A stretch of 43,272 nucleotides of DNA from Tenericutes bacterium ADurb.Bin239 (GTDB taxonomy: Bacteria > Bacillota_I > Bacilli_A > RFN20 > CAG-826). The notes under the pieces are model-generated. The model did not search any database and was not told the origin of the DNA. It saw only the letters and a program-made list of their open reading frames with translations. Position numbers and translations under genes: made by a program. Below, piece by piece: positions 1-43,272 of this stretch; position 1 is the first letter of the stretch; each line of letters begins with the position of its first letter. The stretch lies in the NCBI GenBank assembly GCA_002069815.1, contig MWCB01000013.1, forward strand, positions 1 through 43,272, written 5' to 3'.

Positions 1-113
1 ATATTTTTTACTTTACAATACCCTTTTTTGTCACTTTAATATCCGCTAAATTGAAAATATCTATTTTTAAAACTTTATTTTCTATTTTGTCACTTTATCT
101 TTTTCATGTAACA
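1..113. repeat. Left arm of a perfect inverted repeat (at least 113 bp)
   Basis: Positions 1-113 are the exact reverse complement of 43123-43235; I compared the arms base by base and found no mismatch. Identity stops at 114/43122 on the inner side. The outer limit is unknown because this arm begins at the window edge. The arm is AT-rich, has no convincing ORF and abuts the terminator of the TM2-like gene. It contains two copies of TTTTGTCACTTTA (reverse complement TAAAGTGACAAAA). It may be a real chromosomal repeat that ended the assembly, or an assembly artefact. Confidence 0.95.
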
Positions 114-141
114 TAAAAAAAAACACACCGAAGGGTGTGTC
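114..141 (-). terminator. Intrinsic terminator of the TM2-like gene
   Basis: On the minus strand a 7-bp stem ACACACC/GGTGTGT with a short loop is followed by a run of nine T residues. It lies about 30 bp past the stop codon of the gene at 171-374 and directly against the inverted-repeat arm. Confidence 0.85.
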
Positions 142-170
142 TTTTAAACTATTCTAATCTTAATAATTAA

Positions 171-374
171 TTAGGCAAGTTTATAGTCGCGGTGGATAAT
201 GAGCATAATGAAGTCATAAATCCATCCAATACCAATGAATCCACCAGTAATTAGATAGATAATTGCCCAAAGTAAGCGTCCGCGAACTAGGCGAATGACT
301 GCTCCCCAAATAAAACCAATGAAAAATTGAAGTAATAAGTGGGCGATCCATGGTAATCCAAATTCTTTAACCAT
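171..374 (-). CDS. Small TM2-domain-like membrane protein (67 aa)
   Basis: This is a 67-residue protein with two hydrophobic segments, about residues 8-28 and 35-60, joined by a short basic turn (RLVRGR). The second half has the pattern GGFIGIGWIYDFIML, which resembles TM2-domain proteins with their W-x-x-D motif before the end of the second helix. Function is unknown. The start is supported by AGGAGG eight bases upstream. The gene is monocistronic, bounded by the tmRNA terminator upstream and its own terminator downstream. A Pmp3-type small membrane protein is a less likely alternative. Confidence 0.75.
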   Translation of the reverse strand: MVKEFGLPWIAHLLLQFFIGFIWGAVIRLVRGRLLWAIIYLITGGFIGIGWIYDFIMLIIHRDYKLA

Positions 375-519
375 TTTGTACCTCCTATGGTTTACTCTTT
401 TATCTTATATTAATTTTACTAAAAATACAATTCATGAATTTCATTTTATTCGTTATTGATTATTAATCTAATAATCTTTTTCCTTTTTAATAAATAAAAA
501 TCGTATTAGATCGTATTGT

Positions 520-551
520 AAAAAAATAAAAAAGCCCATATAATTGGGCTT
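520..551 (-). terminator. Intrinsic terminator of tmRNA
   Basis: On the minus strand the stem AAGCCCA/TGGGCTT with a 6-nt loop is followed by TTTTATTTTTTT. It begins 11 bp after the CCA end of tmRNA. Confidence 0.9.
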
Positions 552-561
552 ATTTGCTTTT

Positions 562-906
562 TGGTGGAGATGCGGAGAGTCGAACTCCGGTCCAAGAACC
601 ATCCCGCAAATACTTCTACAGCTTAGAAGATATTTACTTTTAACTCTATTCGCCGATATCTACGAACGACGAGAGAGCGAGCCTATAGTATTTCATCACC
701 GCTTATAGACATCACGTTGACTAGCCCCTTTTATGACGCGCGTTAGAGTGTTGGAGCCCCGCTCTAAGTTGCGCTCCTACTTATTAAATATTAAGCAAAG
801 GAGTATGATAAATTACTGTTGCCAGTTATTTAAGGTTTTGGTGATTACGTCACCACATGGCTGCTATACTTGCCAGACATGTCCCTGTCGAAACCATGCC
901 ATCCCC
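562..906 (-). ncRNA. ssrA: tmRNA (transfer-messenger RNA)
   Basis: tmRNA rescues stalled ribosomes in trans-translation together with SmpB. The minus-strand 5' end GGGGATG pairs with CATCTCC next to an A discriminator and encoded CCA at 562-565, giving a 7-bp acceptor stem. The T-arm sequence GGAGTTCGACTCTCC lies before the acceptor, and GGTTTCGACAGGG follows the 5' strand as usual for tmRNA. The likely tag reading frame runs from 826 to 791 and encodes (T)GNSNLSYSFA then TAA. This resembles the Staphylococcus tag type GKSNNN at its start and ends in FA like Mycoplasma tags. The exact resume codon (ACT or GGC) is inferred. It has its own promoter and terminator. Confidence 0.93.
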
Positions 907-915
907 AGTGCCACT

Positions 916-943
916 ATTATATGATATTTAAAAAATAATACAA
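916..943 (-). promoter_or_regulatory. ssrA promoter
   Basis: On the minus strand a -35 TTGTAT (938-943), a 16-nt spacer and a consensus -10 TATAAT (916-921) lie 9 nt before the mature tmRNA 5' end, so a short leader is probably removed by RNase P. Confidence 0.75.
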
Positions 944-960
944 GTTCAAATGACACTTAG

Positions 961-989
961 TTGAAAAAAGCGTGTAAGTAATATATACT
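961..989 (+). promoter_or_regulatory. Promoter of the gene at 1017
   Basis: A -35 TTGAAA (961-966), a 17-nt spacer and -10 TATACT (984-989) lie 27 nt before the ATG at 1017. It is divergent from the ssrA promoter, with 17 bp between the two. Confidence 0.75.
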
Positions 990-1016
990 TACATCGATAC
1001 AAATCGAGGTATTAGT

Positions 1017-2201
1017 ATGAGTAGAAAATTTAAAGATCGACCAAAAAAGGTCAAAGCCGAAAAAGTAAAACGTGAACCAGATATGCGTAAACGCGCATAT
1101 TTAGCCTCGCTTTTTAATAACCGCGCCGCTTTTGATGGCGGAAGACGGGAACCGTGGTGGGTTGCTATTATCTTTTTTGTTTTATCCATTGTGATTGCGT
1201 TAGTTCCAGCAATGGTTCAAGTTGGTAAAACTAAAGGGAGCGATATTTATAGAGGTGCTTTATATCATACAGATGTTGCTTTTACTAAGTTTGTTGAAGA
1301 ACTCGAAGATAAAAACGCCGATCTTACAGTTGTGACTGTAAATGAAGAAAATATCTTCCAAGCGAGTCCAGAATTTGTTAATTTAGTGGCCACTAAAACT
1401 TTTAATTTAACAGATGGCGCTACTAACGAAGTAGTCCCCTACTATTCCTTCACTCAAAAGCGCACTGTATATACGCGGGACGAAAATAATGAACCTATCA
1501 CTAAAGAAGTTGATTTTGAATACTTGCGCGTTTATTACACTGGTGATATTCAAAGTTCATTCATGCATGAAGGAAAAGTTTACACCGGTGATGTCTTCTT
1601 AGCGAATAAATTATTAACATTAAGTGAAGAAGATGCTGTTGACAACGTGACTTCACATTTAATTGTTGGTCGTAAAGCTTTATATACGAGGCTTTATAGC
1701 CCCACTGGTATTATTAAACCTAGTACTCCTACTTTAGCTTATGAAGGTCGAACAAGCACCTTACCAGTTGGGATGAATATTCGTGACTTTGGAAAAGTTA
1801 GTAAAGATGGTTTACCAATCAGTGCTGCTGATGTTGATTATACTGATAAAGTTATTGAAAACTTTGGTTACATGCAAGATCTTGGTTATAAAGAAGTTAA
1901 AGTTCGTACCTTTTGGTTCCAAACAGGCATTTATGCTGTTATCTTTACCATTATTGGTGTAGTGATGGGTCTTATTATCTTTATTTCCACGCGCGGAAAG
2001 ATGAACCCAAATCGTGATCTTAAATTTGGTGAGTCGCTTAAAATTGGTGCGTGGCTATTACCAACTCCAGCCTTAATTACTTTAGTATTAGGCTTTATCT
2101 TACCTGCTCAATATTTCCAAATGATTTTTATTATGACGCTTGGTATGCGAAGTGTATGGTTGACAATGCGAACCTTAAACCCAAATGCACCACAAAAATA
2201 A
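1017..2201 (+). CDS. Uncharacterised membrane protein, possibly DUF1189-like (394 aa)
   Basis: A very basic N-terminus (about 45 residues, rich in K and R) precedes one transmembrane segment at residues 48-68. A long, probably extracytoplasmic, domain covers about residues 70-295. Three C-terminal hydrophobic segments follow at about 302-325, 343-363 and 366-382. The C-terminal pattern, with a conserved-looking basic loop (RGKMNPNRDLKFGES) before the last helices, recalls the DUF1189 family, but this is an impression and not a firm assignment. GAGGT stands seven bases before the ATG. It is a single-gene unit with its own promoter and a strong terminator, and is transcribed against the replication fork. 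Function unknown. Confidence 0.8.
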   Translation: MSRKFKDRPKKVKAEKVKREPDMRKRAYLASLFNNRAAFDGGRREPWWVAIIFFVLSIVIALVPAMVQVGKTKGSDIYRGALYHTDVAFTKFVEELEDKNADLTVVTVNEENIFQASPEFVNLVATKTFNLTDGATNEVVPYYSFTQKRTVYTRDENNEPITKEVDFEYLRVYYTGDIQSSFMHEGKVYTGDVFLANKLLTLSEEDAVDNVTSHLIVGRKALYTRLYSPTGIIKPSTPTLAYEGRTSTLPVGMNIRDFGKVSKDGLPISAADVDYTDKVIENFGYMQDLGYKEVKVRTFWFQTGIYAVIFTIIGVVMGLIIFISTRGKMNPNRDLKFGESLKIGAWLLPTPALITLVLGFILPAQYFQMIFIMTLGMRSVWLTMRTLNPNAPQK

Positions 2202-2217
2202 ATCTTATTAAAAATTA

Positions 2218-2248
2218 TCACCCCGTTGCCTAGCGGGGTGATTTTTTT
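2218..2248 (+). terminator. Intrinsic terminator, possibly bidirectional
   Basis: The 8-bp stem TCACCCCG/CGGGGTGA with an 8-nt loop is followed by seven T residues on the plus strand. The minus-strand gene ends at 2247, so the same hairpin, followed there by a weaker T-rich stretch, may also end that operon. Confidence 0.9.
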
Positions 2249-3104
2249 ATAAATTATTAACAATGTAATTTAAGATTGCTAATGTAAGATCAATATCACT
2301 TACTTTATTAACTACTACTGTTCGCATATTCGAATTAACTTCAATAACGAGTGGTCCTTTTTTACTTACCATAATATCAACGCCAGCAAAATGACCTTTT
2401 ACTGCTTTAGTGGCCTTTATTGCTAATTCTTCCATTTCTCGCGTAGGTTTCACTAAAGTAGCGGTCCCGCCTTGATTTATATTGCTTCGGAAATCGTGGT
2501 CGTTAACTCTTTTAACAGTGAAGATAACTTGATCCCCAATAACATTAACACGATAATCGGTACCTTTTTCACCTTGAACAAAAGCTTGCGCTATTAAAGG
2601 TTTGGTGCCATGTTTTTTAATTATTTCTTTTAGTTCTTCTTCAGTAGTGGCTAAATAAACTTGCTCACCAAAAGAACCGAAGCGTTCTTTAATCACAAGT
2701 GGAAAAGATAACGCTAGTAATTCTTTTTTATATTCATCATAATACTCAATAATGTTCCCATAATAATGAAGCGGGAATACAAAGAAACGGGGCTGCGCTA
2801 TACTCGCGGAATCAAGAGCGGCGGCCGTTAAAGCCTTATCATCACAAAGATAAATAGTTTCGGGATTATTAAAAACTTTAATACCTTTGCTTTCTAAAGT
2901 TCTTGCTAGATAAATATCTTTATCCCAAAAAAGGCAAAAAGCAGGAGTGTTCTTTTTTAAATAACTTAATACGTTTTGATTTTTTACTTCTAATAATTTC
3001 AAATTTTTAATTGTTTTTGCTTTATTTAAAAACTCGTCTACCTGAACACGGAACTTGGGACTGTTTTGACTAATATTCGTGACAAAAATGCCCTTAATCG
3101 CCAT
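2247..3104 (-). CDS. RimK/LysX-like ATP-grasp ligase
   Basis: This ATP-grasp fold protein of 285 residues resembles RimK-type ligases, which join an amino acid or peptide to a carboxylate through an acyl phosphate. Visible marks are K139 in VIKE, a Gly/Ser-rich nucleotide loop (RFGSFGEQ, 141-148), DYRVNVIGDQ (183-192), NINQGG (208-213), GVDIM (241-245, metal-binding Asp) and VIEVNSN (253-259, metal-binding Glu and Asn). The start at 3104 is chosen because GGGAG precedes it and the longer frame has no such site. It overlaps the 3' end of the 126-aa gene by 11 bp, so the two are translationally coupled. The substrate is not known. Confidence 0.85.
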   Translation of the reverse strand: MAIKGIFVTNISQNSPKFRVQVDEFLNKAKTIKNLKLLEVKNQNVLSYLKKNTPAFCLFWDKDIYLARTLESKGIKVFNNPETIYLCDDKALTAAALDSASIAQPRFFVFPLHYYGNIIEYYDEYKKELLALSFPLVIKERFGSFGEQVYLATTEEELKEIIKKHGTKPLIAQAFVQGEKGTDYRVNVIGDQVIFTVKRVNDHDFRSNINQGGTATLVKPTREMEELAIKATKAVKGHFAGVDIMVSKKGPLVIEVNSNMRTVVVNKVSDIDLTLAILNYIVNNL

Positions 3105-3474
3105 AATCGCTCCCGCGCGAAATATCGTCAACTACTATTTTTGCGCCTTCAATTACCTCTTCAATTTCGACAAGAATATACTTTTCATCATAAAACACTG
3201 GTTCATTAATATCGCGCGTAAAAATAACATATTTTCCTTTGCGGGCAATGTTAAAAAGGACCGCCATCACATTATCATGTTCGCTAGGAAAACGTTCTAA
3301 AATTCGTGTTAGTTGCGTATAAAACCATGGTTCAATATAAAATTCACCATCGCCAAATATATAACCGCGCGCAAAAGCGGTTTGGGGATTACTGACTCTT
3401 TTTAAATGCTTAAACTCACTATAATTCCACTCGGGCACAAGGTTATCATAATTATATTCATAATGATCAGTCAT
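3094..3474 (-). CDS. Unknown acidic soluble protein (126 aa)
   Basis: I do not recognise this protein. It is soluble-looking, rich in aromatic and acidic residues (N-terminus DHYEYNYDNLVPEW), has no membrane segment, and ends in an acidic tail SDYGD. A good GAGGAG site precedes the ATG. It lies 14 bp after rlmH at the end of the gdpP-rplI-dnaB-walJ-rlmH operon and overlaps the start of the ATP-grasp gene. That position suggests a partner or substrate of the ligase, but no motif shows it. Confidence 0.75.
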   Translation of the reverse strand: MTDHYEYNYDNLVPEWNYSEFKHLKRVSNPQTAFARGYIFGDGEFYIEPWFYTQLTRILERFPSEHDNVMAVLFNIARKGKYVIFTRDINEPVFYDEKYILVEIEEVIEGAKIVVDDISRGSDYGD

Positions 3475-3488
3475 AATATTACTCCTCT

Positions 3489-3965
3489 TTATTTATGATA
3501 TGTTTCGTTATTTGCTATTTTAAATGCTCTAAATATTTGTTCAAGGAGCATAACCCGAAATAGTTGATGGGGAAATGTCATCTTCCCAAAACTAAGGTGC
3601 ATGTTGGCTCGTTTATACACTTCTTTGCCTAAACCATATGAACTTCCAATAACGAACACTACTTTACTATTACCGGTGTTGAATGCATTTTGTAAATCAA
3701 AACTAAAAACTTCAGAACTTAACATTTCGCCCTCTGGTGTCAGGGCGTAAACAAAGTCGCGCTCACTAATTCTCTTTAAAATAGTTTGGGCTTCTTTATT
3801 TAGGGCGCTTTCAATTTGGGCGTCGCTTGCTTTTGCAGGAATTCTTTCTTCCTTAATCTCTATAACGCTAATATCAGTGTATTTACTAATCATTTTACAA
3901 TATTCGTCACTACTAGACAGTAATGAACCTTTAGTTTTACCTACAACAATTACATCAATTTTCAT
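3489..3965 (-). CDS. rlmH: 23S rRNA (pseudouridine-1915-N3) methyltransferase RlmH
   Basis: RlmH is a SPOUT-class enzyme that methylates pseudouridine 1915 in helix 69 of 23S rRNA on 70S ribosomes. The protein has 158 residues, normal for the family. The SAM-binding knot is visible as FVIGSSYGLGKEVY, followed by LSFGKMTFPHQLFRVMLLEQIFRAF and the family-typical C-terminus YHK. The gene overlaps walJ by 11 bp, and this walJ-rlmH coupling fits the neighbourhood seen in other Bacillota. Confidence 0.97.
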   Translation of the reverse strand: MKIDVIVVGKTKGSLLSSSDEYCKMISKYTDISVIEIKEERIPAKASDAQIESALNKEAQTILKRISERDFVYALTPEGEMLSSEVFSFDLQNAFNTGNSKVVFVIGSSYGLGKEVYKRANMHLSFGKMTFPHQLFRVMLLEQIFRAFKIANNETYHK

Positions 3966-4713
3966 TTAATTCTCCGCTTATTGGTACGTATTGATTCGCG
4001 GTCACAACTTTTAGCTTGCTTTGATCAATTCCATACTTTCTAAATACTTTATCAAATGTTTCAAGTGCTGCTTCGGGCGTATTTGCTTCTTCGCTTAGGT
4101 GCGCTAAGACGATATGTTTAGTGCGTGGCCCCACTAGTTCCGCTAAATAATGCGCGCACGCTTCGTTTGATAAATGACCTTCATCACTTAATATTCTTTG
4201 AATCAAATCAAAAGGCCGATTAGTTTTAAGTAATAAGCCTGGACTATGATTAGATTCCATAATATAGAGATCTGCGTTTTTCATTAACTCTAAATTACGG
4301 GTGCTAATATATCCTGTATCAGTCATATACACAACTTTATATTCATCCGTTTCTAAAATATACCCTACTGAATCACTTACATCATGGCTAGTTGGTAATG
4401 GTGTTATTTTAAATTCGTTGATGATAAATGGAAGATAAGGTTTTACTTCTGTGTATGGTGCTGCAAACGGTAATGTATTCGCGGGGGCGTATATGTTTCC
4501 GTTCGCGACTTTATTAAATTGTGTCGTAATGTGGTCACCATGTTTATGCGTGAAAAGTACGGCAAAAACGCGGTCTTCTTCCAAATTAAAAACATTTAAG
4601 CGTTCTTTATATTCTTTAAGGCTTAACCCTAAATCAATTAATAATTTAGTGTGGGGCCCTTTAATAATTGTTGCATTGCCTTTTGAGCCGCTTGCTAGGA
4701 TAAAGTACTTCAT
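3955..4713 (-). CDS. walJ: MBL-fold metallohydrolase WalJ/YycJ
   Basis: This is a metallo-beta-lactamase fold protein of the YycJ/WalJ (VicX) group, linked in Bacillota to cell division and the WalRK system and proposed to act as an exonuclease. The zinc motif THKHGDH is at residues 55-61. Further ligands are likely in PTSHDVSDSVGY and VVYMTDTGY, and in the C-terminal LAHLSEEAN. It has 252 residues, close to family length. It overlaps dnaB by four bases (ATGA) and ends in TGA, evidence that TGA is a stop codon. No walRK genes are in the window. Confidence 0.92.
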   Translation of the reverse strand: MKYFILASGSKGNATIIKGPHTKLLIDLGLSLKEYKERLNVFNLEEDRVFAVLFTHKHGDHITTQFNKVANGNIYAPANTLPFAAPYTEVKPYLPFIINEFKITPLPTSHDVSDSVGYILETDEYKVVYMTDTGYISTRNLELMKNADLYIMESNHSPGLLLKTNRPFDLIQRILSDEGHLSNEACAHYLAELVGPRTKHIVLAHLSEEANTPEAALETFDKVFRKYGIDQSKLKVVTANQYVPISGELNEN

Positions 4714-6203
4714 TCGTTTTTATAACTTGATCCTCTGTGTGTTCGTTGTAAGTTCATTAGGAGCTGCCGTGTTTGTTCGTCGGGGTTTTCAAAACTTGAA
4801 ATGGCTTTAAAGAATAACAGCGTAATATTTCCTGTTTCACCGTTGCGGTTTTTCGCTAAGATGATGTCCACGGGTGAAATATCCAAATCATTACCACTTC
4901 GTTCGAGAGTATCGTAGTAAGGTTGATACATAGCATCCACTGGTTTGATCGTTCCTTGATTAACATAATAATCTTCACGATACATAAGGAACACTAAGTC
5001 TGCATCTTGCTCTAAACTACCTGATTCACGGAGATGACTCATTTGTGGCATTTTATCGCGGGTTGCTTCAACTGCTCGCGAAAGTTGTGATAAAGCAACG
5101 ACTGAAATTTTTAATTCGCGGGCAAGTCCTTTTAAAGCAGCACTAATTTCACTAAGTTGAATTTGTCGACTTTCAACGGGACCAGTGGTAGTAATTAAAC
5201 CAATATAATCAATGAAAATAGCGCACAAATCATCATTTTCACGTTTTAGTTTTCGAGCCTTAATAAGTAAATCATTAATATTAATGCCTGGTGTTTCATC
5301 TATGTATAACTTGACGTGTTTTAAATTTTCTAATGTTTCATAAACTTTGGTGCGTTCTCGACTAGGCAGAGAACCAGTCATAACCGCTTTGTGTTTGACC
5401 CCCGACACTTTTGAAACAAGGCGTTGCATTAATTGTTGATTGCCCATTTCAAGAGAGAAAAAACCAACAGTTCGATTGTTTTGTACAGCCATGTTGTAGG
5501 CTAAACTCAAACCAAAAGCTGTTTTACCAACCGCAGGACGCGCCGCGACGATAATGTAATTATCTTTTTGAAAACCGTGGGTATATTTATCAATATCAAT
5601 AAATCCAGTTGTACTTCCTGTTAAGCGACCCGTACCAGATTTTTGCATTTTTTCTAAATGGGCTTTTAAATCTTTCGCAATATCACCAAGTGATTCAAAA
5701 TCCATTATTCGGCGTTCTTCCGCGACTTTGGTAACGTCACGAAGTAATTGACTTAAATATTCATTAACATCACCAACTTGACCTTTGCGATGGGTTTCAA
5801 TACCACCGTCAAGCACCTTTAATGCCTTACGCAATAAATCTAAATCACGTAACTTTAGGCAATAGTCTTTAATTGCAGAGTATGTAATTGCTTCTTCAGC
5901 AATTGCACTTAAATATTCAACTCCACCAACTGCGCTAAAAAGTTTTAATTCTTTTAACTTACCACTGACGGTAACAATATCAACATTAATTCCTTCGTTA
6001 TGTAAAAGAGTCATGGCATGAAAAATAGCACGGTTATTATTATCAATGTTTGGAAAATAACTATACCCTAAGTGTTGCATTCCAACTTCAAGTGCTTCTG
6101 GGCTTGTGATCATTAAGCCTAAAACCGTTCGTTCGAGAATGGTGTCACTTGGGATGATTACACTTTTATCAGTTAGGGTAAATGGATTGTTATCAAATTT
6201 CAT
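4710..6203 (-). CDS. dnaB: Replicative DNA helicase DnaB
   Basis: DnaB is the hexameric 5'-3' helicase of the replication fork (called DnaC in B. subtilis). The N-terminal primase-interaction domain covers about residues 12-120. The RecA-like ATPase has the Walker A AARPAVGKT (220-228), FFSLEM (248-253), a Walker B strand AIFIDYIGLI, and LSQLSRAVE followed by RESGSLEQDADLVFLM. At 497 residues it is slightly longer than usual, with a C-terminal extension after the ATPase (LLMNLQRTHRGSSYKNE). No intein is present. AGGAG precedes the ATG, and rplI ends two bases upstream, the usual rplI-dnaB pairing in Bacilli. Confidence 0.98.
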   Translation of the reverse strand: MKFDNNPFTLTDKSVIIPSDTILERTVLGLMITSPEALEVGMQHLGYSYFPNIDNNNRAIFHAMTLLHNEGINVDIVTVSGKLKELKLFSAVGGVEYLSAIAEEAITYSAIKDYCLKLRDLDLLRKALKVLDGGIETHRKGQVGDVNEYLSQLLRDVTKVAEERRIMDFESLGDIAKDLKAHLEKMQKSGTGRLTGSTTGFIDIDKYTHGFQKDNYIIVAARPAVGKTAFGLSLAYNMAVQNNRTVGFFSLEMGNQQLMQRLVSKVSGVKHKAVMTGSLPSRERTKVYETLENLKHVKLYIDETPGININDLLIKARKLKRENDDLCAIFIDYIGLITTTGPVESRQIQLSEISAALKGLARELKISVVALSQLSRAVEATRDKMPQMSHLRESGSLEQDADLVFLMYREDYYVNQGTIKPVDAMYQPYYDTLERSGNDLDISPVDIILAKNRNGETGNITLLFFKAISSFENPDEQTRQLLMNLQRTHRGSSYKNE

Positions 6204-6205
6204 AA

Positions 6206-6655
6206 TTACTCCTTATCCTTCACTAAAACCTTGACTTTAGCGATAACATCTTTAAATAATTCAACTTCTATAATAGTTGGTCCTAGTTGATTTAATGGTT
6301 GAAAGTTGACAAACTTTCGCCGATCCACATTAACTTTAAATTCTTCTTTAATTTTTTCTTCGACTTTTTTGGCGGTAATAGCGCCAAAAGCTTTACCACT
6401 TTCACCAATTGCAAGCACGAATGCGATTTCTTTTTCTTCAAGTTTTTTCTTGTTCACTAATGCTTCTTCTTTTTGCGCTTTTTCTTCAGCAATAGCGCGC
6501 GCTTGATTCGCTTTTAATTGTGAAATTGTGCGTTCATTGTACGGAACGGCAAGTTTGCGCGGGATTAAAAAGTTTGTGGCGTAACCATCACTCACTTCGA
6601 CAATTTCATCCTTTTTCCCAACTTTTTTAACTTCTGTTAATAAAATCACTTTCAT
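6206..6655 (-). CDS. rplI: Large ribosomal subunit protein bL9
   Basis: L9 is an elongated protein that binds 23S rRNA near the base of the L1 stalk. The N-terminal domain MKVILLTEVKKVGKKDEIVEV and the GYATNFLIPRKLA motif are clear, followed by a charged connecting helix and the C-terminal domain. The start at 6655 (149 residues) is preferred over a longer frame because GGGAGGG lies eight bases before it. It is placed between gdpP and dnaB with almost no spacing, as in Bacillus. Confidence 0.98.
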   Translation of the reverse strand: MKVILLTEVKKVGKKDEIVEVSDGYATNFLIPRKLAVPYNERTISQLKANQARAIAEEKAQKEEALVNKKKLEEKEIAFVLAIGESGKAFGAITAKKVEEKIKEEFKVNVDRRKFVNFQPLNQLGPTIIEVELFKDVIAKVKVLVKDKE

Positions 6656-6656
6656 C

Positions 6657-8744
6657 TTACCCTCCCTTCTTACCGCCAACAACCTTGGCTTGGCTTAAAT
6701 TTTGATTAATTACATCTTCCAAAATATCTTGAACTTCTTCTAAAGTCTTGTCTGTAAATACGGTTGCGGCGCTTGCTTGATGGCCTCCGCCTCCAACTTT
6801 TTCAAGGAGGAACTGGACGTTAATTTCACCATTACTGCGACCACTTACTTTAACAACTTTAGGGGCGGTATAACCAATAACAAACGATGCTTGAATGCCT
6901 TTAATCCGCATGCTTTGGTTGGCAACTTTTGATAATGTCTCAGGAGTTACAATATCGGTTTCATCAGCTTTAAGGAAAACAATGCCAACACTCAGTGTCG
7001 TCATATTTGCCATGATTTTGGTGATAAGTGCATATTCTTCAACATTATCTTTCAAAAAATCGTCCGCAGTCATAACATCAGCGCCCCAATCTTGTAAGAC
7101 CATGCTTGCTAAAAATGTTCTAGAACCGGTTGTCTTGGTCCGAAAGTAGTTGGTGTCCAAGTAAATTCCAGCAAGCATAAAGGTTGCATACTTTGGTGGT
7201 AATGTAAAGTTTGGAGTATTTCCGTAGTGTAACAGCTCCGTAACAATTTCACAAGTTGAACTTGCGGATGTTTCAATATAATCATAAAGCCGTTGGTCAA
7301 TAAATTCATCGGTTCGACGATGGTGGTCAATAATGATTACCTTATCAACTCTTTCAAGAAGTTTTGGATAAAGTGTTAGTTGTGGCCGTGACACATCAGC
7401 AATAATTAATAATGTTCCAGAATTAACAAGACTATAACTACCTTTTTGCTCACTAATTTCGTCAGGGGAAATAACCATGTCGTTCATTTCTTGTTTGCTA
7501 AACATTCGATTCACCGCTGTTCTTGTTTTTAATTCTGTTAAATTATTTTCATAAACTATACGCGCTGGCTGAAATTGGACTTTGGCTCCTTTTTGCGTTT
7601 TTTTCACAAAATCAGCCATAGCTTTTAACCCCAACGAAGCACCAAAAGCATCAAAATCAGTATCAGTGTGGGTCATAATTAAAACATTTTTAGCTTCTCT
7701 TATATGGCGGAAAATCGTGTCAGCATATAAACGAATTGCTGTTTTGTTGCGTTTTTCTGATTGCGAAGTAGCACCACCAATATATTCACTTTCTTCCCCA
7801 TAACGAGCAATAACAACTTGGTCCCCACCGCGGGCCATCGCGGTATCAATGGCATTTAAAACTAATTCATTAAGTTTTAATACATCAGGAAAATTATAAG
7901 CAAACGCCATTGAAAGCGAAATTTGATAATCAAGATTTACTGTTTTGTCTTTAATTTTTTGTAAGATAGAAAACTTATCAGCGTAAAGTTTATCAAAATT
8001 TTCTTTGTTTAAGATGAGCAAATAGGCATCTTCGCGATATTGTTTAAGTAATACGCCAAAACTTGAGAAGTAATCAAGAATAAGCCCGTTAACAATGCTA
8101 AAAACGGGGTTAGAGTGTTCGCCTTTAACAACAATATCCACGAAATTGTCAATAACAACTACCCCTAATACTGGAGCGGTTGCTTGATTACTATCGAATA
8201 GGTACTCAAATTCAGTAATGTCTTTGAAAAGGAAAATGCCTGCTTTACTTAAATATTTAACTTCGTAGTTCCGTGATTCAATTTCAACTTTGATAGTATC
8301 ATCAACATTTTCCGCAAGCGCCTCACTTAATTCAACAAGTCTAATCAATTCTGGCTTCCAAGCAAGAATATTTTTATCAATAATTAAAAGTCGACGATCT
8401 TTAAAAAGTTCGCTAGCCCAAGTAACGTTAAAATCATTATCAACGACAACAAGACCAAGCATTCCAAAGTTATATGCTTCTTTAACGTCACCCCCGAGTA
8501 AATTAACTAATTCGAAAGTTGTTTTTTTCCGAATCGTATTAATCCGCGCCGTAACAACGACAAAACCAATAAGATTAAAAAAGATAGTGGCAACCGCTAT
8601 TGTAAAAATAATAAACGAAGAAAGGATTTCTTGAAAATTAAATAAATCTAAATAATAGAAAATGCTAATCAAAGCAAGAATAATTGCTTCAATTATAACA
8701 AGGATAATGGTTCGTTTTCGTAATTTAGTAATAGCTTTAATCAT
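6657..8744 (-). CDS. gdpP: Cyclic-di-AMP phosphodiesterase GdpP (YybT/DhhP-type)
   Basis: GdpP hydrolyses c-di-AMP to pApA at the membrane and so affects envelope stress and potassium balance. Two transmembrane helices lie at about residues 13-31 and 40-65, followed by a PAS-like region, a degenerate GGDEF domain (no GGDEF motif; ends with ARGGDQVVIARYG) and the DHH/DHHA1 phosphodiesterase. Catalytic metal ligands appear intact: HTDTDFDAFGA near residue 357, ADVSRP, IDHHRR near 470 and GIYLDTN. The DHHA1 motif GGGGHQASAAT lies near 649. 695 residues is slightly long for the family. GAGGT precedes the ATG. It is first in an operon reading toward rplI and dnaB. Confidence 0.97.
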   Translation of the reverse strand: MIKAITKLRKRTIILVIIEAIILALISIFYYLDLFNFQEILSSFIIFTIAVATIFFNLIGFVVVTARINTIRKKTTFELVNLLGGDVKEAYNFGMLGLVVVDNDFNVTWASELFKDRRLLIIDKNILAWKPELIRLVELSEALAENVDDTIKVEIESRNYEVKYLSKAGIFLFKDITEFEYLFDSNQATAPVLGVVVIDNFVDIVVKGEHSNPVFSIVNGLILDYFSSFGVLLKQYREDAYLLILNKENFDKLYADKFSILQKIKDKTVNLDYQISLSMAFAYNFPDVLKLNELVLNAIDTAMARGGDQVVIARYGEESEYIGGATSQSEKRNKTAIRLYADTIFRHIREAKNVLIMTHTDTDFDAFGASLGLKAMADFVKKTQKGAKVQFQPARIVYENNLTELKTRTAVNRMFSKQEMNDMVISPDEISEQKGSYSLVNSGTLLIIADVSRPQLTLYPKLLERVDKVIIIDHHRRTDEFIDQRLYDYIETSASSTCEIVTELLHYGNTPNFTLPPKYATFMLAGIYLDTNYFRTKTTGSRTFLASMVLQDWGADVMTADDFLKDNVEEYALITKIMANMTTLSVGIVFLKADETDIVTPETLSKVANQSMRIKGIQASFVIGYTAPKVVKVSGRSNGEINVQFLLEKVGGGGHQASAATVFTDKTLEEVQDILEDVINQNLSQAKVVGGKKGG

Positions 8745-8772
8745 AGCGATACCTCGTTTTCTCTTTAGGGTA

Positions 8773-8778
8773 ATTATA
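8773..8778 (-). promoter_or_regulatory. -10 element of the gdpP operon
   Basis: TATAAT on the minus strand (preceded by TTGTTG) lies between the terminator of the upstream gene and the gdpP ATG. The -35 region overlaps the terminator stem and is not well matched. TATAAT ends 28 bp before the ATG. Confidence 0.6.
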
Positions 8779-8780
8779 CA

Positions 8781-8806
8781 ACAAAAAAGGTATGTTTAAT
8801 ACCTTT
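8781..8806 (-). terminator. Intrinsic terminator of the gene at 8855
   Basis: On the minus strand the 8-bp stem AAAGGTAT/ATACCTTT with a 5-nt loop is followed by TTTGTTG. It separates the unknown membrane gene from gdpP. Confidence 0.8.
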
Positions 8807-8854
8807 CATGTCTCATAATATATATTTTGTTTAAAAATAAAGATTCTAAATAAT

Positions 8855-9409
8855 CTATGCTCCACCGATACTACTTATGTAATCGTTTATAAGTTGTACT
8901 ATTTCAGCGGCATCTGCAATGATAAGTTTTAGTGGATTAATAACCATAATAATAGCAACCACGTTAAGCACAATACCTAATAAAACTAAAATTAAGCCAA
9001 AGCGCCGTATTTTAATTAACCCCATAACACCATAAATAAGACCGCTGATAACAATAAGTAACGTAAATAGAGAAAAATAATGATTATATTTTGTCGCAAT
9101 AGCCGCAAAGAAAATAGCGCAGACACCCGAAAGAATTCCTAACCAACGATAATTAAAAACACGTTGATAGAACCGAAGTTGTTTCCGTAATTCTCTTTCA
9201 GGTAAAAGTTCATATTTACCTTTATAACGATACCGTTCGGTTAATGTTTTTTTGGGTTTCTTTTTTTCTTCTTGAGGACGCGGCGCTGCCACTGGTTCTT
9301 CCTCTATAAGAACAGGTTCGGCATACTTTAAATCGTCATCAAGATATTTTGAATCATCATAGGTCTCAACTTCGGGTTGGACTTCTTTTCTTTTTTTCTC
9401 TCTAGCCAT
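8855..9409 (-). CDS. Unknown membrane protein with charged N-terminal half (184 aa)
   Basis: I do not recognise the family. Residues 1-85 are highly charged and likely disordered and cytoplasmic (many K, E and R; a KKKPKK stretch near 49-54). Three hydrophobic segments follow at about 92-112, 115-133 and 137-160. The last 24 residues look amphipathic and hydrophobic. AAGGA precedes the ATG. It sits between the yybS-like gene and gdpP with its own candidate promoter, a 16-bp palindrome upstream and a terminator downstream. Confidence 0.75.
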   Translation of the reverse strand: MAREKKRKEVQPEVETYDDSKYLDDDLKYAEPVLIEEEPVAAPRPQEEKKKPKKTLTERYRYKGKYELLPERELRKQLRFYQRVFNYRWLGILSGVCAIFFAAIATKYNHYFSLFTLLIVISGLIYGVMGLIKIRRFGLILVLLGIVLNVVAIIMVINPLKLIIADAAEIVQLINDYISSIGGA

Positions 9410-9429
9410 AATTTATTTCCTTATATTCA

Positions 9430-9459
9430 ATTTAGCACAAATTTGTTTATATATAAACA
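9430..9459 (-). promoter_or_regulatory. Candidate promoter with a 16-bp perfect palindrome
   Basis: TGTTTATATATAAACA at 9444-9459 is a perfect palindrome. Directly downstream on the minus strand is TGCTAAAT, an extended -10-like element, then the ribosome site and ATG of the gene at 9409. The palindrome covers the -35 position, so it may be an operator. The AT-rich centre makes chance more likely than for a GC-containing site. Confidence 0.45.
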
Positions 9460-9465
9460 CTAAAA

Positions 9466-10446
9466 TTATTTAACGTCCTTTATTTCTTCCGTTTTGTTTG
9501 CTTTATCCGAATGTTTAAATAAAGAATTGAATGCTCCTAAAAACGCAAAAATAGGGAATAATAATACACTTACCAAAAGGATAATAACACTAAGTCTTTT
9601 GCGACCTTTGGAATGAAAATAAGCATCTGCCATTAATGCCCCTTGTAGACTGAAGACTAACACAGTTGAAAACACAATATTAAAAAGAACATTAATTAGC
9701 GAAATGTGAACTGGTTTCAATTCATATTTTAATGTGAAACATGTTGCAACAACAGCGACACAACCAATAAGGAAAGCAATTGTTGCTACTTTCGGTATCT
9801 CATATTCAAACCCTTCAAACGGACCTTCTGTAATATCATCCCGACATATGTATTTAAGCGTTAAATGAATAAATGCATGTGTTAGTAAAACAGAGATAAT
9901 GCTAGAATTAATTGTGTGAGGAATCACTCCGTTTTCAATGATTACCCGTGCATTTTGTGCGTAAAATGACGCTTGATCAATTTTAAATACTTTACTGAAC
10001 AATTCATAATAATGGGCGAATTCAATATCATATGCAAACATTGGATCCTTAACAACATAGAACACAATTACCATTAAAAAATTGAAAAAGATCTCAACAC
10101 CAATAACAATCAATATTTCATGAAAATGATCAATCGGTGTCTTAGTTATGGCCCCGTGTAAAAAACCGACCGACATAGCCGCGATCATGTATAATAAACC
10201 TCTTAAATAACTACCTGGGTCAGCAGAAAAAAAGTGCGACAAAAGCGATGCACCAACGACTAATATAGCCGCTGGTATTATTCCGTCTTTTATCTTATAA
10301 CGTATAATAAAAACAGCGATAGGAACTGGTATTAAAATAAGGGTAAAGTGATTTTGCACATGATTTATTGCAAATAGTGCAAAAAGTCCTAAAGAAATAA
10401 TAATCACTAGTAAAAATTCTAAATAATATAATTTTATTTTTTTCAT
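9466..10446 (-). CDS. YybS-like (DUF2232) membrane protein
   Basis: This is a polytopic membrane protein of 326 residues with about eight hydrophobic segments. It resembles the DUF2232/YybS family, whose gene lies near gdpP-rplI-dnaB in Bacillus. Features include RYKIKDGIIPAAILVVGASLLS in the second and third segments and a GFLHG turn. YybS proteins have no settled function. The ATG at 10446 is used, since a TTG two codons earlier is the only other start nearby. There is no Shine-Dalgarno site: the rpsR terminator-like hairpin ends about 14 bases before the ATG. Confidence 0.8.
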   Translation of the reverse strand: MKKIKLYYLEFLLVIIISLGLFALFAINHVQNHFTLILIPVPIAVFIIRYKIKDGIIPAAILVVGASLLSHFFSADPGSYLRGLLYMIAAMSVGFLHGAITKTPIDHFHEILIVIGVEIFFNFLMVIVFYVVKDPMFAYDIEFAHYYELFSKVFKIDQASFYAQNARVIIENGVIPHTINSSIISVLLTHAFIHLTLKYICRDDITEGPFEGFEYEIPKVATIAFLIGCVAVVATCFTLKYELKPVHISLINVLFNIVFSTVLVFSLQGALMADAYFHSKGRKRLSVIILLVSVLLFPIFAFLGAFNSLFKHSDKANKTEEIKDVK

Positions 10447-10457
10447 AATCAACTAAA

Positions 10458-10487
10458 TAAAGAGCCCCTTTAAAGTGAGGCTCTTGC
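10458..10487 (-). terminator. Terminator-like hairpin after rpsR
   Basis: On the minus strand the stem AAGAGCC/GGCTCTT with a 12-nt loop (itself containing CTTTAAAG) is followed by TATTTAG, a weak T-tract. It probably causes only partial termination between rpsR and the yybS-like gene. Confidence 0.55.
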
Positions 10488-10499
10488 TTCTATATTTTT

Positions 10500-10727
10500 T
10501 TAACTAACGTAGTATGGAAGTAATCCCATAAAGCGTGCATTCTTGATTGCGACCGCTAGTTGCCGTTGATACTTTGCGCTTGTTCCAGTTACTCGGCGCG
10601 GAGTAATTTTTCCGTTTGGAGTAACAAATCTCTTTAAAAGCTCAACATTTTTATAATCTACTTCCGTAATTTTATTTTGTTTGAAATAGCAAACTTTACG
10701 TCGTGGTCTGCTTTTACGATATGACAT
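10500..10727 (-). CDS. rpsR: Small ribosomal subunit protein bS18
   Basis: S18 binds with S6 on the platform of the 30S subunit. The 75-residue protein has the typical core: [24 protein letters not shown], then [34 protein letters not shown]. It is third in rpsF-ssb-rpsR, 23 bp after ssb, with GGAG before the ATG at a rather long spacing. The S6:S18 complex is expected to bind the leader upstream of rpsF. Confidence 0.98.
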
Positions 10728-10750
10728 AATAAACTAATCTCCTTTAATAT

Positions 10751-11164
10751 TTAGAATGGAAGATCATCATCAGAGATATCAATACCTTCTCCTAAGTCGG
10801 ATGCTGGTTCATTATCTGTTTGATAACCTGTTTCATCGCTGCTTTCAGGCGTTGGTCCAAGTGATTGTACCGAATCAGCGATAACTTCGATAATATTTAC
10901 TCTTTGTCCAGCATTATTTTCATAAGAACGCTGTTCTAAACGTCCATCAACCCCTACAAGTTGTCCTTTACGAACGTATTGAGCGACAAAATCAGCGGTT
11001 TGGTTCCAGCACACTACATTAAAGAAACTAGCACTTCTTTCTTTGTCGCGTGCGAACCGGTTGTCAACAGCAATACTGAAGTTAGTAACAGATTGGTTTG
11101 CAGCGGTTTTGCGTAATTCTGGATCACGGACAAGACGACCAACTAAAACTACTCGATTAATCAT
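10751..11164 (-). CDS. ssb: Single-stranded DNA-binding protein
   Basis: SSB coats single-stranded DNA at forks and recruits partners through its C-terminal tip. The OB fold starts MINRVVLVGRLVRDPELRKTA and continues with FFNVVCWNQTADFVAQYVRKGQLVGVDGRL. A flexible acidic linker leads to the canonical tip DDDLPF. The start at 11164 (137 residues) is preferred because AGGAGG lies seven bases before it. It is located between rpsF and rpsR as in most Bacillota. Confidence 0.98.
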   Translation of the reverse strand: MINRVVLVGRLVRDPELRKTAANQSVTNFSIAVDNRFARDKERSASFFNVVCWNQTADFVAQYVRKGQLVGVDGRLEQRSYENNAGQRVNIIEVIADSVQSLGPTPESSDETGYQTDNEPASDLGEGIDISDDDLPF

Positions 11165-11187
11165 TGTTATTCCTCCTGAGTTCATGA

Positions 11188-11475
11188 TTATTTAGCGATA
11201 ACAAGATGACGAATTACATTTTTGTTTAATTTTGATAACCGTTCGAATTCAGCGATTGTTGCCGCGTCGCTTTCGACATTAACAACTACATAATATCCTT
11301 TATGTAATTCATTAATCGGATACGCAAAATCACGTAAACCCCAATTTTCGGTGTCTACATCAATAACTTTACCGCCTAAGTTGGTAATGATTTGATGGAG
11401 ACTTTCCATTTCGGCTTTACGTTCTTCTTCACTTAAATCAGCGAGAAGAATATACATAATTTCGTACTTTTTCAT
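11188..11475 (-). CDS. rpsF: Small ribosomal subunit protein bS6
   Basis: S6 pairs with S18 on the 30S platform. The 95-residue frame starts MKKYEIMYILLADLSEEE and contains WGLRDFAYPINELHKGYYVVVN, typical of S6. The start at 11475 is selected by GGGAGGTG eight bases upstream; an in-frame upstream extension would run through the leader hairpin. S6 ends VIRHLVIAK without a glutamate-rich tail, so it offers no obvious sign that the RimK-like protein acts on it. Confidence 0.97.
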   Translation of the reverse strand: MKKYEIMYILLADLSEEERKAEMESLHQIITNLGGKVIDVDTENWGLRDFAYPINELHKGYYVVVNVESDAATIAEFERLSKLNKNVIRHLVIAK

Positions 11476-11500
11476 AAGCACACCTCCCTCTGGTCTTTTT

Positions 11501-11548
11501 CGGCTGTTGCTCACCAACAGCATGGAGTATATTACAAGCCGTAATATA
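11501..11548 (-). promoter_or_regulatory. rpsF leader: S6:S18-type regulatory RNA
   Basis: The leader between the rpsF promoter and start has two hairpins. The first is TATATTAC/GTAATATA (11548-11528). The second is CTGTTG/CAACAG (11520-11504), followed immediately by CCG. A CAACAG-CCG arrangement is the pattern of the S6:S18-binding leader known upstream of rpsF in many bacteria, where it mimics the 16S rRNA site. Feedback control of rpsF-ssb-rpsR by the S6:S18 complex is therefore likely but inferred. Confidence 0.7.
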
Positions 11549-11556
11549 GCGTTGTA

Positions 11557-11585
11557 ATTATATTACAATTGCCAGCGTTTGTAAA
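11557..11585 (-). promoter_or_regulatory. rpsF operon promoter
   Basis: On the minus strand -35 TTTACA (11580-11585), a 17-nt spacer and consensus -10 TATAAT (11557-11562) stand before the leader hairpins. The predicted start near 11550 gives an RNA leader of about 75 nt. Confidence 0.8.
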
Positions 11586-11623
11586 GAATCACCTCGTCCG
11601 CTGGTAATAATTACAATTTGAAT

Positions 11624-13108
11624 TTATTTATTATCACGCATCGTTGGGAAAAGAATAACTTCCCGAACTGATATTTGATTAGTTAAAAACATAATAAGAC
11701 GGTCGATTCCAATACCGATACCACCCGCTGGCGGCATTCCGTATTCTAAAGCCTCGACAAAGTCTTCGTCCATTTCATTAGCTTCTTCATCACCTAATTC
11801 GCGCGCTTTTAGTTGATCTTTAAACCTTTCATATTGATCACGCGGGTCATTAAGTTCAGTAAAGGCATTTGCTAATTCATTAGTTTTTATAAATAATTCA
11901 AATCGTTCAGTAAAGCGCGGGTCTTTAGCTTTTTTTGCTAATGGTGAAATTTCAAGAGGATGACCATACACAAACGTTGGTTGAATTAAATCGTCTTCAC
12001 AAAATTCTTCAAAGAAGGCATTTAAGATATGGCCAGGGCCAGTCCAGTGTTTTTCAACATGAACTTCATGCTTATCAGCAATAGCTTTTGCTTCTTTAAA
12101 CGTTAAATCTTTACTAAAGTCAACGCCCGTTTTTTCTTTAACTAAATCAACCATTGAAACGCGGCGGAATGGTTTACCCACATCAATAACGACATCGCCC
12201 CATGGTAATTTAGTGCCGCCAGTAACTTTAATTGCCAAGTGGCGTACCAAAGTTTCACAAAGTTCGTACATATCTTCTAAATCAGCGTAAGCTTGATAGG
12301 CTTCTACAGTAGTAAATTCTGGATTATGACGAGTGCTCATTCCTTCATTGCGGAAAAGACGACCAATTTCATAAACTTTTTCCATACCACCAACGAGAAG
12401 TCGTTTTAATGGTAATTCTGTGGCAATTCGCAGGTAAAAGTCACGATTAAGTGTGTTATGGTGAGTAATAAACGGTTTTGCATTAGCGCCGCCAAGCACA
12501 CTATTTAACATACTTGTTTCAACTTCAATAAAGCCGCGCTCATCTAAAAATCTTTGAATTTCACGAATGATTTTGGGGCGAGTTAAAGCGACATGTCTTG
12601 ATGATTCGTTCATAATTAAATCAACATAACGACGACGATAGCGTTCTTCAACATCAGTTAATCCGTGAAACTTTTCTGGGAGTGGACGAAGGGCTTTTAC
12701 AATATGCGTGTATCCTTCAACTTTAATCGTTACTTCACCAGTTTTAGTACGCATAATCGTGCCTTCAACACCAACAATGTCACCAATATCAGCAGTTTTA
12801 AATAAATCGTAGATTTCATCTCCAACACTTTGTTTACTAATGAAGGCTTGAATTCTACCTTCTTGGTCTTGGATGGTAAAGAAGCTTGCTTTGCCCATTA
12901 CCCGCATTAACATGATGCGGCCTGCTGTTTTTACTCTAATTGCTTTTTCTTCTAACTCTTCCTTAGTAAACTCGCCAGCTTTTTCTTTAATTGAAAGACT
13001 TGTATCGGTGCGTTCATATTTTTTTCCAAACGGATCAATACCTAACGCACTTAACTGTTCCGCTTTGGCACGTCTAACTAATTCTTGATCACTAAATTCT
13101 CTTGCCAT
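11624..13108 (-). CDS. lysS: Lysyl-tRNA synthetase, class II
   Basis: LysRS charges tRNA-Lys. The 494-residue protein has an N-terminal OB-fold anticodon-binding domain (about residues 55-150) and a class II catalytic core with motif 2 (FRNEGMSTRHNPEFT, near 246-260) and motif 3 (GGIGIGIDRLIMFL near the C-terminus). AAGGGAG precedes the ATG. A promoter with -35 TTGCTT and extended -10 lies directly upstream, inside the 3' end of dus. The dus-lysS pair is conserved in Bacilli. Confidence 0.98.
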   Translation of the reverse strand: MAREFSDQELVRRAKAEQLSALGIDPFGKKYERTDTSLSIKEKAGEFTKEELEEKAIRVKTAGRIMLMRVMGKASFFTIQDQEGRIQAFISKQSVGDEIYDLFKTADIGDIVGVEGTIMRTKTGEVTIKVEGYTHIVKALRPLPEKFHGLTDVEERYRRRYVDLIMNESSRHVALTRPKIIREIQRFLDERGFIEVETSMLNSVLGGANAKPFITHHNTLNRDFYLRIATELPLKRLLVGGMEKVYEIGRLFRNEGMSTRHNPEFTTVEAYQAYADLEDMYELCETLVRHLAIKVTGGTKLPWGDVVIDVGKPFRRVSMVDLVKEKTGVDFSKDLTFKEAKAIADKHEVHVEKHWTGPGHILNAFFEEFCEDDLIQPTFVYGHPLEISPLAKKAKDPRFTERFELFIKTNELANAFTELNDPRDQYERFKDQLKARELGDEEANEMDEDFVEALEYGMPPAGGIGIGIDRLIMFLTNQISVREVILFPTMRDNK

Positions 13109-13132
13109 AAATAACTCCCTTTAGATGTGGAT

Positions 13133-13161
13133 ATTTTACCACTTTTTGCTTATCTAAGCAA
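13133..13161 (-). promoter_or_regulatory. lysS promoter
   Basis: On the minus strand -35 TTGCTT (13156-13161), a 17-nt spacer ending in TGG, and -10 TAAAAT (13133-13138) form an extended -10 promoter that overlaps the dus stop codon region. Confidence 0.65.
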
Positions 13162-14130
13162 AGACTGGCCTTTAATATCCTCAATAATTACTTTTAATTG
13201 CCCTAACGTTGACATCTTTGTCAACTTTACTCTAGATGTTTTAGTAAAGGGAAATCCCTTAATAAAGTGTGGAGCAATACCACGCATTACTAGCATTCCC
13301 ATGTGTTCGCCTTTCTCCTTGACCATCATATTTGATAGCGTCCACAGATATTCTAATTGTTGATGAAGTGTTGGATTAGGTAATTTTTCACCAGTCTCAA
13401 AATACGTTTCAATTTGGGTGGCTAAGAAGGGGTTGCCAAGTTGTCCTCTTGCTAACATTACTGCTTTTGCCCCTGTTATTTCTAGCGCTTTTATAGCATC
13501 ATCAAGCGTGTAAATATCGCCACTGATAACAAGGGGCACGCTCACTAAATCTTGGATATTTTTTGCTAAGTCATACCGTGCTTTCCCGCCGTAGAGTTGT
13601 CGAGTTGTACGTAAATGAACAGCGATTAAACTAACACCTGCTTCTTCTAATTTTGGGAGTAGTTCTTTGAAATTAATTCGCTTTTCGTCCCATCCAATTC
13701 TAATCTTAACTGTGACTGGTTTACTGCTTGCTTTAACAATCGCTTCCACCATTGAAATAAGTTCATTAGGATGCTTTAACCATGCAGAACCGCCATTATT
13801 TCGTGTTACCTTTGGAACTGGACACCCTAAATTTAAGTCAAGAAAATCATAGTTGTCGGTGTGTTTTTCAATCTTTTCAATGGCTGCTAAAAGTTTATCG
13901 GTCGTTCCCCCAAATAATTGAATTGAAGTTGGACGATTTTCGTTTTTATGTGGTAAATATTCATATGTTTTTTCATTGTTAAAAATAAGACCGCTATCAC
14001 TAATCATTTCGGTATAACATAGGGCTACACCAAAAGAACGCATAAATTCGCGGTAAGCAAAAGTCGTGATACCCGCCATTGGGGCAAGCACTGTTTTACC
14101 TTTTATTTCAATATTCCCTATTTTCCACAT
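13150..14130 (-). CDS. dus: tRNA-dihydrouridine synthase (DusB-like)
   Basis: Dus enzymes are FMN-dependent and reduce uridines in the D-loop of tRNA. The N-terminus VLAPMAGITTFAYREF and the catalytic cysteine motif LNLGCPVPKVTRNNGGSAW are intact, as are the later phosphate-binding sequences (VISGDIYT, GAKAVMLARGQLGNP). 326 residues is the normal length. The start has no Shine-Dalgarno site; the ftsH terminator hairpin ends about four bases upstream of the ATG, which is unusual. It precedes lysS, as dusB does in B. subtilis. Confidence 0.95.
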   Translation of the reverse strand: MWKIGNIEIKGKTVLAPMAGITTFAYREFMRSFGVALCYTEMISDSGLIFNNEKTYEYLPHKNENRPTSIQLFGGTTDKLLAAIEKIEKHTDNYDFLDLNLGCPVPKVTRNNGGSAWLKHPNELISMVEAIVKASSKPVTVKIRIGWDEKRINFKELLPKLEEAGVSLIAVHLRTTRQLYGGKARYDLAKNIQDLVSVPLVISGDIYTLDDAIKALEITGAKAVMLARGQLGNPFLATQIETYFETGEKLPNPTLHQQLEYLWTLSNMMVKEKGEHMGMLVMRGIAPHFIKGFPFTKTSRVKLTKMSTLGQLKVIIEDIKGQSLLR

Positions 14131-14134
14131 CGTT

Positions 14135-14161
14135 ATTAAAAAGCCGAATTGCTTCGGCTTT
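14135..14161 (-). terminator. Intrinsic terminator of ftsH, abutting the dus start
   Basis: On the minus strand the 9-bp stem AAAGCCGAA/TTCGGCTTT with a GCAA tetraloop is followed by TTAATAACG and then the dus ATG. The T-run is partly inside the stem. Confidence 0.8.
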
Positions 14162-14168
14162 CGATTAA

Positions 14169-16151
14169 TTATTTATTATCGTCTTCCGCTTCAGGTTTTG
14201 GTTTTACTTCTTCCTTTGGTTTCTCAGTTAAAACCACGCTTGCTATTGCTGCTTGTTTTGGTTCATCAAGTTTACGATCTTTCAAAAGACGATCAATTTG
14301 TTCAGCGGTGATTGTTTCGCGATCAAGTAAAGTTTCCGCGATAAGAATAACATCTTCACGATTTTCTTCAATTATTTCGCGCGCCTTGTCATGTGCTTGT
14401 TCAATAATTTTGCGTACCGCTTTGTCAATTTCAAGAGCAACTTGTTGACTAAAGTTTTTTTGACTTGAAGTATAATCACGACCCAAGAAAACACTACCAG
14501 TGTCGCGCTCATATTGAATTGGGCCAAGATCACTCATGCCAAATTCAGTAACCATGAGACGAGCAATTCGCGTGGCAACTTCAATATCATTTTGGGCGCC
14601 AGTGGAAACATCATCAAAAAAGACTTCTTCACTTGTGCGTCCGCCTAAATAACCGACGATACGTGCAAATAATTGATTTTTAGTAAGTAAGAAGCGGTCT
14701 TCTTCTGGAGTCATAAGGACATGTCCGCCAGTTTGGCCACGCGGAATAATTGTAATTTTTTGGACTTTGTCAGAATAGGGGTGCTTAAGTCCGATAACCG
14801 CATGACCTGCTTCATGATAAGCAATAACTTTGCGTTCGTGTTCATTAAGTTGTCTGGTTGTACGAGCTGGACCCGCTATACGACGATCAATTGCTTCATC
14901 AATGTGACGCAACTTAACATTATCACTATTATCGCGAATTGCTAAAATAGCAGCATCATTTAAAACACTTTCAATATCGGCGCCAGAAAAACCAACCGTG
15001 CGACGGGAGATAGCGTCGAAATCAACTTCGTCATCAATAATCTTGCCACGAGCGTGGACTTTAAAGATTGCCGTACGACCCGCGCGATCAGGAAGACTAA
15101 CAGTAATTTTACGATCAAAACGACCAGCACGTAATAAGGCTGGGTCTAAAACGTCATCACGGTTTGTGGCTGCAAGAACAATAATTCCAGAGTTATCACT
15201 AAAACCATCCATTTCAATTAAAAGTTGGTTTAAAGTTTGTTCGCGTTCATCGTTACCGCCACCAAGACCAGCACCACGCTGACGACCAACCGCATCAAGT
15301 TCATCAATAAAAATTAAACATGGAGCGGTTTTCTTTGCTTGTTGGAACATGTCGCGGACTCGTCCAGCACCAACCCCAACGAACATTTCGACAAAGTCGG
15401 AACCAGAAATTGAGTAAAACGGAACATTAGCTTCGCCAGCTACAGCCTTCCCTAAGAGTGTTTTACCAGTTCCTGGCGGCCCCACGAGAAGAACACCTTT
15501 CGGTAATTTTGCTCCAAATTTCGTATATTTCTTTGGATTTCTTAAATAATCAACAATTTCCATCATCTCTTGCTTTTCAGCGTCTGCGCCCGCGACATCA
15601 TCAAAAGTAGTTTTCACTTTCGTTTCTAAACGAGCACGAGAACGATTGAATTCCATGGCTTTTGTATTAGAACTACTGACAGCACCTGCCATACGGGAGT
15701 AGAGAAAGACCATGGCAATAACAAAGAATACAAGATAAAGTAAACTTGGTCCAAACGTATTCCAAAATGTACGTTGATATGCGTTTATAATTTCAATTTC
15801 ATAAGCAACAAGTGGTGTACCATCAGCCGCAAATAAAGTCGGTTGTAAAATGGTTTCGTAAAATGTTCGATCTACCACAGCTGTGAATATAGTCTTATCT
15901 TTTAGATAACCAGTAATTTTTGTTGTTGTCTCAGTAGTTACAATTTTGACTGTATCAAATTCGCCTGCGTGCTCCTGTAAGTATGCTACTAAGCCACTTT
16001 GTATTACAGTATCGTGACCTTGGCCAGAGAAAAAAGCTAGCCAAATAACAACACCAATAACAGCGAATAGAAGTAAGTATGGTAAAAGTGTCCGCAATGA
16101 ACGACGCGGCGGCGCACTTCTGGGAGTTGGACGTGGGTTTGGGTTGCTCAT
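14169..16151 (-). CDS. ftsH: ATP-dependent zinc metalloprotease FtsH
   Basis: FtsH is a membrane-bound AAA+ protease that removes misassembled membrane proteins and regulators. After a proline- and arginine-rich N-terminus come transmembrane segments at about residues 25-43 and 125-147 flanking a small extracytoplasmic domain. The AAA domain has Walker A GPPGTGKT near 222 and the SRH region [12 protein letters not shown]. The zinc motif HEAGH lies near 445 and [16 protein letters not shown] provides a third ligand. The start at 16151 (660 residues) is favoured because AGGAGG lies six bases before it. It has its own strong promoter and a terminator. Confidence 0.97.
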
Positions 16152-16211
16152 AAAGCCTCCTATCAATAAAGATTAATTCGATTGCGTTTAATAGAATAAA
16201 CACTTCAAATA

Positions 16212-16240
16212 ATTATACATAGTATAATCTTAGATTTCAA
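16212..16240 (-). promoter_or_regulatory. ftsH promoter with dyad at the -10
   Basis: On the minus strand -35 TTGAAA (16235-16240), a 17-nt spacer and -10 TATAAT (16212-16217) are near consensus. ATTATAC-ATA-GTATAAT at 16212-16228 is a 7-bp inverted repeat over the -10, which might be an operator or simply two opposed TATAAT boxes. Confidence 0.8.
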
Positions 16241-16251
16241 CATTTGCGTTT

Positions 16252-17478
16252 TTATTTAATATGAATTTTAAATAAATTCGTTTCTTTTGGAACATAATTT
16301 GCGCGGTAACGCGGAACATAAATTACTTCGCCTTTTTTATTAGAAACAATCGGCCAAATCAAGCGATAGTGTCGTGGCATCTTCATATCAATAAATAGTC
16401 GATTAATTGTCTTTTCATAACCTTTAATTTTATATTTCTGATTAGGGCTTTGGGAAGCGATTGTTATTGGATATTGATTATCATCAAACTGCGGAAATAC
16501 CCCGTTTTTGCCGAGTTTAACGGTAAATTGCGGGGTTTTTATAGTTTTTGGTGTTTTAATAACATAACTATATGGGGCGTATTCTTTAAGATTAATTAGT
16601 GAAAATTTACCTTCATATTTTACTAGTGAAATAGAACCAAAAATTTTATTCATTGATGAACTTTTTTTAGCAAAAATAATTTCTTCAATTTGTAATTTTC
16701 GGCCCGCACTAAAATGGTTAGGAATGCCATGTTCTAAAAATAAAAGATACAGCAAGTGCTGTCTTTCTTTTTCATTTAAATCTTTAAAATCGGAAATTAA
16801 CACGATGCCATTATTTGATAATTTATTTAGTCTTTTGGTTAATGTATCTAGTTTTTTATTTTGATAATTTATTTCTTTACGCATTTCATACTTTTCATCT
16901 CTACTCATCTTTTTAACAAGGTTATGACGAATTCTATTTCGAGTATAGATTAGTTCTAAATTTGAACTATCGGTCGCAAAAGGAATTTTGTTTTGAGTAC
17001 AATGCGCTATTAATTCATCTTTGTAATAATGTAAAAGTGGTCTAATAACTTTAATCCCGTTTATAATAATCTCATCACGAATTCCATAATAAAATGTTTC
17101 ACGTTTGCTACTTTTTTGCATTAAATAAGTCTCAATTACATCGTCCGCATGATGAGCGGTTAGCAGTACATCAAAATTATGTGTTTCTGCAATTTCTTTG
17201 AAAAATTCATAACGGATTTTTCGAGCAGCATTTTGAAAATTCCCCTTAATATTTTTTCCGTTTATTTTTCTTACAAAGCATTCTTTATTTTTGTCTTTAC
17301 AATATTGAATGAGATTACCTGTCTCTAAGTCGCTTTCCTTGCCTCTTAAACCATAGTTAACATGGGCAACTGCAAACATATATTTGTCACGTACTAATAC
17401 TGAAAAAAGCGCCATAGAATCAGGGCCGTAACTACATGCTAGTAAATACCTTTTGTCGCGATCTAATTTAATTTGCAT
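16252..17478 (-). CDS. tilS: tRNA(Ile)-lysidine synthetase
   Basis: TilS attaches lysine to C34 of tRNA-Ile(CAU) so that it reads AUA codons. The PP-loop appears as SYGPDSMAL at residues 16-24, a variant of the common SGGxDS. Other catalytic marks are HVNYGLRGKESD and LTAHHADDVIETYLM. 408 residues covers the catalytic core and a C-terminal tRNA-binding part. It overlaps rqcP by 11 bp. The pth-mfd-rqcP-tilS-ftsH order matches Bacillus. Confidence 0.95.
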   Translation of the reverse strand: MQIKLDRDKRYLLACSYGPDSMALFSVLVRDKYMFAVAHVNYGLRGKESDLETGNLIQYCKDKNKECFVRKINGKNIKGNFQNAARKIRYEFFKEIAETHNFDVLLTAHHADDVIETYLMQKSSKRETFYYGIRDEIIINGIKVIRPLLHYYKDELIAHCTQNKIPFATDSSNLELIYTRNRIRHNLVKKMSRDEKYEMRKEINYQNKKLDTLTKRLNKLSNNGIVLISDFKDLNEKERQHLLYLLFLEHGIPNHFSAGRKLQIEEIIFAKKSSSMNKIFGSISLVKYEGKFSLINLKEYAPYSYVIKTPKTIKTPQFTVKLGKNGVFPQFDDNQYPITIASQSPNQKYKIKGYEKTINRLFIDMKMPRHYRLIWPIVSNKKGEVIYVPRYRANYVPKETNLFKIHIK

Positions 17479-17728
17479 TTGTTGTTCTACTTAATAATTC
17501 GTATCCTTTTTGAGGGTCAGAACGAAGTTCTTTTTCGTCAATGGTTAATACCTTTACCATTACAATATATTCTCCTAAATAAAGTTCTAAAATATCATTA
17601 ACTTTAACATTATAAGATGGCTTAACCGTGCGTTTATCCACTATAACTTTACCAGCAATGCTTATGTCTTTTGCGATGGTGCGTCGTTTGATTAATCGCG
17701 TTAATTTTAGAAATTTATCAAGTCTCAT
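17468..17728 (-). CDS. rqcP: S4-domain ribosome quality-control protein RqcP
   Basis: RqcP (YabO, Hsp15-like) helps RqcH add alanine tails to peptides stuck on 50S subunits. The 86-residue protein is essentially one S4 RNA-binding domain: MRLDKFLKLTRLIKRRTIAKD, GKVIVDKRTVKPSYNVKVND and LELYLG. It overlaps both mfd (11 bp) and tilS (11 bp), so translation is likely coupled. Its partner gene rqcH is not in the window. Confidence 0.93.
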   Translation of the reverse strand: MRLDKFLKLTRLIKRRTIAKDISIAGKVIVDKRTVKPSYNVKVNDILELYLGEYIVMVKVLTIDEKELRSDPQKGYELLSRTTNAN

Positions 17729-20700
17729 CTTTTTTCATCATTGTTTCACGAACAATAGATACAATCGTTTTAACAACTGTAGCGTAAGCATGAAACCAAT
17801 CTCCCTTTTTTATTATCCTTAACTTAATTTTACCATCTTGACTTATAAAACGAATATTACTGAAAGTTGTTCCTATTTTCTCATTTAACATTACAACTGA
17901 ACCAGGGATTTCCAAAAAGGCAGATCCAGGAACGATATCAATGTAGCCATCTTCATCTTGTATTTCATCAATAAATTTGGCTTTGCTATTAACCACCAGC
18001 TCAACTTGACGTTTTAAGAAGATGATTTCTAAGGACCGCGGGAGCTTTCCGTACATGTCTCTAATTTTTTGTTCAAATTCTTTTAAGTCATTCATTTTCT
18101 TGCATTGTTTAATTTCTAAATAGATATCAAACTTCTCTGATTTACTGGCGAAGTCATCTGGAATATATGCTTCTAATCCGCTTATATTAATTGTTTTTTC
18201 AATTGGTTCACTCGTTAATTTATATTTTTTCTCATTAATAGCATCTGCAAGCATCTTTAAATACATATCAATACCAATACTATCAATAAATCCTGATTGT
18301 TCTGCTCCTAAAATGTCACCAGCGCCCCGAATCATCAGATCGCGCTGTGCGATTTTATAACCACTTCCTAAATCGGTAAATTCTTGAATAGCTTGTAATC
18401 TTTTTTTAGCATCTTCATTCATTAGTTTATTGCTTTGATATAACAAATATGCGTATGCAATGCGGTTTCCGCGCCCCACTCGGCCTTTTATTTGATAGAG
18501 TTGTGATAGTCCAAAGTGATCAGCATTTTCAACAATGATTACATTTGCGTTAGGAACATCAATCCCGTTTTCAATAATTGAAGTAGCCACTAAAACATTT
18601 ATGTCGTTGTTATAGAAACTAGTCATAACATCTTCAATATCATTTCGTTCCATTTGTCCGTGGACTACCCCGATTTTCGCTTGTGGCACTAGTCGACTTA
18701 ATTTATTCGCTATATGATAAATAGTAGCAATACGATTATATAAATAAAACACTTGACCACCTCGTCCTAATTCGCGTTCCACTAATTCTTTGATTACATA
18801 ATCATCACGTTTAATGACGTACGTCTGAATTGGCATCCGTTCTTGTGGAGCGGTATTAATTTGACTTAATCCACGAATTCCAACTAAGGACATTTGTAAG
18901 GTGCGTGGAATAGGAGTAGCGCTCAGTGTCAAAACATCAACTCTTGTTTTCATTCTTTTAATTATTTCTTTTTGTTCAACACCAAATCTTTGTTCCTCAT
19001 CAACAATTAATAAACCAAGATCTACATTTTCTATATCTATATTGAAAAGCGCGTGTGTACCAATAAGCAGATGGATTTCACCTTTTTGGAATTTTTCAAC
19101 GACGTCATTTTTTTGTTTTTGCGTTATAAGACGTGAAACCATTGCTATTTTTACCCCAAAGTTAGCAAAGCGATCTAAAGAAACTTCAAGATGTTGTCTT
19201 GCTAATAATGTAGTGGGACATAAAAAGAGCACTTGTTTACCTGCGCTTATAGCCTTAAAAGCGGCGCGTAAAGCAATTTCAGTTTTACCAAAACCAACGT
19301 CGCCTGAAAGAAGTCGATCCATAATAAGTGGCGACTCCATATCTTGTTTAATTTCGCGTAGTGCTATTTCTTGATCGTAAGTCAATTCATATGGAAACCC
19401 AAGTTCAAACTCTTTCTGAAATTCATCATCGGGCGGAAAAGCAAAACCTGGTCTTTGATATCGCGCGGCTTGAATAGCGACAAGTTCCTCCGCGATATCT
19501 TCAATTTTTTTGCTAATTTCAGCTTTGGTTTTTTTCCAAACAGGAGAACCAATTTTGTGCAACCGGGGGGCAATGCCTTCTCGACCACTATACTTTCTAA
19601 TTAAATGAATTTGTTCCATTGGAATTGATAATTCTTCATTGCCAAAATATTTAATTTTTATGTAGTCGCCCACAACGCCAAATACCGTTAATGATTCAAT
19701 TTCCTTAAATTGTCCAATGCCGTGATATTCATGAACAACATAATCGCCAGGCGTTAATTGTTCGTGACTTCGAATAACTGTTCCGGCCTTAAAACGAGCA
19801 TTATATCGCATCTCGTTGCGAGTAATATTAAAGAGCTCCTTACTAGTAAATACTGCGGTTTTGCAGGAATTAATAATAAATCCATGGGGAAAATAGTCAT
19901 ACGTAATCAATATTTTGGAATCGCTTTTTTTATCATCTAAATCAAACTTTAATTCTAATTCTTTAAGCAAATTTTTGATTTGTTCTAACTGGGTATTATT
20001 GTTTACTGAGAAGTAGATATAATATCCTTCATCATAGTATTTTTGGATAGCAAAATTAAAATCATCGCGGCTACGAAGATCGGCTACTGGACTAATTCTT
20101 AATTCGTTCTCATTTCCATCCTCACTAAAGTCGCGAGTTACATATTTGGGATAAGTTTCTAATGTTTTATATGATTGATAAAGTTTTGTATTTGGTAATA
20201 GATTAAATCGTCTTGCCTGATCACGAACGTAGTGTTCGGCCTGATTGGAAATAATATCGTAAGTGGCTAATAATTGAGGCTCATTAGCGAAAACAACTCG
20301 TGGATTGTTAATATATGACAATAAATTATTGTGAAACAAGGGGTGAAGAAGTAGATATTTGTTTAATACATTATTATTTTCTTCCAAATATGTACTGATG
20401 TTTTGATTAATAATGTTAAGGAACATTTCTTCTTCGGAGGCGCTCATCTCGCTTTTTTGTTGTTTTAATGACTCGTGGATAAGTTCAAAAAGTTCTTTTT
20501 GTTCCTTTGGCAATAGTAGATTTTCACTAGCGGGAAGAATTATTACGTTCTCTCTGGTTTTAATTGAAACTTGGGTACTTACATTAAAATCACGAATCGA
20601 TTCAATTTCATCATCAAAAAATTCGATACGTGTTGGAAAGTCTTCATTTACAGTGTATATATCAATAATATCGCCCCGTTTGGCAAATTGCATTGTTTGT

Positions 20701-21188
20701 TCAACATTAGTAACGTGTTTATAGCCTAATTCCACTAATCTAGTGGTTAAATCATGCATTTTCAATGTATTTCCTACTTTTAACTTAATAAAATGCTGAA
20801 CAAAATATGCTGGTAAAAGGGTTGGTTTTAACACTGCGGATATGTTTGCAACATAAATATATTTCTTCTCTTTTTTAAAAGAGCAATAAAGTGTGTAGAT
20901 GCGCTGTGCCTCTAATTCTTTGGTCGCGGTTAACACTTCAGTAAATAACAAGTCATCATTTGGAAAGAATAAAACATCATCTTGATCAACAAAAGTTTGT
21001 AGTGTTGAAATAATCTTTTGAGCGTTATATAAGTTATTAGTTAAAATAACATAATTCTCTCTTTTTTTCTTAAACGCTTCAGCGACGAGAAGACTTGTAC
21101 CTACGATTTCGGACGTGACAAAAATCCGCTCTTTCTCGAAGCGGGGGGGTGTATCTTTAGGAAACAGGTTTTCAAAAAATCTAATCAC
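17718..21188 (-). CDS. mfd: Transcription-repair coupling factor Mfd
   Basis: Mfd is an SF2 DNA translocase that releases stalled RNA polymerase and recruits UvrA. In order, the 1156-residue protein has a UvrB-homology region (about 1-350), an RNA polymerase interaction domain (around GDYVVHEYHGIGQF), translocase domains with Walker A GDVGFGKTE (near 627-635) and DEEQRFG (near 726), and the C-terminal TRCF domain. The start codon is GTG (21186-21188), overlapping the end of pth. The gene ends in TGA inside rqcP. Confidence 0.97.
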   Translation of the reverse strand: MIRFFENLFPKDTPPRFEKERIFVTSEIVGTSLLVAEAFKKKRENYVILTNNLYNAQKIISTLQTFVDQDDVLFFPNDDLLFTEVLTATKELEAQRIYTLYCSFKKEKKYIYVANISAVLKPTLLPAYFVQHFIKLKVGNTLKMHDLTTRLVELGYKHVTNVEQTMQFAKRGDIIDIYTVNEDFPTRIEFFDDEIESIRDFNVSTQVSIKTRENVIILPASENLLLPKEQKELFELIHESLKQQKSEMSASEEEMFLNIINQNISTYLEENNNVLNKYLLLHPLFHNNLLSYINNPRVVFANEPQLLATYDIISNQAEHYVRDQARRFNLLPNTKLYQSYKTLETYPKYVTRDFSEDGNENELRISPVADLRSRDDFNFAIQKYYDEGYYIYFSVNNNTQLEQIKNLLKELELKFDLDDKKSDSKILITYDYFPHGFIINSCKTAVFTSKELFNITRNEMRYNARFKAGTVIRSHEQLTPGDYVVHEYHGIGQFKEIESLTVFGVVGDYIKIKYFGNEELSIPMEQIHLIRKYSGREGIAPRLHKIGSPVWKKTKAEISKKIEDIAEELVAIQAARYQRPGFAFPPDDEFQKEFELGFPYELTYDQEIALREIKQDMESPLIMDRLLSGDVGFGKTEIALRAAFKAISAGKQVLFLCPTTLLARQHLEVSLDRFANFGVKIAMVSRLITQKQKNDVVEKFQKGEIHLLIGTHALFNIDIENVDLGLLIVDEEQRFGVEQKEIIKRMKTRVDVLTLSATPIPRTLQMSLVGIRGLSQINTAPQERMPIQTYVIKRDDYVIKELVERELGRGGQVFYLYNRIATIYHIANKLSRLVPQAKIGVVHGQMERNDIEDVMTSFYNNDINVLVATSIIENGIDVPNANVIIVENADHFGLSQLYQIKGRVGRGNRIAYAYLLYQSNKLMNEDAKKRLQAIQEFTDLGSGYKIAQRDLMIRGAGDILGAEQSGFIDSIGIDMYLKMLADAINEKKYKLTSEPIEKTINISGLEAYIPDDFASKSEKFDIYLEIKQCKKMNDLKEFEQKIRDMYGKLPRSLEIIFLKRQVELVVNSKAKFIDEIQDEDGYIDIVPGSAFLEIPGSVVMLNEKIGTTFSNIRFISQDGKIKLRIIKKGDWFHAYATVVKTIVSIVRETMMKKDET

Positions 21189-21762
21189 TCGGGATAGGCT
21201 TTGGCTCCTTTCGATTATTTTTGTTCATCACAGCATTAAAATCTTCATTCAATAAATCGCGCAGAGCAAGACTAGCTTTAATTACACCTTCTAAAAACAC
21301 CGCTTTTTCTTCATCGGTTACTTTTTGTAAAACATAATCAACACCATCATATTCTGGTTTGCCAATACCAACGCGAATACGTTTAAAATCTTCTCTTCCT
21401 AATAACTCTATAATGTTTTGCATTCCTTTGTGCCCACCAGACGAACCTTCCTCTTTTAAACGGATTTGACCAGGAGAAATATCCATATCATCATAGATAA
21501 CATACAACTCACTAATTTCGATTTTAAAAAAATTCATGAATTGAATTACAGACTCCCCTGAAAGATTCATATATGTTTGCGGTTTGAGCAAATAAATTTT
21601 TTCTTCGTTATACATAAAGCTAGTAAACAGCCCTTTAAAATCTTTTTTGTCAATATCAACTTTGGCCATGTCTGCAAATTTATCGAGAACTAAAAACCCA
21701 GCGTTATGACGCGTGTTTTCATATTTCTTTCCTGGATTTCCTAAACCAACAAATAGTTTCAT
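21181..21762 (-). CDS. pth: Peptidyl-tRNA hydrolase
   Basis: Pth cleaves peptidyl-tRNA released from ribosomes. The 193-residue protein has the catalytic set N9 (GLGNPGKKY), H19 (NTRHNAGF) and an aspartate in YDDMDISPGQIRL, plus GSSGGHKGMQNII. No Shine-Dalgarno site precedes the ATG; an extended -10 TGTTATAAT (21777-21785) lies only 14 bp upstream, so the mRNA leader is very short. It overlaps mfd by 8 bp at its 3' end. Confidence 0.97.
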   Translation of the reverse strand: MKLFVGLGNPGKKYENTRHNAGFLVLDKFADMAKVDIDKKDFKGLFTSFMYNEEKIYLLKPQTYMNLSGESVIQFMNFFKIEISELYVIYDDMDISPGQIRLKEEGSSGGHKGMQNIIELLGREDFKRIRVGIGKPEYDGVDYVLQKVTDEEKAVFLEGVIKASLALRDLLNEDFNAVMNKNNRKEPKPIPSD

Positions 21763-21776
21763 AATTTTACTGATAA

Positions 21777-21785
21777 ATTATAACA
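21777..21785 (-). promoter_or_regulatory. Extended -10 promoter of pth-mfd-rqcP-tilS
   Basis: TGTTATAAT on the minus strand ends 14 bp before the pth ATG. No good -35 is visible, consistent with extended -10 use. It lies in a 46-bp divergent spacer shared with the gene at 21809. Confidence 0.55.
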
Positions 21786-21808
21786 TTTATTATGCTATTA
21801 TTTATAAT

Positions 21809-22738
21809 ATGAACCAGTTTTTAAAACGTTTTTTGCAAGGATTACTCTTAGGATTTGCCCTTATTACCGCTATTGGTGGTGGGACTATGGCCGTTTTAAT
21901 TGGCGTTTATGATGACTTAATTAATGCGGTTTCTGATTTTAGAAAAAATCCTAAAAAATCATTAGATTTACTTATCCCAATGGCACTTGGGGGCATAGTG
22001 AGCATGGGCGCTTTATTTTATCCAATTAAATTACTGCTAGAGCACTTCCCTTTTATTACCGTTGCCTTCTTTGCTGGATTAACTTTGGGCGGTTTACGAG
22101 TATTTCAAAGTACTATTAAAGGTAATGTTAATTGGAAAAACCTGCTTTTAACTTTAGCGGGGTTTTTGTTTGTCTTCGGTCTAGGAGCTTTTAGTTGGTT
22201 TAGTACATTGCACGCTGATTTGGTTAATATAAACTTTTTACAGATTGTTCTACTCTTCTTTGTCGCCTTCATTTCAATGGGTGGACACGTATCAGCGGGT
22301 ATCTCTGGTACATTTATCTTAGTTGCTTTTGGTTACTACGAAGAACTTATTGATTTTTTGATTCGTTTAGTAAAATTTAATTTTGTTCATGTTGGTTTTG
22401 ATTTAGCGGGATTATTTTCATTTGTGATTGGATCATTTTTAGGACTAGTTGTTATTGCTAAAACTTATAAATATTTCTTTGCCAAAAACCGTGTTAAGAC
22501 TAATTTCGCTATCTTTGGGTTTATTGTTGGTTCAATTGTTATTGCTTTCTTTAATGGAAAGATTCGGCCTGAATACGCTAAAGTTGAAGGTTTTAATACT
22601 TTAATGTTTGTTCTTTGTTTCGCGGCAGTCTTACTTGGCGCGATTCTTTCTTATACCCTTCTAGGATTGGCTAACAAGAAAGAAAAACCAGTTTTAGTTG
22701 AAGAAGCCGCTGAAAATAGTAATAATAAAGATGAATAG
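21809..22738 (+). CDS. DUF368 (PopT-like) membrane protein, probable polyprenyl-phosphate transporter
   Basis: DUF368 proteins (PopT) move undecaprenyl phosphate across the cytoplasmic membrane for reuse in wall synthesis. The 309-residue protein has about eight hydrophobic segments and two related motifs typical of the fold: AIGGGTMAVLIGVYDDL near the N-terminus and SAGISGTFILVAFGYYEEL in the second half. The first differs from the common PGVSGGT form. The start at 21809 is chosen because the DUF368 similarity begins there (MNQFLKRFLQGLLLGFAL). There is no Shine-Dalgarno site, and TATAAT stands directly before the ATG. A PAP2 phosphatase gene follows after 22 bp. Confidence 0.88.
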   Translation: MNQFLKRFLQGLLLGFALITAIGGGTMAVLIGVYDDLINAVSDFRKNPKKSLDLLIPMALGGIVSMGALFYPIKLLLEHFPFITVAFFAGLTLGGLRVFQSTIKGNVNWKNLLLTLAGFLFVFGLGAFSWFSTLHADLVNINFLQIVLLFFVAFISMGGHVSAGISGTFILVAFGYYEELIDFLIRLVKFNFVHVGFDLAGLFSFVIGSFLGLVVIAKTYKYFFAKNRVKTNFAIFGFIVGSIVIAFFNGKIRPEYAKVEGFNTLMFVLCFAAVLLGAILSYTLLGLANKKEKPVLVEEAAENSNNKDE

Positions 22739-22760
22739 ATATAAATAGGGGAGAAGGACT

Positions 22761-23432
22761 ATGAAATGGGAAATTAGTTTTTTACGTTGGGTTGTGGAAA
22801 AAACACAAACACCAATTATTACCTTCATATTTAAACTTTTAACACTTACTGGTGAAATGGCAGTTTTATTTTTTATCATTGCAATTATTATGGTTGTCTT
22901 CAAGAAAACAAGAAAAGCGGGCCTTATTATTATCTTTGGTTTAATTTTAGTATCTGGTTTTAACCTTTGGATTTTTAAACCGCTTGTTAATAGACCAAGA
23001 CCTTTTGATGTCCCGCATGTTTCTGAGGATGCGTTATGGTTAAACAACTATATGTATAATGTGTTTGCGGTTCAAAGTAAGTTTAATGATTTTCTTGTGC
23101 CTAGTTCGCTTGCTTTTATGTCGGGTCATACTCTATCTGCTTTTATTTTTGGGTTTACTATTTTAATTCATCATCGTAAATGGGCCGTGCCAGCCCTAAT
23201 TTTGAGTGTTTTAATGTCCTATACTCGCATTTATTTTGGATTTCATTATCCTACTGATGTCTTCGCAGGGATAGTTACAGCGCTTGCCACTGTCCTTTTA
23301 TTTACCTGGATTGCTAATAAACACGAAGCTTGGTTTATTAAAGTCTGGAGAAAATTTATTGGTCTCTTTCAAAAGAAATCCAAAAAAGACCATGCGCCAG
23401 TTGAAAAAGCTGATGCTGAAAATCAAGAATAA
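22761..23432 (+). CDS. PAP2-family membrane phosphatase
   Basis: PAP2 enzymes remove phosphate from lipid phosphates or pyrophosphates such as undecaprenyl diphosphate or phosphatidylglycerophosphate. The 223-residue protein has several membrane segments and the three active-site motifs: KPLVNRPRP (K-x6-RP), MSGH (in place of PSGH) and TRIYFGFHYPTD (R-x5-H-x3-D). The C-terminus is a charged cytoplasmic tail. GGGGAGAAGG precedes the ATG. Its position after the DUF368 gene suggests it makes the C55-P that the transporter recycles; the lipid substrate is inferred. Confidence 0.92.
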   Translation: MKWEISFLRWVVEKTQTPIITFIFKLLTLTGEMAVLFFIIAIIMVVFKKTRKAGLIIIFGLILVSGFNLWIFKPLVNRPRPFDVPHVSEDALWLNNYMYNVFAVQSKFNDFLVPSSLAFMSGHTLSAFIFGFTILIHHRKWAVPALILSVLMSYTRIYFGFHYPTDVFAGIVTALATVLLFTWIANKHEAWFIKVWRKFIGLFQKKSKKDHAPVEKADAENQE

Positions 23433-23437
23433 ATTAT

Positions 23438-24133
23438 ATGAGACTAGATCGTTTTCTATCTAAAACGCTTGGTGAGAGTCGTTCCACTGTTAAAAAATAT
23501 ATTCGTAATAAAAAAGTAACTATTAATGGGGTCGCTGTTACGTCTGAAAGTTTTCAAGTGGACACAAATAGTGATGAAGTCGTTTTTAATAGGGAAGTTT
23601 TACATTATGAAGAGTTTCATTATTACTTAATTAATAAACCAGCGGGATATGTGTGTGCTAACGAAGATAATGTTCATCCTACAATTGTTTCTTTTGCTCC
23701 TGAATTTATGATGCACAATTTACATACTGTGGGAAGATTAGATAAAGATACAACTGGTGCATTATTATTAACGAATAACGGAAAACTCACTCATCGTTTA
23801 ATTAGTCCTAAAAAAGGTGTTGAAAAAATATATTTAGCTACTACCGATGTACCTATTCCTAATGAATTAGTCGCGCATTTTGCCTGTGGAATTAAAATTA
23901 CTGATCATTTTAAAACCCTTCCTGCTACTTTAGAAATAGTATCTTTAAACGTTGGAAGAGTCACGGTTGTTGAAGGTAAATTTCATCAAATTAAACGAAT
24001 GTTTCAAGCCTTTGATTTACAGGTTGTTAATCTTCATCGTGAGCAGTTTGCGATGCTGCGTGTCGATGATTTAGCCGTTGGTGAATATCGAAAACTTTCG
24101 CCCGAAGAAGTAAATTTATTAATCAAAGATTAA
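23438..24133 (+). CDS. RsuA/RluB-family pseudouridine synthase
   Basis: These enzymes convert a specific uridine of 16S or 23S rRNA to pseudouridine. The 231-residue protein has an N-terminal S4 domain (MRLDRFLSKTLGESRSTVKKYIRNKKVTING) and the catalytic domain with the aspartate motif GRLDKDTTGALLLTNNG and the downstream FHQIKRMF. Length and sequence fit RsuA (16S U516), but RluB/E/F types cannot be excluded. It starts five bases after the PAP2 stop without a clear ribosome site, so it is likely coupled to that gene. Confidence 0.92.
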   Translation: MRLDRFLSKTLGESRSTVKKYIRNKKVTINGVAVTSESFQVDTNSDEVVFNREVLHYEEFHYYLINKPAGYVCANEDNVHPTIVSFAPEFMMHNLHTVGRLDKDTTGALLLTNNGKLTHRLISPKKGVEKIYLATTDVPIPNELVAHFACGIKITDHFKTLPATLEIVSLNVGRVTVVEGKFHQIKRMFQAFDLQVVNLHREQFAMLRVDDLAVGEYRKLSPEEVNLLIKD

Positions 24134-24159
24134 TTTTTGTTTATATTCAGTTTTATCTT

Positions 24160-24168
24160 TGTTATAAT
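24160..24168 (+). promoter_or_regulatory. Extended -10 promoter of the TetR-ABC operon
   Basis: TGTTATAAT at 24160-24168 lies 17 bp before the tetR-type ATG; no -35 at proper spacing is evident. The short sequence between it and the gene would be the natural place for a TetR operator, but I see no clear palindrome. Confidence 0.6.
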
Positions 24169-24185
24169 CTAACACTGATAGAACT

Positions 24186-24794
24186 ATGAAAAAACGCACT
24201 GTACCAAGAACTAAAACTACCGTTAAAACACGTCGTGATGATATTCTTGAAGCGGGAATACGTCTTTTTGCGCGTGTGCCTTTTACCGAATTAACAATTG
24301 CCGCCGTAGCGCGAGAAGCTAACTGTGGGCATAGTCTCGTCTATCACTATTTTACAAATATTAATCGATTGTATGACGAATGTGTAACTCATGTTGTTAA
24401 ACGTTATACCCCTTTTATTGATCACCTTAAAGCACTTACTATTCCCGCTGAACTTGTACTTACTGGTTCAATTGCAAAATTAGTAGAAGCCCTCAAAAAA
24501 GACAAGTTAACCGCTTATTGTTTAAGTATGTTGCTCTACACTCATAAACAAGCACCGCGGAATAAATCGCTCCTTGAGGTGCAAGATGAATGGTCAAAAC
24601 TATTTTTAAAATTAATCAATAATGGGCAAAAAAACGAACGTATCATCACCACTTTGAGTGATGAAGAAATTTTAAATAGTTTGCACACTATGCTACGTGG
24701 TCTAATTAGTGCCCAAATTATAACTGGTCATTCTCCAGGCAATGTTCTTAAAGCATCCGAAATTTATTTGCCAATTATGAAGGGAACTCATTAA
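24186..24794 (+). CDS. TetR-family transcriptional regulator
   Basis: The 202-residue protein has an N-terminal TetR helix-turn-helix at about residues 18-62 (ILEAGIRLFARVPFTELTIAAVAREANCGH, then SLVYHYFTNINRLYDECV) and a helical ligand-binding domain. It overlaps the first ABC gene by one base (TAATG) and is almost certainly the local repressor of the exporter. The ligand is unknown. There is no Shine-Dalgarno site before the ATG. Confidence 0.92.
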   Translation: MKKRTVPRTKTTVKTRRDDILEAGIRLFARVPFTELTIAAVAREANCGHSLVYHYFTNINRLYDECVTHVVKRYTPFIDHLKALTIPAELVLTGSIAKLVEALKKDKLTAYCLSMLLYTHKQAPRNKSLLEVQDEWSKLFLKLINNGQKNERIITTLSDEEILNSLHTMLRGLISAQIITGHSPGNVLKASEIYLPIMKGTH

Positions 24795-26617
24795 TGCTTA
24801 GAATTTATAAAATCGTTAAGCGCCATTGGTGGCAATTAGCGATTATTGTTATCCTTGTTGCCACTCAAACTTTGCTTCAACTTCAATTACCTGACTTTAT
24901 TTCAAAAATCCAAAACATTGTCTACAATGCTGGAGAAGGCGGATTAACGCGTAATGAAATTATAGAAATGTTAAAAGAGGGCGGAATAATGCTTGCGCTC
25001 GCTTTTGGTATTTTCATTTTAGCAGCAGGACAAGGACTCTTAAATTCCCGTTTTGTTTCAATCCTTGGTCGCGAAGTCCGAAAAGAAGTATTTAAAAGCG
25101 TTGAAGACTTTTCGCTTAGTAATATTAATGCATTCGGAACCGCAAGTTTGCTTACAAGGCTGACAAACGATACCCGCGCTGTCCAAGACTTTGCTTTTAT
25201 GGTTAATCGGGTCTTCATTATGTCGCCGATTTTTTTAATTATCGGGTCTATTAAATTACTGGCGTTAGATCCAATGTATTTCTATGTTGTAATTGTAGTA
25301 ATTCCGTTGATTCTCGTTGTAATGATTCTTACTTTTGTTTTTGCAAGTCCGCTTTTTGTCCAAATACAAGAAAGACTTGATTATATAACGCTTTTATTAC
25401 GCCAAGGATTAACTGGTGTACGTGTTATTCGCGCTTTTAATCAGGAAGAACGAGAAATGCATTACTTTGAAAAAGGTAATAGGCGAATGACTGAGATAAT
25501 TATTAAAGTCAGCACTATCATGCAAATTGTTGCTCCAACTATTAATGTTTTATTTAATCTTGTCTTCTTTGGTATTTATCTCATGGGTTTTGTCATATTC
25601 GACAAGATGTTAATTGGTGTAATAGGGCTTAACATGAACACTTTTGGACAAACAATTACTGCATTTATGTATGCACAACATATTATGATGAGTTTCTTAA
25701 TGCTAAGTTTTACTTTCATTATGTTCCCGCGTGTGAGCGCTAGTGCGAAACGGATTAACGATGTTCTTAATGTTAAGCCTAAAATTGTTGATCCTAAAAC
25801 TCCGCTTGATAAAGAGTTAATTACTACTGGTATTGTTAAATTTGAAGATGTTACTTTTACCTTCTCTGATTTAGATCACCCAACTTTAAAAAATATCAAC
25901 TTTACCGCAACACCAGGAACAACAACTGCGATTGTTGGTTCAACTGGTTCAGGCAAGAGTTCTATCATTAATTTATTACCGCGCTTTTTTGATGCAAGCA
26001 TTGGCAAAGTAACGTTTGATGGTCATGATGTTCGGGACTTTAAACTTAATGATTTACGCGACAAAATCGGCTTCGTTCCACAAACAGCGATATTATTTAA
26101 GGGTACTATCCGTGATAATTTACGCTTTGGTAATGAAGAGGCGAGCGAAGAAGAAATGTGGGAAGCGCTTCGTGTTGCTCAAGCTGCTGGATTTGTTTCA
26201 AAACTTGAATTTGGTTTAGATGCGCCCATTGCCCAAGGCGGAAAAAACTTCAGCGGTGGACAAAAACAACGACTCGCAATTGCGCGCGCTCTCGTTAAAA
26301 AACCGAAAGTATATGTATTTGATGATTCTTTCAGTGCGCTTGATTTTAAGACTGATATCCGCCTTAGAACTGCACTTCGAAGTTATGCTAAAGATGCGAC
26401 TATTTTTGTTGTTGCACAACGAATTAGTTCAATTCTCGATGCTCATCAAATTTTAGTGCTTGATAATGGGCGAATCGCTGGTATTGGTAAACACGCTGAT
26501 TTACTTAAATCATGTAAGGTTTATCAAGAAATCGTTGCCTCGCAACTTGACCCTGATGAAATTGAAAAATCGCGCGAATTGTTTGCCGACTTAGCACAAG
26601 AAGGGGGTATAGCATAA
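24794..26617 (+). CDS. ABC exporter subunit with degenerate nucleotide site
   Basis: A 607-residue half-transporter has a six-helix membrane domain and a C-terminal ATPase. The Walker A GSTGSGKSS is near residue 381 and the signature FSGGQKQRLAIARA is intact. The Walker B is VYVFDDSFSALD, with Asp where the catalytic Glu is expected, and the switch His is Gln (VAQRISS). These changes mark the degenerate-site subunit of heterodimeric exporters such as TM287/288, BmrCD or LmrCD. It is coupled to the regulator upstream and the partner downstream (TAATG overlaps). Confidence 0.94.
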   Translation: MLRIYKIVKRHWWQLAIIVILVATQTLLQLQLPDFISKIQNIVYNAGEGGLTRNEIIEMLKEGGIMLALAFGIFILAAGQGLLNSRFVSILGREVRKEVFKSVEDFSLSNINAFGTASLLTRLTNDTRAVQDFAFMVNRVFIMSPIFLIIGSIKLLALDPMYFYVVIVVIPLILVVMILTFVFASPLFVQIQERLDYITLLLRQGLTGVRVIRAFNQEEREMHYFEKGNRRMTEIIIKVSTIMQIVAPTINVLFNLVFFGIYLMGFVIFDKMLIGVIGLNMNTFGQTITAFMYAQHIMMSFLMLSFTFIMFPRVSASAKRINDVLNVKPKIVDPKTPLDKELITTGIVKFEDVTFTFSDLDHPTLKNINFTATPGTTTAIVGSTGSGKSSIINLLPRFFDASIGKVTFDGHDVRDFKLNDLRDKIGFVPQTAILFKGTIRDNLRFGNEEASEEEMWEALRVAQAAGFVSKLEFGLDAPIAQGGKNFSGGQKQRLAIARALVKKPKVYVFDDSFSALDFKTDIRLRTALRSYAKDATIFVVAQRISSILDAHQILVLDNGRIAGIGKHADLLKSCKVYQEIVASQLDPDEIEKSRELFADLAQEGGIA

Positions 26618-28452
26618 TGGCCCGCGGTCATGGACGGCGCAAAATAGAAAAAGCCACTAATGCCAAACAAGCATTCCGTGGTCTTTTACGTGAATTCAAA
26701 CCTTTTCGTTGGCATTTGTTAATTATTGCTTTCCTTTTAATTATCGCAAGTCTAATTAATATTTTTATTCCCATTTATTTGCGTGATATTGTAAGTTCTT
26801 TTGCCCCTGGAAATGCACGTTTTGGTTATTATTTCTTAGACATGAACAATCCAACACTGGGTCTTGATTGGACTAAAGTGTTTAGAGATTTTGGAATGAT
26901 GCTAGCCATGCTTATGTTTGCAATTATAATCGATACTATTGGACAATTAATTGCTATTCGCATTTCAGGTAGATATGCCTATACATTGCGTGATAAAATT
27001 CGTAAAAAGATTGATCGTCTCCCCTTGTCTTACTTTGATAAACACCCCTACGGTGAATTATTATCGATCGGAACAAATGATGTTGACGCTATTGCTCAAA
27101 CTTTGAATAGTACGATTATTACAATCATTAGTTCGGTCGCTAACTTTGTTACGATCTTAATTGGTATGTTAGTTATTAACTGGCGGCTTGCTTTAGTTGC
27201 TTTAGGTATGCTACCTCTTACATTTTTAGTAACTTTCGTGGTAACTAAAAACTCTCAAAAACAATTCGTTACTTTTCAACATAAAACTGGCGAATTAGAA
27301 GGTTTAGTAGAAGAGAACTTCTCTGGCCTTCAAGTTGTTCAATTATTTAATCAACAAGATAAACAATTTGATTACTTTACAAATCTTAATGATTCTATGA
27401 CTAAATCTAACTTTTGGTCTCGGTGGCTTAGTTCTTTTATTTTCCCCTCAATCCGCTTTATTAGTAATCTCGGCTTCGTTGGAGTCTTAGTTGTTGCAGG
27501 CATTACTAATGATATCGCTAGTCTTGCCCCGTTTGTAATTTTCTTAAATAACTTTATGCAACCTTTCCAACAAATTGGTCAAATTTCCGCAAATATTCAA
27601 ACAACACTAGCGGGCGCCGAAAGAGTTTTCGCCTTACTTGATGCTCCCGAACAAGAAAGTGACGTAAACGCTACATTAACAACAAATGATCATGTTGTTG
27701 GTGAATTCTGTTTTAAAAATGTTGACTTTAGCTATAATCCTGATGTTGAACTCATTCAAAATATGAATCTCCATGTTAAACCAGGCGATACTATCGCAAT
27801 TGTCGGACCAACGGGTGCGGGAAAGACAACCCTTGTTAATTTAATTATGCGTTTTTATGAAATTAATGATGGTTCAATTACGTTAGATGGTACTGATATT
27901 CGCGATTATTCACGTGGTGCGCTACGGCGTAGCGTTGGAATGGTTTTACAAGATACTTGGTTGTTCAAGGGATCAATTAAAAATAATATTCGTTACGGCA
28001 ATCGTGACGCTACTGATGAAGAAGTTATTGAAGCAGCTAAAGCAGCTCGCGCTCACCACTTTATTACAACCCTTCCTGATGGTTACGAATTTATCCTTAA
28101 TGAAGATGGCACTAATCTTTCCCAAGGACAACGACAGTTAATTACCATTGCTCGAGCGATTATTTCAAAACCAAAAATATTAATTTTAGATGAGGCCACT
28201 AGTAGTGTCGATACACGGACTGAATTTGCTATTCAAAGCGTGATGGATGAAATTATGAAAGACCGAACAACTTTTATCATTGCCCATCGTTTAAGTACAA
28301 TTAAAAACGCTAAGAAAATTTTAGTAATGAATAAGGGCAGCATTATTGAAAATGGAACTCACGACGAATTATTAATGCAAGATGGCTTCTACGCTAGTTT
28401 ATATAATGCTCAATTCTTGGGCATTGATAATAGTAATGGAATTGATGAATAA
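26617..28452 (+). CDS. ABC exporter subunit with catalytic nucleotide site
   Basis: This 611-residue partner half-transporter has six membrane helices and an ATPase with Walker A GPTGAGKTT (near 398), Walker B ILILDEATSSVD (near 522) and the switch His in IIAHRLSTI (near 556), all canonical. Its signature is LSQGQRQ instead of LSGGQ, as expected for the subunit that faces the degenerate site of its partner. The pair likely exports a drug-like or lipid-like compound; the substrate is unknown. Confidence 0.95.
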   Translation: MARGHGRRKIEKATNAKQAFRGLLREFKPFRWHLLIIAFLLIIASLINIFIPIYLRDIVSSFAPGNARFGYYFLDMNNPTLGLDWTKVFRDFGMMLAMLMFAIIIDTIGQLIAIRISGRYAYTLRDKIRKKIDRLPLSYFDKHPYGELLSIGTNDVDAIAQTLNSTIITIISSVANFVTILIGMLVINWRLALVALGMLPLTFLVTFVVTKNSQKQFVTFQHKTGELEGLVEENFSGLQVVQLFNQQDKQFDYFTNLNDSMTKSNFWSRWLSSFIFPSIRFISNLGFVGVLVVAGITNDIASLAPFVIFLNNFMQPFQQIGQISANIQTTLAGAERVFALLDAPEQESDVNATLTTNDHVVGEFCFKNVDFSYNPDVELIQNMNLHVKPGDTIAIVGPTGAGKTTLVNLIMRFYEINDGSITLDGTDIRDYSRGALRRSVGMVLQDTWLFKGSIKNNIRYGNRDATDEEVIEAAKAARAHHFITTLPDGYEFILNEDGTNLSQGQRQLITIARAIISKPKILILDEATSSVDTRTEFAIQSVMDEIMKDRTTFIIAHRLSTIKNAKKILVMNKGSIIENGTHDELLMQDGFYASLYNAQFLGIDNSNGIDE

Positions 28453-28470
28453 TACGAAATTATCCAGCAA

Positions 28471-28510
28471 AAAAGGGTTAATTTTTGCGTTAACCCTTTT
28501 TTTATTTTTT
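28471..28510. terminator. Bidirectional intrinsic terminator
   Basis: The stem AAAAGGGTTAA/TTAACCCTTTT with an 8-nt loop has T-runs on both strands. It ends the ABC operon (plus) and the FGGY kinase gene (minus), which stops at 28509. Confidence 0.9.
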
Positions 28511-30050
28511 AAAAGTATTTTAACTTCTTATAGATGCTCTTTAATTTTGGATAAAGCTTTGCGTATACATCTTTATATAGTCGGTTATATTTCTTAACGT
28601 TTTCTAGACTTGGATTAAATGTTTTTTCAATGTGAACCATTGCTTCGGTTGCTTCTTCTAAAGATTTAAAGACATCTAAATAATAGAAAGTAACAAGGGC
28701 CGTTCCAATTGTTGCGGTTTCATACGTTTGCGTGCGCCGCACTGGAACTCCAAAGATATCCGCGGTAATTTGACAAATTGCATCGCTTTGTGATCCGCCG
28801 CCCGATACTCTAATTTCTTTAACTTTCTTCCGTTGTCGTTTTTGAATGCCAATAAGGCCTTCTTTTAACCCAAAAGCAATTCCTTCAATAATGGCACGAT
28901 AAATATGTATGCGGGTGTGAAAATCACTGAAGCCGACAATTGCACCACGAGCTTCGGGACGTTTTAATCCTGGTCCCCAATAAGGTTGTAGAACAAGTCC
29001 TTGTGATCCTGGTGGAATTTCCAACATCTTTTGATTTAAGACTTCTTCCGTGGCCATTGTTTCAATGTGCGCTTCAAGTGTCTCGTGAGCGCCAAACTGT
29101 TTAATAAACCATCCCACCATCCAATAACCACGATAAATTTGAACTTCCATTTGATAAAGTCCGGCAATTGGAGCAGCGTAAGATGGTAAAAATGATTCAG
29201 GTTCAATATATTTCTCATTTGGTACTGAGATTGAACTTGCGGTTCCATAAGAAATCGCCGCTATATCTTTACGTGATGCGCCGGTTCCAAAGGCTTCGCT
29301 ACCTTTATCAGTTCCAGCAGCGATAATTTTTAAACCTTCAGGAAGGCCAGTAGCGTTACTTGCTTCTTTTGAAACAAATCCCATAACCGTGCCTTGCTTA
29401 ACAATTTTTGGTAATTTACTGTTTGGAATACGGAAAACATTCTTTAAGGCATTATCGCTGTACCATTTTCCTTTTTTAAAGTGAATGGGAAAGTGCCCAG
29501 TTTGATTAGCAACACTATCTATTAATTCACCAGTTAGTTTGTAATTAATAAAAGTTGAGAAATTAACATAATGTTTTGTCTTTTCCCATACATCTTTTTC
29601 ATTTTCTTGTACCCATATAGCGGGCGTGCGTTTCATATTTAAAATAACGGTTTCAAGCATTCCCACAATTGAGAAAATGAGACGGCGTAAAAACGGAATC
29701 TTTTTATGAAGAGCGGCTTGACGTTGATCGAGCCATAATACCATTGGTCGCGTTGGTTCACATTTTTCATCAAGAAAGACTGGACTGTCGCGGAAAGTAG
29801 TCACACTCATCGCTAATACTTTCTTTAAGAGATCACCGTGTTTTTCTTTTAATTTAATCGCCGCATCACAAAGCTCATACCAATAATAGTTTGGATTTTG
29901 CTCAGCAAAACCAGGCTCACTACTAAAATAAGCTTCGTTATATTTATTTTTAATAATTGCTTTGATTTCTCCAAATTGATTTACAATCGAAACGCGAAGC
30001 GATTGGGTTCCAAAGTCAACCGCCAATACAAGTTTTTCTTTCTTTTCCAT
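28509..30050 (-). CDS. FGGY-family carbohydrate kinase
   Basis: FGGY kinases phosphorylate sugars or polyols such as xylulose, glycerol or ribulose. The protein has an N-terminal ATPase fold (LAVDFGTQSLRVSIV), the region AAGTDKGSEAFGTG with the likely catalytic aspartate, and the C-terminal SGGGSQSDAICQITADIFGVPV. The start at 30050 (513 residues) is preferred because the in-frame ATG at 30077 overlaps the promoter -10 and AAAGGA lies before 30050. The substrate cannot be told from sequence and no sugar transporter is nearby. Confidence 0.9.
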   Translation of the reverse strand: MEKKEKLVLAVDFGTQSLRVSIVNQFGEIKAIIKNKYNEAYFSSEPGFAEQNPNYYWYELCDAAIKLKEKHGDLLKKVLAMSVTTFRDSPVFLDEKCEPTRPMVLWLDQRQAALHKKIPFLRRLIFSIVGMLETVILNMKRTPAIWVQENEKDVWEKTKHYVNFSTFINYKLTGELIDSVANQTGHFPIHFKKGKWYSDNALKNVFRIPNSKLPKIVKQGTVMGFVSKEASNATGLPEGLKIIAAGTDKGSEAFGTGASRKDIAAISYGTASSISVPNEKYIEPESFLPSYAAPIAGLYQMEVQIYRGYWMVGWFIKQFGAHETLEAHIETMATEEVLNQKMLEIPPGSQGLVLQPYWGPGLKRPEARGAIVGFSDFHTRIHIYRAIIEGIAFGLKEGLIGIQKRQRKKVKEIRVSGGGSQSDAICQITADIFGVPVRRTQTYETATIGTALVTFYYLDVFKSLEEATEAMVHIEKTFNPSLENVKKYNRLYKDVYAKLYPKLKSIYKKLKYF

Positions 30051-30075
30051 GTTTGCTTTTTCCTTTAGCATTATC

Positions 30076-30084
30076 ATTTTAGCA
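30076..30084 (-). promoter_or_regulatory. Extended -10 promoter of the FGGY kinase gene
   Basis: TGCTAAAAT on the minus strand ends 25 bp before the chosen start and would exclude the upstream in-frame ATG from the mRNA. Confidence 0.5.
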
Positions 30085-30168
30085 AATTATTACTGCATTC
30101 GTTATTTATGGTCCGTTTTTTGTGGTTTTTGAGTGATTTATTGTAATAAACCTTAATATCTATGATAT

Positions 30169-30174
30169 TATAAT
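30169..30174 (+). promoter_or_regulatory. -10 element of ppdK
   Basis: TATAAT lies 44 bp before the ppdK ATG. The nearest TTGTAA (30141) is too far upstream (22-nt spacer), so the -35 is unclear. Confidence 0.45.
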
Positions 30175-30218
30175 TAGCGATGGTATGTTAAATACTGCTT
30201 TAAAAAAGGAGGAAAAAT

Positions 30219-32861
30219 ATGGCAGAAAAAAGATATGTCTATTCGTTCAAGTGTAAAGAAGGCGCAAAGTTAGGCCGTAATTACTTAGGCGGAAAGGGTG
30301 CAAATCTCGCGGAAATGACCCGTATTGGCGTTCCAATTCCCCAAGGATTCACCGTCACAACCGAAGCTTGTAACCTTTATTACAACGAAGGTAAAAAATT
30401 ACCACAATTTGTTATTGATCAAATTTATAAAGCGGTTGCTGCTTTAGAAAAAGAAACTGGAAAAACTTTTGGTGGTAAGAAAAATCCATTACTCGTCAGT
30501 GTCCGTTCTGGTGCGCGTGTATCAATGCCTGGTATGATGGATACTGTTTTAAACTTAGGGCTCAATGATGAAGTTGCCGAAGTTTTAAGTAAAGAAACAG
30601 GTAACCCATCGTTTGCTTACGACAGCTATCGTCGTTTTATTTTAATGTACTTCAACGTCGTTAAAGGCCAACCAAGAGCCGAAATGGAAAAAATGCTTGA
30701 AGACATGAAAAAGAAAGCTGGTGTCAAACTTGATAGCGAATTAAGTGCTGAACACCTAAAAGAATTAGTGAAAAAATTTAAAGTTCACTATAAAAAAGTT
30801 CTTGGTGAAGAATTCCCAGCTGACGCTCGCGTTCAATTAATCGAAGCTGTTACCGCTGTCTTCCGTAGTTGGGATAACGAAAGAGCAAATATTTACCGTA
30901 AAATGAATCACATTCCTTACGAATGGGGTACGGCTGTAAACGTTCAATCAATGGTTTATGGTAATAAGGGCGAAACAAGTGGTACTGGCGTTGCCTTTAC
31001 CCGCTCACCATCTACTGGTGATAATCACATCTTCGCGGAATATTTACCAAATGCACAAGGTGAAGACGTCGTTGCTGGTATTCGTACCCCTCTTCACATT
31101 AATTGGTTAGAAGAAAACATGCCAGAAGTCTATAAACAATTTGTTGATACTCTTGCGTTATTAGAAAGACATTATCGCGATATGCAAGATATCGAATTTA
31201 CTGTTGAAGATGGTAAATTATATTTCTTGCAAACTCGTAGTGGTAAAAGAACCGCTAACGCGGCACTTAAAATTGCGTGTGACTTAATTGATGAAGGTTT
31301 AATTACTGAAGAAGAAGCTGTCTTACGCGTTGATCCAAAATCACTCGATAGTTTGCTTCACAAAGGCTTTGATCAAAAAGTTTTAAAAACTAAAAAGGTT
31401 ATCGCCACTGGTTTACCAGCTTCGCCAGGAGCGGCGACTGGTCGTTTAAGTTTTGACGCTAAAGACGCTGCCGAAAGAAAAGAAAAAGGCGAAACTGTTC
31501 TCTTAGTACGTAGTGAAACTTCACCAGAAGACATTGCGGGCATGGTCTCTGCTGCTGGTATTCTTACTTCTCGCGGTGGGATGACTAGTCACGCTGCGGT
31601 CGTTGCTCGTGGTATGGGTACTACCTGTATCGTTGGTGCACATGATGTCATCATTGATGAAGAAGGTCACACTATGAAAATTGGTGATAAAGTTTACACT
31701 ACTAAAGACGTAATTAGTATTGATGGTACTACTGGAAACATCTACGAAGGTGAAATTCCATTAGTTGAACCACAACTAACTGGTTACTTTGGCCGTTTCA
31801 TGAAATTAGCCGACAAATATCGTCGGCTTGAAGTTCGCGTTAACGCTGATACTCCACTTGATGCAACCCATGGTCGTGACTTTGGGGCAACCGGTATTGG
31901 ACTTTGTCGTACAGAACATATGTTCTTTGATGCGGACCGTGTCTTCTTTATGCGGAAAATGATTCTTTCTAAAACAAAGGAAGAACGTGAAGCAGCTTTA
32001 GCGCAAATCCTTCCTTACCAAGAAAAAGACTTCTATGAAATCTTTAAGGTGATGCATGGATTACCAGTCACTGTTCGTTTACTTGACCCACCGTTACATG
32101 AATTCTTACCAACCGAAGAAGCGCAAATTGTTGCTTTGGCAAAAGAACTCAAAGTTGATGTTGGTACTCTTCATGAACGTATTGAGTTACTTTCCGAATT
32201 CAACCCCATGATGGGACACCGCGGTGTTCGTTTAGCTGTTTCTTATCCAGAAATCGCTGTTATGCAAACAACCGCTATTATCAGCGCTGCCTTACGTGCA
32301 CAAAAAGACACTGGTAAGAAAATTCTCCCTGAAATTATGATTCCGCTCGTTTTAGACGTGAAGGAATATAAATATGTTGAAGAGTTCGTTAGACGTACCG
32401 CTGATGCATTAATTAAGAAGAGTGGTCAAAAACTTAGCTATCTTGTTGGTACGATGATTGAAATTCCACGGGCAACCTTGCTTGCGGATAAAATTGCCAA
32501 AGAAGCACAATTCTTCAGTTTTGGAACAAATGACTTAACCCAAATGACGTTCGGCTTCAGCCGTGATGACGCGGCGAAGTTTGTTCCTGATTACTTCGAA
32601 GCGCGCATCTTTGAACAAGACCCCTTCCAAACATTAGATACCGAAGGTGTTGGCCAATTAGTACGTTTAGGTGTTGAACGTGGTCGTAAGGGTAACCCTG
32701 ACGTTCACTTAGGAATCTGTGGTGAACACGGCGGTGATCCGGTTTCGGTCGAATTCTTTGATAGTGTTGGTTTAGACTACGTCAGTTGTTCTCCATACCG
32801 CGTTCCAATTGCTCGTTTAGCTGCTGCCCAAGCCGCTATCAAACATAAAAAAGTTAAATAA
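30219..32861 (+). CDS. ppdK: Pyruvate, phosphate dikinase
   Basis: PPDK interconverts pyruvate, ATP and phosphate with phosphoenolpyruvate, AMP and pyrophosphate; in fermentative bacteria it often works in pyrophosphate-linked glycolysis. The 880-residue protein has the N-terminal ATP-grasp nucleotide-binding region (GGKGANLAEM, SVRSGARVSMPGMMDT), the phosphohistidine motif GGMTSHAAVVARG with His near 458, and the TIM-barrel PEP domain ending in HLGICGEHGGDP with the catalytic Cys. A strong AAGGAGG precedes the ATG. It is monocistronic and reads against the replication fork. Confidence 0.98.
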   Translation: MAEKRYVYSFKCKEGAKLGRNYLGGKGANLAEMTRIGVPIPQGFTVTTEACNLYYNEGKKLPQFVIDQIYKAVAALEKETGKTFGGKKNPLLVSVRSGARVSMPGMMDTVLNLGLNDEVAEVLSKETGNPSFAYDSYRRFILMYFNVVKGQPRAEMEKMLEDMKKKAGVKLDSELSAEHLKELVKKFKVHYKKVLGEEFPADARVQLIEAVTAVFRSWDNERANIYRKMNHIPYEWGTAVNVQSMVYGNKGETSGTGVAFTRSPSTGDNHIFAEYLPNAQGEDVVAGIRTPLHINWLEENMPEVYKQFVDTLALLERHYRDMQDIEFTVEDGKLYFLQTRSGKRTANAALKIACDLIDEGLITEEEAVLRVDPKSLDSLLHKGFDQKVLKTKKVIATGLPASPGAATGRLSFDAKDAAERKEKGETVLLVRSETSPEDIAGMVSAAGILTSRGGMTSHAAVVARGMGTTCIVGAHDVIIDEEGHTMKIGDKVYTTKDVISIDGTTGNIYEGEIPLVEPQLTGYFGRFMKLADKYRRLEVRVNADTPLDATHGRDFGATGIGLCRTEHMFFDADRVFFMRKMILSKTKEEREAALAQILPYQEKDFYEIFKVMHGLPVTVRLLDPPLHEFLPTEEAQIVALAKELKVDVGTLHERIELLSEFNPMMGHRGVRLAVSYPEIAVMQTTAIISAALRAQKDTGKKILPEIMIPLVLDVKEYKYVEEFVRRTADALIKKSGQKLSYLVGTMIEIPRATLLADKIAKEAQFFSFGTNDLTQMTFGFSRDDAAKFVPDYFEARIFEQDPFQTLDTEGVGQLVRLGVERGRKGNPDVHLGICGEHGGDPVSVEFFDSVGLDYVSCSPYRVPIARLAAAQAAIKHKKVK

Positions 32862-32882
32862 TAATCAAATATTTATTAAATT

Positions 32883-32915
32883 ACCCCGTTCATTAACTTG
32901 ATCGGGGTTTTTATT
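32883..32915 (+). terminator. Intrinsic terminator of ppdK
   Basis: The stem ACCCCG/CGGGGT, which can extend inward with TCA/TGA, is followed by TTTTATTGTTTT on the plus strand. Confidence 0.85.
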
Positions 32916-32917
32916 GT

Positions 32918-32948
32918 TTTAAAAAAGACACCTTTCGTGGGCGTCTTT
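32918..32948 (-). terminator. Intrinsic terminator of glmU
   Basis: On the minus strand AAAGACGCC pairs with GGTGTCTTT with one mismatch, followed by TTTAAAAC. It lies about 20 bp after the glmU stop and faces the ppdK terminator. Confidence 0.75.
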
Positions 32949-32968
32949 CATTAATTGTTCGGCATTTT

Positions 32969-34357
32969 CTATTTCTTTTGTTGTTTTTCGCGAATCTTAA
33001 TAGCGTAACCTTCTTTATTTTCTTGATGAGAACGCGCAATCGCAAGACTATCTTTTGGTACGTCTCTATTAATGATGGATGCTGCTGCTAGATAAGAGCC
33101 TTCACCAACATTAAGAGGTGCAACTAATGTAGTGTTACTACCAACAAAGACATTTTTACCAATTATCGTTTTTGATTTATTAACACCATCATAGTTGGCA
33201 GTTATCGCTCCTGCTCCCACGTTAGTGTGTGCTCCAAGTTCAGCGTCCCCCATATAAGCAAGGTGTCCCGCTTTAACTCCTTCGTGGAACGTTGTGTTTT
33301 TAAGTTCCACAAAGTTTCCAATCCGTGAACCATCTTTCACTAAGGCATTTTGACGCATTCTAGCAAATGGTCCAATTTTTATATTGTTACAAATTTCACT
33401 ATCCACTAAGTGGCTGAAGATAATTGTATTGTTATTACCAATCTTCATATTCTTTAAATATGTGTTTGGTCCAATTTCGTTTGCAATCCCAATTACACTG
33501 TTTCCTAAAATAGTAGTGCCTGGCGCGATTATTGTATCTTGGCCAATCTTAACATCTGGCCCAATATATGTGTTATTAGGATCTTCAATGGTAACACCAC
33601 TTAACATATGACCAAGATTAATTCGTTTTTTAAGAAGTTCCGCGGCTTCCGTGAGTTGGGCGCGGTCATTTGTACCTAACATTTCATCAGGATTAGTAAG
33701 GACAAACGCTCCGACTTTATAACCGCGTTCTTTAAATAAACCAATAATATCCGTTAAATATAATTCGCCTTGTTTGTTATTTGGTTTTAGGTTTTTAAGT
33801 TCAGCAAATAATTTTTGATTATTTACAACATACATTCCCGCATTAACTTCGCGGATATCGCCTTCTTTACCTGTCAAATCTTTTTGCTCAACAATACGTG
33901 TTACTTCGCCATTTGGCGCTCGAAGCACTCGACCGTAACCAAACGGATTATCTAGTTTTGCGGTTAAGATTGTTAAGTCGTTTTTATCTTTAGTGTGAAG
34001 CTCAAGAAGACCGTTGATAGAACTTTCCGTTATTAAAGGGACATCACCACTTAATATCAATGTGTCACCTTTTTCTTTTTCAAGAAGTGGTGCGGTTTGA
34101 ATAATCGCGTGCCCTGTCCCTTTTTGCTCATGTTGCCAAGCAATCTCTGCTTTTCCTTCGACAAGTTTAGAAGTATGGTTGCCCCCAAAGCCAACAATAA
34201 CGACGGTTCTGCCAGTTATATGTGGTTTAGCTGCGTCAAGGACCCAGTTAATAAGTGGTTTTCCGAGTATTTCAAAACCTACTTTAGATATTTCTTGATT
34301 TAAAGATTTCATGCGGGTGCCTTTGCCCGCTGCTAAAATAATCGCATTTCGTTTCAT
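32969..34357 (-). CDS. glmU: Bifunctional UDP-GlcNAc pyrophosphorylase / glucosamine-1-phosphate acetyltransferase
   Basis: GlmU makes UDP-N-acetylglucosamine, the precursor of peptidoglycan and other glycans. The N-terminal nucleotidyltransferase begins with AAGKGTRMKS. The C-terminal half, from about residue 250, is a left-handed beta-helix with hexapeptide repeats and the acetyltransferase motifs NFVELKN and HLAYMGDAELGAHTNVGAGAITANYDG. 462 residues is full length, so both activities should be present. GGAG precedes the ATG. It follows ispE by nine bases. Confidence 0.97.
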   Translation of the reverse strand: MKRNAIILAAGKGTRMKSLNQEISKVGFEILGKPLINWVLDAAKPHITGRTVVIVGFGGNHTSKLVEGKAEIAWQHEQKGTGHAIIQTAPLLEKEKGDTLILSGDVPLITESSINGLLELHTKDKNDLTILTAKLDNPFGYGRVLRAPNGEVTRIVEQKDLTGKEGDIREVNAGMYVVNNQKLFAELKNLKPNNKQGELYLTDIIGLFKERGYKVGAFVLTNPDEMLGTNDRAQLTEAAELLKKRINLGHMLSGVTIEDPNNTYIGPDVKIGQDTIIAPGTTILGNSVIGIANEIGPNTYLKNMKIGNNNTIIFSHLVDSEICNNIKIGPFARMRQNALVKDGSRIGNFVELKNTTFHEGVKAGHLAYMGDAELGAHTNVGAGAITANYDGVNKSKTIIGKNVFVGSNTTLVAPLNVGEGSYLAAASIINRDVPKDSLAIARSHQENKEGYAIKIREKQQKK

Positions 34358-34366
34358 AATATTCTC

Positions 34367-35218
34367 CTATTTAATCACTTTTGTAATTATTGTTTCATAT
34401 TTTAATTTTTTATATTTATCGCTAATAAAGCGTAATAGATTTCGGTTTTCACTTAAAGCAAAGATAGTATTGCCGGTTCCCGCTATCCCACAGGCTTCAA
34501 CGTTTAATGTTTTTAAATCGTTTAATACTGCGCGTAAAGCGGGTGTGCGTTTAATGTTCGTTTCGCTGAAATCATTAAAAAGTACTGCGCCTAATTCACG
34601 TAAAGAACCTTTTTCTGCTGCATTAACAACTGCTTCAAGTTGTTTGGGGGATGTTTCTCCATAAAGCATAAAGTCGTCTATCACATCTTTCAACTCATAA
34701 ATTTCAGAAGGAATTATTAATAGCACATGCGGATCATGTTTAAAATGAATCGGCGTTACCTTTTGCTTTGTTAAATCATAAAGAGCAGGTTTATTTACTA
34801 AAAAGTATGGAACATCTTTTCCAATAGAAACCGCGAGATCATAATATTCTTTTGGTGTGATTTTAAGTTTAGTTAAATGGGCCACTGCTTTAATAACAGA
34901 AGTAGCGTCACTTGCACCGCTCCCTAGACCATGACCCGTAGGAACATTTTTATGAATTTTCACTGAGAAAGTTTGTTTGTAACCAAACTTTTCACGCATT
35001 TTTAATAACGCTTCATCAATGATTCGTTTTTCTTTAACATACAATGCTTTATTTGTATAGTGAACAATATCAATAAAACCCTCGCGAAAAACATCAATCG
35101 TTATTGTGTCACTAAACGCTACTGGTAAAACAACACTTGTTATTTCTAAAGCGTTTGTCAGTGGATTAAGTGTTGTTTTCACACTTATGGATAACCGTGC
35201 ATTTGCCGTTACTATCAT
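34367..35218 (-). CDS. ispE: 4-diphosphocytidyl-2-C-methyl-D-erythritol kinase, divergent
   Basis: IspE is a GHMP kinase of the MEP isoprenoid pathway. The 283-residue protein has the glycine-rich motif PTGHGLGSGASDATSVIKAV and a C-terminal GIAGTGNTIFAL resembling the third GHMP motif. The N-terminus (ANARLSISVKTT) departs from the usual AKINL, and the common GYH stretch is not evident, so the assignment rests on the motif and on position beside rsmA and glmU. The ATG has no Shine-Dalgarno site; an extended -10 lies eight bases upstream. No other MEP gene is in the window. Confidence 0.82.
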   Translation of the reverse strand: MIVTANARLSISVKTTLNPLTNALEITSVVLPVAFSDTITIDVFREGFIDIVHYTNKALYVKEKRIIDEALLKMREKFGYKQTFSVKIHKNVPTGHGLGSGASDATSVIKAVAHLTKLKITPKEYYDLAVSIGKDVPYFLVNKPALYDLTKQKVTPIHFKHDPHVLLIIPSEIYELKDVIDDFMLYGETSPKQLEAVVNAAEKGSLRELGAVLFNDFSETNIKRTPALRAVLNDLKTLNVEACGIAGTGNTIFALSENRNLLRFISDKYKKLKYETIITKVIK

Positions 35219-35226
35219 ATATTAAT

Positions 35227-35235
35227 ATGATACCA
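35227..35235 (-). promoter_or_regulatory. Extended -10 promoter of ispE-glmU, leaderless type
   Basis: TGGTATCAT on the minus strand ends eight bases before the ispE ATG, so transcription would begin at or next to the start codon. No -35 match is visible. Confidence 0.5.
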
Positions 35236-35257
35236 AATATTGTGCTTGTTTTGGGTA

Positions 35258-36058
35258 TTATCCGTCCTTTTTACTACTTAATGTCTTAAATAATTCAAAT
35301 AATACTTCGGGGGCAATTGCTTCTGCTCTAATATTTTCGTCTAATTTATATTTATTTAGAGTGATTAATATATTTTCCTTGTTGAAAATATTTTTTAAAT
35401 TGTTATATATTGTTTTTCGTCGATTTAAGAAAGCGTTATTAAGAAAAAGATAAAATTCGCGTGTTGGAAAGTCTTTTTTGTGGCGCGTAAAACAAAAAAC
35501 AGCAGAATCAACATGGGGAACAGGATAAAATTTATCAGCGGTTACAATTAATTTTTGTTCAATGTCACCAAGTAAACTTAACAAGACACGAAGGGGACCG
35601 TATGCTTTTGTTCTTGGTTTTGCTAATAAGCGATCTTTTACATCAATTTGTGTCATAAAAACGAACCTTTTAAGATTTTCCGTTTCTAATAATACTTTTT
35701 CGATTATTTTGGTGGTGATGTAATATGGAATATTACTGATAACGGCTTTTGTTTCACGTGGAACTTTATAGTCAAGGAAATCTTGTTCTATAATATTAAG
35801 GGTCGGGTACTTTTTTCTTAATACTCGCACAAAACCCCTATCGATTTCAATTGCGGTAAAGTTTGTTGTCTTTGAAAGAAGTTCGTTAGTTAAGGCTCCT
35901 AACCCTGGTCCAATCTCTATTACATCGGTATAATATGGTTCAAGCAGCTTTACAATCTTACGCGCTATGTCCGCGTCCACTAAAAAATTTTGGCCCTTCC
36001 TTTTTTGAGGCGTCATCTTTTCTTTTTCCAATAAAGCCATAATTTCTTGTTTATTCAT
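35258..36058 (-). CDS. rsmA: 16S rRNA dimethyladenosine transferase RsmA/KsgA
   Basis: RsmA dimethylates A1518 and A1519 in helix 45 of 16S rRNA and acts as a late 30S assembly check. The 266-residue protein begins with the family pattern KRKGQNFLVD, then SAM-binding EIGPGLGALTNELL and the catalytic motif NIPYYITTKII. AAGG precedes the ATG. It overlaps rnmV by eight bases, the common rnmV-rsmA pair of Bacillota. Confidence 0.97.
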   Translation of the reverse strand: MNKQEIMALLEKEKMTPQKRKGQNFLVDADIARKIVKLLEPYYTDVIEIGPGLGALTNELLSKTTNFTAIEIDRGFVRVLRKKYPTLNIIEQDFLDYKVPRETKAVISNIPYYITTKIIEKVLLETENLKRFVFMTQIDVKDRLLAKPRTKAYGPLRVLLSLLGDIEQKLIVTADKFYPVPHVDSAVFCFTRHKKDFPTREFYLFLNNAFLNRRKTIYNNLKNIFNKENILITLNKYKLDENIRAEAIAPEVLFELFKTLSSKKDG

Positions 36059-36590
36059 TGAGCGCCTTTTTTAAATCTTCATAATTTATATTTAATAATT
36101 GGATTTGTGTATACATATGTTTAAGACTACTGGCTATTAGACTAAATTTTTTAGCTATTTTTCTTCTTTTTACTTTAGAGTTCGGCCCTGTTAATCCTAA
36201 ATCTAATAGATTTATATACTTAACATCAGAAGAAGTAGTAAATCTTTTATTAATATAGGGCTTTATATATTCCTTCAAAACATTAAGTGCAATCTTTTCA
36301 ATTCCTACTTTTGCGGCTTGCACACTATCTTTTTTAGATACATTTAATATTTTAGCGGCGGGTATCTCTTTTAATAATAAACTTTCTATCCTTTGGCCTG
36401 GACCATCGGGATCAGTTAAGATTATAATCTCGTGAATTTTCGATAATTCTTGTAGATGTTTTACTGTTTCACGTGGAACACTAAGTCCTTCTGTACTTAC
36501 TACGTAAGGGATATTTACTTTTTTCAGCTTTTCCGCATCATTTTTTCCTTCAACCACAAATATACAATTTAATAGATTTTTATCATTCAT
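36051..36590 (-). CDS. rnmV: Ribonuclease M5
   Basis: RNase M5 matures 5S rRNA. The 179-residue protein has a TOPRIM domain: IFVVEGKNDAEKLKK (metal-binding Glu) and IIILTDPDGPGQRIE (DxD), followed by the C-terminal RNase M5 region. It overlaps tatD by four bases (ATGA) upstream and rsmA downstream. Confidence 0.95.
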   Translation of the reverse strand: MNDKNLLNCIFVVEGKNDAEKLKKVNIPYVVSTEGLSVPRETVKHLQELSKIHEIIILTDPDGPGQRIESLLLKEIPAAKILNVSKKDSVQAAKVGIEKIALNVLKEYIKPYINKRFTTSSDVKYINLLDLGLTGPNSKVKRRKIAKKFSLIASSLKHMYTQIQLLNINYEDLKKALNE

Positions 36591-37354
36591 ATTCTAAATA
36601 GTCTTTTTGCGTTCTTTGTCGTAAACTCTTCCACTTTCTCGACAGAAACATTACGGATTGCCGCTATAGCGGTGGCGATAAGTGGTATCTTTGCACTCTC
36701 ATTTATTTTACCGCGATAAGGATGAGGAGTTAAATAAGGGGCATCTGTTTCAATTAAGAGTTTATCTTCTGGCACGACAAGAGCGACTTCTTTAGGTTCT
36801 CTAGCATTTAAGAACGTTACAGGACCACCAAGACTAATATAGAAACCCAAGTCCGTAAATCTTTTTACCATTTCTTTTGATCCGCTATAAGAGTGCATTA
36901 CCCCTTGGTATTTCGGTGTGTTGTTCTTTAATATTTCATAAGTATCGTTTGTTGCATCACGCATATGGATAATAACTGGTTTTTTATATTTGTTCGCCAG
37001 TTCAATTTGTGCCACAAAGAATTCGTATTCTATTTCTCTTTCTTTTGGATTTTTTATCCAGTGATAATCTAAACCAATTTCACCAACAGCGACAACCTTA
37101 GGATGGGTAAGAAGAAGTTCAAGCTCTTGTATGTCACTTTTAGGAGTTTTTACTGCATCCGTTGGGTGAATACCCACTGCTGCATATACATTTGGAAACT
37201 TTTCCGCAATCTTAATTGCCTTTTTGCTTGAACCAACATCCCACGCCACGACTAAAAGATAGTTGACGCCCGCTTCTCTAGCGCGTTCAACATATCCTTT
37301 TATATCCTTTTGGTATCGGCGATCATTTAAATGACAGTGTGTATCAAAAAACAT
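36587..37354 (-). CDS. tatD: TatD-family metal-dependent hydrolase
   Basis: TatD-type enzymes are TIM-barrel nucleases (YabD in B. subtilis). The 255-residue protein has the metal motif FFDTHCHLND (H6, H8), VGEIGLDYHW, VIIHMRDA, VMHSYSGS and the C-terminal LIETDAPYLTPHPYRGK. It lies two bases after mnmE and overlaps rnmV. The stop is TGA. Confidence 0.95.
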   Translation of the reverse strand: MFFDTHCHLNDRRYQKDIKGYVERAREAGVNYLLVVAWDVGSSKKAIKIAEKFPNVYAAVGIHPTDAVKTPKSDIQELELLLTHPKVVAVGEIGLDYHWIKNPKEREIEYEFFVAQIELANKYKKPVIIHMRDATNDTYEILKNNTPKYQGVMHSYSGSKEMVKRFTDLGFYISLGGPVTFLNAREPKEVALVVPEDKLLIETDAPYLTPHPYRGKINESAKIPLIATAIAAIRNVSVEKVEEFTTKNAKRLFRI

Positions 37355-37356
37355 GT

Positions 37357-38679
37357 TTATTTACCCACACAAAAACGCGAAAAGATTTCTTTACTTATAT
37401 CGTTATCAACGTTTTCTCCTAATATTTCTTTAATAATGAAGAAAGCTTGTTGTAAAGAGACACTTACAAGATCAATTGCCACTTCATCAAGTGCTTCTTG
37501 TTTAGCGACTTCAAGCTGTTCATACGCTTTGCGAAGTAACGCTAATTGGCGCGCGTTATTTAAACTTGGACGTAAATAACTTTCTTTATCCACACCAACT
37601 TCGGCTGCAATTGCTTTTTCAAGTGAACCAAGATCGCGCGTTAACGCTGATATATATAGTTTAGTAGGATCTTTCTTGCTAACTTTATCGGCTTTGTTAT
37701 AAACGGTTATTACTTTTTTATCTTTTATTAAAGCCGCGAATTTGTCTTTTTTGTCGACGTTTTCGGCATCTTTTACATATATTACTAAATCAGCGGCTTC
37801 AATTGATTTCTTTGTTTTTTCAATACCAATGCTCTCAATTGCGTCTTTACTTTCTCTAATTCCAGCAGTATCTAAAAGAAGAAGTCGAAGTCCATGTAAA
37901 TTGATTTCACCCTCGACAACGTCGCGGGTTGTTCCCGCTATATCAGTAACAATTGCTTTATCTTCTTTAAGTAGCGCATTTAATAATGAAGATTTTCCAA
38001 CATTAGGAGCGCCTACAATTGCTACTTTAATCCCTTCTTTAATGATTTGACCTTGACGTCCTTGATCAATTAACTTTTTAATTTCGCTATTAATATAATC
38101 AACTTCACTAATAACAAGTGTATAACTTGCTTCTTCAATGTCTCGATATTCAGGATAATCAATATTTACTTCAATAAGACTCATAACATCCGCGATTCGT
38201 TCTCTAATTGGATAAACGACTTTGCTTGTTTCGCCGACAAGCGAAAGAAGTGATAATTTCTTTGCTTCTTTGGTAGTAGCAGTAATCATATCGTTGACGG
38301 CTTCGGCTTGTACTAAATCAACCTTACCATTTAGATAGGCACGATTCGTGAATTCGCCGCGTACCGCTAGACGGGCACCATTTTTAATCATTAATTCAAT
38401 TATTTCATTAGCGATAAGCATGCTACCATGACAACTAATTTCAACAACATCTTCACCAGTGTAGGAATGTGGCCCTTTAAAACAAAAAACAACGACTTCA
38501 TCCACTAATTCTTCGTCATCAAAAAGTTTGCCATACACCATCGTGTTTTTTTCTAGTTTCGTTAAGTCTTTGGTGAAACTTTTGGTAACAATGCTAAAAG
38601 CCTCGGGGCCCGAGAGACGGATAATGGCAAGGGCGCCCATCATCGGTGGTGTCGCAAGTGAAACAATCGTATCTAACAT
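37357..38679 (-). CDS. mnmE: tRNA modification GTPase MnmE
   Basis: MnmE works with MnmG to place carboxymethylaminomethyl groups on wobble U34. The 440-residue protein has an N-terminal tetrahydrofolate-binding domain, a helical domain, an inserted G domain (GAPNVGKS at 223-230, DIAGTTRD, LLDTAGI, NKAD) and the invariant C-terminus CVGK. The ATG lacks a Shine-Dalgarno site and is six bases from an extended -10, so the mRNA appears leaderless. Confidence 0.97.
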   Translation of the reverse strand: MLDTIVSLATPPMMGALAIIRLSGPEAFSIVTKSFTKDLTKLEKNTMVYGKLFDDEELVDEVVVFCFKGPHSYTGEDVVEISCHGSMLIANEIIELMIKNGARLAVRGEFTNRAYLNGKVDLVQAEAVNDMITATTKEAKKLSLLSLVGETSKVVYPIRERIADVMSLIEVNIDYPEYRDIEEASYTLVISEVDYINSEIKKLIDQGRQGQIIKEGIKVAIVGAPNVGKSSLLNALLKEDKAIVTDIAGTTRDVVEGEINLHGLRLLLLDTAGIRESKDAIESIGIEKTKKSIEAADLVIYVKDAENVDKKDKFAALIKDKKVITVYNKADKVSKKDPTKLYISALTRDLGSLEKAIAAEVGVDKESYLRPSLNNARQLALLRKAYEQLEVAKQEALDEVAIDLVSVSLQQAFFIIKEILGENVDNDISKEIFSRFCVGK

Positions 38680-38685
38680 AGTGTA

Positions 38686-38694
38686 ATTTTACCA
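38686..38694 (-). promoter_or_regulatory. Extended -10 promoter of mnmE, leaderless type
   Basis: TGGTAAAAT on the minus strand ends six bases before the mnmE ATG and follows the jag terminator, so a start at the ATG itself is predicted. Confidence 0.6.
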
Positions 38695-38711
38695 TATCCT
38701 TATATTGATTA

Positions 38712-38736
38712 AGAAAAAACCACCTTGTAGGTGGTC
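38712..38736 (-). terminator. Intrinsic terminator of the rpmH-rnpA-yidC-jag operon
   Basis: On the minus strand the stem ACCACC/GGTGGT with a TACAA loop is followed by TTTTTTC, just after the jag stop. Confidence 0.9.
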
Positions 38737-38746
38737 TTTATTTAAG

Positions 38747-39388
38747 TTATTCTTCGTTTGTTTCTTTCTTAGCCTTTTCTTTTTTCTCTGGCTTTTTATA
38801 CCGAATAACGACTTGACGATCTTTACCTGTACCAATTGATTCGGTAGTGACGTTACGATATTCACTTAAAGCATTGTGAATTGCCCGTCTTTCATCGCTG
38901 GGCATTGGATCTAAGGTTGCATCTTGCTTAGAACGGGCAACATCACCCGCAACTTTACGCGCAAGACCAGTAACGCGGCGATAACGATCGTTTTTGTAAT
39001 TATTAATGTCTAATAAAACACGAATTCTCTTTTTGAATTTTACCGTCATTGCAACTTGAACAATTTCGTTAAGCGCTAATAAGGTTTTGCCACCTTTACC
39101 AATAAGAATTGAGTTATGGTTCGTACTCATTTCAATTTTAATGACATCACCATCTAATGTAGTGGTAAATTCAGGGGTAAATCCTAGTGATTCTACAACT
39201 AAACGTAAATAGCTTTCAGCATATTCAATATAATCCGTTGTTTCATAAACACTAATTTTAATTGAACTTTTGAAAAGACCTTTCTTTTCTTCAAGCACTT
39301 CATACACTAAGTCTTTGGGTTGAATACCAATATCTTCGCTCGCGAGCGCTAAAACTTCATCAAGATTTTTTGCTTCAAATATACGCAT
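38747..39388 (-). CDS. khpB: RNA-binding protein Jag/KhpB
   Basis: KhpB (Jag, EloR) binds RNA with KhpA and affects cell elongation in Gram-positives. The 213-residue protein has a Jag-N domain (residues 1-50), a KH domain with the GKGG loop (SILIGKGGKTLLAL) and an R3H domain (PMPSDERRAIHNALSEY). The C-terminus is a lysine/glutamate tail. AAAGGA precedes the ATG. It lies one base after yidC, the usual yidC-jag pair. Confidence 0.95.
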   Translation of the reverse strand: MRIFEAKNLDEVLALASEDIGIQPKDLVYEVLEEKKGLFKSSIKISVYETTDYIEYAESYLRLVVESLGFTPEFTTTLDGDVIKIEMSTNHNSILIGKGGKTLLALNEIVQVAMTVKFKKRIRVLLDINNYKNDRYRRVTGLARKVAGDVARSKQDATLDPMPSDERRAIHNALSEYRNVTTESIGTGKDRQVVIRYKKPEKKEKAKKETNEE

Positions 39389-39389
39389 A

Positions 39390-40766
39390 TTAATTCTTTC
39401 CTTTCATCACATAATGAACAATCACGGTTTGGGCAATGGAAATAAGCGCCCCAATAAACCAATACACCCCCATCGCTGCTGGAAGGGTGAAAGACATAAA
39501 GACAATCATAATAAACATGATGTTCATAATCATTTTGGATTGCCGCTGTTGTTTATCGGCGGCAGGGTTTGCGGTCGTTTTTCCAATTTCTTTTTGTTTA
39601 CTCTTATTAAGCCACGTTGATAGTTTAGTGCTCACAAATTGAGCCGCAGTCATAATAAGGAAGAGAACCCACGCTGTCCACCATCCACCGTGAAACCAGT
39701 TATTAATCATTGATTGACCAAGTTGGGCGTTTAAGTTTAATCCTAAAACACTATCAGATGCTAAACTAGCAGATCCTGTCATTGCTCCCCATACCGCAAT
39801 AAAGATGGGGAATTGAATAAACATAACAAGAAGCGACCCAAGTGGATTAATTCCGTGTTTCTTATACAAAGCCATTTGTGCTTGCGCTAAGGCTTGTCTT
39901 TCATATTGATTTGTATCCGAATTTGGATATTTTTGTTGAATTTTCGCTAATTCAGGCTGTAAAGTTTGCATCTTTTGTGCCCCAATCGTTTGTTTGAGGG
40001 TTAACAGAATAAGCAGACCACGAACAATTAAGGTTGTAATTAAAATAGCGCCAATTTGCCCCCATCCACCAGCGCCAAACGATTTAGTTAAAAACTCAAG
40101 TAGAGCGGCAACTGGATAAACAAGTAACCCTTCAATAAAACCTTTCTTAAAGGCACCTTTCCAGGTTTTAGCTTCAACTGGAACTTTGTGTCCTTCAGGT
40201 CCATATTCACCATCATAAAGTGCAATACAGGCCCGATTTGCTTTGATTTTGTTATAAATTTGTGTTTTATAGAAATTGCTAAAATCACGATCTGGTACAT
40301 TTTCATATCCAATTTCGTTACCGATTTCCTTATTCCAAATCGTCCAGTTAACCCAAAGTTCGTTACCATCTGCGGTAGCAACAGTTGCTCCTTTGGTTCC
40401 TAAAAATTTTAAATAACCATTTTTCTTAAGCGCGGCGGCATTAAGTTCATCGCCCACTAAGCCGTCAGTATTATTAAAATTAGCAATTGCAAAGTCTAAA
40501 ACTTTTTGATCTAACTTTTCATAATACTCAAGGGTTGGGGTAGCAAATCCTTGACCTTGAGCGTCGGTTATAATCTTTTGTAGAACCGGATTATGTACTT
40601 TTGTTTCAGTGCCTTCCACTATTTTTGTGACTAAACCTGCATCTTGAGCATAAAGCATATAGCCTACGTCTTTAGCAGAACAAAAACTTGCGGTACATGA
40701 TGAAAGCACGAAAAGTCCAGCGACAAGCGCGCCTATTTGCCAAATGTGTTTATTTTTTTTATTCAT
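39390..40766 (-). CDS. yidC: Membrane protein insertase YidC (lipoprotein form)
   Basis: YidC/Oxa1 inserts and folds membrane proteins. The 458-residue protein begins with a lipoprotein signal peptide whose lipobox LSSC places the modified Cys at residue 24. An extracytoplasmic region of more than 150 residues follows, longer than in most Gram-positive YidC. The conserved Oxa1 core with five membrane segments ends the protein (KMQTLQPELAKIQQKYP, ALYKKHGINPLGSLLVMFIQFPIFIAVW). The start at 40766 is chosen because GGAG lies just before it and the signal peptide starts there. One base separates it from rnpA. Confidence 0.95.
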   Translation of the reverse strand: MNKKNKHIWQIGALVAGLFVLSSCTASFCSAKDVGYMLYAQDAGLVTKIVEGTETKVHNPVLQKIITDAQGQGFATPTLEYYEKLDQKVLDFAIANFNNTDGLVGDELNAAALKKNGYLKFLGTKGATVATADGNELWVNWTIWNKEIGNEIGYENVPDRDFSNFYKTQIYNKIKANRACIALYDGEYGPEGHKVPVEAKTWKGAFKKGFIEGLLVYPVAALLEFLTKSFGAGGWGQIGAILITTLIVRGLLILLTLKQTIGAQKMQTLQPELAKIQQKYPNSDTNQYERQALAQAQMALYKKHGINPLGSLLVMFIQFPIFIAVWGAMTGSASLASDSVLGLNLNAQLGQSMINNWFHGGWWTAWVLFLIMTAAQFVSTKLSTWLNKSKQKEIGKTTANPAADKQQRQSKMIMNIMFIMIVFMSFTLPAAMGVYWFIGALISIAQTVIVHYVMKGKN

Positions 40767-40767
40767 G

Positions 40768-41091
40768 TTAATCTCCGTTTTCGTCGAATATTTTGCCAAT
40801 TGCTTTTTCTTTATCATCGAAGGAAGAATTAATAATTTCCTTTTTCGCCACAATGATAAAGTCGCCAGTATGCGTTTTAACATACGGTCTCACAATTGCT
40901 TTGATTTGCCTTTTTATTTTGTTGCGAGTGACAGCGTTACCTATTTTTTTGCTAACTGCTATACCTACGCGGAGTGTTTCGAGTTCGTTAGGGACAAAAT
41001 AACCATAACAAAGTGCTGTTTTTGTGAGCTTCCCCGCTTTAATAATCGTTTGGAACTGCTCGTTCTTTAATATTCGATGTGCCCTTTTCAC
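40768..41091 (-). CDS. rnpA: Ribonuclease P protein component
   Basis: RnpA supports the catalytic RNA of RNase P in 5' maturation of tRNA and tmRNA. The protein has KRAHRILKNEQFQTIIKAGK at the N-terminus and the RNR-type motif RVGIAVSKKIGNAVTRNKIKRQIKAIVR. I prefer a GTG start at 41091 (107 residues): GAGGAG lies four bases before it and KRAHRIL is the usual beginning. An in-frame TTG four codons earlier overlaps that site. It follows rpmH by 29 bp. Confidence 0.95.
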   Translation of the reverse strand: MKRAHRILKNEQFQTIIKAGKLTKTALCYGYFVPNELETLRVGIAVSKKIGNAVTRNKIKRQIKAIVRPYVKTHTGDFIIVAKKEIINSSFDDKEKAIGKIFDENGD

Positions 41092-41120
41092 AACTCTCCT
41101 CAAAAATGGTCACACAAATG

Positions 41121-41255
41121 TTAGACCGTTAGTGACTCGCGGCCTTTAGCGCGCCGATTACGAAGAATGCGGCGACCAGCAGGTGTCGCCATTCTAGCAC
41201 GGAACCCGTGCAGACGAGCTCGTCTAAGTTTACTCGGTTGATACGTACGTTTCAT
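41121..41255 (-). CDS. rpmH: Large ribosomal subunit protein bL34
   Basis: L34 is a small, very basic ribosomal protein. The minus-strand frame encodes 44 residues beginning [19 protein letters not shown] and ending GRESLTV, the standard L34 sequence. GAGGAG precedes the ATG. It is first in the rpmH-rnpA-yidC-jag operon next to oriC and is easily missed because of its length. Confidence 0.98.
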
Positions 41256-41298
41256 AATAGTCTCCTCATTCAAACCAACATAAAGTTGTTCGCGATTA

Positions 41299-41327
41299 AT
41301 TTTAGTGGTTTACATAGTAAAAGTCAA
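41299..41327 (-). promoter_or_regulatory. rpmH operon promoter
   Basis: On the minus strand -35 TTGACT (41322-41327), a 17-nt spacer and -10 TAAAAT (41299-41304) lie about 45 bp before the rpmH ATG. TAGTGGT (41303-41309) and ACCACTA (41334-41340) form an inverted repeat that flanks the -35 region. Confidence 0.75.
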
Positions 41328-41721
41328 CCAATGACCACTAAAAGGAAAGAACATTAAAATTCTTTCACCAAACAAAACGAGCGGATTAACATTAATTTTA
41401 GATGTTTTTTGAGTGCCTTTTCAATGGTTTTATTGAATTAATTGAAAAATGTTCACTTTCCTGTGGAAAACTGTTTCTTTTATGTTTATTAAATGAAAAA
41501 TGTTGATTTTATGTTTTTAAAATGTTGTGGATAAATAATTATGTTTGTTAATAACTTGCTAAATCATCCACATTGTCCACATGGAAAAGGTTTTCCACAT
41601 CATTATCCACACTATCATTTTGTGGATTTGGTGGATAACTACATAAAATCGCTGTTTTATAGATAGCGTTTTGTGGACAAAAAAATCTCGTTCCCTTTTT
41701 CCTTTATTTTATTCCCAATTA

Positions 41722-41750
41722 TGTTAAATTATGACTAATGATTGCGGAGG
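41722..41750 (+). promoter_or_regulatory. dnaA -10 candidate and ribosome-binding site
   Basis: TGTTAAATT (41722-41730) could be an extended -10. GGAGG at 41746-41750 lies ten bases before the dnaA ATG. No clear -35 is present. Confidence 0.45.
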
Positions 41751-41760
41751 CAAATAGTTT

Positions 41761-43116
41761 ATGAACAGATCAATATCAGAAATTACCCAACTCTGGGATC
41801 GAACGCTTATTAGACTAAAAGAAAAAATCTCAGATTCTCGGGTATACGGAGCTTTCTTTCCCGACACCTACATCCATTCTATTAATAACGGAGTCATCAC
41901 AGCAATCGCTAACTCAAGTTTAGCGAAAACGATGTTAAACGCGACCTATCGTGATGTTATAGAAGAAACCATTAGTGAAATCACGCAATCTAATTATCAA
42001 ATTAATTTTATTGAAAAAAGCGAAATTCCGCGCGTTAGTGAAATTATTAGCGAAAAAAAGGCAACTTTCTTCAAAAACGCAAAAGTTAATCCAAATCTTA
42101 CTTTTGACACTTTTGTGGTGGGAGCATCTAGTAACTTAGAAGCTTATCAAGCCTCTATTGTGGTCGCTAATTCGCCAGGAAAACTTTATAATCCGCTTTT
42201 CCTTTATAGTGCCTCTGGTTTAGGAAAAACACACCTTTTACACGCCATTGGTAATCATGTTAAACAAAACTTACCAAATCTTAAGGTTTTATATTTAACT
42301 GCTGATGAGTTTACTGATGAATTTATTCGTTTTGTTCGTGATAATCCTAGTGATTCAATGAAAGACTTTTTCCGAACAGTGGACGTTTTATTAATGGATG
42401 ATGTCCAATTTTTAGCTAACAAACAACTAACTAGTGAAACTTTTTTCCATTTATTTAACTTATTAGTAAGTTTAGGTAAACAAATTGTCTTAACAAGTGA
42501 CCGTCATCCAAGCGAACTTAAAGGTATCGAAGATCGATTGGTAACTCGTTTTAACTCTGGTTTATCAATCAGCATCACCGCGCCCGACTTAGAAACAAGA
42601 AAAGATATCTTACGCATGAAAATTTCATTAAATAATTTAGATATTGAAGATTTTGATGAAGAAGTTATTACTTTCTTTGCTGAAAACTTCACAAACAATG
42701 TACGCGAGCTCGAGGGCGCGCTCAACCGTTTATTATTTTATGTCGTGAGCATCGCGCCTACGAAACATGTCACTATGGAAGTAGCACTCAATAGTGTTCA
42801 ATCTTTAATTAATGTTAAAGACGCTGTTGCAAAACTTAGTGAAACCAAAATTATTAATGTTGTTGCGGATTATTACAATTTAACACCTGCACTTCTCATT
42901 GGTCGTAATCGCACTAGTCAAGTTGCGCTTGCGCGTCACATTGGAATGTACTTAACTCGCGAAATTTTAGACCTTCCTTTCGCTCGTATTGGAAAAGCGT
43001 TTGGGGGAAAAGACCATAGTACTGTGATTAACGCCATCACAAAAGTGGAAAAACAGTTGAAAGAAGATCCCGCTTTAATTCAAGCGATAAATGAAATAAA
43101 AGAGCGGTTACAATAA
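41761..43116 (+). CDS. dnaA: Chromosomal replication initiator DnaA
   Basis: DnaA binds oriC boxes and opens the duplex when ATP-bound. The 451-residue protein has an N-terminal interaction domain (about 1-85), a short linker, the AAA+ domain with FVVGASSNLEAYQA, Walker A (150-157), Walker B VLLMDDVQFLA and sensor regions, and the C-terminal HTH with GGKDHSTVINAI. The P-loop reads SASGLGKT: the first glycine of the usual GxxxxGKT is serine. A GGAGG site precedes the ATG. The stop is followed by the inverted-repeat arm. Confidence 0.98.
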   Translation: MNRSISEITQLWDRTLIRLKEKISDSRVYGAFFPDTYIHSINNGVITAIANSSLAKTMLNATYRDVIEETISEITQSNYQINFIEKSEIPRVSEIISEKKATFFKNAKVNPNLTFDTFVVGASSNLEAYQASIVVANSPGKLYNPLFLYSASGLGKTHLLHAIGNHVKQNLPNLKVLYLTADEFTDEFIRFVRDNPSDSMKDFFRTVDVLLMDDVQFLANKQLTSETFFHLFNLLVSLGKQIVLTSDRHPSELKGIEDRLVTRFNSGLSISITAPDLETRKDILRMKISLNNLDIEDFDEEVITFFAENFTNNVRELEGALNRLLFYVVSIAPTKHVTMEVALNSVQSLINVKDAVAKLSETKIINVVADYYNLTPALLIGRNRTSQVALARHIGMYLTREILDLPFARIGKAFGGKDHSTVINAITKVEKQLKEDPALIQAINEIKERLQ

Positions 43117-43122
43117 TTTTAT

Positions 43123-43235
43123 TGTTACATGAAAAAGATAAAGTGACAAAATAGAAAATAAAGTTTTAAAAATAGATATTTTCAATTTAGCGGATATTAA
43201 AGTGACAAAAAAGGGTATTGTAAAGTAAAAAATAT
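43123..43235. repeat. Right arm of the perfect inverted repeat, downstream of dnaA
   Basis: This is the exact reverse complement of positions 1-113. It begins six bases after the dnaA stop. Within it TAAAGTGACAAAA occurs twice (43139-43151 and 43198-43210), 59 bp apart. No intrinsic terminator for dnaA is visible. The arm ends one base before an extended -10 promoter element that may drive the next gene, expected to be dnaN. Confidence 0.95.
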
Positions 43236-43244
43236 TGTTATAAT
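43236..43244 (+). promoter_or_regulatory. Extended -10 promoter, probably of dnaN
   Basis: TGTTATAAT lies directly after the right repeat arm. TTGTAA at 43218-43223 could be a -35 with a short 15-nt spacer. The gene itself starts beyond the window; dnaN is expected from conserved order only. Confidence 0.55.
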
Positions 43245-43272
43245 GAGGGTGGAAGAAGCAAAAAGAGTTAAA

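Follow-up and report, generated by a model that had tools for sequence, protein, structure and literature searches.

What purpose is served by a C-terminal peptide that is kept almost to the letter in an order-wide protein belonging to no described family, and is the RimK-family ATP-grasp protein encoded directly behind it a partner, a modifying enzyme or a neighbour? This question is raised by a gene pair on the minus strand of the window (the whole stretch of DNA analysed, 43,272 nucleotides from Tenericutes bacterium ADurb.Bin239), and the presence of both genes was confirmed. The gene of the small protein (3094..3474, minus strand) starts with ATG and encodes 126 residues, with a conserved core, GEFYIEPWFYTQL, and a C-terminal tail. 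As the preliminary description had stated, this protein is acidic and ends in SDYGD (pI 4.68; 23 Asp and Glu against 13 Lys and Arg), whereas the ligase is basic (pI 9.04). The ligase gene (2247..3104, minus strand) encodes 285 residues from an ATG at 3104 and contains the motifs GSFGE, DFRSN and EVNSN. The list of open reading frames gives a TTG start at 3131 for it; the ATG at 3104 (MAIKGIFV) is common to relatives of the same genus, and GGGAG lies 5 nt upstream of this ATG, within the tail codons. The two genes overlap by 11 bp (3094..3104), and the ligase ATG is placed within the Tyr-Gly codons of the tail DISRGSDYGD (3097..3126, minus strand). The locus had been described as a two-gene unit at the end of an operon; this was borne out, and the 11-bp overlap recurs exactly in the window's own genus, g1 (4 genomes), and in genus g9 (3 genomes). 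With this recurrence, and with the small gene in most of the genomes first searched, the unit is no chance feature of one contig. Measured from the first start codons found, the spacing is 2-5 bp in genera g10 and g50 and 90-274 bp in g4, g15 and g19.

The pair closes a block with the order GdpP-L9-DnaB-MBL-RlmH and is followed by a terminator-like hairpin (2217..2242, listed on both strands). The gene of the SPOUT methyltransferase RlmH (3489..3965, minus strand) lies directly upstream of the small gene in 17 of the 32 mapped loci of family f1, the window included, and was not recognised beside it in any of the nine mapped loci of families f3 and f5. The rest of the operon (3955..8744, minus strand) encodes what we take to be a metallo-beta-lactamase-fold (MBL) protein, DnaB, L9 and GdpP, and this block recurs in relatives. 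The hairpin separates the ligase gene from a convergent gene (1017-2201, plus strand) for a membrane-type protein that resembles Yip1 only below the cut-off, and relatives of this protein are encoded near the small gene in many f1 loci. A tmRNA gene is located at 562-906 on the minus strand; tmRNA tags usually end in LAA, and the end of the predicted tag, GNSNLSYSFA, differs from this. Around the small gene, the surroundings are variable, with HAD hydrolase, BacA, alpha/beta hydrolase, cyclodeaminase and other genes in some genomes; HAD (Cof-type) hydrolases in loci L088 and L090 and BacA in L090 lie beside it on the opposite strand, and further loci have open reading frames that resemble these in size and position. 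In locus L071, a UDP-glucose dehydrogenase-type gene (1527-2837, assigned by Pfam) is directly behind the ligase gene, and open reading frames of similar size, assigned by size or reading, occur in L088, L174, L175, L179 and L180.

The small protein of the window matched no Pfam or NCBIfam family above the curated cut-offs, in agreement with its earlier description as an unknown protein. A Pfam scan of 43 members gave a best E-value of 0.026 and at most three members per family, and none of the matches was convincing. A search with the single sequence found the protein in 43 of 58 genomes, its own included. With a profile, 245 of the order's 279 genomes gave a match, among them 140 of the 150 good-quality ones, and only genome G046 departs from a single copy. 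In a sample of the class, profile A1 matched 54 of 395 genomes, 53 within the order and one weakly outside it (E 2.9e-4). The broader profile A4 matched 52 genomes within the order among 390 class genomes, together with 10 weak and partial matches outside (one at E 6.6e-4, the others at 0.0017 or more). A wider family reaching into other orders was rejected because both profiles gave only weak matches there. Within the samples searched, the family is confined to one order of Bacilli, and in family f4 the protein was unmatched in all four genomes tested. The near relatives that carry names are metagenome-assembled genomes: UBA1361 (Bacilli), ADurb.Bin087 (Tenericutes) and an uncultured Bacillales bacterium. 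In the open PMC literature on LysW, RimK, tail proteins and RimK pseudoenzymes, we found no account of this family.

The window protein contains no Cys, and an N-terminal CxxC...CxxCG ribbon occurs in some members of families f2, f6 and f8 only. Four of the seven ribbon-bearing distant members scanned match the Pfam LysW ribbon below threshold (E 0.058-0.78), and two match the NCBIfam LysW model weakly (0.028 and 0.062). These ribbons also match several other ribbon families, some of them better than LysW. In the window protein, the N-terminal part may thus be such a ribbon after loss of the metal. The structural model of the small protein, built on 4 sequences, has a pLDDT of 76.7 and a pTM of 0.70 and predicts a small alpha/beta body; comparison with known folds gave no clear match (Foldseek best E 0.44, VIA best Z 3.7).

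The best-conserved feature of the family is the tail that ends in SRGSDYGD and the stop codon. Among 85 distinct members with a stop (duplicates with the same last 70 residues were removed), 61 end in SRG[SCT]DYGD, 17 more in [DN][YW]xD and 7 in neither; the [DN][YW]xD end is thus found in 78 of 85, and a terminal Asp in 80 of 85. In the 43-member alignment, the mean entropy of the last 11 columns is 0.76 against 2.00 for the body, the last 8 columns rank as the most conserved of 105 eight-column windows, and 34 members have the exact SRGSDYGD end. Synonymous codons differ at every position among these 34 tails, and selection therefore acts on the peptide. Among the variants, NPxSDWKD-like ends occur in genus g27, DSN[YW][KT]D in f8 and DY[TK]D in part of f5. 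Residues 117-126 have a pLDDT below 50 and were taken as disordered, so that the tail is probably flexible. DYGD followed by a stop occurs only once in the window's own genome (94% complete). A DNA pattern for RGSDYGD-stop, in which Ser may also be Thr or Arg, matched 41 of the 395 class genomes, once each in 40 genomes of the order and once outside it; read backwards, as a control, it matched nowhere. Of the 53 genomes of the order that have the small protein in this sample, 13 lack the exact pattern, and nine of these belong to g27. In the genome outside the order, G426, no frame of at least 50 residues ends at the match, and the letters lie out of frame in a dnaE-like gene. The idea that the tail is a tag common to several proteins was dropped on account of the single occurrence in the own genome and this out-of-frame match. 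A search of the open PMC literature for the letters of the tail returned unrelated contexts only.

In the 279 genomes of the order, both genes were detected in 182, the small protein only in 63, the ligase only in 18 (picked by eye from the match tables) and neither in 16; many of the genomes are incomplete, and the ligase count takes in ligases elsewhere in the genome. A RimK-type ligase was undetected in 63 of 245 genomes with the small protein, and at least seven of them (G008, G020, G022, G023, G035, G047 and G056) keep an intact tail, among them G020, which is 100% complete. The TIGR00768 search gave no match in G008, G020 and G022; in the other four, proteins of about 400 residues scored only 17-22 bits, where the cut-off is 143.4. 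Because the tail is intact in genomes without a detected ligase, its function is independent of the ligase. The small protein is therefore more than a substrate of the window ligase, one of the roles proposed at first. A strict pair thereby fails the refuting test set in the preliminary description, wide occurrence of the small protein without the ligase.

Seen from the ligase, the coupling is strict. The clade of the window ligase, defined by scores above 255 bits, has members in 16 genomes of 7 genera, and adjacency was read for all of them; in 14, the ligase gene follows the small gene immediately and on the same strand. The remaining two are uninformative: in G568 the ligase gene is immediately preceded by a run of N, and in G569 the contig ends. 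In the four genomes of g50, a far decayed relative (49-65 bits) lies 2-5 bp behind the small gene in every case, which brings the total to 18 of 18 informative genomes out of 20; g50 was noticed only from a fetched locus, and similarly decayed ligases elsewhere could have been missed. The g50 protein in locus L191 is encoded at 962-1855 on the minus strand, with counterparts in L124, L126 and L193, and a Pfam scan of one g50 copy gave only a sub-cut-off match to an unrelated family. In four loci (L067, L071, L088 and L178), the pair is intact though other genes separate it from the operon block. Of the modification pair proposed in the preliminary description, the coupling stands for the ligase clade, but a simple pair does not, and its catalytic side is weakened further by three lineages in which the ligase has lost catalytic motifs.

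The glycine loop, DFRSN and EVN, a set of ATP-grasp motifs chosen in part from alignments, are all present in the window ligase. They are intact in g1, g4, g10 and g223 and, with changes in the loop, in g9; they are lost wholly or partly in g15 (1 genome), g19 (3) and g50 (4). The small protein of g15 has also lost its tail and reads NVFGKGV there, whereas g19 and g50 keep the tail intact beside ligases that lack these motifs wholly or partly. Therefore, decay of the motifs and decay of the tail are not uniformly linked. Estimates of dN/dS by the Nei-Gojobori method, which are rough, with many dS values above 1 and several near or at saturation, were 0.080-0.184 for pairs of intact ligases (g223 was saturated), 0.076 and 0.170 for decayed g19 copies (one pair saturated), and 0.077-0.165 for decayed g50 copies, with 0.306-0.433 against the distant G063. 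Close pairs of decayed copies overall gave 0.076-0.165; g15 is represented by one genome. By this rough measure, the decayed ligases of g19 and g50 stay under purifying selection. Hits shorter than 180 residues were left out of the ligase comparison, and a gene present in more than one of the overlapping loci entered the ligase tree once. In this tree, 13 copies of g1, g10, g4, g15, g223 and g19 group together (support 83/79). The adjacency label changes twice on this tree, and once in 13% of bootstrap trees; the g50 copies join other long branches in a grouping that the program flagged as possibly false. With the two changes and the possibly false placement of g50, a single origin of all 20 copies is neither established nor contradicted by the tree. 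A WDxD motif was also dropped as a mark of adjacent ligases, since it occurs in 3 of 28 others, which mostly read LDKD. Tandem RimK-type ligases, the second divergent, occur away from the small gene in L106 (2586-4286), L107 (3880-5570) and L108 (3986-5640), from genera g47, g40 and g26.

The reading that we prefer, with a probability of roughly 0.4, is that the tail serves generally as a docking handle, to which the ligase binds as a partner in certain lineages, in some of them as an active enzyme. The small protein would belong to the core set of this order and offer a flexible Asp-Tyr-Gly-Asp-COOH handle ([DN][YW]xD) to a conserved putative partner. In some genera, including that of the window, it would be translated together with a RimK-type ATP-grasp protein that recognises this tail as well, in the way that LysX, the RimK-type ligase that loads LysW, binds the latter's EDWGE end. 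A ligase with an intact active site, such as that of the window, would probably attach an amino acid or an amine to the terminal Asp, a modification that would alter what the tail can bind; where the site has decayed, the ligase would be a pure tail-binding partner. The strict neighbourhood, the retention of decayed copies and the likeness to LysW and LysX together make binding of the tail by the ligase the most economical reading, and we infer that the ligase binds the tail, that it modifies it and that a main partner exists. Adjacency alone does not prove binding, and the model of the small protein has no fold match, so that the fold lends no independent support to a docking role.

It is possible, at somewhat lower odds, that the two genes are mere operon neighbours. 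The ligase would then act on another protein or on a small molecule, the end of the operon would be a tolerated place of insertion, and the tail would have nothing to do with the ligase. The variable surroundings of the small gene and the 63 carriers without a detected ligase are consistent with such an arrangement. It accounts poorly for the position of the ligase clade directly behind the small gene in every informative genome, for an overlap of exactly 11 bp in g1 and g9 alike and for decayed copies retained with low dN/dS.

More doubtful is a version in which the tail is an order-specific signalling handle, whose bare terminal Asp would be read by a putative widespread partner and written on by the ligase in some genera, with decayed ligases as non-catalytic readers or caps. 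If this were true, one family would display the path from a modifying enzyme to a pseudoenzyme partner. Whichever role the tail has, nature provides genomes in which the ligase is intact, decayed or undetected, and these make the roles of the tail and of its modification separable. If the ligase only binds, it would clearly exemplify a pseudo-ATP-grasp protein that is retained as a binder; if it loads the tail, the logic of LysW and LysX would have found a further use.

A carrier of amino groups of the LysW kind, in which the ligase would load the terminal acidic residue, other enzymes would process the load and a hydrolase would release it, is unlikely. The [DN][YW]xD-COOH tail resembles EDWGE, the partner is of the RimK type, and the ribbons of f2, f6 and f8 members, with their weak matches to LysW models, fit such a carrier. 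The Cys-free window protein does not, the ribbons also match other families, some of them better, and the tail persists where no ligase was detected. No ArgC/LysY was found over the cut-off in 58 genomes (12 had weak matches), and the own genome, 94% complete, had no match at all; an ordinary Lys or Arg carrier pathway was therefore judged unlikely.

Still less probable is that the ligase is a canonical enzyme of the RimK kind acting on S6 or on another general substrate. It passes the cut-offs of PF08443 (134.6 bits against 21) and of TIGR00768, the general RimK family of alpha-L-glutamate ligases (178.6 against 143.4), which confirms its first assignment as a RimK-like ATP-grasp ligase. Its solved relatives are S6 RimK, other alpha-L-glutamate ligases and LysX/ArgX, with S6 RimK best by phmmer. 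These matches favour a canonical enzyme. Among the NCBIfam models listed, however, TIGR00768 is the only one that it passes, so that it belongs to no family whose substrate is known and unrelated; its scores are 83.9 bits for the S6--L-glutamate ligase equivalog NF007764 (cut-off 331), 127.8 for the LysX/ArgX equivalog TIGR02144 (275.6), 102.1 for MptN (350) and 89.5 for CofF (300). The S6 ligase RimK requires an S6 with a C-terminal Glu. The putative S6 of the window (11188-11523, minus strand), labelled from its sequence and its place beside SSB, ends in HLVIAK without Glu. This disfavours S6 as the alternative substrate considered at the outset, and canonical S6 glutamylation by the window ligase is unlikely. 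In addition, GSFGE stands in the place of the GTQGI of S6 RimK. The model of the ligase itself was poor (mean pLDDT 58.8) and was set aside.

That the tail is kept for its DNA, for example because the operon ends in an attachment site or because the next gene starts there, is hardly credible. The ligase start lies within the tail codons in g1 and g9, and other Bacilli are known to have an integration site at the 3' end of rlmH, but the codon variety of the 34 tails contradicts conservation of the DNA, and small genes without a ligase behind them also have an intact tail.

Among known systems, the pair is closest in layout to LysW/ArgW and LysX/ArgX. As in LysW/ArgW, the free C-terminus of the small protein reads acid-aromatic-x-acid and goes together with a RimK-type ATP-grasp ligase, and distant members of the family have a zinc-ribbon-like N-terminus. 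The window protein differs from LysW in that it is more than twice as long and lacks Cys, and in that its terminal residue is Asp instead of Glu; SDYGD, or [DN][YW]xD in the family, is similar to EDWGE but another motif. The family further differs in that the tail is kept in genomes without a detected ligase and that some ligases have decayed. On the side of the enzyme, the alignment places GSFGE of the window ligase at the position of GSWGR in LysX and GTQGI in S6 RimK. In an excerpt of one study, GSWGR of LysX is described as recognising the EDWGE tail of LysW (PMC10433800). The window ligase shares with LysX/ArgX the aromatic residue at this tail-reading position, and has Glu where LysX has Arg. 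It also belongs to the same ATP-grasp family as the S6--L-glutamate ligase RimK (PF08443, TIGR00768) and has DFRSN and EVN motifs like it, but falls far below the model of that enzyme and has another neighbour gene. By analogy only, the near-invariant C-terminal peptide on a more variable body recalls the acidic tip of SSB, which in the window ends in DISDDDLPF; the two proteins and their sequences are unrelated. The C-terminal tips of SSB recruit partners.
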